A program made the translations under genes and the position numbers. A DNA stretch of 37,287 bases, taken from the NCBI GenBank assembly GCA_948470565.1, contig CAOKPF010000009.1, forward strand, positions 1-37,287, written 5' to 3'. Positions 1 through 37,287 of this stretch are shown here, in pieces. Positions within the stretch are counted from its first letter, which is position 1. Each line of letters opens with the position of its first letter. This DNA is from an uncultured Clostridium sp. Its GTDB lineage: Bacteria > Bacillota > Clostridia > TANB77 > CAG-465. A model generated the notes under the pieces. That model did no database searches and was not told the DNA's origin. It was given only the letters and a program-made list of their open reading frames with translations.

Positions 1-56
1 ACATAGAAATTTTTTTAGTATTCTATTTTTCACACTATATTTTTAGCTATTTTTCC

Positions 57-77
57 ATTACATTTCTGTAATATTTT
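57..77. terminator. Weak hairpin followed by T-run
   Basis: ATTACA (57-62) and TGTAAT (67-72) pair across a 4-nt loop and are followed by ATTTTTATTTC. The 6-bp stem is short and AT-only, so this may be the tail of a gene left of the window or chance. The rest of 1-233 has no plausible gene. Confidence 0.25.
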
Positions 78-174
78 TATTTCATTTTTATTACATATAT
101 TTTTTACTACCCGTGAATGGTAACTACTTATGAACTGTAAAATAAATTATTTTTAATTTTTTGTAGGAATTTGT

Positions 175-203
175 TTGCAAGAAATTAAATTATATGTTAT
201 TAT
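175..203 (+). promoter_or_regulatory. Candidate sigma-A promoter of the cation exchanger gene
   Basis: TTGCAA (175-180), a 17-nt spacer and TATTAT (198-203) sit 30 nt before the start at 234. The spacing is ideal, but in DNA this AT-rich a -10-like match is cheap. Confidence 0.4.
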
Positions 204-233
204 ATTATATATAATTAGAACAAAGGAGAAAAT

Positions 234-1202
234 ATGATATATAATATTTTATGTATAGCGATAGGCTTTGCAGCACTAATCGTTGGAGCTGATTTGCTTG
301 TTAAGGGGTCAAGTGGAATTGCTAAGAAATTTTATATACCAGAAATTATAATAGGACTTACAATAGTATGTGTTGGAACGTCCTTACCTGAACTTATGAT
401 AACGGTAAATTCAGCAATTAAAGGACATACGGATCTTATTATATCAAATGCAATAGGAAGTAATATTTGTAATATATTATTAATCTTAGGATTTGTCAGT
501 ATAATTAATCCAATGAAAATTGAAGAAGATGTAAAAAACATACATATACCTATATCTATAATAGCAACACTTCTAGTATTACTTATGGGAAATGGACTTT
601 TTGGTTATTCACAACAAAATATAGAAAGAAAAGAAGGAATATTTTTACTTTGTTGTTTTGCAATTTATTTTACCTATCCATTAGTAATAGCAATAAGAGA
701 TATTGTAAAAAGTAAAGATGTAAAAAAGGACTTGAAAAAAAGGAAAAAAATTAGCATCGTAACATGTGTAATTTTAATTATAATAGGTGCAGTTTTATTA
801 AAATTTGGTGGAGATTTAGTAGTTGATTATAGTGTGATAATTGCTAGTACTTTTGGAATTTCTGAATCAATTATAGGGCTTACAATAGTAGCAGTTGGTA
901 CAGCATTACCAGAACTTGTTACATCAATTGTTGCTACAATGACAAAAGATACAGATATTGCAATAGGAAATTTAGTAGGTTCTAGTATATTAAATATATG
1001 TTTAATTTTAGGTTTAGGTGCAACAATAAGTCCATTACCATTTTCAAGTAATATTAATGATATATTTATTGTTTCAACATTATCATTATTTTTGTTATGG
1101 ACATTTTGTCATACAGGAAAAGATAAAAATTGTATTTCAAGAGTAGAAGGAATTATAATGTTTTCACTCTATATACTATATACAATAAAATTATTTGTAT
1201 AA
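234..1202 (+). CDS. Calcium/sodium antiporter, CaCA family (YrbG type)
   Basis: A 322-residue polytopic membrane protein, probably exchanging Ca2+ for Na+ across the cytoplasmic membrane. Both inverted halves of the CaCA fold are visible. The first alpha repeat carries GLTIVCVGTSLPE followed by NAIGSNICNILLILG. The second carries GLTIVAVGTALPE followed by GNLVGSSILNICLILG. The acidic residue of each xxLPE motif is the family's ion-binding Glu. A charged cytoplasmic loop (about residues 160-178, rich in Lys) separates the halves, as expected. The length fits bacterial YrbG-like proteins. The start has AAGGAG at 223-228, 5 nt upstream. It is monocistronic, with its own candidate promoter and a shared terminator downstream. 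Ion preference cannot be read from sequence. Confidence 0.92.
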   Translation: MIYNILCIAIGFAALIVGADLLVKGSSGIAKKFYIPEIIIGLTIVCVGTSLPELMITVNSAIKGHTDLIISNAIGSNICNILLILGFVSIINPMKIEEDVKNIHIPISIIATLLVLLMGNGLFGYSQQNIERKEGIFLLCCFAIYFTYPLVIAIRDIVKSKDVKKDLKKRKKISIVTCVILIIIGAVLLKFGGDLVVDYSVIIASTFGISESIIGLTIVAVGTALPELVTSIVATMTKDTDIAIGNLVGSSILNICLILGLGATISPLPFSSNINDIFIVSTLSLFLLWTFCHTGKDKNCISRVEGIIMFSLYILYTIKLFV

Positions 1203-1237
1203 TTTAGTTTTGCAGCAAAAAGGGGATTAAAAATAAA

Positions 1238-1275
1238 AAAATCATTGAATTTACATATGTATTTTCAATGATTTT
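1238..1275. terminator. Bidirectional terminator between convergent genes
   Basis: AAAATCATTGAA (1238-1249) pairs perfectly with TTCAATGATTTT (1264-1275) across a 14-nt loop, with A-tract and T-tract flanks. It can serve the exchanger gene (+) and the reverse-strand gene ending at 1318. Confidence 0.7.
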
Positions 1276-1317
1276 GTAGTTATAGGTTAAAATAATATCA
1301 CTTTTTCTATCACTTTA

Positions 1318-1701
1318 TTAGACTGTACCTTTTAAATCATTATTTGAGTTATTCAAATAACCGCCTAATGAATAGTAAAAACTAGATATACATCTTTCTA
1401 TCTCATTACTAAGAATATCGATATTTGCTTTACCATATTTTATAAAATCAGGTATAAGAGTTTCACATTTTAACATAGTTTCATTAAATTCTATAAGTGA
1501 TGTAGAAAGATATGAATTTACCAAATTTAATTTTCCCTCATCATATTCAGATAAATATTTTGCAGCTATTATTAATACATGAAGTCTAAACGAATTTGAA
1601 TCCATTTTCCCTTGTTTAAATTCATCTATATAATTTACTAGTTCTGTAATGCATTCTATAAATATATCTTTTATTTTTATTTCATAAGTAAATCTTTCCA
1701 T
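1318..1701 (-). CDS. Unrecognised 127-residue cytoplasmic protein
   Basis: I do not recognise this protein. It has no signal peptide or membrane segment, looks mostly alpha-helical, and is acidic in its middle (EYDEGK). It starts MERFTYEIKIKDIF. The start is well supported: the complement reads AAAGGAG at 1714-1708, 6 nt before the ATG at 1701. The reverse-strand gene starting at 2378 ends 99 nt upstream of this start, so the two may be separately transcribed. The hairpin at 1238-1275 ends it. A real gene is likely from the ribosome site and uninterrupted frame, but no function can be given. Confidence 0.65.
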   Translation of the reverse strand: MERFTYEIKIKDIFIECITELVNYIDEFKQGKMDSNSFRLHVLIIAAKYLSEYDEGKLNLVNSYLSTSLIEFNETMLKCETLIPDFIKYGKANIDILSNEIERCISSFYYSLGGYLNNSNNDLKGTV

Positions 1702-1799
1702 AATACTCTCCTTTACATAAATTAGTAACAGTATTATATCACATTATGTAAAGCTATGTCAATTAAAAATATAAAATTATGTAAAATTTACTACTGCTT

Positions 1800-2378
1800 T
1801 TAGTAATTAGATATATCATCTATATTTAAATACACTTTTCCATTTATATCTATTACCCAAATATTTTTGTTTGATATATAATATTTTGTGTCTAACTTAT
1901 CAAAATTTATTTTATAATATTTTATATTGCCATCATTTATAGCTATTATATCTTTTAAATTTGATGGATAATATTTTATATCTTCTGATGATTTATAAAT
2001 TGTTAGTTTGTCTTTCGTAGTAAGATTTGTGGCTTGCTTTTTTGCTGATTGAGTTGCAATATAAAATTTTATAACATTTTGTAGTGATGACTGCTCTTGA
2101 ATAAGTTTAGCAGTTTTTACAGTTTTAAGAGATGCAGAAATGTCTAATGCTTCAGCAAAAAAAACTTTGATTGATGTATATATACCCGATATTATTGTTG
2201 TTGTTATAATTATTGTTAATACAGAAATAGCAAATTTCTTTTTATAATCAATTTGCCATGCTTTTACTGTTGAATATATTGTAAGTATTAATAAAATAAT
2301 ATTTAATACTAATCCCCATATTGGAATAAAACTTGTAAAAATTGATATAAGGGATAAAATGAATAAAACTGTTAGCAT
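1800..2378 (-). CDS. Membrane protein with pilin-like outer domain
   Basis: A 192-residue protein with three hydrophobic stretches in the first 75 residues (about 1-17, 19-42 and 49-72) and then a soluble domain. The soluble part begins with an amphipathic helix (AKLIQEQSSLQNVIKFYIA) and continues into a strand-rich segment containing YYPSNLKDI and IWVIDINGKVYLNI. That order, a long helix followed by small beta strands with VIDINGKVY near the end, recalls the globular domain of type II/IV pseudopilins, but no prepilin cleavage site is present, so this is only a resemblance. The start has GAGGTGG just upstream on the reverse strand. Function unknown. Confidence 0.6.
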   Translation of the reverse strand: MLTVLFILSLISIFTSFIPIWGLVLNIILLILTIYSTVKAWQIDYKKKFAISVLTIIITTTIISGIYTSIKVFFAEALDISASLKTVKTAKLIQEQSSLQNVIKFYIATQSAKKQATNLTTKDKLTIYKSSEDIKYYPSNLKDIIAINDGNIKYYKINFDKLDTKYYISNKNIWVIDINGKVYLNIDDISNY

Positions 2379-2488
2379 ATTACCACCTCATGTAAAGCAG
2401 TATATCATAATTTATAAAAATAATCAAATAAAATAAACTAGTTTCTAAAATTTATTTATAAAAATATAATGTAATGGGTGGTGATAAA

Positions 2489-2617
2489 TTGAGAAAATCA
2501 AAATGTAACCAAAATCATGTAGCACAGACAACAGTGCAAAATAAAACTACTTTTAGAAAAATTTTAGAATTGGAGAGGATTTCGAATGAAATTGCATTTT
2601 TAAGGAGGAGGAGATAA
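2489..2617 (+). CDS. Possible 42-residue peptide coupled to VanW gene
   Basis: A TTG start at 2489, preceded by GGGTGGTG (2477-2484), opens a 42-codon frame ending TAA at 2615-2617, one base before the VanW start at 2619. It begins (M)RKSKCNQNHVAQTTV and ends IAFLRRRR; the Arg run is encoded by the VanW ribosome site itself (AGGAGGAGGAGA). The near-overlap suggests translational coupling. The TTG start, small size and lack of any known homologue leave it doubtful. It might also be the decayed N-terminal part of a longer VanW protein. Confidence 0.35.
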   Translation: MRKSKCNQNHVAQTTVQNKTTFRKILELERISNEIAFLRRRR

Positions 2618-2618
2618 T

Positions 2619-3068
2619 ATGATAATTTCAAGTGCAACTACTAAATTTAAGCCATATGAAACTAATAGAAATACAAATATTGAAATAGCAAGTAATAAAA
2701 TAAATGGTGTGATTTTAAAACCAGGAGAAACATTTTCATTTAATAAAATTGTTGGTGAAAGAACTGAAAAAAATGGATTTAAAGAGGCAACATCTATTGA
2801 TAACAAAAAATTAGTAAAAAGTATTGGTGGAGGTATATGTCAAGTATCTACAACACTTAATATGGCAGTAAAAAAAGCAGGACTTGATATTATTGAAGTT
2901 CATATTCATTCAATTCCAGTACATTATGCCAAAAGAGAAGATGAAGCATCTGTTTCTTGGGGAGAAAAAGATTATATATTTAAAAATAATAAGACTTATC
3001 CAATTAAAATTAATTCCAAAATAAATAAAACTAATAGTAGTATAACAGTAAGCTTAGAAAAGGTATAG
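2619..3068 (+). CDS. Short stand-alone VanW-domain protein
   Basis: A 149-residue protein that is almost entirely one VanW domain. Conserved features are NRNTNIEIASNKINGVILKP, GETFSFNKIVG, the Cys-containing GGGICQVSTTLNMAV, and HIHSIPVHYAKREDEASV. Family members such as YoaR normally have a signal or membrane anchor and a peptidoglycan-binding region before VanW; here these are absent, so the protein is either cytoplasmic or an N-terminally trimmed relic. AGGAGGAGGAG directly upstream makes the ATG at 2619 secure. VanW occurs in some vancomycin-resistance clusters but its biochemical role is not established, and nothing else here belongs to a van cluster. A strong hairpin follows. Confidence 0.8.
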   Translation: MIISSATTKFKPYETNRNTNIEIASNKINGVILKPGETFSFNKIVGERTEKNGFKEATSIDNKKLVKSIGGGICQVSTTLNMAVKKAGLDIIEVHIHSIPVHYAKREDEASVSWGEKDYIFKNNKTYPIKINSKINKTNSSITVSLEKV

Positions 3069-3092
3069 AAGGTTAAGTATATTTTTTTATAA

Positions 3093-3125
3093 ATTTAGCT
3101 ACTAAAAATATTTTAGTAGCTAAAT
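3093..3125. terminator. Strong bidirectional terminator
   Basis: ATTTAGCTACTAAAA (3093-3107) and TTTTAGTAGCTAAAT (3111-3125) form a perfect 15-bp stem with a 3-nt loop. It sits between the converging VanW gene and the reverse-strand HD-GYP gene and probably ends both. Confidence 0.8.
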
Positions 3126-3135
3126 ATGTAATTTT

Positions 3136-4155
3136 TTAAGTTATATTTATTATTTCTTGAACGATATCAATATTATCATTTATTGTTTTTATAAAGTTAT
3201 CTGTAAGATTTGTATCAAATTGTGTCCCCCTATTTCTATTGATTTCATTTAAAGCATATTCAATAGATGATTTTTCTTTGTAAGGTCTTTTTGCTGTAAT
3301 AGCATCAAAGCAATCGCATAATGCAAGAATTTTTGCAAGATATGGGATTTCATTACCATTTAGTTTTTCAGGATAGCCTTTTCCATCTATTCTTTCATGA
3401 TGATATAAAATTATAGGGATAATATCATTAAACATTTGAGATACACTCAAAATATTTGCTCCTGTAACAGGGTGAGACTTTATAACTTCATATTCTTCAT
3501 TTGTAAGCACAGTTGTTTTTAATAAAATGCTATCTGGTATACCAATTTTTCCAATATCATGAAAATAACCAGCATTTTTTAAAAGTTCAACATCTTCTTC
3601 TGGTAAATTCAAACTCTCTCCAAAAAGTTTAGCATATTTAGATACTCTTATAGAATGACCTTCGGTATAGTGATCTTTTGCACCAACAGTATTTAGCAAA
3701 ACTTTTGCAAAATCTATTACATATTGTTCTAATCTTAATCCCATACTTTTTATTCTATTTAATTGCTCTATATATTTTATACCACTTTGAATTAGTAAAA
3801 CAAGTTGTTCAAAGTGCGAGTTTTTTTCAAAATATGCTTGTATATCTAAATTTTGCATAATTTCTATTGAAGGAGTTAAGTCTTTGTGCATGGACATAAG
3901 AATAATATATATTTCTTTATCAAATTCGCGTACTAGTTTAACTATTCTATCTCCTTGTACAGGTGACATTAAGTAATTTACTAATAATATATCATATTTT
4001 TCAGATTTCATAGCTTCAATTGCAGAAACTGGTTCTGTAAAGGGATAAACTGTATGTCCATATTTACTTAGGATAATGCTTAGCATATCCATAAGATTTA
4101 CATCATCATCAATTATTAATATTTTAGCATTAGTATTCTTTTTTGTTTCATCCAT
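3136..4155 (-). CDS. Receiver-HD-GYP protein with Asn at the phosphoacceptor
   Basis: A 339-residue two-domain protein. Residues about 9-130 are a CheY-like receiver: the acidic pocket is intact (IIDDDVN), as are the switch Ser (LMSM) and Lys (FEKN), but the phosphoacceptor position reads ILLVNYLMSP, so the usual Asp is Asn60. Residues about 150-320 are an HD-GYP phosphodiesterase with FHDIGKIGIPD and HHERIDGKGYP intact, the signature of c-di-GMP hydrolases (some act on other cyclic dinucleotides). I start at 4155 (MDETKK), preceded on its strand by GGTGATT; the longer frame to 4218 opens with TTG and has no ribosome site. It is divergent from rel and no kinase is adjacent. The output is probably a c-di-GMP hydrolase not switched by ordinary aspartyl phosphorylation. 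Confidence 0.88.
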   Translation of the reverse strand: MDETKKNTNAKILIIDDDVNLMDMLSIILSKYGHTVYPFTEPVSAIEAMKSEKYDILLVNYLMSPVQGDRIVKLVREFDKEIYIILMSMHKDLTPSIEIMQNLDIQAYFEKNSHFEQLVLLIQSGIKYIEQLNRIKSMGLRLEQYVIDFAKVLLNTVGAKDHYTEGHSIRVSKYAKLFGESLNLPEEDVELLKNAGYFHDIGKIGIPDSILLKTTVLTNEEYEVIKSHPVTGANILSVSQMFNDIIPIILYHHERIDGKGYPEKLNGNEIPYLAKILALCDCFDAITAKRPYKEKSSIEYALNEINRNRGTQFDTNLTDNFIKTINDNIDIVQEIINIT

Positions 4156-4351
4156 AATAATCACCAATAATAGTATATCAAACAAATAGATAAAATTCAA
4201 TGGAAATAAAAAAATCAATGAAAAATTATCTATATATTATTAATACAATTTTAATTTTTAATCGTAAATAAAATTAATATAGGTTGGTATTATTTTAGAT
4301 TATTTTTATATAAATTTGTTCTTAAATTATATATTTTTTATATATTTTTGA

Positions 4352-4381
4352 TTGACTTATCAGTAGTATATGATATATAAT
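4352..4381 (+). promoter_or_regulatory. Candidate promoter of the rel operon
   Basis: TTGACT (4352-4357), an 18-nt spacer and TATAAT (4376-4381) lie about 65 nt before the rel start. The remainder of 4156-4447 is AT-rich with no gene and holds the divergent upstream regions of the HD-GYP and rel genes. Confidence 0.55.
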
Positions 4382-4447
4382 ATATTTGTAAAAATATAAC
4401 AATTAAAATATCTGCAAAAATTTATTAAATATTAACCATAAGGAGGG

Positions 4448-6601
4448 ATGCTTATTAATACGATTTTTGATAGATCATTGGAAATATTAGATAATGAACA
4501 TATAAAATATGATAAAAGTAAACTTAGTGAAATTGCAAAGTATTGTTCAGAAAAATATACTAATCAAAAAAAAGGTGCAATAACAGTTCAAGATTATGTA
4601 CTAGAGGTTGCAAATGAAGTGTCAAAATTAAGATTAGATGATATTTCTGTATATGCATCACTTTTACATGGAATTAATTTTTGTAGTAAAGAAAATGAAA
4701 AAAATATAAGTAATAAATTTGGCAAAGAACTTGCATCAATTGTGGATACAGTGGATAAATTATCTGACTTTAATTCAAAGAGTGATAAAAATAATGAAGG
4801 AATTCGAAATATGTTTATGGCAATTGCAAAAGATATAAGAACAGTAATTATAAGGCTTGCAGATATATTAGTAGATATGAGGCATATTTCTTCGATAGAA
4901 GATGAAAAAACAAGGTATATGATGGCAAAAGAAGTTCTTAGTATTTATGCACCAATTGCCCATAGACTTGGAATGTCTCAATTAAAATCGGAGTTAGAAG
5001 ACATATCATTTAAAGTAATTTTGCCAGAAGAATATCATAATATAAAAATTCAGATTGATAACAAGAAGAAAGAAAGAGAAGAATATATTGAAAATAGAAT
5101 TAATGACATTAAAATTACATTGTCAGAGCAGGGGATAAATGCACATATTTATGGGCGACCAAAACACTTTTATAGTATATACAAAAAAATGAAAGAGAAA
5201 AACTATAAAATAGATGATTTATTTGATTTGCTTGCAATACGTATTATTGTAAATTCTATAAAAGATTGCTATAATGTTCTGGGAATTGTTCATGATATGT
5301 ATAAACCAATGCCAGGACGTTTTAAAGATTATATAGCAGTTCCTAAAACTAATGGTTATCAATCGCTTCATACGACTGTTTTTGGAGAAAATAGTAAACC
5401 ATTTGAGATACAAATTAGAACTTGGGATATGCATAAAGTTGCAGAAAATGGTGTCGCTGCTCATTTTTCTTACAAAGAAAAGAATAGTCAAATAAGTGAG
5501 TCTGATAAAAAAATAGTTTGGCTAAAAAAAGCGCTTGAACTGCAAAAAGAACTTGGAAGTAATAATGAAGAACTATTTAATTTAAATGGTGAAATTTTTG
5601 GTGAAGAAGTTTATGTGTTTACGCCAAACGGAGATATAAAAGCATTCCCTAAGGGAGCTACAGTAATTGATTTTGCATATTCAATACATCAAAAAGTTGC
5701 AGAAAAAATGTCAGGAGCAAAAATTAATTACAAAATTGTACCAATTAATACTAAACTTCAAAATAGTGATGTAATTGAGATTATTACATCTAGTAAGTCA
5801 TCAGGACCTAGCGTTGATTGGTTAAAAAATGTGAAAACAACTAGCGCTAGAAATAAAATTACAAGTTATTTAAAAAAGCAGGGGAAAGTAGAAAATATTT
5901 CTAAAGGAAAAGAAATATTTGAAAGGTATCTAAAAAAACAAAAAACTCCAAAAGAGATATTACTAAAAGATAAATATATTAATTATATGTTAAAAAAGAG
6001 TAACTTTAACACTTTAGATGAATGTTATGAAAATATAGGTTTTGGTTCTATTTCTGTGTTAAAGATAATGAGTAGATTAAATGAGGCAGTAAGACAAGAT
6101 ACTAAGAATTTAGAATGTAATTTAATTGATAAAAATATAGAAAAAAAGAAAAAGTTAGATAATAGTAACTTAGTAATTGTTGATAAAATAGAAAATTGTA
6201 AAGTTCAGTTTGCAAAATGTTGTACACCAATACCAGGTGATGAAATTATAGGATATATAACTCATTCAAACGGTGTTTCAGTACATGAAAAAAATTGTTG
6301 TAATTTAAAAAATTTAGATGGAAATAGAATAATAAATGTTAGTTGGGTGGAAAAAGAAGGAGTATCATTTATCGCTAAATTGTATGTTAAGGCAAATAAT
6401 AGAAATGGTATTATAGCAGATATTATAAATTGTTTAAAGGAAAATAAAGTTAGTATTCAGGAGATGAATAATAAAATTACATTAGATAGAGAATGTATAA
6501 CATATATAGTCTTGAATATTGAAAATTCAGAAAATTTACAACGTATAATAAGAAATTTAAAAAAAATAGATAGTGTTTTTGAAGTAAAAAGAGTAAAATA
6601 G
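4448..6601 (+). CDS. relA: Rel/RelA-family (p)ppGpp synthetase with degenerate hydrolase domain
   Basis: A 717-residue long RSH protein controlling the stringent response. The synthetase domain is intact: RPKHFYSIYKKM, DLFDLLAIRI, GRFKDYIAVPKTNGYQSLHTTV and FEIQIRT. A TGS domain (VYVFTPNGDIKAFPKGAT), a Cys-rich region (FAKCCTPIPGDEI) and a C-terminal ACT domain (about 640-717) follow, so ribosome sensing should be kept. The N-terminal HD domain is broken: where bifunctional Rel proteins have IIHP this has VQDY, and LLHDVVEDT is LLHGINFCS, removing metal-binding His and Asp. Hydrolysis is therefore unlikely. The RFKD motif usual in bifunctional enzymes remains, implying derived loss. Oddity: AGGAGGG directly abuts the ATG, giving almost no spacing; ATT at 4454 would be at normal distance, or the ATG is used weakly. 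First gene of a run to ung. Confidence 0.95.
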   Translation: MLINTIFDRSLEILDNEHIKYDKSKLSEIAKYCSEKYTNQKKGAITVQDYVLEVANEVSKLRLDDISVYASLLHGINFCSKENEKNISNKFGKELASIVDTVDKLSDFNSKSDKNNEGIRNMFMAIAKDIRTVIIRLADILVDMRHISSIEDEKTRYMMAKEVLSIYAPIAHRLGMSQLKSELEDISFKVILPEEYHNIKIQIDNKKKEREEYIENRINDIKITLSEQGINAHIYGRPKHFYSIYKKMKEKNYKIDDLFDLLAIRIIVNSIKDCYNVLGIVHDMYKPMPGRFKDYIAVPKTNGYQSLHTTVFGENSKPFEIQIRTWDMHKVAENGVAAHFSYKEKNSQISESDKKIVWLKKALELQKELGSNNEELFNLNGEIFGEEVYVFTPNGDIKAFPKGATVIDFAYSIHQKVAEKMSGAKINYKIVPINTKLQNSDVIEIITSSKSSGPSVDWLKNVKTTSARNKITSYLKKQGKVENISKGKEIFERYLKKQKTPKEILLKDKYINYMLKKSNFNTLDECYENIGFGSISVLKIMSRLNEAVRQDTKNLECNLIDKNIEKKKKLDNSNLVIVDKIENCKVQFAKCCTPIPGDEIIGYITHSNGVSVHEKNCCNLKNLDGNRIINVSWVEKEGVSFIAKLYVKANNRNGIIADIINCLKENKVSIQEMNNKITLDRECITYIVLNIENSENLQRIIRNLKKIDSVFEVKRVK

Positions 6602-6609
6602 GGGGAATT

Positions 6610-6831
6610 ATGGAAGAAAATAATATTAAGGAACAAAAATTATTTGAACAAACAGAAAATGGAAAGAATATATTATGTCAAATTATGCTTGGGGGAATTA
6701 TATATTATATAGATGAAGATCAAACTATATATACAAAAGATGAAAAAGGTTTTCATGAGGTTAAAAATGAAAGTATAAAGTCTGATATAATTGATATTAT
6801 ATGTCCAAAAAGTATGGATAATATTAGATAG
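6610..6831 (+). CDS. Unrecognised 73-residue protein in the rel operon
   Basis: A small acidic soluble protein starting MEENNIKEQKLFEQ, with a strand-like core (LCQIMLGGIIYYIDEDQTIY) and ending SDIIDIICPKSMDNIR. I do not recognise the family. It begins 8 nt after the rel stop, with GGGGGAA in that gap as the ribosome site, and the first large paralogue begins 13 nt after its stop, so it is co-transcribed and probably coupled. Two Cys residues are present but no zinc-finger spacing. Confidence 0.7.
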   Translation: MEENNIKEQKLFEQTENGKNILCQIMLGGIIYYIDEDQTIYTKDEKGFHEVKNESIKSDIIDIICPKSMDNIR

Positions 6832-6844
6832 AGAGAGGATATAA

Positions 6845-8200
6845 ATGAATAATAAATTTAAAGAATATGATTACTTAGATTATAGTGAACGTTGGCAAGT
6901 AAAAGGATATCCAAAGGAATATTACAATATGTTAAATGAATATTTTTCTAGAAAAAAGTATGACTTGGATTTAAGAATGAGAGATATTTCGACTCAAGTA
7001 AATCGTTTAATAGCAAATATAGACAGAATAGAATATGTAAATTTTGATAAAGAATATCCAAAGTATAAAAATACATTAGGATTGTGCCTATTTGAAGGTA
7101 AAAAGATTTGCCTTAATAAAAAATATTTAAATATGAATAAGAAAATAAATCTTTTTAGTGTACTAGCTCATGAAATAGATTACGCAGTTATGTATGAACC
7201 ACAGTATGGAATATTAGGTATGCATTTAGATTCAGAAAATGAGGGAACTATGCTTGATGAAATAGTGGCAGAATTAAAAGCAAATAGATTAACTAATAAT
7301 AATAGATGGATAGATAAAAATAAATTTATAGTAAATGCTTGTCAATATTATGATACAGTATTTATGGGAACAGCACTTGCTAGTGCTGTTGGAATGACTG
7401 AAAAAGAATTTTTAAGCATAGCAGATAGTGGAAGATATGAATTTGATGAAATTATGTCACAAAAATTTGTAGATAAAAATGAATATTATAATTTAATGGA
7501 AGTTTTTATTAGAAATTCTGATATAATTCATTCTTGCTGGTATGGAAATTTAGATAAAAATATTGCTGTAAGATTAACTAAAGATGATAGAAGTTATAAT
7601 ATAAATGGTGCATATAAAAATATAAAGACTGTAATGTATAGAATGTTAGATTTAAGGATACAAAAAGATATATTAAGTAATCTTAAAATATCACAATCAA
7701 GAATGGTAGATTATGTAAAAAAAGTAAAATATGATTATGAAAAATTAGAAGCAAATTTAAAGTTTGGTGTAAAAGCTTTAGGAATAAAGTTAAAAGATGA
7801 AATTTGTTATCCTGAAGCGAATTTGAAAGATAGATTAAAATTTATAAATTTAATTGCAAATAGTATGAATAAACTAAAAAATAAAGAAAAATTAATGCAG
7901 TATGCAAGTTCTGATAATTTAACATTATATGATTATGAAACTAGAGAAAATACACAAAATGATCAACTAATTAATTTGTTTAAAGAATTAGAACCAGAAA
8001 TTAATATTGAACAAGATGACTTTTTTAAGTCAAAATCAGTTCCATCTTATATACAAAAAGAGTTCCTTGATACTGAGGGAATTGATAGTTGGAATAATTC
8101 AAATTTACAAAATGATATAAATAGCATATATCGTAGTAATACAAATATATCATTTGATAAGAGTGTAGCAAAAATAAAAGAGAAGTTTATAAAGTCATAA
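6845..8200 (+). CDS. HExxH-type paralogue 1, active-site motif degenerate
   Basis: A 451-residue soluble protein, first of three tandem relatives. The shared N-terminus (YDYLDYSERWQVKGYPKEYY, then MLNEYFSRKKYDLDL) is followed by a metallopeptidase-like helix. Here that helix reads LAHEIDYAVMYE: His109 and Glu110 are kept but the second zinc His is Tyr113. A conserved downstream helix DEIVAELKANRL keeps a Glu that could be a third ligand in the other copies. Next comes GTALASAVGMTEKEF, shared by all three, and a variable C-terminal half (LDLRIQKDILSN is also conserved). There is no signal peptide or membrane segment. AGAGAGGA precedes the ATG. I do not know the family; this copy is probably not a working peptidase and might be a partner of the other two. 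Confidence 0.75.
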   Translation: MNNKFKEYDYLDYSERWQVKGYPKEYYNMLNEYFSRKKYDLDLRMRDISTQVNRLIANIDRIEYVNFDKEYPKYKNTLGLCLFEGKKICLNKKYLNMNKKINLFSVLAHEIDYAVMYEPQYGILGMHLDSENEGTMLDEIVAELKANRLTNNNRWIDKNKFIVNACQYYDTVFMGTALASAVGMTEKEFLSIADSGRYEFDEIMSQKFVDKNEYYNLMEVFIRNSDIIHSCWYGNLDKNIAVRLTKDDRSYNINGAYKNIKTVMYRMLDLRIQKDILSNLKISQSRMVDYVKKVKYDYEKLEANLKFGVKALGIKLKDEICYPEANLKDRLKFINLIANSMNKLKNKEKLMQYASSDNLTLYDYETRENTQNDQLINLFKELEPEINIEQDDFFKSKSVPSYIQKEFLDTEGIDSWNNSNLQNDINSIYRSNTNISFDKSVAKIKEKFIKS

Positions 8201-8237
8201 AAGTGAATTACTTAAGATCTTAAAAACTGTCGAATAT

Positions 8238-8275
8238 AAAATTACAAGTAATTACTTTGTAATTTTAATCTTTTT
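8238..8275 (+). terminator. Intercistronic hairpin with T-run (partial terminator)
   Basis: AAAATTACAA (8238-8247) pairs with TTGTAATTTT (8257-8266) across 9 nt, followed by AATCTTTTTT. It lies in the 91-nt gap between paralogues 1 and 2 and could attenuate transcription or protect an mRNA end. The stem is AT-rich, so termination would be incomplete. Confidence 0.45.
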
Positions 8276-8291
8276 TGAAAAGAGGTAGAAT

Positions 8292-9863
8292 ATGGAAGAG
8301 CAGTATAAACAATATAAATATTTAAATTATAATAAATATTGGAAACAAAAGGGCTATCCGAAAAAGTTTTATAACATGTTAAATGAGTATTTTTCTAGAA
8401 AAGCTTATGATTTAGATATGAGTTTGGAGGAAATAGGTAGGGAAGTAGGATTATTTTTAAATAATGTTGATGAAATAGAATTTGGCAATTTTGAAGAATT
8501 ATATACTGGTGAAGAAGCATATAGGGCAAGCCTGGGAGGCTTTTTTAGTAAAGATGAGAAAAAAATTTCTTTAAATAGTATGTTTTATAATTCTAATAGT
8601 GATAGAAATTTTTTTGATTCTTTTGCTCATGAAGTGTCTCATGCAGTTGCATATGATCCTGAAAACAATATAAGGGGTATGTATAAAAGTGCTACTGAAA
8701 AAGATTTTGAGGGATATTTTTTAGAAGAAATTGTAACTGAGATGAAAGCTAGTAGGCTTGCTAGTAATGATAGATATTCAAGTGATGGAATGTCTCTTAA
8801 TTTAAAAGAAGGATATAATAAAACAGCATTTATTGCAACAGCACTTGCAAGTGCTTTAGGAGTATCAGAAAAAGAGTTTTTGCAAATAGCTAATAAGGGG
8901 AGACAATATTTTGATGAAACATTTTCTGCGAGGTTTCCATCAGGTAATTATTACAATTCTGTTATGAAAAACTTTTTATATAATGCTTCTGTGTATAACT
9001 CTTGTTTATATGGACAACAATTGAAAATGAGTAAACAAGATAGAGCCATAAATACAGCAAATTCGTATTATAAGATAAGGGATGCATTAAATTTAATACA
9101 AGATTTAAGACTTCAAAAGGAAATAGCTAGTAATCCTAATATGTCACAAGAACAAATTTTTGCTTTGACAAATAAGTACAAAAATGATTATGGGAAGGTA
9201 GTTATAAATCTTGAATATGGCGCTAAAGGGGTTAATTTTACTCCGAAGGAGGGAACGACCCCAGGAGTTTGTTGGAGATTAATGTTTCTAGATAATATTG
9301 GAATGTATAGAGATTATATAAAAGATAGTGACAAGTTAATGGATTTGGCAGGAAAACCGTATGAGGCAAGTGAATTAATGTTTGCACTAGAAAAGCAAAA
9401 TCCTAATATAAGTTTTGACTTTAATGACCATTTTGATAGAGATATTAGTATAAGAGCAAATCAGATGAAGCATTCTATTGAAGAGGGAAATTTGGTATGG
9501 AAAGATCCAAAATTAAATAAAGATGTAGAAAAAATATATAATTCTAAGCTTAGTACTAAAGAAAAGATTATGAAAAAAGTTGACAGTGTAAAAGAAATTT
9601 TTAAAAATTTTAAAACAAGAATAGCAGCAAAAAATATAAATAAAACATTACCGGAAGCAAGATACGCAGGAATTGGAACAGTAAATCCTAGTGAATTTGA
9701 TAATTTTAAACAAGAATTATCGAAAAAATGTTATTCAAATGCACAGATAAGTAATAATTATTATAACGATCAAGAAATTGAAATACCAAAGGATTTAGAT
9801 AAGACTATGAGAGGGGAAGAAATTGAGGTACCAAAAGATTTAGACAAAACTATGAGAGAATAG
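8292..9863 (+). CDS. HExxH-type paralogue 2, putative zinc metallopeptidase
   Basis: A 523-residue soluble protein, the longest of the three. The N-terminus (YKYLNYNKYWKQKGYPKKFY, then MLNEYFSRKAYDLDM) matches its neighbours. The metal motif is complete: FAHEVSHAVAYD, with His113, Glu114 and His117, and a downstream EEIVTEMKASRL helix supplies a candidate third ligand Glu, as in gluzincins. GTALAS-type motif appears as ATALASALGVSEKEF; LQDLRLQKEIASNPNMSQ is shared with paralogue 3. A late CYSNAQISNNYYN segment is matched in paralogue 3 (CYTQDEIKNNYT) but missing from paralogue 1. The C-terminus ends in two copies of a PKDLDKTMR unit. AAAAGAGGT precedes the ATG. No secretion signal is seen. 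Peptidase activity is inferred from HExxH alone; the family is unknown to me. Confidence 0.75.
   Translation: MEEQYKQYKYLNYNKYWKQKGYPKKFYNMLNEYFSRKAYDLDMSLEEIGREVGLFLNNVDEIEFGNFEELYTGEEAYRASLGGFFSKDEKKISLNSMFYNSNSDRNFFDSFAHEVSHAVAYDPENNIRGMYKSATEKDFEGYFLEEIVTEMKASRLASNDRYSSDGMSLNLKEGYNKTAFIATALASALGVSEKEFLQIANKGRQYFDETFSARFPSGNYYNSVMKNFLYNASVYNSCLYGQQLKMSKQDRAINTANSYYKIRDALNLIQDLRLQKEIASNPNMSQEQIFALTNKYKNDYGKVVINLEYGAKGVNFTPKEGTTPGVCWRLMFLDNIGMYRDYIKDSDKLMDLAGKPYEASELMFALEKQNPNISFDFNDHFDRDISIRANQMKHSIEEGNLVWKDPKLNKDVEKIYNSKLSTKEKIMKKVDSVKEIFKNFKTRIAAKNINKTLPEARYAGIGTVNPSEFDNFKQELSKKCYSNAQISNNYYNDQEIEIPKDLDKTMRGEEIEVPKDLDKTMRE
9774..9860 (+). repeat. 45-nt tandem repeat at the 3' end of paralogue 2
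   Basis: Two units begin GAAATTG at 9774 and 9819 (period 45 nt) and encode EIEIPKDLDKTMRG then EIEVPKDLDKTMRE. Synonymous differences between units (GGATTTAGATAAG against AGATTTAGACAAA) show the peptide is being kept while the DNA drifts. Confidence 0.85.
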
Positions 9864-9899
9864 TAACGATTTAATAATATATAAAAAATGAGGATTTTT

Positions 9900-11402
9900 A
9901 TGAAGAGAGAATATAGAAAATATGAGTATTTAAGATTTAATAGATATTGGCATAATGCAGGATATCCAGAAGAATTTTTTCATATATTAAATGAGTATTT
10001 TTCAAGAAAAATGTATGATCTAAATTTAAGTTATGATAAAATACGAAATCAGGTTAATCTGTTTTTAGATAATGTTCCTGAAATAAGATATTATGAATTT
10101 GATGAAGAAGATAAAAATGTTATGGGATATTATGATGAAAAAGGAATAAGCTTAAATAAAAGAATGATTAATAAAAAAAGTCAAACCTCTTTAGTAGGGA
10201 CATTTTTTCATGAAGCAGGTCATTCAGTATTAGATGATAAAAAAAATGGAATTTTTGGAATGTATCGTATTTTAAAGACAAAAGATGGAGAGTTTAAAAT
10301 AAATGAAAAAGATACAATATTTGATGAAATAGTAAATGAATTAAAGATTAGTAGGTTATGCAGTGATAATAGATCTTTAGATGGTAATATTACTTTTAAT
10401 TCAGAAGGTTATAGCAATATGTTATTTTTGGGGACAGCACTTGCAAGTTCACTTGGAATGTCAGAAACAGAATTCTTAGCACTTACAGAAAATGGAAGAG
10501 CGTATTTTGATAGAGTTGTTTCTAGAAAATTTGCAAATAAAAAAGAGTATGAGAATCTTATAGATGAATTTTGCTATAATTCATCAATTCTGTATAATTC
10601 AATAGATAAAAAGGAAAAAGATATGACATTAGAAGAAAGAGAAATAAATATGGAACAGGCACTTAAATCCTTAAGAACTACATTTATGAATATACAAGAT
10701 TTAAGGATTCAAAAAACTATTGCAAGTAATCCAAATATGCCATCAATACAAATACAAGATTGGGTTGATAGAGAAAAGTATAATTTAGAAAAAACAAATA
10801 TTAATTTAAGAAAGGGTGCGTATGAACTTGATATTTATGATAGAATAGTTACATCATTCAATGAACCAGAGTATATATTAAAACAAAGACTTTCTTGCAT
10901 ATTCAATATATCTTTAATACATGATAGTGCAAGTAATAGATTAAAGCTAATGAAATATATTGCAAACAATTATGATACCAGTTTATTACTAGGAAATTTA
11001 AAAGAAAGAACAGGTTTGCTATTTGAACATAGAACCATGAATTTTAATACTCCAAAGGGAATGGCCTATGTAGAAAAAGTACTAAATTCTGAAACAGATG
11101 GGAAATGTTGGGAAGATCCAGAACTACAAGAATATGTAAATGATATTTATAAAAAAAGTGCCATAGATGGCATAAAACAGAAGATAAATAATTTATTTTT
11201 TGGATTTTCAAAGGAACAAAGTACAGAGAAAACTGTAACTACGCGTGTAGCATCTGATATTTCAGTAAATGCTCTAAGAGAATCATTGGCAAGAGCTTGT
11301 TATACACAAGATGAAATAAAAAATAATTATACTAAAAATGGTGCTTATGAAGATAAAAAAAGAGAGGAATTAGTAGACAATGATAAAAGTAGAAAGTATT
11401 GA
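9900..11402 (+). CDS. HExxH-type paralogue 3, putative zinc metallopeptidase
   Basis: A 500-residue soluble protein. I start it at the second ATG (9900, MKREYRKYEYLRFNRYW) because TGAGGA at 9889-9894 is correctly spaced for it and the resulting N-terminus lines up with its two relatives; the ATG at 9888 overlaps that ribosome site. The metal motif is intact: FFHEAGHSVLDD, with His104, Glu105 and His108, and DEIVNELKISRL downstream. GTALASSLGMSETEF and IQDLRIQKTIASNPNMPS are shared. The C-terminus has ARACYTQDEIKNNYT, as in paralogue 2, then a charged tail without the repeat. Its last 23 nt overlap the MBL gene, pointing to coupled translation. The substrate is unknown. Confidence 0.75.
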   Translation: MKREYRKYEYLRFNRYWHNAGYPEEFFHILNEYFSRKMYDLNLSYDKIRNQVNLFLDNVPEIRYYEFDEEDKNVMGYYDEKGISLNKRMINKKSQTSLVGTFFHEAGHSVLDDKKNGIFGMYRILKTKDGEFKINEKDTIFDEIVNELKISRLCSDNRSLDGNITFNSEGYSNMLFLGTALASSLGMSETEFLALTENGRAYFDRVVSRKFANKKEYENLIDEFCYNSSILYNSIDKKEKDMTLEEREINMEQALKSLRTTFMNIQDLRIQKTIASNPNMPSIQIQDWVDREKYNLEKTNINLRKGAYELDIYDRIVTSFNEPEYILKQRLSCIFNISLIHDSASNRLKLMKYIANNYDTSLLLGNLKERTGLLFEHRTMNFNTPKGMAYVEKVLNSETDGKCWEDPELQEYVNDIYKKSAIDGIKQKINNLFFGFSKEQSTEKTVTTRVASDISVNALRESLARACYTQDEIKNNYTKNGAYEDKKREELVDNDKSRKY

Positions 11403-12045
11403 AGTTAATGTAGCTAATAAAGGTCATATAACTAATTGTTATATTGTATATGATGATACAAGTAAAGAGGCAATAGTAATAGATCCTGGGTATGATTTTG
11501 AGAGTATAAAATTATCAATAGAATTTTTAAAAGTTAATGTAAAATATATATGTATAACACATGCTCATGGTGATCATATAGGTGCATTAGAGAAATTACA
11601 AAATTATACAAAAGCCAAAATTGCAATAAGTAGTGAGGATTATTGTATATTATCTGATATGGATAAAAATTGTTCTAATATAGTAAATGTTGAATTACAG
11701 CATATAGATGAGGACAATATAATAATTGTAAAAGATAAAGATATTCTTGAAGTTGGAGATTTAAAATTTGAAATAATTTCAACGCCAGGTCATACAAAAG
11801 GCTCAATTTGTATATATGTGATAAATTCATCAATTTTATTCACAGGTGATACTATGTTTTCTGATTGCTATGGTAGATGTGATTTATATTCAGGTAACTT
11901 TGAAGATATGGTAGGATCTATAAAAAAATTATTTGATAGATTTAAAAATGTACAAATATATCCGGGACATGGTGAAATTTGTAGTATTGAGAATAGTAAG
12001 AAATATATAAGAATGTTGATGGGAATAAAAAATATACAAATTTAG
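11380..12045 (+). CDS. MBL-fold hydrolase, glyoxalase II-like
   Basis: A 221-residue cytoplasmic metallo-beta-lactamase-fold protein. The dinuclear metal motif THAHGDHIGA is complete (His61, His63, Asp65, His66). Further ligands are visible in TPGHTKGSI, FTGDTMF and YPGHGE. The size and motif set match the small glyoxalase II-like hydrolases often found just after relA in Clostridia; their usual substrate is a thioester or is not known. It begins inside paralogue 3 with a 23-nt overlap, GAGG lying rather far (about 13 nt) before the ATG, so coupling to the upstream gene is likely. It ends 15 nt before ung, with GGGGAGAG between. Confidence 0.9.
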   Translation: MIKVESIEVNVANKGHITNCYIVYDDTSKEAIVIDPGYDFESIKLSIEFLKVNVKYICITHAHGDHIGALEKLQNYTKAKIAISSEDYCILSDMDKNCSNIVNVELQHIDEDNIIIVKDKDILEVGDLKFEIISTPGHTKGSICIYVINSSILFTGDTMFSDCYGRCDLYSGNFEDMVGSIKKLFDRFKNVQIYPGHGEICSIENSKKYIRMLMGIKNIQI

Positions 12046-12060
12046 TAGAAGGGGAGAGTT

Positions 12061-12723
12061 ATGAATTATTTTAAAGATATAATAGAGGAGGAAAGTAAAA
12101 AAGAGTACTATCAAAAGTTACATAGCTTTATTGAAAATGAATATGAAACGAAAACTATATATCCGCCAAAAGAAAACATTTTCTTTGCATTAAAGAATAC
12201 ACCTTATGAATATGTAAAAGTAGTAATAATAGGTCAGGATCCATATCATGGTGAAGGAGAGGCACATGGAATGGCATTTTCCGTTAATCCAGGAATAAAA
12301 GTACCACCATCTTTGCAAAATATATACAAAGAAATTAATAGAGATCTAGGACTAAAAATCCCAAATAATGGATATTTATTAAAATGGGCAAGACAGGGAG
12401 TACTAATGTTAAATTCAGTGCTTACCGTAGAAAAGGACAAACCTGCATCACATCAAGGAAAAGGCTGGGAAATATTTACAGATAGAATAATACAAGAAAT
12501 AAATAAAAAAGAAACTCCAGTAGTTTTTCTATTATGGGGAAATTTTGCAAAACAAAAAGCTTCTTTTATAACCAATCCTATTCATTTAGTACTTACATCA
12601 TCACATCCTAGTCCATTTGCAGTAAAGTATGGTTTTGATGGATGTTCACATTTTTCAAAAACAAACGGATTTTTAAGTTCAAAAGGAATTGCACCTATTG
12701 ATTGGCAAATTGATGATATATAA
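12061..12723 (+). CDS. ung: Uracil-DNA glycosylase, family 1
   Basis: A 220-residue enzyme that removes uracil from DNA as the first step of base-excision repair. The water-activating motif GQDPYHG (Asp60 catalytic), the uracil-pocket motif LLWGNFAKQK, and the DNA-intercalating SSHPSPF (His182) are all intact, and NGYLLKWARQGVLMLNSVLT and GWEIFTDRII are typical. Length is normal for UDG. AAGGGGAGAG lies 3-4 nt before the ATG. It is the last gene of the rel run, followed by a clear terminator; it is an unusual partner for rel. Confidence 0.97.
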   Translation: MNYFKDIIEEESKKEYYQKLHSFIENEYETKTIYPPKENIFFALKNTPYEYVKVVIIGQDPYHGEGEAHGMAFSVNPGIKVPPSLQNIYKEINRDLGLKIPNNGYLLKWARQGVLMLNSVLTVEKDKPASHQGKGWEIFTDRIIQEINKKETPVVFLLWGNFAKQKASFITNPIHLVLTSSHPSPFAVKYGFDGCSHFSKTNGFLSSKGIAPIDWQIDDI

Positions 12724-12734
12724 TAAAAATATAT

Positions 12735-12771
12735 AGATTAGATAAGACAGTAACTTATCTAGTCTTTTTTT
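12735..12771 (+). terminator. Intrinsic terminator after ung
   Basis: AGATTAGATAAG (12735-12746) pairs with CTTATCTAGTCT (12754-12765), with one G-U pair and a 7-nt loop, followed by a run of T to 12771. It ends the rel-to-ung transcription unit. Confidence 0.85.
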
Positions 12772-12779
12772 AAATTAAT

Positions 12780-12808
12780 TTCATAAATAAATTAAAAATT
12801 AATATAAT
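12780..12808 (+). promoter_or_regulatory. Possible promoter before the spoIVB pair
   Basis: TATAAT (12803-12808) with TTCATA 17 nt upstream precedes the membrane-protein gene. The -35 match is poor. SpoIVB genes are normally read by forespore sigma factors and I could not identify such a site with confidence. Confidence 0.25.
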
Positions 12809-12832
12809 GTATTAAAAAAAGAGGTGTAATTT

Positions 12833-13192
12833 ATGAAAAAATTAAAAACATATGTAATAAGTTTAATAATATCATTTGTAATATCTGTAATTTTTTTATG
12901 TGTAGCAGCTTCAATATTTGCATATACTAACATTAATGATAGATATTTGGATTCTTGTGTATTTGGAATTGTGACAGTATCAGTTCTTATTGGTTCATTA
13001 ATAATTGGTAAGAAAATAAAAGAAAAAGGACTTATTTATGGTGCTCTTTACGGACTTATATTTTGTGGTATTATATATTTTTTTAATATAATAGCATTAC
13101 AAGGTTTTTTTGTTACTAATACATTATTTATGTATTTATCTATTTGTACACTTTCAGGAATTGTTGGAGGAGTAGTAGGAGTAAATATATAA
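12833..13192 (+). CDS. TIGR04086-type four-helix membrane protein
   Basis: A 119-residue protein with four hydrophobic segments (about 9-30, 40-57, 66-88 and 95-117). Glycines are concentrated in segments 2-4 (VLIGSLIIGKK, GALYGLIFCG, LSGIVGGVVGV), the pattern of the TIGR04086/YrzE membrane family found throughout spore-forming Bacillota. The biochemical role is not known. AGAGGTG lies 7 nt before the ATG. spoIVB starts 13 nt after its stop, so the two are probably one operon. Confidence 0.85.
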   Translation: MKKLKTYVISLIISFVISVIFLCVAASIFAYTNINDRYLDSCVFGIVTVSVLIGSLIIGKKIKEKGLIYGALYGLIFCGIIYFFNIIALQGFFVTNTLFMYLSICTLSGIVGGVVGVNI

Positions 13193-13205
13193 CTTAGGTG
13201 GGAAT

Positions 13206-14282
13206 ATGTTAAAAAAAGTTTTTTACAAAATAAAAAAGAAAATAAGCTTTATTGATAAAAAGCAAATTATTATGTCTATGTTTTGTATATCACTTCTAGT
13301 ATTTGCATATTGTTTTATAAATTATAGGCAATTAGTGGCAGTGTATAATCTTCAATCTGATGTAGCTGAAAAATCTAAGAATATGCAAATTGTACTTGGT
13401 GGTGAGGCAGTTGGAATTAAATTACTTGCTTCAGGTGTTTTGGTTATGGGAGTTGATAGGGAAGATACCAGTTTAGAAATAGGCGATGTAATTTTGGAAG
13501 CAAATGGGCAAAAAATACAATCGAATACTGAGCTAGAAGATATTGTAAAAAAATCTGAAGGACAATGTTTAAATTTAAAAATTAGCAGAAAAGATGAAGA
13601 AATGTATACATCTATATTGCCTATTATAGAAAGTATAAGTGGCGAGTATAAACTTGGATTGTGGGTAAAAGATAGTAGCGCAGGTGTTGGTACTGTGACA
13701 TTTTATGATAAAGTAACTGGTAAATTTGCTTCCCTTGGTCATGGTGTTACTGAAACAAAAGAAAATTATATATTGCCAATAACAGCTGGCGGTATAACTA
13801 GTACTAATATATATGGTATAACTAAAGGTGAGAGTAAAAGTGCTGGTGAATTAAAGGGAATAGTTAGTAATAATATAATTGGAGATATATCAGGAAATAC
13901 TGACAAGGGAGTATTTGGAACATTTATAGAAAAAAGTTATTATGAAAATAAAGAGCCAATACAGATTGTTAACAAATCAAAGATAAAAGAAGGAGAAGCA
14001 AAAATATACTGTACGCTAGATGATAATAAAATAAATGAGTATAATATAAAAATTGAAAAAGTTTTGTTAACATCTGAAGGTAATAAAAATATGATTATAA
14101 AGGTTACAGATGAAAAATTAATTGAAAAGACAGGTGGAATTGTACAAGGAATGAGTGGTAGTCCAATAGTTCAAGATGGTAAATTAGTTGGTTGTGTTAC
14201 TCATGTATTTTTAAATGATCCAACTCGTGGGTATGGAGTTTTTATTGAAAATATGATAGAGGATATGTGTAGTATAGAATAA
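13206..14282 (+). CDS. spoIVB: SpoIVB sporulation serine peptidase (S55)
   Basis: A 358-residue forespore-secreted peptidase. In Bacillus subtilis SpoIVB crosses to the intermembrane space and cleaves SpoIVFA, releasing SpoIVFB to activate sigma-K. Features in order: an N-terminal membrane anchor (about 18-38), a PDZ domain (about 60-135, GVLVMGVDRED and IGDVILEANGQKI), and the S55 peptidase domain. His179 in SLGHGV, Asp302 in KVTDEKL and Ser317 in GMSGSP form the triad; the Asp-Ser spacing equals that of the B. subtilis enzyme. It is somewhat shorter than the 425-residue B. subtilis protein. AGGTGGG precedes the ATG. A terminator overlaps the stop. A near-identical 3' fragment lies 1.8 kb downstream. 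Confidence 0.96.
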   Translation: MLKKVFYKIKKKISFIDKKQIIMSMFCISLLVFAYCFINYRQLVAVYNLQSDVAEKSKNMQIVLGGEAVGIKLLASGVLVMGVDREDTSLEIGDVILEANGQKIQSNTELEDIVKKSEGQCLNLKISRKDEEMYTSILPIIESISGEYKLGLWVKDSSAGVGTVTFYDKVTGKFASLGHGVTETKENYILPITAGGITSTNIYGITKGESKSAGELKGIVSNNIIGDISGNTDKGVFGTFIEKSYYENKEPIQIVNKSKIKEGEAKIYCTLDDNKINEYNIKIEKVLLTSEGNKNMIIKVTDEKLIEKTGGIVQGMSGSPIVQDGKLVGCVTHVFLNDPTRGYGVFIENMIEDMCSIE

Positions 14283-14297
14283 CACATATCTTTTTTT
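14262..14297 (+). terminator. Intrinsic terminator overlapping the spoIVB stop
   Basis: GATATGTGT (14262-14270, in the last codons) pairs perfectly with ACACATATC (14282-14290), followed by seven T. The left arm is coding sequence, so the spoIVB fragment downstream, which lacks this end, has no terminator. Confidence 0.8.
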
Positions 14298-14447
14298 CTG
14301 ATATAAACTTCAATGTATTAGTAATATGTTGATTTATGAATATGAAGTATAAAGTGTATTTATAAAAAAATATAAATACATATAAATTGCATTTTATATG
14401 AAAAAAGATAATATAAACTATAAGTTTTTTCATAATTTTGAAAAAAA

Positions 14448-14476
14448 TTGACTATAATAATAAAAAATGGTATAAT
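14448..14476 (+). promoter_or_regulatory. Sigma-A promoter of the ATPase gene
   Basis: TTGACT (14448-14453), exactly 17 nt, and TATAAT (14471-14476), 22 nt before the start at 14499. This rules out translation beginning at the TTG of the -35 box, although the frame is open there. Confidence 0.75.
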
Positions 14477-14498
14477 GAATATAGTTGGAGGGAAATTT

Positions 14499-15722
14499 AT
14501 GGAGAGAATAAAAAGGAAAGATTATTTATCTATACTAAAAAACTTCAAAGATCAACAAATTATAAAAGTAATTACAGGAATTAGGAGATGTGGTAAATCT
14601 ACTTTATTAGAATTATTTCAAGACTATTTAAAAGAAAGTGGAGTAGAAGATAACCAGATTATATCGATTAATTTTGAAAATGCAGATTACGAAGAGTTAC
14701 AAGATAGAAAAAAATTATATGAATATTTAAAATCAAAATTGATAAAAGATAAAAAAATATATATTTTTTTAGATGAAATTCAAAAAGTTGCAGAATTTGA
14801 AAAAACAGTAGATAGTCTTTTTATTAATAAAAATGTGGATATTTATATAACTGGTTCAAATGCTTGGCTGTTATCATCAGAACTAGCAACATTACTTACA
14901 GGAAGATATATAGAAATTAAAATGTTACCATTGTCATTTAAGGAATACTTATCGGCTTTTGAGGATAAAACAGATTTGTCAAGAAAATTTAGAAATTATT
15001 TACGATATAGTTCATTTCCACAATCAATTGAATTATTTAAAATTAACTCAGAAAATATTAATTTGTTTTTAGATGGAATATATAATACAATTTTATTTAA
15101 GGATGTAATGCAAAGAAAAGGAATAACGGATAAAAATACATTGGAAAGAGTAACTAAGTATTTGTATGATAATATAGGAAATAGAACAAGTATGAAAAAT
15201 GTAAGTGATAATATTGAAGGCTTGGAGAAAAATAATTCATATAATACTGTTTCAACTTATGTTCAAGCACTTATTGACAGCTATATTGTGTATAAATCAA
15301 GTAGATATGATATAAAAGGAAAGGAATTCTTAAAAACACAAGAAAAATATTATGCAGTAGATATAGGACTTAGATATTATATGTTAGGGCAAGGTTCTGG
15401 AAAAGATATGGGACATATATTAGAAAATGTAGTTTATCTTGAATTATTAAGGCGTGGATATAAAGTGTATATTGGAAAATATGATGATTTAGAAGTTGAT
15501 TTTGTAGCAAAAAATTCAGAAAATACAATTTATTATCAAGTAGCACTAACTACAAGAGAGTCTACTGATAGTAATAGTGGAATATTAGAAAAAAAGTTAG
15601 CACCACTTAGGAAGATAAACGATAATTACCCCAAATATATATTAACATTAGATGATGATTTAGATACTGATTTCGATGGAATAAAGAAAATAAATGTATT
15701 AGACTGGTTAATAAAATATTAA
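14499..15722 (+). CDS. ATP-binding protein, AAA/DUF4143 family
   Basis: A 407-residue cytoplasmic ATPase. The P-loop is GIRRCGKST (about 27-35), Walker B is IYIFLDEIQ, sensor-1 is YITGSNA, and the family box LLTGRY with LPLSFKEYL follows. The second half is a DUF4143 region with a nuclease-like core: a conserved Glu in GHILENVVYLELLRRGYKVY and LEVDFVAKN, then IYYQVAL, an E-EVDFV-YQV series like PD-(D/E)XK folds. Members are common, patchily distributed accessory genes without a settled function. GGAGGGA at 14487-14493 fixes the start. It has its own promoter and sits alone in the spoIVB-ctsR gap, so it is accessory cargo, not part of either neighbour operon. Confidence 0.88.
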   Translation: MERIKRKDYLSILKNFKDQQIIKVITGIRRCGKSTLLELFQDYLKESGVEDNQIISINFENADYEELQDRKKLYEYLKSKLIKDKKIYIFLDEIQKVAEFEKTVDSLFINKNVDIYITGSNAWLLSSELATLLTGRYIEIKMLPLSFKEYLSAFEDKTDLSRKFRNYLRYSSFPQSIELFKINSENINLFLDGIYNTILFKDVMQRKGITDKNTLERVTKYLYDNIGNRTSMKNVSDNIEGLEKNNSYNTVSTYVQALIDSYIVYKSSRYDIKGKEFLKTQEKYYAVDIGLRYYMLGQGSGKDMGHILENVVYLELLRRGYKVYIGKYDDLEVDFVAKNSENTIYYQVALTTRESTDSNSGILEKKLAPLRKINDNYPKYILTLDDDLDTDFDGIKKINVLDWLIKY

Positions 15723-15730
15723 ATATATAA

Positions 15731-15829
15731 AAGAGAAGCAATTCATATTGTAGAATTTAGAAAAAGTAATATTGCTAAAAGTTTAATTGTGTTCTATCTT
15801 AGATAAATTATGTACTTTCTACTAGATTA
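15731..15829 (+). pseudogene. ctsR 5' fragment (decayed duplicate)
   Basis: This segment matches about 17154-17265, inside the intact ctsR. Shared runs include ATTGTAGAATTTAGAA and ATAAATTATGTACTTTCTAC. There is a 7-nt or so gap near the start and another small one, and most substitutions are G to A or C to T, the direction expected of an unselected copy in an AT-drifting genome. It lacks a ribosome site and is interrupted, so it codes for nothing. Its right edge joins the spoIVB fragment at TTATA, where both parents share a few bases. Confidence 0.85.
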
Positions 15830-16000
15830 TAATATAAAAAATGAAAAGTTTTATTGACATCAGAAGGTAATAAAAATATGATTATAAAGGTTACAGATGA
15901 AAAATTAATTGAAAAGACAGGTGGAATTGTACAAGGAATGAGTGGTAGTCCAATAGTTCAAGATGGTAAATTAGTTGGTTGTGTTAATCATGTATTTTTT
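15829..16000 (+). pseudogene. spoIVB 3' fragment (near-identical duplicate)
   Basis: This segment copies about 14041-14212 of spoIVB. A run of 124 nt (15863-15986) is identical to 14076-14199; it includes the triad Asp and Ser codons. Similarity begins at ATAATATAAA, directly after the ctsR fragment, and stops after CATGTATTTTT, before the natural end of the gene. No start or ribosome site is present. Confidence 0.92.
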
Positions 16001-16083
16001 GTTTGAAATAGGATAATTTTTTCTAAATTATAAAAGTAAGCAAAAAGTTAATATATTGGTTAATGAATTGGAGGGAGAATAAT

Positions 16084-16764
16084 ATGGCAATATTAGAGTT
16101 TATATTAAATAATAAAGAGTATTTAGAAGATTTTACCACAAGAAGTACTTATCATTCAAATGCAATTGAGGGAAGTACACTTACGTATACTGAAACTTAC
16201 GCTATCCTATATAATGATAATAGTTTCAAAATTGAAGGAAAAGAGCCAAGAGAAATATATGAAGCTATTAATCATAAAGAGGCTTTAGAATTAGTTTTTA
16301 AAATCATACAAGAAAATGAAATTTTTGATGAGAGATTTATAAAAAAAATAAATAAAACTATAACCTCAAATATTAAAGATACTGATGGATATAGAACAGT
16401 GCAAGTATTTATTAAAGGTAGTGAGCATATTTCACCAGCACCAGAAAAATTACCGAATTTAATGAATTATTATGTATATAATTATATACACGATGAACAA
16501 GATATTTTTAATAAAATTGCTAGGTATCATATTGAATTTGAAAAGATACATCCCTTTGAGGATGGTAATGGACGAACAGGTAGATTGCTTTTAAATTATG
16601 AATTAATAAAAAATAATAATCCACCTGTAATTATATCAAAAGATGAAAAAGTAAAATACTTTGAACTGTTAAGAAATAATGATGTTATAGGTTTTTCTAA
16701 AAGTTTAAAAGAATTATCTTATAAAGAAGAAGAAAGAATGAAAAAGTTTGGATATAATGGATAA
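16084..16764 (+). CDS. Fic-domain protein, self-inhibited (class II)
   Basis: A 226-residue Fic protein. The catalytic motif HPFEDGNGRTGR (His156 first) is complete, predicting transfer of AMP, or another phosphate-linked group, from a nucleotide to a target hydroxyl. An N-terminal inhibitory motif S25-NAI-E29-G30 (in YHSNAIEGSTLT) matches [S/T]xxxE[G/N], so activity should be held off by its own helix with no separate antitoxin, and none is adjacent. The flap region (VQVFIKGSEHISPAPEKLP) is typical. I start at 16084 because GGAGGGAGA (16070-16078) is correctly spaced; the earlier ATG at 16063 overlaps that site. It is accessory cargo in the second half of the spoIVB-ctsR slot. Targets are unknown. 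Confidence 0.93.
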   Translation: MAILEFILNNKEYLEDFTTRSTYHSNAIEGSTLTYTETYAILYNDNSFKIEGKEPREIYEAINHKEALELVFKIIQENEIFDERFIKKINKTITSNIKDTDGYRTVQVFIKGSEHISPAPEKLPNLMNYYVYNYIHDEQDIFNKIARYHIEFEKIHPFEDGNGRTGRLLLNYELIKNNNPPVIISKDEKVKYFELLRNNDVIGFSKSLKELSYKEEERMKKFGYNG

Positions 16765-16856
16765 ATATAATTTTATAGTCTTATTCTATGAGCTTGTCAA
16801 GTTAAATGTGTGTAAATTTATAATTGTTTTTATTTGCATAATATGGCTTGCAAATA

Positions 16857-16996
16857 TGATATAATATAGTAGAAATAAAAATTTAAATTTAAATTAATTA
16901 TTATATTAGGAGGTTAGTATAAAAAATAATTGTTTATGATAAAATAAAAGTATAGAAAAAAGTGGTTAGATAAATTAATACTAATCACTTTTTCCT
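16857..16996 (+). ncRNA. Candidate small RNA or orphaned transcription unit
   Basis: An extended -10 (TGATATAAT, 16857-16865) is followed by AGGAGGT (16908-16914) with no start codon at working distance, then a hairpin AAAAAGTGGTTAG (16957-16969) / CTAATCACTTTTT (16981-16993), one G-U pair, ending in T. A transcript of roughly 120 nt would result. There is no good -35 box. It may be a small RNA or the leftover promoter and terminator of a lost gene. The rest of the 358-nt gap between fic and ctsR holds only the ctsR promoter. Confidence 0.35.
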
Positions 16997-17054
16997 TTAG
17001 TATAAGTAAAAAATAACACTATTTACCATAATTTATTTTTATATAAATTTTTTC

Positions 17055-17083
17055 TTGACAACATTATTATAAAGTGATATACT
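17055..17083 (+). promoter_or_regulatory. Sigma-A promoter of the ctsR operon
   Basis: A consensus TTGACA (17055-17060), 17-nt spacer, and TATACT (17078-17083) preceded by TG at 17075-17076, making an extended -10. It is the strongest promoter in the window and is overlapped downstream by the CtsR operator. Confidence 0.9.
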
Positions 17084-17088
17084 ATTAA

Positions 17089-17105
17089 TGTCAAAGAAAG
17101 TCAAA
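17089..17105 (+). promoter_or_regulatory. CtsR operator box
   Basis: TGTCAAA-GAA-AGTCAAA fits the CtsR direct-repeat consensus RGTCAAA-NAN-RGTCAAA except for the first base. It covers the expected transcription start, so bound CtsR would block initiation. This predicts autoregulation of ctsR-mcsA-mcsB-clpC and relief under heat or protein stress. Confidence 0.92.
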
Positions 17106-17122
17106 ATCAAAAGGTGGTGAAT

Positions 17123-17569
17123 ATGAAATTATCTGATCTAATAGAAGAATACATTAGAGAAGTTATTGCTGAAAATGATATTGTAGAATTTAGAAGGAGT
17201 GATATTGCTACAAAATTTAATTGTGTTCCATCTCAGATAAATTATGTACTTTCTACAAGATTTATACCTGAATTAGGATTTTATGTTGAAAGCAGAAGGG
17301 GTGGAGGAGGATATATAAAAATTAGTAGGATAGACTTATCTAAAAAAGAGTATTTAAGCCAAATACTTGACAAGATTGGTAGCAAACTGTCACAAAGTGT
17401 CGTGGATGTTTACTTAAAAGAATTAACGAGTTATAATATATTAGACGAAAGGGAAGCAAGATTAGTAAAGATAGCTGTATCAGACAAGAGTTTGATAAAA
17501 GTTGATAATGTTCAAAGGGATTATATAAGAGCTGATATATTTAAAAATTTGTTGATTAATATAGTATAA
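17123..17569 (+). CDS. ctsR: CtsR, class III heat-shock repressor
   Basis: A 148-residue dimeric repressor. The N-terminal winged helix-turn-helix is clear (VEFRRSDIATKFNCVPSQIN, then YVLSTRFIPELGFYVE) with the glycine-rich wing RRGGGG (about 58-63) that contacts the operator minor groove and acts as heat sensor in Bacillus. The C-terminal half contains the dimer-forming helices (LLTSYN-like region LTSYNILDEREARLVKIAV). I start at 17123: AAGGTGGTGA precedes it, and the longer GTG start lies within that ribosome site. It represses its own operon through the box at 17089-17105. mcsA starts 12 nt after its stop. Confidence 0.96.
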   Translation: MKLSDLIEEYIREVIAENDIVEFRRSDIATKFNCVPSQINYVLSTRFIPELGFYVESRRGGGGYIKISRIDLSKKEYLSQILDKIGSKLSQSVVDVYLKELTSYNILDEREARLVKIAVSDKSLIKVDNVQRDYIRADIFKNLLINIV

Positions 17570-17581
17570 GGAGTGATATTT

Positions 17582-18067
17582 ATGAAATGTGAAAATTGTG
17601 GAAAGAGAGAGGCAACAGTAAGGTATATGGAAAATATTAATGGAGAAAAGAGAGAAATGCATCTTTGTAGTAATTGTGCTAGTAATTTAGGGTTTATGGA
17701 TTTTTCTTCGATGTTTTCACCTATTTTTTCTTCAATTCCTTCAAGTTTTTTTAGCGATGAAAAATTACAAGAATGTCCAACCTGTGGATATACAATAGAG
17801 GATTATTCAAAGACTGGATTATTTGGTTGTCCTGATTGCTATAAAACTTTTGAAGATGAGTTAGATAGACTATTTGTAAAAATACATGGAAAAAATAGAC
17901 ATGTAAGGTTAGAGGAAAGCAAAAATAGTAATAAGAATAAGGAAGTAAATTCTAATAAAAATGAATTAGAAGAACTTAAAGAAAAGATACAAGTTTGTAT
18001 AAAAAATGAAGAATATGAGGAGGCTGCTAAGATACGCGATCAAATAAGAAAAATAGAAGGAAAGTAG
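17582..18067 (+). CDS. mcsA: McsA, zinc-finger activator of McsB
   Basis: A 161-residue partner that activates the McsB arginine kinase and links it to ClpC. Four zinc-binding Cys pairs are visible: CENC at 3-6, CSNC, CPTC and CPDC. A C-terminal UVR helix pair (LEELKEKIQVCIKNEEYEEA, then AKIRDQIRKIEG) matches the ClpC middle domain. A Ser/Phe-rich linker (SSMFSPIFSSIPSSFF) lies between finger pairs. AAGGAG at 17568-17573 is correctly placed for the ATG at 17582; the GTG at 17573 overlaps it. Second gene of the CtsR operon. Confidence 0.95.
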   Translation: MKCENCGKREATVRYMENINGEKREMHLCSNCASNLGFMDFSSMFSPIFSSIPSSFFSDEKLQECPTCGYTIEDYSKTGLFGCPDCYKTFEDELDRLFVKIHGKNRHVRLEESKNSNKNKEVNSNKNELEELKEKIQVCIKNEEYEEAAKIRDQIRKIEGK

Positions 18068-18076
18068 GTATTGTGT

Positions 18077-19069
18077 ATGTGGTTTAAAAAGTTATCAAAT
18101 GATTCAGATGTTGTAATTTCTACTAGAGTTAGGTATGGTAGAAATATATCAGGCTATAAATTTGTACATATGTTAGATGAAGAAAAATTGAATAATGTTA
18201 TTGATATTGTTGGTAATGCGATAGATAAAAAAGAATATCAGTTACTTAAAATGAAAGATATAGATGAAATTAATAGAGGTAGTTTAGTAGAACAACATTT
18301 TATATCTAAAGAGTTTGAGAAAAATAAGTATGGAGCAATTATTACTAATAAAGATAGTACAATTGTTGCAATGGTAAATGAGGAGGATATGTTAAGAATA
18401 CAATCATTTGAAAGTGGATTTAATATAGATAGTGCATATAATAGGCTAAAAGAATTTACAGATGAGTTATCTGAAAAGATAAAATTTGCTAAGAATGATA
18501 AATATGGATATATAACTTCATGTCCTACCAATGTAGGGAGTGCTATGAGGGTATCGGTAATGCTTCATTTACCAGGACTTGCAGGTATTGGACTATTAAA
18601 TAAATTAATTGATCAAGCAATTAGTATTGGTATCTCAGTACGTGGATATTATGGTGAAAATACTAATAGTAGTGGATATATTTATCAAATATCTAATCAA
18701 AAAACATTGGGACTTTCAGATGAAGAAATAATTACAAATGTAAAACTAGTAGTTACAAGTATAATTGAACAAGAAAGAAAAGCTAGAGAAATGTTAAAAA
18801 ATACTAGTATTTATTTAGAAGATAGCATATATAGAGCTTATGGAATTTTAAAGTATTCAAGAAATATATCAGAGGAGGAAGCTGTAAAATTATTATCACA
18901 AGCAAGGCTTGGATGTGATAATGGTATACTTACAGAAACTACATTAGAAAAAATTCAAGAATTGATGGTAAATATTAGAGTTAATTCACTAAAATTAATA
19001 TTAAAAGAAGATTTTTCAAAAGATAAAGAAGATATAAAAAGGGCAGAATATATAAGAAGGGAGTTATAA
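18077..19069 (+). CDS. mcsB: McsB, protein-arginine kinase
   Basis: A 330-residue kinase of the phosphagen-kinase fold that phosphorylates arginines on proteins, marking them for ClpCP and inactivating CtsR. STRVRYGRNI near the N-terminus and the SCPTNVGSAMRVSVMLHLPG block are the diagnostic nucleotide- and guanidinium-site motifs. VRGYYGENTNSSGYIYQISN follows, and the C-terminal regulatory part has IYRAYGILKYSRNISEEEA and ends in RAEYIRREL, the expected phosphoarginine-sensing region. I use the ATG at 18077 (MWFKKLSND), 9 nt after the mcsA stop, with AGGT upstream. The TTG at 18071 is less likely. Confidence 0.95.
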   Translation: MWFKKLSNDSDVVISTRVRYGRNISGYKFVHMLDEEKLNNVIDIVGNAIDKKEYQLLKMKDIDEINRGSLVEQHFISKEFEKNKYGAIITNKDSTIVAMVNEEDMLRIQSFESGFNIDSAYNRLKEFTDELSEKIKFAKNDKYGYITSCPTNVGSAMRVSVMLHLPGLAGIGLLNKLIDQAISIGISVRGYYGENTNSSGYIYQISNQKTLGLSDEEIITNVKLVVTSIIEQERKAREMLKNTSIYLEDSIYRAYGILKYSRNISEEEAVKLLSQARLGCDNGILTETTLEKIQELMVNIRVNSLKLILKEDFSKDKEDIKRAEYIRREL

Positions 19070-19072
19070 AAT

Positions 19073-21499
19073 ATGTATGAATTTACAGGTAGAGCACAAA
19101 AGGTATTAGAAATAGCCAGAAACTTTTCATTAGAACATAATTACTCATTTATTGGTACAGAACATATATTATATGGACTTATAGCAGAAGGTGAAGGGCT
19201 TGCATGTAATATACTTTCTAATCAAGGTCTTACACAGGAATATGTTGAACAAGAAATATTAAAAATAGATGGGATTATGAATACAGTTGCATCTGAAGTT
19301 GAATTTACACCTAGAGCCAAAAGAATAATTGAAAATAGTACAAAAGAGTCAAAAAGATTAGGGCAAAATTATGTAGGAACAGAGCATATATTATTGTCTT
19401 TAATGAGAGAAATTGACAGTATCGCTGTTAGGATATTAATAGATGGAAATATAGATCCACAAAAAATATTTGCTGATATTTTAAGGCTTCTTAGCGAAGA
19501 GTCACCTATTGGAAATCATATAGATGATAAAAATTTTCAAGGAAGTTCAAGTACACCTACACTTAATCAATATGGAAAGGATTTGACTAAGCAGGCAAGT
19601 GAAAGTAAACTTGATCCTGTAATTGGTAGAGATCAAGAAATTCAAAGAATAATAGAAATACTAAGTAGAAGAACTAAAAATAACCCTATACTTATAGGGG
19701 AACCTGGTGTTGGAAAAACTGCTGTCGTTGAGGGATTAGCGCAGATGATAAGTGATGCAAAAGTTCCAGAGGTACTTAAAAATAAAAAGGTTGTATCTCT
19801 TGATATGTCAGCTATGATAGCAGGTGCAAAATATAGAGGAGATTTTGAAGAAAGATTAAAAAAATCATTACAAGAAATTAAAAAGTGTGGAAATGTAATT
19901 TTATTTATAGATGAAATGCATACAATAATAGGTGCTGGAGCTGCTGAAGGTGCAATGGATGCTGCAAATATTTTAAAGCCACTTTTATCTAGAGGGGAGG
20001 TTCAAATAATTGGAGCGACTACACTTAACGAGTATAGGAAGTATATTGAAAAAGATGCAGCACTTGAGAGAAGATTTCAAACTGTTATGATAGATGAACC
20101 TACAACTGATGATACAATAAAAATTTTGAAGGGACTTAAAGATAAATATGAAGCTCATCATAAAGTAAAAATTACAGATGAAGCAATAAATAATGCTGTA
20201 ATGTTGGCAGAAAGATATATAAATGATAGATTTTTGCCAGATAAAGCAATTGATTTGATTGATGAGGCTTGTTCTAAAGTAAAACTAAAAAGTGTAACTC
20301 AGCCACAAGATATTACAAAATTAGAGAAAAAAATGGAGAATTTATCAAAGGAAAAGGAAGAGGCTATTATTAGTCAATCGTTTGAAAAGGCAGCAAAGCT
20401 TAGAGATGAAGAAAAGGAGTTAAAAGAAAAAATTGCATTAAAAAAAGATAAATGGACTAAGTCTGAAAATAGTAAAGATATAAGTATTGGTGTAGATGAA
20501 ATATGTCAAGTAGTCGCTGCATGGACTAAAATACCAGTAGCAAAACTTAATGAAACTGAAACTGAAAAATTACGTAATCTAGATAAAAATTTAAAAGAAA
20601 GAGTAATAGGTCAGGACGAAGCAGTAGAATCTCTTGCGAGAGCAATTAAAAGAGCTAGAGTAGGATTAAAAGATGAAAAAAGACCAATTGGAAGCTTTAT
20701 GCTACTTGGACCTACTGGAGTTGGAAAAACTGAACTTACAAAAACTCTTGCAAAAAATTTATTTGGTAATGAAAATGCTATGATTAGATTTGATATGTCA
20801 GAATTTATGGAGTCACATAGTGTTTCAAAACTTATAGGTTCACCTCCTGGATATGTTGGATTTGATGATGGTGGTCAGTTGACTGAACAGGTTAGAAGAA
20901 AGCCATATAGTATTGTTTTATTTGATGAAATTGAAAAAGCACATCCTGATGTATTTAATATATTATTGCAAATATTAGAAGATGGAAGACTTACAGATTC
21001 AAATGGTAGAACAGTGAGTTTTAAAAATACAGTAATTATTATGACTTCTAATGCAGGTGCTAGAAATATTGTCGAAACTAAATCTATGGGGTTTGTGAAT
21101 AAAGAGGATAAATTAAGAGATTATGAAAGAACAAAAGAAGAGGTTATGTCAGAGCTTAAGAAAATGTTTAGACCTGAATTTTTGAATAGATTAGATGAAA
21201 TAATTGTATTTAAAAAATTAAGTAATGAATCTATAGAAAAGATAACAAAACTTATGCTAGATGAGTTTATTCAAAGAGCCAATACTCGTGATATAAAAGT
21301 TGAAATTACAGATAATGTAATAAAATATATTGCAAAAGTTGGTTTTGATGAAACTTATGGAGCAAGACCTCTTAGACGTGCTATTCAAAGCAAAATTGAA
21401 GATAAATTTGCTGAAGCAATTTTAGATAAAGTAGTTCAAGATGGAAATAAAGTATTAGTTGATTTAGAAAATGAGAAAATTGTTATAAAGAAAAAATAG
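19073..21499 (+). CDS. clpC: ClpC, AAA+ unfoldase of the ClpCP protease
   Basis: An 808-residue Hsp100 unfoldase that feeds proteins to ClpP. Domains in order: two Clp_N repeats (about 1-145), AAA-1 with GEPGVGKT (about 209-216) and FIDEMHT, a middle domain containing a UVR-like helix pair (KLEKKMENLSKEKEEAIISQ), and AAA-2 with GPTGVGKTE (about 546-554) and LFDEIEKAH. A MGF tripeptide near 672 is the ClpP-docking loop. The C-terminal small domain has YGARPLRRAIQ. The N domain is where McsA/McsB and phosphoarginine substrates dock. It starts 3 nt after the mcsB stop with AAGAAGGGAG upstream; CtsR control is expected for all four genes. Confidence 0.97.
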   Translation: MYEFTGRAQKVLEIARNFSLEHNYSFIGTEHILYGLIAEGEGLACNILSNQGLTQEYVEQEILKIDGIMNTVASEVEFTPRAKRIIENSTKESKRLGQNYVGTEHILLSLMREIDSIAVRILIDGNIDPQKIFADILRLLSEESPIGNHIDDKNFQGSSSTPTLNQYGKDLTKQASESKLDPVIGRDQEIQRIIEILSRRTKNNPILIGEPGVGKTAVVEGLAQMISDAKVPEVLKNKKVVSLDMSAMIAGAKYRGDFEERLKKSLQEIKKCGNVILFIDEMHTIIGAGAAEGAMDAANILKPLLSRGEVQIIGATTLNEYRKYIEKDAALERRFQTVMIDEPTTDDTIKILKGLKDKYEAHHKVKITDEAINNAVMLAERYINDRFLPDKAIDLIDEACSKVKLKSVTQPQDITKLEKKMENLSKEKEEAIISQSFEKAAKLRDEEKELKEKIALKKDKWTKSENSKDISIGVDEICQVVAAWTKIPVAKLNETETEKLRNLDKNLKERVIGQDEAVESLARAIKRARVGLKDEKRPIGSFMLLGPTGVGKTELTKTLAKNLFGNENAMIRFDMSEFMESHSVSKLIGSPPGYVGFDDGGQLTEQVRRKPYSIVLFDEIEKAHPDVFNILLQILEDGRLTDSNGRTVSFKNTVIIMTSNAGARNIVETKSMGFVNKEDKLRDYERTKEEVMSELKKMFRPEFLNRLDEIIVFKKLSNESIEKITKLMLDEFIQRANTRDIKVEITDNVIKYIAKVGFDETYGARPLRRAIQSKIEDKFAEAILDKVVQDGNKVLVDLENEKIVIKKK

Positions 21500-21503
21500 A
21501 CTT

Positions 21504-21545
21504 AATAATACGGTAACTAGATTAATAGGTTATCGTATTATTTTT
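21504..21545 (+). terminator. Intrinsic terminator of the ctsR-clpC operon
   Basis: AATAATACGGTAAC (21504-21517) pairs with GTTATCGTATTATT (21529-21542) with one G-U pair and an 11-nt loop, then T-rich sequence. It is one of the most stable hairpins in the window. Confidence 0.85.
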
Positions 21546-22076
21546 AAATTTAGTATTAGAAGTATTTTTTAATTTATTTATTTTCAAATCTCTACAATAT
21601 TATTACAATTACAATAGACTTTTCTATAAATATATCGTCAAAACTTTGCGTTACTAGAAATTCTCCATATACGTAAAACTTATTACTTAAACTAAGAAAT
21701 AGAGAATATATTTTTTATAATTTTTTTGATAATATATTCCTACTTTCTTATTAAAATTTTATTTCATTTCTTGATTGTTACATTGCTACTAATATCCATT
21801 CAAGAAAAATTAAATTTATATATATACATTAGTTTATAAACATATACATATTTTTCGTTTTTAGTGCTGTAAAATCAAATTTACTATAAGATATTTTTCA
21901 TTTTATCATATGACCACATTCCTTTGCCCACTTTCCTTTTATAACTATATTATACAACCTCATAATTTACAATGAGTGGTTAATAAAATTTTAGTGTATT
22001 ATATTATTTTATATTTTTACTTTTTTGTTATAATGTACAATTTTTATATTTTAATTTTATAGCTATAATTTTATTA
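21546..22076. other. Gene-free AT-rich stretch of about 530 nt
   Basis: No frame with a ribosome site and codon-like composition is visible on either strand. The least AT-rich part (about 21900-21960) holds, on the reverse strand, a TATAAT (21954-21949) and a 15-codon frame from GTG at 21931 to 21884, too weak to call. No riboswitch or T-box signature was recognised. Confidence 0.5.
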
Positions 22077-22105
22077 TTGATATTTTGCTTTATTTATGCT
22101 AAAAT
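22077..22105 (+). promoter_or_regulatory. Candidate promoter of trmFO
   Basis: TTGATA (22077-22082), 17 nt, and TAAAAT (22100-22105) with TG at 22097-22098 (extended -10), 24 nt before the trmFO start. The leader would be very short. Confidence 0.6.
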
Positions 22106-22129
22106 TATATTAAAAATCTAGGAGAAAGT

Positions 22130-23458
22130 ATGAAAAAAATAGTAAATGTAATAGGAGCAGGATTAGCAGGTTGTGAGTGTGCATATATACTTGCAAAAAA
22201 TGGAATAAAGGTAAAATTATATGAAATGAAACCTGAATATAAATCACAAGCACATAAATCTAATAATTTTGCAGAATTAGTATGTAGTAACTCTTTAAAA
22301 TCTGACAGCATAACAAATGCCTGTGGATTACTAAAAAAAGAAATGCAAATTTTAGATAGTATGTTTGTATATGTAGCTCATAAGACACAAGTACCAGCAG
22401 GTCAAGCTCTTGCAGTAGACAGAGAGAAATTTTCGAAGATGATTACAGATATAATAAAATCAGAAAAAAATATAGAAGTTATAAGTAAAAAAATTGATAG
22501 AATTGATGAGCTTGATGGAATTAAGGTGATAGCGACAGGACCTCTTACAGATAGTAATTTGTTAGATGATATTTCTAAACTTATTGGTGCAGATAGTTTA
22601 TACTTTTATGATGCAGCAGCCCCTATTGTTGAAGCAGATAGTATAGATATGAAAATTGCATATACAATGGATAGATATGGTTCAGGAAATTATGGTGATT
22701 ATTTAAACTTACCTATGAATAAAGAACAATATTATACTTTTTATAACGCACTTGTTAATGCTGAAGTCGCACCACGTCATGATTTTGACAAATTAGTTCT
22801 ATTTGAAGGGTGTATGCCAATAGAAGAAATGGCAAAGAGAGGGGAAAAAACACTAGCGTTTGGTCCGTTAAAACCAGTAGGGCTTGACAATCCAAATACA
22901 GGTGAAAAAAATTACGCAGTAGTTCAGCTGAGGGCAGAAAATTCATCAAAAACATTGTATAATTTAGTTGGATTTCAAACTAGTCTAAAATTTGGTGAAC
23001 AAAAAAGAGTGTTTAGTATGATACCAGGACTAGAAAATGCAGTATTTGCTAGATATGGTGTTATGCATAAAAATTCGTATATAAATGCAAGTAAAGTATT
23101 AGATAATAATTTTTGTATGAAAAATATAGATGATGTATATTTTGCAGGTCAGATATCTGGTGTTGAGGGATATGTTGAATCAGCAGCCTCAGGCTTAATT
23201 GTAGCATATAGCATTATAGCAAAATTAAATGCAAAAAAAATAGAATTTCCTGTTAATACAATGCTTGGAAGTTTAGCAAAACATGTATCTACTGAAAATA
23301 AAAATTATCAGCCAATGAATGCTAATTTTGGTATATTACAGCCACTTGAATTTAAAATTAAAGATAAAAAAGAAAAATATACTATACTTTCAGATAGGGC
23401 AATTGATAGTATAATAAATTTTAGAAAAGAAATGGAAAGTAATTTAAAAGCTAATTAA
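22130..23458 (+). CDS. trmFO: TrmFO, folate/FAD-dependent tRNA m5U54 methyltransferase
   Basis: A 442-residue flavoenzyme making ribothymidine at position 54 of tRNA with methylene-tetrahydrofolate. The N-terminal FAD-binding fold is clear (VIGAGLAGCECAYILAKNG, then VKLYEMKP). FAELVCSNSLKSD contains the conserved Cys near residue 50, and LFEGCMPIEEMAKRG the second Cys used in catalysis; RGEKTLAFGPLKPVGL, and FAGQISGVEGYVESAASG for FAD, are typical. Length matches family members. TAGGAGAAAG lies just before the ATG. It has its own promoter and is followed by holA after 44 nt. Confidence 0.96.
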   Translation: MKKIVNVIGAGLAGCECAYILAKNGIKVKLYEMKPEYKSQAHKSNNFAELVCSNSLKSDSITNACGLLKKEMQILDSMFVYVAHKTQVPAGQALAVDREKFSKMITDIIKSEKNIEVISKKIDRIDELDGIKVIATGPLTDSNLLDDISKLIGADSLYFYDAAAPIVEADSIDMKIAYTMDRYGSGNYGDYLNLPMNKEQYYTFYNALVNAEVAPRHDFDKLVLFEGCMPIEEMAKRGEKTLAFGPLKPVGLDNPNTGEKNYAVVQLRAENSSKTLYNLVGFQTSLKFGEQKRVFSMIPGLENAVFARYGVMHKNSYINASKVLDNNFCMKNIDDVYFAGQISGVEGYVESAASGLIVAYSIIAKLNAKKIEFPVNTMLGSLAKHVSTENKNYQPMNANFGILQPLEFKIKDKKEKYTILSDRAIDSIINFRKEMESNLKAN

Positions 23459-23502
23459 ATGTAATTTTAAAAATACAAAAATTATTGAATATAGGTGAGA
23501 AT

Positions 23503-24411
23503 ATGGGGAAAATATATATGTTTTATGGTGCAGAAAAGTATGATTTAAACCAGAATGTAGAAAAAATAAAGAAACAATACTCAAATTTAGAACTAGGAGT
23601 TAATTTATTTTATATAAGTTCTGAAAATATAGATAGTTTATCAAGTTATGTTGAATCAGTAACCTTTTTTGGTACAGAAAAACTTATAATAATAAAAGAT
23701 ACCAAATTAAAATTTGATATATCATGTTTAGAAAATTTGGATAATGGTGTAAATGTAATAATAATAGAAGATAGCGTAGATAAAAGAACTTCTGATTATA
23801 AAAAAATTACAAAAATTGCAGAATGTGTAGAATTTAAATCATTAGACGAAAAAAAGATGAGAGAATATATAACGCAGATGTTAAAGAAATATAATATAAA
23901 TATAACTAGTGAAGTTGCCACATATATGCAAGGAATTATAGGTGAGGATAAATCTAATTGTATAAATGAGTTAAATAAAATTGTATCATATTTAAACAGT
24001 GGTGATACAGTAACTAAAGAATTAGTAGATCAAATATGTTCAAAAACACTAAATGCAAAAATATTTGATGTATTAGCTGCAATTATTAATAAAAATAAGG
24101 TTAATGCAATTGAACAATTAGATGAAATTTTAAAACAAAAAGAGCCAATTGTAAAAATATATATTATGTTATATAAACAGATTAAGCAGATGTATATGAT
24201 TAAGTACATGAAGGAAAAAGGTGAAAGTGATATTGCAGCAAAATTAGAAATTCACCCGTTTGTATATAAAAATCTTAGCATGTCTTGTACAAAATATAGT
24301 TTAGATGAGTTGAAAGATTTAATTTACAGCTTTGATGAATATGACGAAAAAACGAAGATTGGTGAAATGGATTTTGAAATAGGGTTAAAAAAAATAATTT
24401 GTTCTATGTAA
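23503..24411 (+). CDS. holA: DNA polymerase III delta subunit
   Basis: A 302-residue clamp-loader subunit that opens the sliding clamp during replication. The start MGKIYMFYGAEKYDLNQN is the usual HolA N-terminus (strand then F-GE-like loop), followed by a Rossmann-like part (KLIIIKDTKL, VNVIIIEDSVDKRTSDYK). The mid region IIGEDKSNCINELNKIVSYL is the characteristic GxDxxxLxxELxKL block, with a relaxed first part. The C-terminal helical domain (IFDVLAAIINKNKVNAIEQL, MLYKQIKQMYMIKYMKE) fits the delta fold. I use the ATG at 23503 with AGGTGAG upstream, not the earlier TTG. In many Bacillota rpsT follows holA; here a terminator does. Confidence 0.93.
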   Translation: MGKIYMFYGAEKYDLNQNVEKIKKQYSNLELGVNLFYISSENIDSLSSYVESVTFFGTEKLIIIKDTKLKFDISCLENLDNGVNVIIIEDSVDKRTSDYKKITKIAECVEFKSLDEKKMREYITQMLKKYNINITSEVATYMQGIIGEDKSNCINELNKIVSYLNSGDTVTKELVDQICSKTLNAKIFDVLAAIINKNKVNAIEQLDEILKQKEPIVKIYIMLYKQIKQMYMIKYMKEKGESDIAAKLEIHPFVYKNLSMSCTKYSLDELKDLIYSFDEYDEKTKIGEMDFEIGLKKIICSM

Positions 24412-24426
24412 GTATTGTAATAAACT

Positions 24427-24462
24427 AAAAAAATCAAGGATTAGTATTCCATTGATTTTTTT
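24427..24462. terminator. Bidirectional terminator between holA and the small-gene operon
   Basis: AAAAAAATCAA (24427-24437) pairs with TTGATTTTTTT (24452-24462), extended inward by GGA/TCC around the loop. The A and T flanks let it work for both converging units. Confidence 0.8.
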
Positions 24463-24464
24463 GT

Positions 24465-24707
24465 TTATTTATTATCTTTAGTATTAGAATTATCATTTTG
24501 ATTAGTATCGTTATTACAATTATTAGATAAAGTTTCTTCACAGTCACTAATAGCAGCTGCCATAGATGTAAGATTTTGTCCAATTGTTTGTAAATAGTTA
24601 CCAAGCATATCTAATTCAGAATTACTAAGCCCTTTTCCTAATGCTACTGAAACAAAAGCTGCTGAAAGAACTAAATTGTTACCAGCGTTTTTACAATAAT
24701 TATTCAT
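24465..24707 (-). CDS. Small helical protein, third gene of reverse operon
   Basis: An 80-residue protein starting MNNYCKNAGNNLVLSAAF, with a helical middle (VALGKGLSNSELDMLGNYLQ, then TIGQNLTSMAAAISDCEETL) and a disordered Asn/Asp-rich tail (NNCNNDTNQNDNSNTKDNK). A short Cys-containing head followed by a two-helix L-GN-L-xxIGxNL pattern resembles small uncharacterised clostridial proteins, but I cannot name a family securely. Its ATG overlaps the TGA of the upstream gene (ATGA at 24707-24704), so it is translated by coupling. Confidence 0.7.
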   Translation of the reverse strand: MNNYCKNAGNNLVLSAAFVSVALGKGLSNSELDMLGNYLQTIGQNLTSMAAAISDCEETLSNNCNNDTNQNDNSNTKDNK

Positions 24708-25003
24708 GGTGATATAATATTTCCACCAATTTTTATAATGTGCTTAGTACAGTTACTAGCTGGTAAACAGATACTCATAGGATAGCTTGTAAATATATTT
24801 CTAATAATAATTTGAGTACCGTTTTGTATAAGTATTGTAAAAAAGGTTTCACTAACTCTTACTATATTTATAACAAAATTGTCACAAAGCATAATTTGTT
24901 GTGATGTGTTTGTAACAGTAACTTCTCTTTCCGATGTATTTTTGCAACAACAATTATCTATTATACATTCACAAATATTAACTACAACATTAAAATCTTC
25001 CAT
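24704..25003 (-). CDS. Small Cys-containing protein, second gene of reverse operon
   Basis: A 99-residue protein I do not recognise. It has a Cys cluster near the start (ICECIIDNCCCKN) and a strand-rich remainder (EVTVTNTSQQIMLCDNFVIN, FFTILIQNGTQIIIRNIF). No signal peptide or membrane segment. Its ribosome site, AGGAGG on the reverse strand, overlaps the stop of the upstream gene, and its own stop overlaps the start of the next, so all three small genes form one tight operon. Cys-rich, strand-rich small proteins of this kind are common in spore coats, which is only a suggestion. Confidence 0.7.
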   Translation of the reverse strand: MEDFNVVVNICECIIDNCCCKNTSEREVTVTNTSQQIMLCDNFVINIVRVSETFFTILIQNGTQIIIRNIFTSYPMSICLPASNCTKHIIKIGGNIISP

Positions 25004-25012
25004 ATTGTCCTC

Positions 25013-25339
25013 CTATATTGTACAACACACAACTGTTTCAGCGCAGTCTATACTTGTAGCACCTACAAATATTCTTAAAGTACCATTATCAGTAGGAAGA
25101 TCAAAAATTTTATGTCCTCCGCTAGGAATAAAAAATATTAGATTTGGTATTTTATCTGGATTAGATATTTGTACCTGAGCGTTATTTGTAGAGCCAGTTA
25201 TAAATGTAAGAGTATAACCAAAACTTAATGGAATTACAGCATTTGGAGTGATATTAGTATAAACATTATCAATTCTTCTTGAAATTCCATTTTGACAAAT
25301 CCTTTGTCTAACTGCAAGAGTAAAACATATTGTATTCAT
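25013..25339 (-). CDS. Small beta-rich protein, first gene of reverse operon
   Basis: A 108-residue protein, unrecognised, predicted mostly beta: VYTNITPNAVIPLSFGYTLT, AQVQISNPDKIPNLIFFIPS and GTLRIFVGATSIDCAETVVC. It begins with a hydrophobic but Arg-broken stretch (MNTICFTLAVRQRICQ), not a convincing signal peptide, and ends CCTI. GAGGTG lies before the ATG on the reverse strand. It leads the operon running to 24465. Four Cys residues, two at the extreme C-terminus, may cross-link. Confidence 0.7.
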   Translation of the reverse strand: MNTICFTLAVRQRICQNGISRRIDNVYTNITPNAVIPLSFGYTLTFITGSTNNAQVQISNPDKIPNLIFFIPSGGHKIFDLPTDNGTLRIFVGATSIDCAETVVCCTI

Positions 25340-25365
25340 AAACTACACCTCATTGTTATATATAA

Positions 25366-25393
25366 TATATTATGATTGTAAGCTTGGACGTGT
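25366..25393 (-). promoter_or_regulatory. Possible late-sporulation (sigma-K-like) promoter
   Basis: Reading the reverse strand, CATAATATA (25374-25366) fits the sigma-K -10 form CATAnnnTA, and AC dinucleotides lie 15 and 17 nt upstream (25391-25390 and 25393-25392). It is 26 nt before the first small gene. The match is short and in AT-rich DNA. Confidence 0.3.
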
Positions 25394-25558
25394 TAAAATA
25401 ATGTATAAGTTTTGCAATTATTTATAAGTGATTAGTACTTTATTTATAATATAGTTAATTATTTTAATGTAAAAGTAGTAGTTTGTGATTACTACTAATA
25501 GTAACTTATTTTTATAAATTATGACACATATATGGTTTATTAACTGGGAGGTCTACAA

Positions 25559-25573
25559 TTTGCATATTGCAAA
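25559..25573. promoter_or_regulatory. TTGCA palindrome upstream of the -35 box
   Basis: TTTGCA-TAT-TGCAAA, a perfect 15-bp dyad 16 nt upstream of the -35 box at 25590. With the related dyad at 25629 it frames the promoter of the defence pair. The remainder of 25394-25558 holds no gene. Confidence 0.6.
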
Positions 25574-25589
25574 ATAAATGCATATATTA

Positions 25590-25618
25590 TTGACTAATTC
25601 ATATAATAGTAGTATAAT
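25590..25618 (+). promoter_or_regulatory. Sigma-A promoter of the ATPase-RloB pair
   Basis: TTGACT (25590-25595), exactly 17 nt, and TATAAT (25613-25618). The start codon at 25664 is 45 nt downstream of the -10. Confidence 0.75.
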
Positions 25619-25628
25619 TAATAATAAC

Positions 25629-25645
25629 TTGCAATATTATTGCAA
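25629..25645. promoter_or_regulatory. TTGCAATA palindrome at the transcript start
   Basis: TTGCAATA-T-TATTGCAA, a perfect 17-bp dyad beginning about 4 nt after the expected transcription start. Position suggests an operator that blocks promoter clearance, or a 5' hairpin of the mRNA. Confidence 0.6.
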
Positions 25646-25663
25646 ATTAAAAAGGAGAAGTAT

Positions 25664-26974
25664 ATGTTATTGGAATTTAAAATGAAAAATTTTAAGTCTT
25701 TTAAAGAAGAAATGGTATTTAAAATGGTTTCAAGTCAAATAAAGGACTTAGAGCATAGTTTGATAAGCAAAAATGTAAATGGAAAGAGATTTAAAATTTT
25801 ATCTTCTGCTATTATATATGGTCCAAACTCTTCTGGAAAAACAAATATAATGTGTGGAATGGAAGTATTACGTTCTATTATTTTAACTGGAAATATACAA
25901 AATAAGGAAAATAATTCTAGTTTAAACACAGCAGTAGAAGTTTTGGAATTAATTCCTAATATAGAAAATGATGAAAAAGAACCCGTGTATTTTTATATAA
26001 AGTTTTTGGCAGAAGATATGATAATAGAGTATAAATTATTGCTTGAATTGGGCTCATTTCTTGATATGAATTATGATAGGAAGATACTTAATGAAGAATT
26101 ACACATAAATAATAGTTTAATATATAAAAGAGACACTAATTTAAAAATAGGCAAAATTGAAATAATAAAGGAATATCTTATAGAAAATTTTTCAAAGGAA
26201 ACTGCTGAAAAAATAGCTAAAACTAATTTAGATGATAAAGAATTATTTCTTAATGGGATGTTTAAAACTTTATATAGCAAAAGGTTATTTGATATAATCT
26301 ATAACTGGTTTAGATTAAGTTTTAGAATTGTCTATCATTCAGATAAATTACATATTTATCCAATTACCGATGAAAATGAAAAAGAAAAAAAGCTTTATGT
26401 AGATAAAACTTTAAATGAAGCAGTAAGAGATTTTGGACTAACATCTGAAAAAATAGCTTATCCTATAAATACTGATGAGAAAGTAATAGAACCAGTATCT
26501 GTAATAGAAAAAAAGGCATCAAAGGAGAGAATTGTATTACCAGCAGAGGTATTTGAATCTTTTGGTACAATAAGATTTTTAAATATATTTCCTTTAGTAG
26601 TAAGTGCAATAGAGAATGGTATAACTTTAGTTATTGATGAATTTGACGCTTCAATTCATCCAATGGCAATTATGAATATTATTAATATTTTTCATAATGA
26701 TGAGATAAATACAAAAGGAGCACAGCTAATTTTTAATACTCATAATCCTATATTTTTAAATAATTCTTTATTACGAAGAGATGAAATAAAATTTGTTGAA
26801 AAGGAAGAAAATGGAAGTATTCATTATTCACTGTCAGACTTCGGAACTAATGGTAAAAATGGAGTTAGGAACAAAGAAGATTATATGAAGAACTATTTTG
26901 TGAGTAAATATGGTGCTATTAAAGATATTGATTTTACAGAAATATTTATTAAAAAACAAAGAAAGGATGAATAA
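25664..26974 (+). CDS. AAA/ABC-type ATPase of an AbiL-like defence pair (RloA/AbiLi-like)
   Basis: A 436-residue ATPase of the SMC/OLD-like AAA_15/AAA_21 group. It starts MLLEFKMKNFKSFKEEMVFK, the usual FKSF strand. The P-loop is YGPNSSGKTN (about 52-61), Walker B and D-loop LVIDEFDASIHP (about 322-333), and the His switch is FNTHNP. The C-terminal part contains IKFVEKEENGSIHYSLSDF, typical of RloA/AbiLi-like proteins. Paired with RloB it should act as the sensor or gate of an abortive-infection module. I start at 25664 with AAAGGAGAAG upstream; the longer TTG start lies inside the 25629-25645 dyad. The stop codon directly abuts the rloB ATG. Confidence 0.9.
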   Translation: MLLEFKMKNFKSFKEEMVFKMVSSQIKDLEHSLISKNVNGKRFKILSSAIIYGPNSSGKTNIMCGMEVLRSIILTGNIQNKENNSSLNTAVEVLELIPNIENDEKEPVYFYIKFLAEDMIIEYKLLLELGSFLDMNYDRKILNEELHINNSLIYKRDTNLKIGKIEIIKEYLIENFSKETAEKIAKTNLDDKELFLNGMFKTLYSKRLFDIIYNWFRLSFRIVYHSDKLHIYPITDENEKEKKLYVDKTLNEAVRDFGLTSEKIAYPINTDEKVIEPVSVIEKKASKERIVLPAEVFESFGTIRFLNIFPLVVSAIENGITLVIDEFDASIHPMAIMNIINIFHNDEINTKGAQLIFNTHNPIFLNNSLLRRDEIKFVEKEENGSIHYSLSDFGTNGKNGVRNKEDYMKNYFVSKYGAIKDIDFTEIFIKKQRKDE

Positions 26975-27631
26975 ATGAAAATATGTAATAAATACTACTT
27001 GTCTGTAGAAGGTGAAACTGAAAAATGGTATTTTGAACATTTGCAAAATTTAATAAACAATAATCATGATATATTACGAAGAGTAAAGTTTGATATAAAG
27101 ATAAATAAGTCAATAAAAAATAGAGCTAAATCAATAGCTGCCATATATAAAACTAAGGCATTTCATATATGTGATTATGAAAGTAATAATGATATACATA
27201 TTAAACAATTTGATCAGGTTCTAGATGATTTAAAAAATGTACCAAAAATAAATAAAAATATTGAATATAAACTAGGTTATAGTAATTTTTCATTTGACTT
27301 GTGGATTATATTACACAAAAAACAACAATTGGGTGGAATATCACATAGAAAGCAATATGTAAATGGAATTAATAAAGTATATAATGAAAAGTTTCAGTTT
27401 ATTGATGATTACAAAGAAGAAAAAAACTTTAAAAGAATATTATCCAAAATAAAATTAGAAGATGTAATTAATGCTATAAATAATGGAAACGAAATTAGAA
27501 AAATAAATGATGAAAGGTGTAATAATAAAAAGAAATATGGAAATTTTATATATTACACAGAAAATCCTGATATGACAATAAACCAATGTATCGAACAGAT
27601 ATTAAAAGAGTGTGGTGTGATAAAAAAATAA
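26975..27631 (+). CDS. RloB/AbiLii-family protein (TOPRIM-like effector)
   Basis: A 218-residue protein of the RloB family. VEGETEKWYF (about 10-19) is the family's conserved Glu motif, ICDYES supplies the acidic residue of the next strand, and SNFSFDLWIILHKK (about 104-117) is the RloB signature SNxxFxxWxLLH. The arrangement Glu, then Asp, resembles a TOPRIM metal site, so nuclease-type action is plausible but not shown. RloB partners an ATPase in AbiL-type abortive infection, which matches this gene order. Translation starts at the base after the ATPase stop, with GGATGA as a weak ribosome site, so synthesis is probably coupled. A terminator follows. Confidence 0.9.
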   Translation: MKICNKYYLSVEGETEKWYFEHLQNLINNNHDILRRVKFDIKINKSIKNRAKSIAAIYKTKAFHICDYESNNDIHIKQFDQVLDDLKNVPKINKNIEYKLGYSNFSFDLWIILHKKQQLGGISHRKQYVNGINKVYNEKFQFIDDYKEEKNFKRILSKIKLEDVINAINNGNEIRKINDERCNNKKKYGNFIYYTENPDMTINQCIEQILKECGVIKK

Positions 27632-27652
27632 ATAAGAATGTAGAATATATAT

Positions 27653-27685
27653 AAATAGACATACGCAAAATGTATGTCTATTTTT
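27653..27685 (+). terminator. Intrinsic terminator after the RloB gene
   Basis: AAATAGACATAC (27653-27664) and GTATGTCTATTT (27672-27683) form a perfect 12-bp stem with a 7-nt loop and end in T. It separates the defence pair from the NRPS. Confidence 0.85.
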
Positions 27686-27706
27686 CAGCTATTTTTAGCA
27701 TTTTTA

Positions 27707-27735
27707 TTGATTTGTTTCCTAATATTTGATACAAT
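27707..27735 (+). promoter_or_regulatory. Promoter of the NRPS operon
   Basis: TTGATT (27707-27712), exactly 17 nt, and TACAAT (27730-27735) with TG at 27727-27728, an extended -10. The NRPS start is 36 nt downstream of the -10. Confidence 0.7.
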
Positions 27736-27771
27736 ATCGTAAAGAAAATAAATTAGTTTGGTAGGTGTAGT

Positions 27772-30700
27772 ATGGAAAATAACAAGTATGAATTAACATA
27801 TCCACAAAAAAATATTTGGTTAGTTGAAAAACTAAATGAAAATACAGCAATAAATGCAATAACGGGAATTATAAATATTAAAGAAAACTTTGATGCCAAT
27901 ATATGTAATTTAGTAATAAATCAAGTAATAAAAGAAAATGATGCACTAAGAATTAGAATAAAAAATAATATAGGAAAAGTATCTCAGAATGTATCTGATT
28001 ATATGGTAGAAGATTTTGAAATTGTAGATATGTCTAGTAAGATAAAGTCAAATATAGATGTTTATTTAGATGAGTATGCTAGACAAAGTTTATCAACTAA
28101 GAATGAAAATTTATATGAATTTAAAATATTAAAGTATAGCCACAATCAAGGTGCAATACTTATGAAAATACACCATATAATATCTGATGCGTGGAGTTGT
28201 AGTCTAATTGGTACAAAGCTTATTTCATTATACGATAATTATATAGAAAAACAAAAAAGTGATGAAAAACTGCCACCAAGTTATATAGATTATATAAAAT
28301 CAGAACAAGAATATATTAATTCTGAAAAAATGATACAAGACGAAAAATTCTGGAAAGAATATTTAAGTGGTGCTAAAAGTAATGTTGGTTTAAAAAGTAA
28401 TTCACTAAGTAGCAATGTACTTGCTAAAAGATATACTGCTGATTTGGAAGAGGAGTTTAACGCAAAATTACTTACATTTTGCAAAGATAACAAAATATCT
28501 GTATATGCATTATTTATTGCAATATTGTCAGTATATATTTACAGGATAAAAGATGAAAGAGACTTTTTAATAGGAACTCCAATATTAAATAGAGCAAATT
28601 TTAAAGAAAAGCAAATAATTGGTATGTTTGTGTCAACTATACTTGTTAGAATTAAAATTGATGAACAAATTAAAGTTCTAGAACTTGCAAAAAACATATC
28701 AATTGATAACTTAAAACTATTTAGACATCAAAAATATCCATATTCAAAAATAGAACAGATAATGAAAAATGATAGAAATAATGGTCAAAAATTATATAAC
28801 ATAATGGTATCATATCAAAATGCTAGAACTAAGTTAGATAATACAAAATATTCAACTGATTGGAAATTTTCAGGTTGTATTCAAGATGAAATTGACATTC
28901 ACATAATGGACATGGATGATACGGGAATTTTAAAAATTAATTATGATTATTTAACAGATGTATTTTCTGAAAAAGAAATACGATACCTTCATACAAGGCT
29001 TATTGCAATTTTGTCAAACTTAATTAATAATCCTGATATAAATGTTGAAGAAATTGACATAATGAGTAAAGAGGAAAAAGATAAAATTTTGTTTGAATTT
29101 AATAATACCAAAACTGACTATCCTAGAGATAAAACCGTTATAGAGTTGTTTGAAGAACAGGTAGAAAAAACGCCAAATAGTATTGCTATTGTATTTGAAG
29201 ATGAAAAAATTACATATAAAAATTTAAACGAAATGTCTAATAAACTTGCAAATTATTTACGAGAAGAGAAAAAAATAGGTGTAAATGATATTGTAGGTAT
29301 TATGATGGATAAATCATCAAGATTAATTGTTACAATTCTTGCGTGTTTAAAATTGCAAGCCTGCTATATACCAATAGATAATTCATATCCTAAAGATAGA
29401 AAAATATATATGATAGAAAATTCTGGTTGCAAAATTGTTATAACTGATGAAAATGGGGATACTTTAGCTAGTGATAAAGAAATACTTAATTTAAAATATA
29501 ATGAAATAAATAATTATTCAAATTGTAATTTGCAAATTAATGATAGTTTATATAATGATAATGTATACATAATGTATACTTCCGGAACAACAGGAAATCC
29601 AAAAGGTGTAATAGTTGAAAATAAAAATATTGTAAGATTAGTAAAAAATACAAACTATATAGAGTTTTTGCCAACTGATAAGATAATACAAACAGGTTCG
29701 ATAGTATTTGACGCATCTACATTTGAATATTGGGGGGCTTTACTAAATGGGTTACCATTATATTTGATAAAAAAGCAAGAATTACTTGAACCTAGTAGAT
29801 TAAAGCAATATGTAAGTGATAACGGTATAACAATTATGTGGCTTACATCTGCACTGTTTAACCAGATGATTGGTGCAGATATAGAGATATTTGAGAATAT
29901 AAGAGTATTATTGGTGGGTGGAGATATTTTATCACCTAAACATATAAACAAAGTAAAAGAAAAATATTCAAATATAAAAGTAATAAATGGATATGGGCCA
30001 ACTGAAAATACAACTTTTTCTTGTTGCTATGAAATAAATGATACTTTTGAGGATAATATACCTATTGGAAAACCAATTGCCAATAGTAAATGTTATATAG
30101 TAGATAAAAAACAAAGGCTACTACCTATATTTGTTGAAGGTGAACTATTAGTTAGTGGAGATGGTGTTGCAAAAGGCTACTTAAATAATGAAGAGTTAAC
30201 AAACAAAAAATTTATTGCAGATCCATTTAATACTGATAATATTGCATATAAAACAGGAGATATAGCATATTTCTTAGATGATGGAAATGTATCGTTTGTC
30301 GGTAGAACAGATAATCAAGTAAAAATTAGGGGAGTTAGGATTGAATTAGATGAGTTAAAAAATGCAATTTTACAAATAGATGGAATTGATGATTGTGTTG
30401 TATTAGCTGATAAAGCGAAAAATAGCTTAACCGTATTTTATACAAGTACTAAAACTATTTCAAACGACACTATATATAATTATTTACATGAAAAATTACC
30501 AATGTATTATTTACCAAATAGACTTGTAAATATACCATATATTCCGTTAAATAACAATGGCAAAGTTGATATGAAAAGGCTTAATGAATTTTGTAAAGTT
30601 AAAAGAAATAATTCATTTAACAATGATAATACGAAATTACAAAGTGAGATAATAGATATAATTTGTAATATAAGCGGTTCAAATTTAAATGACATTTCAA

Positions 30701-33700
30701 AAAATATATATGAATTTGGTATAGACTCACTTAGTGCAATAAAACTTTCATTAAAACTTAATGAGAAATACCATACTAATTTATCGCCAAAAAACATATT
30801 TGAATTAAATACAATTGATATGATTGCAAGTTATATTCAAAATAACAGTAGTAGTATTAACTTAAAATTAGGAGCTAAACAGGATAAATATCCACTTACA
30901 GTATCACAAAGTGGGATTTTTTCTGAATATTCAATAGAACCAAATAGTTCTAGGTACAATATAGTGTTTGAAGTAAGATTTAGTAAAAAACTTGATTTGG
31001 AAAAATTAAAAAGCTCAATTAAAGAGGCCGTGTTATCACAAGATACACTGTTTACTAAGTTTAAAATTGAAGATGGACAAGTTTACCAATTTGTTGATAA
31101 CGTGGATAACTTTGATATAAGTGTGGAAAATGTAGATGAAAAAGAGTATATTGAGAGAAAAGATAAGAATATAAAAGTTTTTGATTTGTTACAAGATAGG
31201 TTATTTTGTATAAAAATGTATGTAACAGAAAGCAATATATATGTAATTTTTAATTTTCATCACATTATATTTGATGGAACATCTATATACATTTTGCTAA
31301 ATACAATAAAAGAGAACTATTGTGGTCAAGTGAAAAAATTCAAAAGTGACATATGTTTAGGACAAGTTGCAATTTTTGAACAGGAGCAAAAGAAAAGTAA
31401 TAAATATAATCAGGCTAGGGAATATTTTCTAAATATGTTTGATGGTGAGTTACCAAACAATGAACTACCACTAGATATTCCACGAAAGATAAATAAAACA
31501 TTTAATGGCAATAATATGCAGTTTAAATTAGACAAAAATATTGTAAACAAATTAAAAGAATTTGCAATAAATAATGGAGTTACTTTAAACAGTGTACTTT
31601 TTGCAATGTTTAACTTCTTACTTGCAAAATATATGTATAATGAGGATATAATTGTTGGTATTGCAAAAGATGATAGGTGTTTAAAGGAAGAGGAAAATAT
31701 CATAGGAATGTTTGTAAAGACAATCCCATTTAGAACTAAGATAGACTATCATAAAACAATAATAGATTTTGTAAAAGAAGTACATATTTCTCAAATTGAA
31801 ATGTTTGATAATGCTGTATATCCATATGAAGAATTAATAAATGAGCTAGATATAAAAAGAAATACAAATCAAAATCCCTTATTTGACATAATGTTTGTTT
31901 ATCAAAATTTTGGTATGCCTGAAATTTTAATTGATAATACAGATATTAAAATTAATACTTTAACAAATAATACATCAAAATTTGATTTAACTTGTGAAAT
32001 AATGCCAAATGGTAATGAAATTGATATAAATTTAGAGTATAATTGTGATTTATTGTATGAAGATACTATACGAAATTTTGGTATTCATTACATTAATATT
32101 TTAAATTATATGTTAGATAATACTACTGCAAGACTGTATGATATTGATATGTTATCACAAACTGAAAAAGATGTAATTTTAAATACTTTTAATGCTACTA
32201 AAGTTGATTATCCAAAGGATAGTTCTTTAGTAGAAATATTTGAAGAGTTTGCAAAAAATCAACCAGACAAAGTTGCAGTTGTATTTGAAGATAAAAAAAT
32301 TACATATGATGAACTAAACAAAAAAGCAAATAAACTGGCTAGATATTTACTTTCTAAAAATATACAATGTGGTGATTTTGTAAGTGTTATGATAGATAAA
32401 TCTATTGAATACATGATAAGTATTATAGCAATACTTAAATGTAGAGCTGCATATATTTCACTGACAAAAGAGTTACCAGATGAGAGAATGAAGTATATGA
32501 TAGAAAATGCAGGTTCCAAATTGATACTTACAACTAAAGAATATTATAGGAATGTGACAGATATAGAGATTGTAGATATAACTAAGGAAGAAATTTTTAA
32601 CAGTGATAAATTTTTAGATGAAAATTTGGAAATTACATATAATGCAAAAGATATAGTTCATATTATATATACTTCTGGTACGACTGGTAATCCTAAGGGA
32701 AATATGATAATTAATAGGGGAATAGTAAGATTAGTAAAGAATACCAATTATTTGGAGTATACTTCTGATGATGTAATGTTAAGTACTAGTACACTTACAT
32801 TTGATACGTCAACTTTTGAAATATGGGGGGCAATTTTAAATGGAATGACATTACATTTATTAGGTAAAGAGAAGGTATTAGAGCCTAGATATTATAGTAA
32901 GTATTTAGCTCAAAATAAAATTACGACTACACTTATTCCAACACCTATTTTTAATCAGTTAGTTGAAGTAGACGTAAATATGTTTTCTAATATGAGAGCT
33001 ATATATGTGGGTGGAGATGTAATGCTTTCTAAATACGCAAATAAAGTATATGAGAATTGTAAAAATGTAAAATTATATAACGTATATGGTCCTGCTGAAA
33101 ATACAGTTATATGTACAGCTAACCTAATTGATAAAAAATATGAGGGAAGTATTCCTATTGGAGCAGTTGTATCAAATAATGTATGTTATGTTGTTGATAA
33201 ATGCGAAAAATTATGTCCTGTAAAAGTTCGAGGTGATTTGTTTGTAGGTGGAGATGGTCTGGGACTTGGATACATTAATATGGAAGAGATGACTAAAGAT
33301 AAATTTGTAAATGTTGATTTTACAGATGAAAAACTATATAAAACAGGTGACCTTACATACTGGGATACAGATGGTAAGCTTAATTATTTATCAAGAATAG
33401 ATATGCAGTTAAAGATTAGGGGACAAAGAATTGAAGTATTAGAAATTCAAAATAGATTACTTGAGTTAGATAATATAAGTGAGGCAGTTATAACTGTACA
33501 TGAAAAAAATGACAAAAAGTACTTGATTGCGTATTATACTACAAATTCTGAAATAACTGAAATTGATATAAAATTGTATTTACAAAAATATTTACCTAAA
33601 TATATGATACCATATAAATTTGTAAAGCTAGAAAAAATGCCATTAAATCAAAATGGTAAGATTGATAAAAAGGCTTTACCTAAAGTAAAAGTTGTGGATA

Positions 33701-35193
33701 GTGTGAATATCGTATTGCCTAAAAATAAGGAGCAAGAAAAATTACTTAATATATTTAAAAATGTACTAAGTAATGATGACATTGGTATAAATAGTGATTT
33801 TTTTGAATGTGGTGGAGACTCACTTTTAGTTGTAAGTTTAGCATCAAAGTTAATGTCTAGTGGTTATGATATTAGATATGCAGACGTGTACAAATATAGT
33901 ACAGTAGAGGAAATATATAATCTTTTATACAAAAATGAAAGTAAATCTTCTATTTCAAAAGGAATTGAAAATTACAATTATAGAGATATAGAAAAAATAA
34001 TGGCTTGTAATGATGTAAAAAACATAGATGAAATAAAAATAAAAGAAAATTTAGGCAATGTACTTCTTACTGGAGTAACAGGTTTTCTTGGAGTTCATGT
34101 ACTTGAAAGCTTAATTAATAATGGTGTGGAAAAAGTATATTGTTTAATTAGAGAAAAAGATGGTAAAGGCATAGAAACAAGGATAAAAGAGAAACTTAAC
34201 TTTTTCTTTGATAAAAAAACGTCAGAACATATATATAGTAAAATAAAATTAATAAATGGTGATTTAACTTTAACAGGTGTATTTAGTGATAGTAAAGGGG
34301 CTATAACAGAGATGATAAATGATATAAGTCTAGTAATTAACTGTGCTGCTTCTGTAAAGCATTTTGGCAGTGTTAGTAGATTTATGGATATAAATGTTAA
34401 AGGTGTGCAAAATTTGACTGAATTTTGTGTAAAATACAAAAAAGAACTAATACAAATATCTACACTTAGTGTATCAGGAAATATATTAGAGGGCGGACAA
34501 ATAATTCAGAAAAATATAGTACAAGGACAGGAATTTAGTGAAACTAATTTATATATAGGTCAGGATTTGGATAATATTTATGCTTATACTAAATTTTTAG
34601 GTGAAAAAGTGGTATATGAAGCTATGATAAATAGTGGGTTGAAAGCTAAAGTTATAAGAATGGGAAATCTTACAGGAAGATATAGAGATGGTAAGTTTCA
34701 ACCAAATGTGGAGGAAAATGCTTTTTCTAATAGGATAAAAACCTTAGTAGATATGAAAATTATCCCACAAAGTATATATGATTTATACATTGAAATGACA
34801 CCAATAGATTATGCAGCAGAGGCAATAGTAAAACTTGCCTTTTTAGATGGAGAATTTAATACATTTCATTTATTTAATGATAATCATGTAATAATGCCTA
34901 AACTATTACAAGTTTTAAAAGAATATGGTGTGGACATTAATATTTTATCTGATGAAGAGGTAAAAAATGTTATAAATGAATTTAAGAAAAATGACGATTT
35001 AAAGAAAATAGAGGGAATTTTAAATGATATTGGAATTGATGGTAGTATAAAGTACAATGATAATATAAAAGTAAAATCTGATTTTACAAAGGATATATTA
35101 AAGAAGTTTGGATTTATTTGGCCTAATGCTGAAAATGAATATCTAAGACTTTATATAAATTATTTAATAGATATTAAATTTATAGAAATATAA
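27772..35193 (+). CDS. Two-module NRPS, C-A-T-C-A-T-R, dipeptide aldehyde type
   Basis: A 2473-residue nonribosomal peptide synthetase. C1 (about 1-430) has HHIISDAW (His134, His135); being N-terminal it is probably a starter C domain that adds an acyl group. A1 (about 440-950): YTSGTTGNPKG near 602, specificity residues read by eye D-A-F-W-L-G-G-T-F-K, a valine-type code. T1: GIDSLS, Ser986. C2 (about 1035-1460): HHIIFDG, His1163. A2 (about 1470-1980): YTSGTTGNPKG, D1678, residues D-T-F-L-Y-G-V-V-I-K, hydrophobic but unmatched by me. T2: GGDSL, Ser2017. R (about 2085-2473): TGVTGFLG near 2100 and YAYTK (Tyr2270, Lys2274), a thioester reductase releasing an aldehyde. No epimerase or thioesterase; the phosphopantetheinyl transferase must lie elsewhere. 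GGTAGGTG precedes the ATG. Same architecture as gut-clostridial dipeptide aldehyde/pyrazinone synthetases. Confidence 0.95.
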   Translation: MENNKYELTYPQKNIWLVEKLNENTAINAITGIINIKENFDANICNLVINQVIKENDALRIRIKNNIGKVSQNVSDYMVEDFEIVDMSSKIKSNIDVYLDEYARQSLSTKNENLYEFKILKYSHNQGAILMKIHHIISDAWSCSLIGTKLISLYDNYIEKQKSDEKLPPSYIDYIKSEQEYINSEKMIQDEKFWKEYLSGAKSNVGLKSNSLSSNVLAKRYTADLEEEFNAKLLTFCKDNKISVYALFIAILSVYIYRIKDERDFLIGTPILNRANFKEKQIIGMFVSTILVRIKIDEQIKVLELAKNISIDNLKLFRHQKYPYSKIEQIMKNDRNNGQKLYNIMVSYQNARTKLDNTKYSTDWKFSGCIQDEIDIHIMDMDDTGILKINYDYLTDVFSEKEIRYLHTRLIAILSNLINNPDINVEEIDIMSKEEKDKILFEFNNTKTDYPRDKTVIELFEEQVEKTPNSIAIVFEDEKITYKNLNEMSNKLANYLREEKKIGVNDIVGIMMDKSSRLIVTILACLKLQACYIPIDNSYPKDRKIYMIENSGCKIVITDENGDTLASDKEILNLKYNEINNYSNCNLQINDSLYNDNVYIMYTSGTTGNPKGVIVENKNIVRLVKNTNYIEFLPTDKIIQTGSIVFDASTFEYWGALLNGLPLYLIKKQELLEPSRLKQYVSDNGITIMWLTSALFNQMIGADIEIFENIRVLLVGGDILSPKHINKVKEKYSNIKVINGYGPTENTTFSCCYEINDTFEDNIPIGKPIANSKCYIVDKKQRLLPIFVEGELLVSGDGVAKGYLNNEELTNKKFIADPFNTDNIAYKTGDIAYFLDDGNVSFVGRTDNQVKIRGVRIELDELKNAILQIDGIDDCVVLADKAKNSLTVFYTSTKTISNDTIYNYLHEKLPMYYLPNRLVNIPYIPLNNNGKVDMKRLNEFCKVKRNNSFNNDNTKLQSEIIDIICNISGSNLNDISKNIYEFGIDSLSAIKLSLKLNEKYHTNLSPKNIFELNTIDMIASYIQNNSSSINLKLGAKQDKYPLTVSQSGIFSEYSIEPNSSRYNIVFEVRFSKKLDLEKLKSSIKEAVLSQDTLFTKFKIEDGQVYQFVDNVDNFDISVENVDEKEYIERKDKNIKVFDLLQDRLFCIKMYVTESNIYVIFNFHHIIFDGTSIYILLNTIKENYCGQVKKFKSDICLGQVAIFEQEQKKSNKYNQAREYFLNMFDGELPNNELPLDIPRKINKTFNGNNMQFKLDKNIVNKLKEFAINNGVTLNSVLFAMFNFLLAKYMYNEDIIVGIAKDDRCLKEEENIIGMFVKTIPFRTKIDYHKTIIDFVKEVHISQIEMFDNAVYPYEELINELDIKRNTNQNPLFDIMFVYQNFGMPEILIDNTDIKINTLTNNTSKFDLTCEIMPNGNEIDINLEYNCDLLYEDTIRNFGIHYINILNYMLDNTTARLYDIDMLSQTEKDVILNTFNATKVDYPKDSSLVEIFEEFAKNQPDKVAVVFEDKKITYDELNKKANKLARYLLSKNIQCGDFVSVMIDKSIEYMISIIAILKCRAAYISLTKELPDERMKYMIENAGSKLILTTKEYYRNVTDIEIVDITKEEIFNSDKFLDENLEITYNAKDIVHIIYTSGTTGNPKGNMIINRGIVRLVKNTNYLEYTSDDVMLSTSTLTFDTSTFEIWGAILNGMTLHLLGKEKVLEPRYYSKYLAQNKITTTLIPTPIFNQLVEVDVNMFSNMRAIYVGGDVMLSKYANKVYENCKNVKLYNVYGPAENTVICTANLIDKKYEGSIPIGAVVSNNVCYVVDKCEKLCPVKVRGDLFVGGDGLGLGYINMEEMTKDKFVNVDFTDEKLYKTGDLTYWDTDGKLNYLSRIDMQLKIRGQRIEVLEIQNRLLELDNISEAVITVHEKNDKKYLIAYYTTNSEITEIDIKLYLQKYLPKYMIPYKFVKLEKMPLNQNGKIDKKALPKVKVVDSVNIVLPKNKEQEKLLNIFKNVLSNDDIGINSDFFECGGDSLLVVSLASKLMSSGYDIRYADVYKYSTVEEIYNLLYKNESKSSISKGIENYNYRDIEKIMACNDVKNIDEIKIKENLGNVLLTGVTGFLGVHVLESLINNGVEKVYCLIREKDGKGIETRIKEKLNFFFDKKTSEHIYSKIKLINGDLTLTGVFSDSKGAITEMINDISLVINCAASVKHFGSVSRFMDINVKGVQNLTEFCVKYKKELIQISTLSVSGNILEGGQIIQKNIVQGQEFSETNLYIGQDLDNIYAYTKFLGEKVVYEAMINSGLKAKVIRMGNLTGRYRDGKFQPNVEENAFSNRIKTLVDMKIIPQSIYDLYIEMTPIDYAAEAIVKLAFLDGEFNTFHLFNDNHVIMPKLLQVLKEYGVDINILSDEEVKNVINEFKKNDDLKKIEGILNDIGIDGSIKYNDNIKVKSDFTKDILKKFGFIWPNAENEYLRLYINYLIDIKFIEI

Positions 35194-35213
35194 AATTACA
35201 TATATGTAATTTT
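35192..35213. repeat. Perfect 22-bp palindrome at the NRPS stop
   Basis: AAAATTACATA and its complement TATGTAATTTT meet with no spacer, covering the last two bases of the NRPS stop codon and the gap to the kinase gene. It may be a weak terminator or mRNA processing hairpin setting the kinase level below that of the NRPS. It resembles the dyad at 8238-8266. Confidence 0.55.
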
Positions 35214-35229
35214 AATAAGGGGATAGATT

Positions 35230-36978
35230 ATGGTAAATTTAATTTATATGTTAGTAGCGTTTTGTATAATATTTGGAATGCAGATTAGACTGTTAAAGAA
35301 TAAGGAAAAAAATATACTGTGTAAAGAATTTATTGTTCTGTGTGGAAGTTTGGAAGTGCATGTTTTTGGATTGATTTTACAGATTATGTTTCAAAATACA
35401 AGTATTCCACCTGTATATTTTGATTATATATCATATATTGGAGCATTTTTTACACCTGTATGTTTCTTTTATATAGCACTTACATTTAGGAATAGAAATA
35501 TAAAAATAAAGGATTATATTTGGTTGCTTGTAATACCTATATTGTCACTTTTGATATTATGGACAAATGACCTTCACCATTGGTTTTATAAAGTGTATTC
35601 TATAAACATACATGAGGTTAGTATGGGATTTGCTTTTTATATATATTCAATATATTCGTATACATTAATATTTGTAGCAATGGCAATGCTCATATCTACT
35701 TCAATGAAAAAGTCTGGATTTTTCTCAGCCCAGACCGCCTTTATAATTATTGGTGGCTTAGTGCCAATTGTAGTAAATATTTTAGGTACACTTAATATAA
35801 TTAATATGACAATATATATAACTCCAATATTATTTATTGTAACATCAATTTGCTTTTCGTTTGCAATATTTAAGTATAAAGCATTAAATATTACACCAAT
35901 TGCCTTTAAAACTGTTATTAATACTATGTCAGATGCATATATAGTTATTTCAGATGATGGAACAATAGTTGATACTAATAAGACATTTAGGGATAAGTTT
36001 GAAAGTATTTTTAAATTTGATAAAGATGAAAACTTTTTTAGAGCAATAGAAGAAAGTAAGATAATTAATTTGAAAGAATTAAAAAGTAACATAAAAGAAA
36101 CTAGAAAAAGTGGTAGTATAGTTACAAAAGAGTATAATTTTGTAAAAGATGAGTTTAATAAGTATTTTGAAATAGATATTCACCCAATTAAGGCAACTAA
36201 GACTACTACTGAATATGTTGGTACATTACTGTTATTTAAGGATATAACTCAACATAAGGAGGATATTGCTATAATTCAAGAAAAGCAAGAGGTTATTGTA
36301 AAGCAACAACAACTTGTATCTATTGGTGAACTTGCAGGTGGAGTAGCACATGATATTAATACACCAATATCGGCTATAAAGACAGGGATTATGATGTTAA
36401 ATGAGATGAATGGGCAAAGATCAGATGGTGAAAAAGAAATATTGGATAGAATGGATAGTTGTGCTACCAAAATAGTTAATATAGTAAATAGTATGAGAAA
36501 TCAAATTAGAAATCTTGGTGGAGATACTAATGTAAAATTTAAGATTAGTAGTGTTGTAAATGATATAAAGGTAATAACGTATCATGAGGTTGCTAAAAAT
36601 AATTCAGAGGTTATAGTAGATATACAAGATGATTTATCAGTTAAAGGAGATCCTACTAAATTAGGTCAAGTGCTTACTAATTTGGTTGTAAATGCAGTAC
36701 AAGCTTATGGAGATAATGGAGGTAAAATTGAAATTACTGTAAAAAAATCAGAAAATGAAATGGCATCTATTACTGTTGCGGATAATGCAGGCGGATTAGA
36801 TGAGGGGATTGAGAAATATATTTTTAAAAATATACTTACGACAAAAGGTACTAATGGCACAGGTTTAGGATTATACTTGTCATATTCTGTTATAAAGGGT
36901 AATTTTGATGGAGAACTTACATTTAAAACTAAAAAAGGTGTTGGAACTACCTTTAATATATTAATACCATATGTATAA
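35230..36978 (+). CDS. Membrane sensor histidine kinase (7TM-PAS-HisKA-HATPase)
   Basis: A 582-residue sensor kinase. The first ~220 residues have about seven hydrophobic segments in the arrangement of the histidine-kinase N-terminal 7TM domain, suggesting a ligand sensed in or through the membrane. A PAS domain follows (about 230-345, SDAYIVISDDGTIVDTNKTF to LLLFKDIT), then a HisKA helix with LAGGVAHDINTPISAIKTG (phosphorylated His374), N box LTNLVVNAVQAY, G1 VADNAGGLD and G2 GTNGTGLGLYLS. All catalytic boxes are intact. It starts 36 nt after the NRPS stop with AAGGGG nearby, so it is probably co-transcribed. No response regulator follows within the window. It may report on the NRPS product or its precursors, but that is inference from position. 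Confidence 0.92.
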   Translation: MVNLIYMLVAFCIIFGMQIRLLKNKEKNILCKEFIVLCGSLEVHVFGLILQIMFQNTSIPPVYFDYISYIGAFFTPVCFFYIALTFRNRNIKIKDYIWLLVIPILSLLILWTNDLHHWFYKVYSINIHEVSMGFAFYIYSIYSYTLIFVAMAMLISTSMKKSGFFSAQTAFIIIGGLVPIVVNILGTLNIINMTIYITPILFIVTSICFSFAIFKYKALNITPIAFKTVINTMSDAYIVISDDGTIVDTNKTFRDKFESIFKFDKDENFFRAIEESKIINLKELKSNIKETRKSGSIVTKEYNFVKDEFNKYFEIDIHPIKATKTTTEYVGTLLLFKDITQHKEDIAIIQEKQEVIVKQQQLVSIGELAGGVAHDINTPISAIKTGIMMLNEMNGQRSDGEKEILDRMDSCATKIVNIVNSMRNQIRNLGGDTNVKFKISSVVNDIKVITYHEVAKNNSEVIVDIQDDLSVKGDPTKLGQVLTNLVVNAVQAYGDNGGKIEITVKKSENEMASITVADNAGGLDEGIEKYIFKNILTTKGTNGTGLGLYLSYSVIKGNFDGELTFKTKKGVGTTFNILIPYV

Positions 36979-37040
36979 ATGGTATGTTGATTAGAAAGTT
37001 AATAAATTTTAAAATAAATAATAAAAATATATAATTTTTG

Positions 37041-37075
37041 AGTAAGTATATTAGTAAAAGATGTACTTACTTTTT
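37041..37075 (+). terminator. Terminator after the histidine kinase
   Basis: AGTAAGTA (37041-37048) pairs with TACTTACT (37064-37071) across 15 nt, followed by T to 37075. It suggests the NRPS-kinase unit ends here with no co-transcribed response regulator. Confidence 0.6.
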
Positions 37076-37287
37076 ATTATGATTTTTAAGTATTTTACTA
37101 AATTTTTTCTTTCAAGTTAATCTTAAATTAATTTATAATATAAAATGTTATGATATAGTAAGATTATGAAATATGTATGGTAAAAAATAATATTAAAATT
37201 TATTTATAAAATATATTTAATAAATTTAGTTAAAAATTGTAAATGTCAAGTAAAAAGTTAATAAAAAGTGGAAAATAAAAAAGTCAT
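37076..37287. other. AT-rich right edge without a recognisable gene
   Basis: The window edge (with 36979-37040, about 310 nt after the kinase stop) shows no frame with a ribosome site on either strand. It may be the upstream region of a gene beyond the window. Confidence 0.5.

Follow-up and report, generated by a model that had tools for sequence, protein, structure and literature searches.

A starter-condensation nonribosomal peptide synthetase paired with a histidine kinase in uncultured Clostridia and its possible role in signalling

Introduction

Small nonribosomal peptide synthetases (NRPSs) that end in a reductase (R) domain are known from gut anaerobes, including the ruminopeptin synthetase of Ruminococcus bromii and the gut family of Fischbach. 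Gut dipeptide aldehydes are sometimes N-acylated, protease inhibition has been attributed to them, and most readings so far have cast them as inhibitors directed at host proteases. The gut NRPSs are predicted to release dipeptide aldehydes, bioactive metabolites of which the aldehyde is the active form (review PMC12327764). Two modules with a leading condensation (C) domain and a terminal release domain are also found in mru_0068 of Methanobrevibacter ruminantium and Swol_1094 of Syntrophomonas wolfei; a supplementary alignment labels their release domain as a thioester reductase, and the leading C domain has been linked to N-acylation (PMC2812497). The surroundings of mru_0068 comprise serine phosphatases, an anti-sigma factor antagonist and a MatE efflux gene, with no histidine kinase listed (PMC2812497).

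Three further systems are relevant for comparison. The aureusimine synthetase AusA (NF047350) has two modules, a terminal R domain and a Val-type first residue. It lacks an N-terminal C domain and has AusB as its partner phosphopantetheinyl transferase (PPTase). The fengycin synthetase comprises many modules in a long line and frees its product through a thioesterase, and the RpfF-RpfC-RpfG (DSF) system combines a signal synthase with a membrane histidine kinase and a REC-HD-GYP regulator.

Here we describe a synthetase gene in a 37,287-nt stretch of DNA from an uncultured Clostridium sp. (the window). Like the gut dipeptide aldehyde synthetases, the encoded enzyme is small and R-terminated, and its gene, like those of its relatives, lies in an apparently conserved operon with a histidine kinase gene. 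Among NCBIfam models, AusA matches the full-length window protein best, but we rejected membership in this family given a score of 1502.7 bits against a cutoff of 2500 and the extra N-terminal C domain. In contrast to AusA, the window synthetase carries a starter C domain, and its genome yielded no PPTase of the Sfp type. The best PDB match to its R domain is 6vtj, which we take to be the R domain from M. ruminantium. With RpfF-RpfC-RpfG the locus would share a proposed logic rather than a family: in related Clostridia, the synthetase, kinase and REC-HD-GYP genes are adjacent, but the paired enzyme is an NRPS and not a crotonase-fold synthase like RpfF. Unlike the hybrid kinase RpfC, the window kinase consists of HisKA and HATPase without REC or HPt, and, unlike RpfG, the REC partner in the window's family is unlinked and has no recognised HD-GYP domain. 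REC-HD-GYP proteins are adjacent in many other Clostridia, whereas in the window's genus they are unlinked and not exclusive to genomes with the pair. We propose only by analogy that the synthetase-kinase unit may work like RpfF/RpfC/RpfG.

Results and discussion

Domain architecture and adenylation codes

The synthetase was first read from the sequence alone as a self-contained C-A-T-C-A-T-R enzyme with all core motifs intact and an N-acyl dipeptide aldehyde as its predicted product (Table 1). This domain order is borne out by Pfam, which assigns two Condensation, two AMP-binding, two PP-binding and one NAD_binding_4 domain to the 2473-aa protein, and by a check of the motifs. The adenylation (A) domain motifs are intact (YTSGTTGNPKG twice, YGPTE and YGPAE, YKTGD twice, NGKVD and NGKID), the carrier serines are present in FGIDSL and CGGDSL, and the R domain has GVTGFLG (2101), STLSVSG (2230) and YAYTK (2270-2274).

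Table 1. Features of the synthetase locus and a possible partner gene in the window.
Feature	Position	Strand	Basis or remark
REC-HD-GYP regulator	3136-4218	-	Counterparts in 28/28 genus genomes; possible partner only
Terminator-like stem-loop, 12-bp stem, between AbiL-like pair and synthetase	27653-27683	.	
Candidate TG-extended -10 promoter, TTGATT-17-TACAAT	27707-27735	+	Weak
NRPS C-A-T-C-A-T-R, 2473 aa, ATG start	27772-35193	+	Open ORF and Pfam domains
C1, starter-type condensation domain, HHIISDAWS	27784-29082	+	Fengycin-type starter grouping, support 0.907
A1, code DAFWLGGTFK (Val)	29137-30606	+	Code and coded relatives
T1, carrier domain, FGIDSL	30634-30846	+	Pfam and motif
C2, LCL-type condensation domain, HHIIFDG	30877-32178	+	LCL clade, support 0.97
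A2, code DTFLYGVVIK; nearest coded relatives Ile/Val-type	32227-33681	+	
T2, carrier domain, CGGDSL	33709-33936	+	Pfam and motif
R, NAD(P)H thioester reductase release domain	34027-35190	+	S2230/T2231, Y2270 and K2274 conserved
Sensor histidine kinase, 582 aa, HisKA_7TM, PAS-like fold, HisKA and HATPase	35230-36978	+	Proposed receptor

Both specificity codes of the earlier note were reproduced, DAFWLGGTFK for A1 and DTFLYGVVIK for A2. The reading of A1 as valine-type is supported by MlcM, in which the same code is assigned to Val (PMC9113097). A2 had been described as matching no familiar code, and DTFLYGVVIK is indeed absent from the literature that we searched, but its closest coded domains are Ile- and Val-type: apart from the A2 of one genus member (G027; 66% identical and with the identical code), the nearest domains carry a Val code and the Ile code DAFFLGVTFK, the latter standing for Ile or Val in cyanopeptolins (PMC2533009). 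The R domain keeps G2101-x-x-G2104-x-x-G2107, S2230/T2231, Y2270 and K2274, each cofactor or catalytic residue being shared by no fewer than 65 of the 67 to 68 domains aligned at that position. With all catalytic residues retained, it does not have the appearance of the dead reductase that would have spoken against an aldehyde product.

The N-terminal condensation domain is of the starter type

Ranking of PDB matches for C1 and C2 did not separate the starter from the elongation type for C1, and we therefore built a tree of 135 condensation domains that included named reference domains. All 83 N-terminal C1 domains form one clade (support 0.907) that includes the starter domains opening the lipopeptide lines of Bacillales, while the window C2 lies among LCL domains (support 0.97). 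Among the starters grouping with the window C1 is that of the first module of a fengycin-type synthetase (L140) flanked by dacB and a DUF1360 gene and carried by a Bacillus amyloliquefaciens plasmid, presumably the fengycin locus as judged from its gene neighbourhood. The C1 domains show HHxxxDA and the internal C domains HHxxxDG, though the prevalence of HHxxxDA stems in part from the search itself, as DAW formed part of one of the two patterns used. No second NRPS was found in the window's genome (2.1 Mb, 96.6% complete), so C1 cannot take over a peptide from an upstream module. C1 falls with starter domains; a grouping with the LCL type would have contradicted the earlier prediction. Together with the lone NRPS, the retained R residues and the Val-type A1, this leaves an N-acyl dipeptide aldehyde as the best prediction.

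We regard the biosynthesis side of our model as well supported. The predicted product is an N-acyl-Val-(Ile/Leu-type)-aldehyde, for which we infer the acyl chain length, the second residue and the oxidation state of the aldehyde. One observation counts against the model. NRPS carrier domains require activation, but no Sfp-type PPTase was found in the window's genome with the PF01648 and PF22624 profiles. The sole PPTase found there, as in nearly all genomes of the genus, is of the AcpS type (G000:C10:31369-31635), and activation of the carrier domains therefore lacks an explanation.

The synthetase gene is followed by a histidine kinase gene

The stem-loop upstream of the synthetase is the sole terminator-like site between 24300 and 37287, although such sites are not above chance number. 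Similarly, the promoter candidate is weak because promoter-like sites occur at chance density in the window's DNA of 25% GC (126 found versus 114.5 +/- 12.3 expected), and a promoter of its own for the synthetase, as read earlier, seems plausible from the sequence. The histidine kinase gene starts 37 nt past the synthetase stop codon, and the scanned region shows no terminator-like site separating the two. Both genes probably form one operon, and the boundaries 27772-35193 miss its second gene. Directly upstream of the synthetase lies an AbiL-type phage defence pair (25640-27631) composed of an AAA ATPase (PADLOC AbiLi, 8.9e-70) and an RloB-like protein (AbiLii, 6.6e-12), and a Fic/DOC domain protein matching the PADLOC candidate defence family PDC-S04 (1.8e-60) is encoded at 16063-16764. 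In a structure model of the kinase, the 7TM region has confident transmembrane helices and a PAS-like fold precedes the kinase part; a structure search with this model returned PAS-kinase cores only, with no informative match for the 7TM part among the matches listed.

The description of the synthetase as self-contained fails, since it is the first gene of a conserved synthetase-kinase pair. Synthetases of this family occur in 12 of 28 genus genomes (4 C-A-T-C-A-T-R and 8 one-module C-A-T-R enzymes), and the kinase is the next gene on the same strand in all 12 cases at gaps of -41 to +37 nt. The 7TM-type genus kinases are 55-66% identical to the window kinase, and the kinase is better conserved than the synthetase (e.g., 67% versus 53% for G027). 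Of the family's 36 genomes, 19 carry the two genes, invariably adjacent, and 14 have neither; the exceptions are one genome whose sole trace of the pair is a partial synthetase at the end of a contig (G031) and two with only the kinase (G020 and G022). To look beyond the family, we collected loci by C1 alignment alone in a scan of 84,980 genomes, which yielded 80 named loci nearly all from metagenome-assembled genomes of uncultured Clostridia, many of them from gut samples. A kinase is encoded within three genes of 61 of the 66 R-terminated synthetases with enough downstream sequence and directly adjacent in 58, compared to a background of 7 in 438 gene pairs from the same loci. At seven loci (L070, L080, L111, L049, L051, L052 and L103), the synthetase or kinase is split into consecutive ORFs, reflecting either assembly frameshifts or real splitting or decay.

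This conserved pairing shifts the likely role of the product from that of a protease inhibitor only to that of a probable signal. The synthetase itself belongs to a known kind, and the kinase may have been noticed before; in keyword searches of the open-access literature, whose scope did not extend to the primary papers on gut dipeptide aldehydes, we found no description of the synthetase-kinase-REC unit.

REC partners and genomes with the kinase only

At around 30 loci outside the family, the kinase gene is directly followed by a REC-HD-GYP gene (Pfam HD_5 and Response_reg). The window encodes a REC-HD-GYP protein 47% identical to this post-kinase regulator, but we rejected it as a dedicated partner given its presence in 28 of 28 genus genomes, 14 of them without the kinase. 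A different REC-domain protein, encoded at an unlinked site (G000:C59:124-1161), has the phospho-acceptor Asp and the Lys, no recognised HD-GYP domain and a C-terminal region outside Pfam families that by eye resembles a degenerate kinase. Its full-length orthologues (E <= 1e-86) are present in all 22 family genomes with the kinase or the synthetase and in none of the remaining 14, which have distant homologues at best. These 14 negatives form one clade in the gene tree, so the profile within the genus amounts to one joint loss, and we rejected a reading of the split of 14 versus 14 genomes as many independent points.

Neither of the two kinase-only genomes has the synthetase, while both retain kinase and REC protein. 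By parsimony on a single-gene tree, the synthetase was lost separately in each. Their kinase gene lies beside nth/pyk- or glmU-like genes (L124 in G022 and L125 in G020), as expected of listeners, and judging from these neighbours, recognised by sequence, it looks to be at the same site as in genomes with the pair.

The sensor follows the type of synthetase

The sensor halves of the kinases fall into two classes, 7TM and type II. All two-module synthetases that have a full-length kinase are paired with the 7TM class (L110 was counted as two-module by length and is C-A-T-R by domains), while among the kinases of one-module R-terminated synthetases 25 are type II and six, all in or near the window's genus, are 7TM. 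Among the 7TM pairs, sensor distance tracks the distances of C1, the last A domain and R once divergence of the kinase core is corrected for (partial r 0.63-0.85, p <= 0.002), a co-divergence that, like the joint exchange described next, is partly due to physical linkage because linked genes are inherited together and the sensor adjoins R.

Three mosaic loci (L031-L033 in G013, G008 and G012) have a genus-type C1 and kinase core flanking an exchanged A-T-R and sensor. Their C1 is 43-60% identical to genus members and 32-38% to outside loci, and their kinase core 69-87% and 32-37%, respectively. A, R and sensor are not of the genus type, and the A code DLTKIGEVGK is the Asn-type code (assigned to Asn in PMC12283262). 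From comparison of these sequences, the product-making part and the sensor have been exchanged jointly between conserved ends.

A proposed signalling function and its alternatives

We propose with about even confidence that the cell makes the aldehyde as a signal of its own, which the neighbouring kinase senses, an arrangement similar to RpfF/RpfC/RpfG but with an NRPS-built ligand. In this model, the starter C1 would load a fatty acyl group onto the synthetase, A1 would add Val and A2 a bulky aliphatic residue, probably Ile/Leu-like, before R, using NAD(P)H, reductively releases the finished N-acyl dipeptide aldehyde. With its amine capped, this product would not cyclise to a pyrazinone, and, being small and lipophilic, it should require no dedicated exporter. 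The aldehyde or a derivative would then act as ligand for the 7TM-PAS histidine kinase from the gene immediately downstream, and this kinase may signal to REC proteins, in the window's family most likely the unlinked one; we infer both ligand binding and phosphotransfer. In other Clostridia, the adjacent REC-HD-GYP regulator would link the signal to cyclic-di-GMP turnover.

Regulators often neighbour biosynthetic genes, and the short distance at which the kinase follows the synthetase would also fit a cluster-situated regulator that responds to an environmental cue and sets aldehyde production accordingly, with the aldehyde inhibiting proteases of the host, protists or competitors. The study of gut dipeptide aldehydes as bioactive metabolites (review PMC12327764) agrees with such a function, yet we consider this main alternative rather unlikely here. 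Two things speak against it: kinase and REC partner persist in two synthetase-less genomes, and the sensor type follows the synthetase type and is exchanged along with A-T-R. In addition, neither gene of the pair was found to encode a DNA-binding regulator, and the regulators next to the kinase elsewhere in Clostridia have HD-GYP output.

Adjacency and matching of sensor and product would also be accounted for by a kinase that protects the producer by monitoring its own reactive aldehyde or the resulting proteolysis stress. However, the non-producers G020 and G022 keep the kinase (though protection from the product of neighbours could explain this) and no protease or detoxification gene was seen within the conserved unit, making this role quite improbable. 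Finally, C1 could be inactive or decorative and the enzyme could release a free amino aldehyde that forms a dihydropyrazinone or pyrazinone as with AusA, but we find this highly improbable despite the sub-cutoff match to AusA and the HHxxxDA motif in place of HHxxxDG, given that C1 retains both histidines and the aspartate, falls with lipid starters, occurs in every synthetase of the family and leads even one-module C-A-T-R enzymes that could not make a pyrazinone from a single residue.

More tentatively than for the signal function itself, we suggest that these loci could represent an undescribed and widespread signalling class of uncultured Clostridia in which starter-C NRPS aldehydes are species-variable autoinducers with matched kinases and a REC relay. 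If true, differences in A code among sister species would serve as pherotypes, lineages without the synthetase would be listeners, the products would be N-acyl amino-acid or N-acyl dipeptide aldehydes, and the REC relay would include cyclic-di-GMP phosphodiesterase regulators. The conserved, co-diverging kinase that accompanies the synthetase across dozens of gut Clostridia makes aldehydes as inter-bacterial signals a directly testable alternative, for which the loci offer matched synthetase-sensor pairs, mosaic pairs, natural non-producing listeners and a possible cyclic-di-GMP link.

Variation of the release domain

Two C-A-T synthetases of the same C1 family end differently. The release domain at L084:9968-14290 resembles the reductase part of PigE (5.6e-12), the release region at L097:9983-14323 looks similar to it by sequence, and at both loci the kinase is followed by a REC-HD-GYP regulator with an inserted domain. 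This suggests independent replacement of the aldehyde-forming release domain. The synthetase at L112 ends in a thioesterase with the kinase kept, and other kinase-bearing synthetases of the C1 family have no recognised release domain. Across these PigE-like, thioesterase and no-release loci, the aldehyde is therefore not strictly tied to the kinase, which instead follows the C1 family as a whole.
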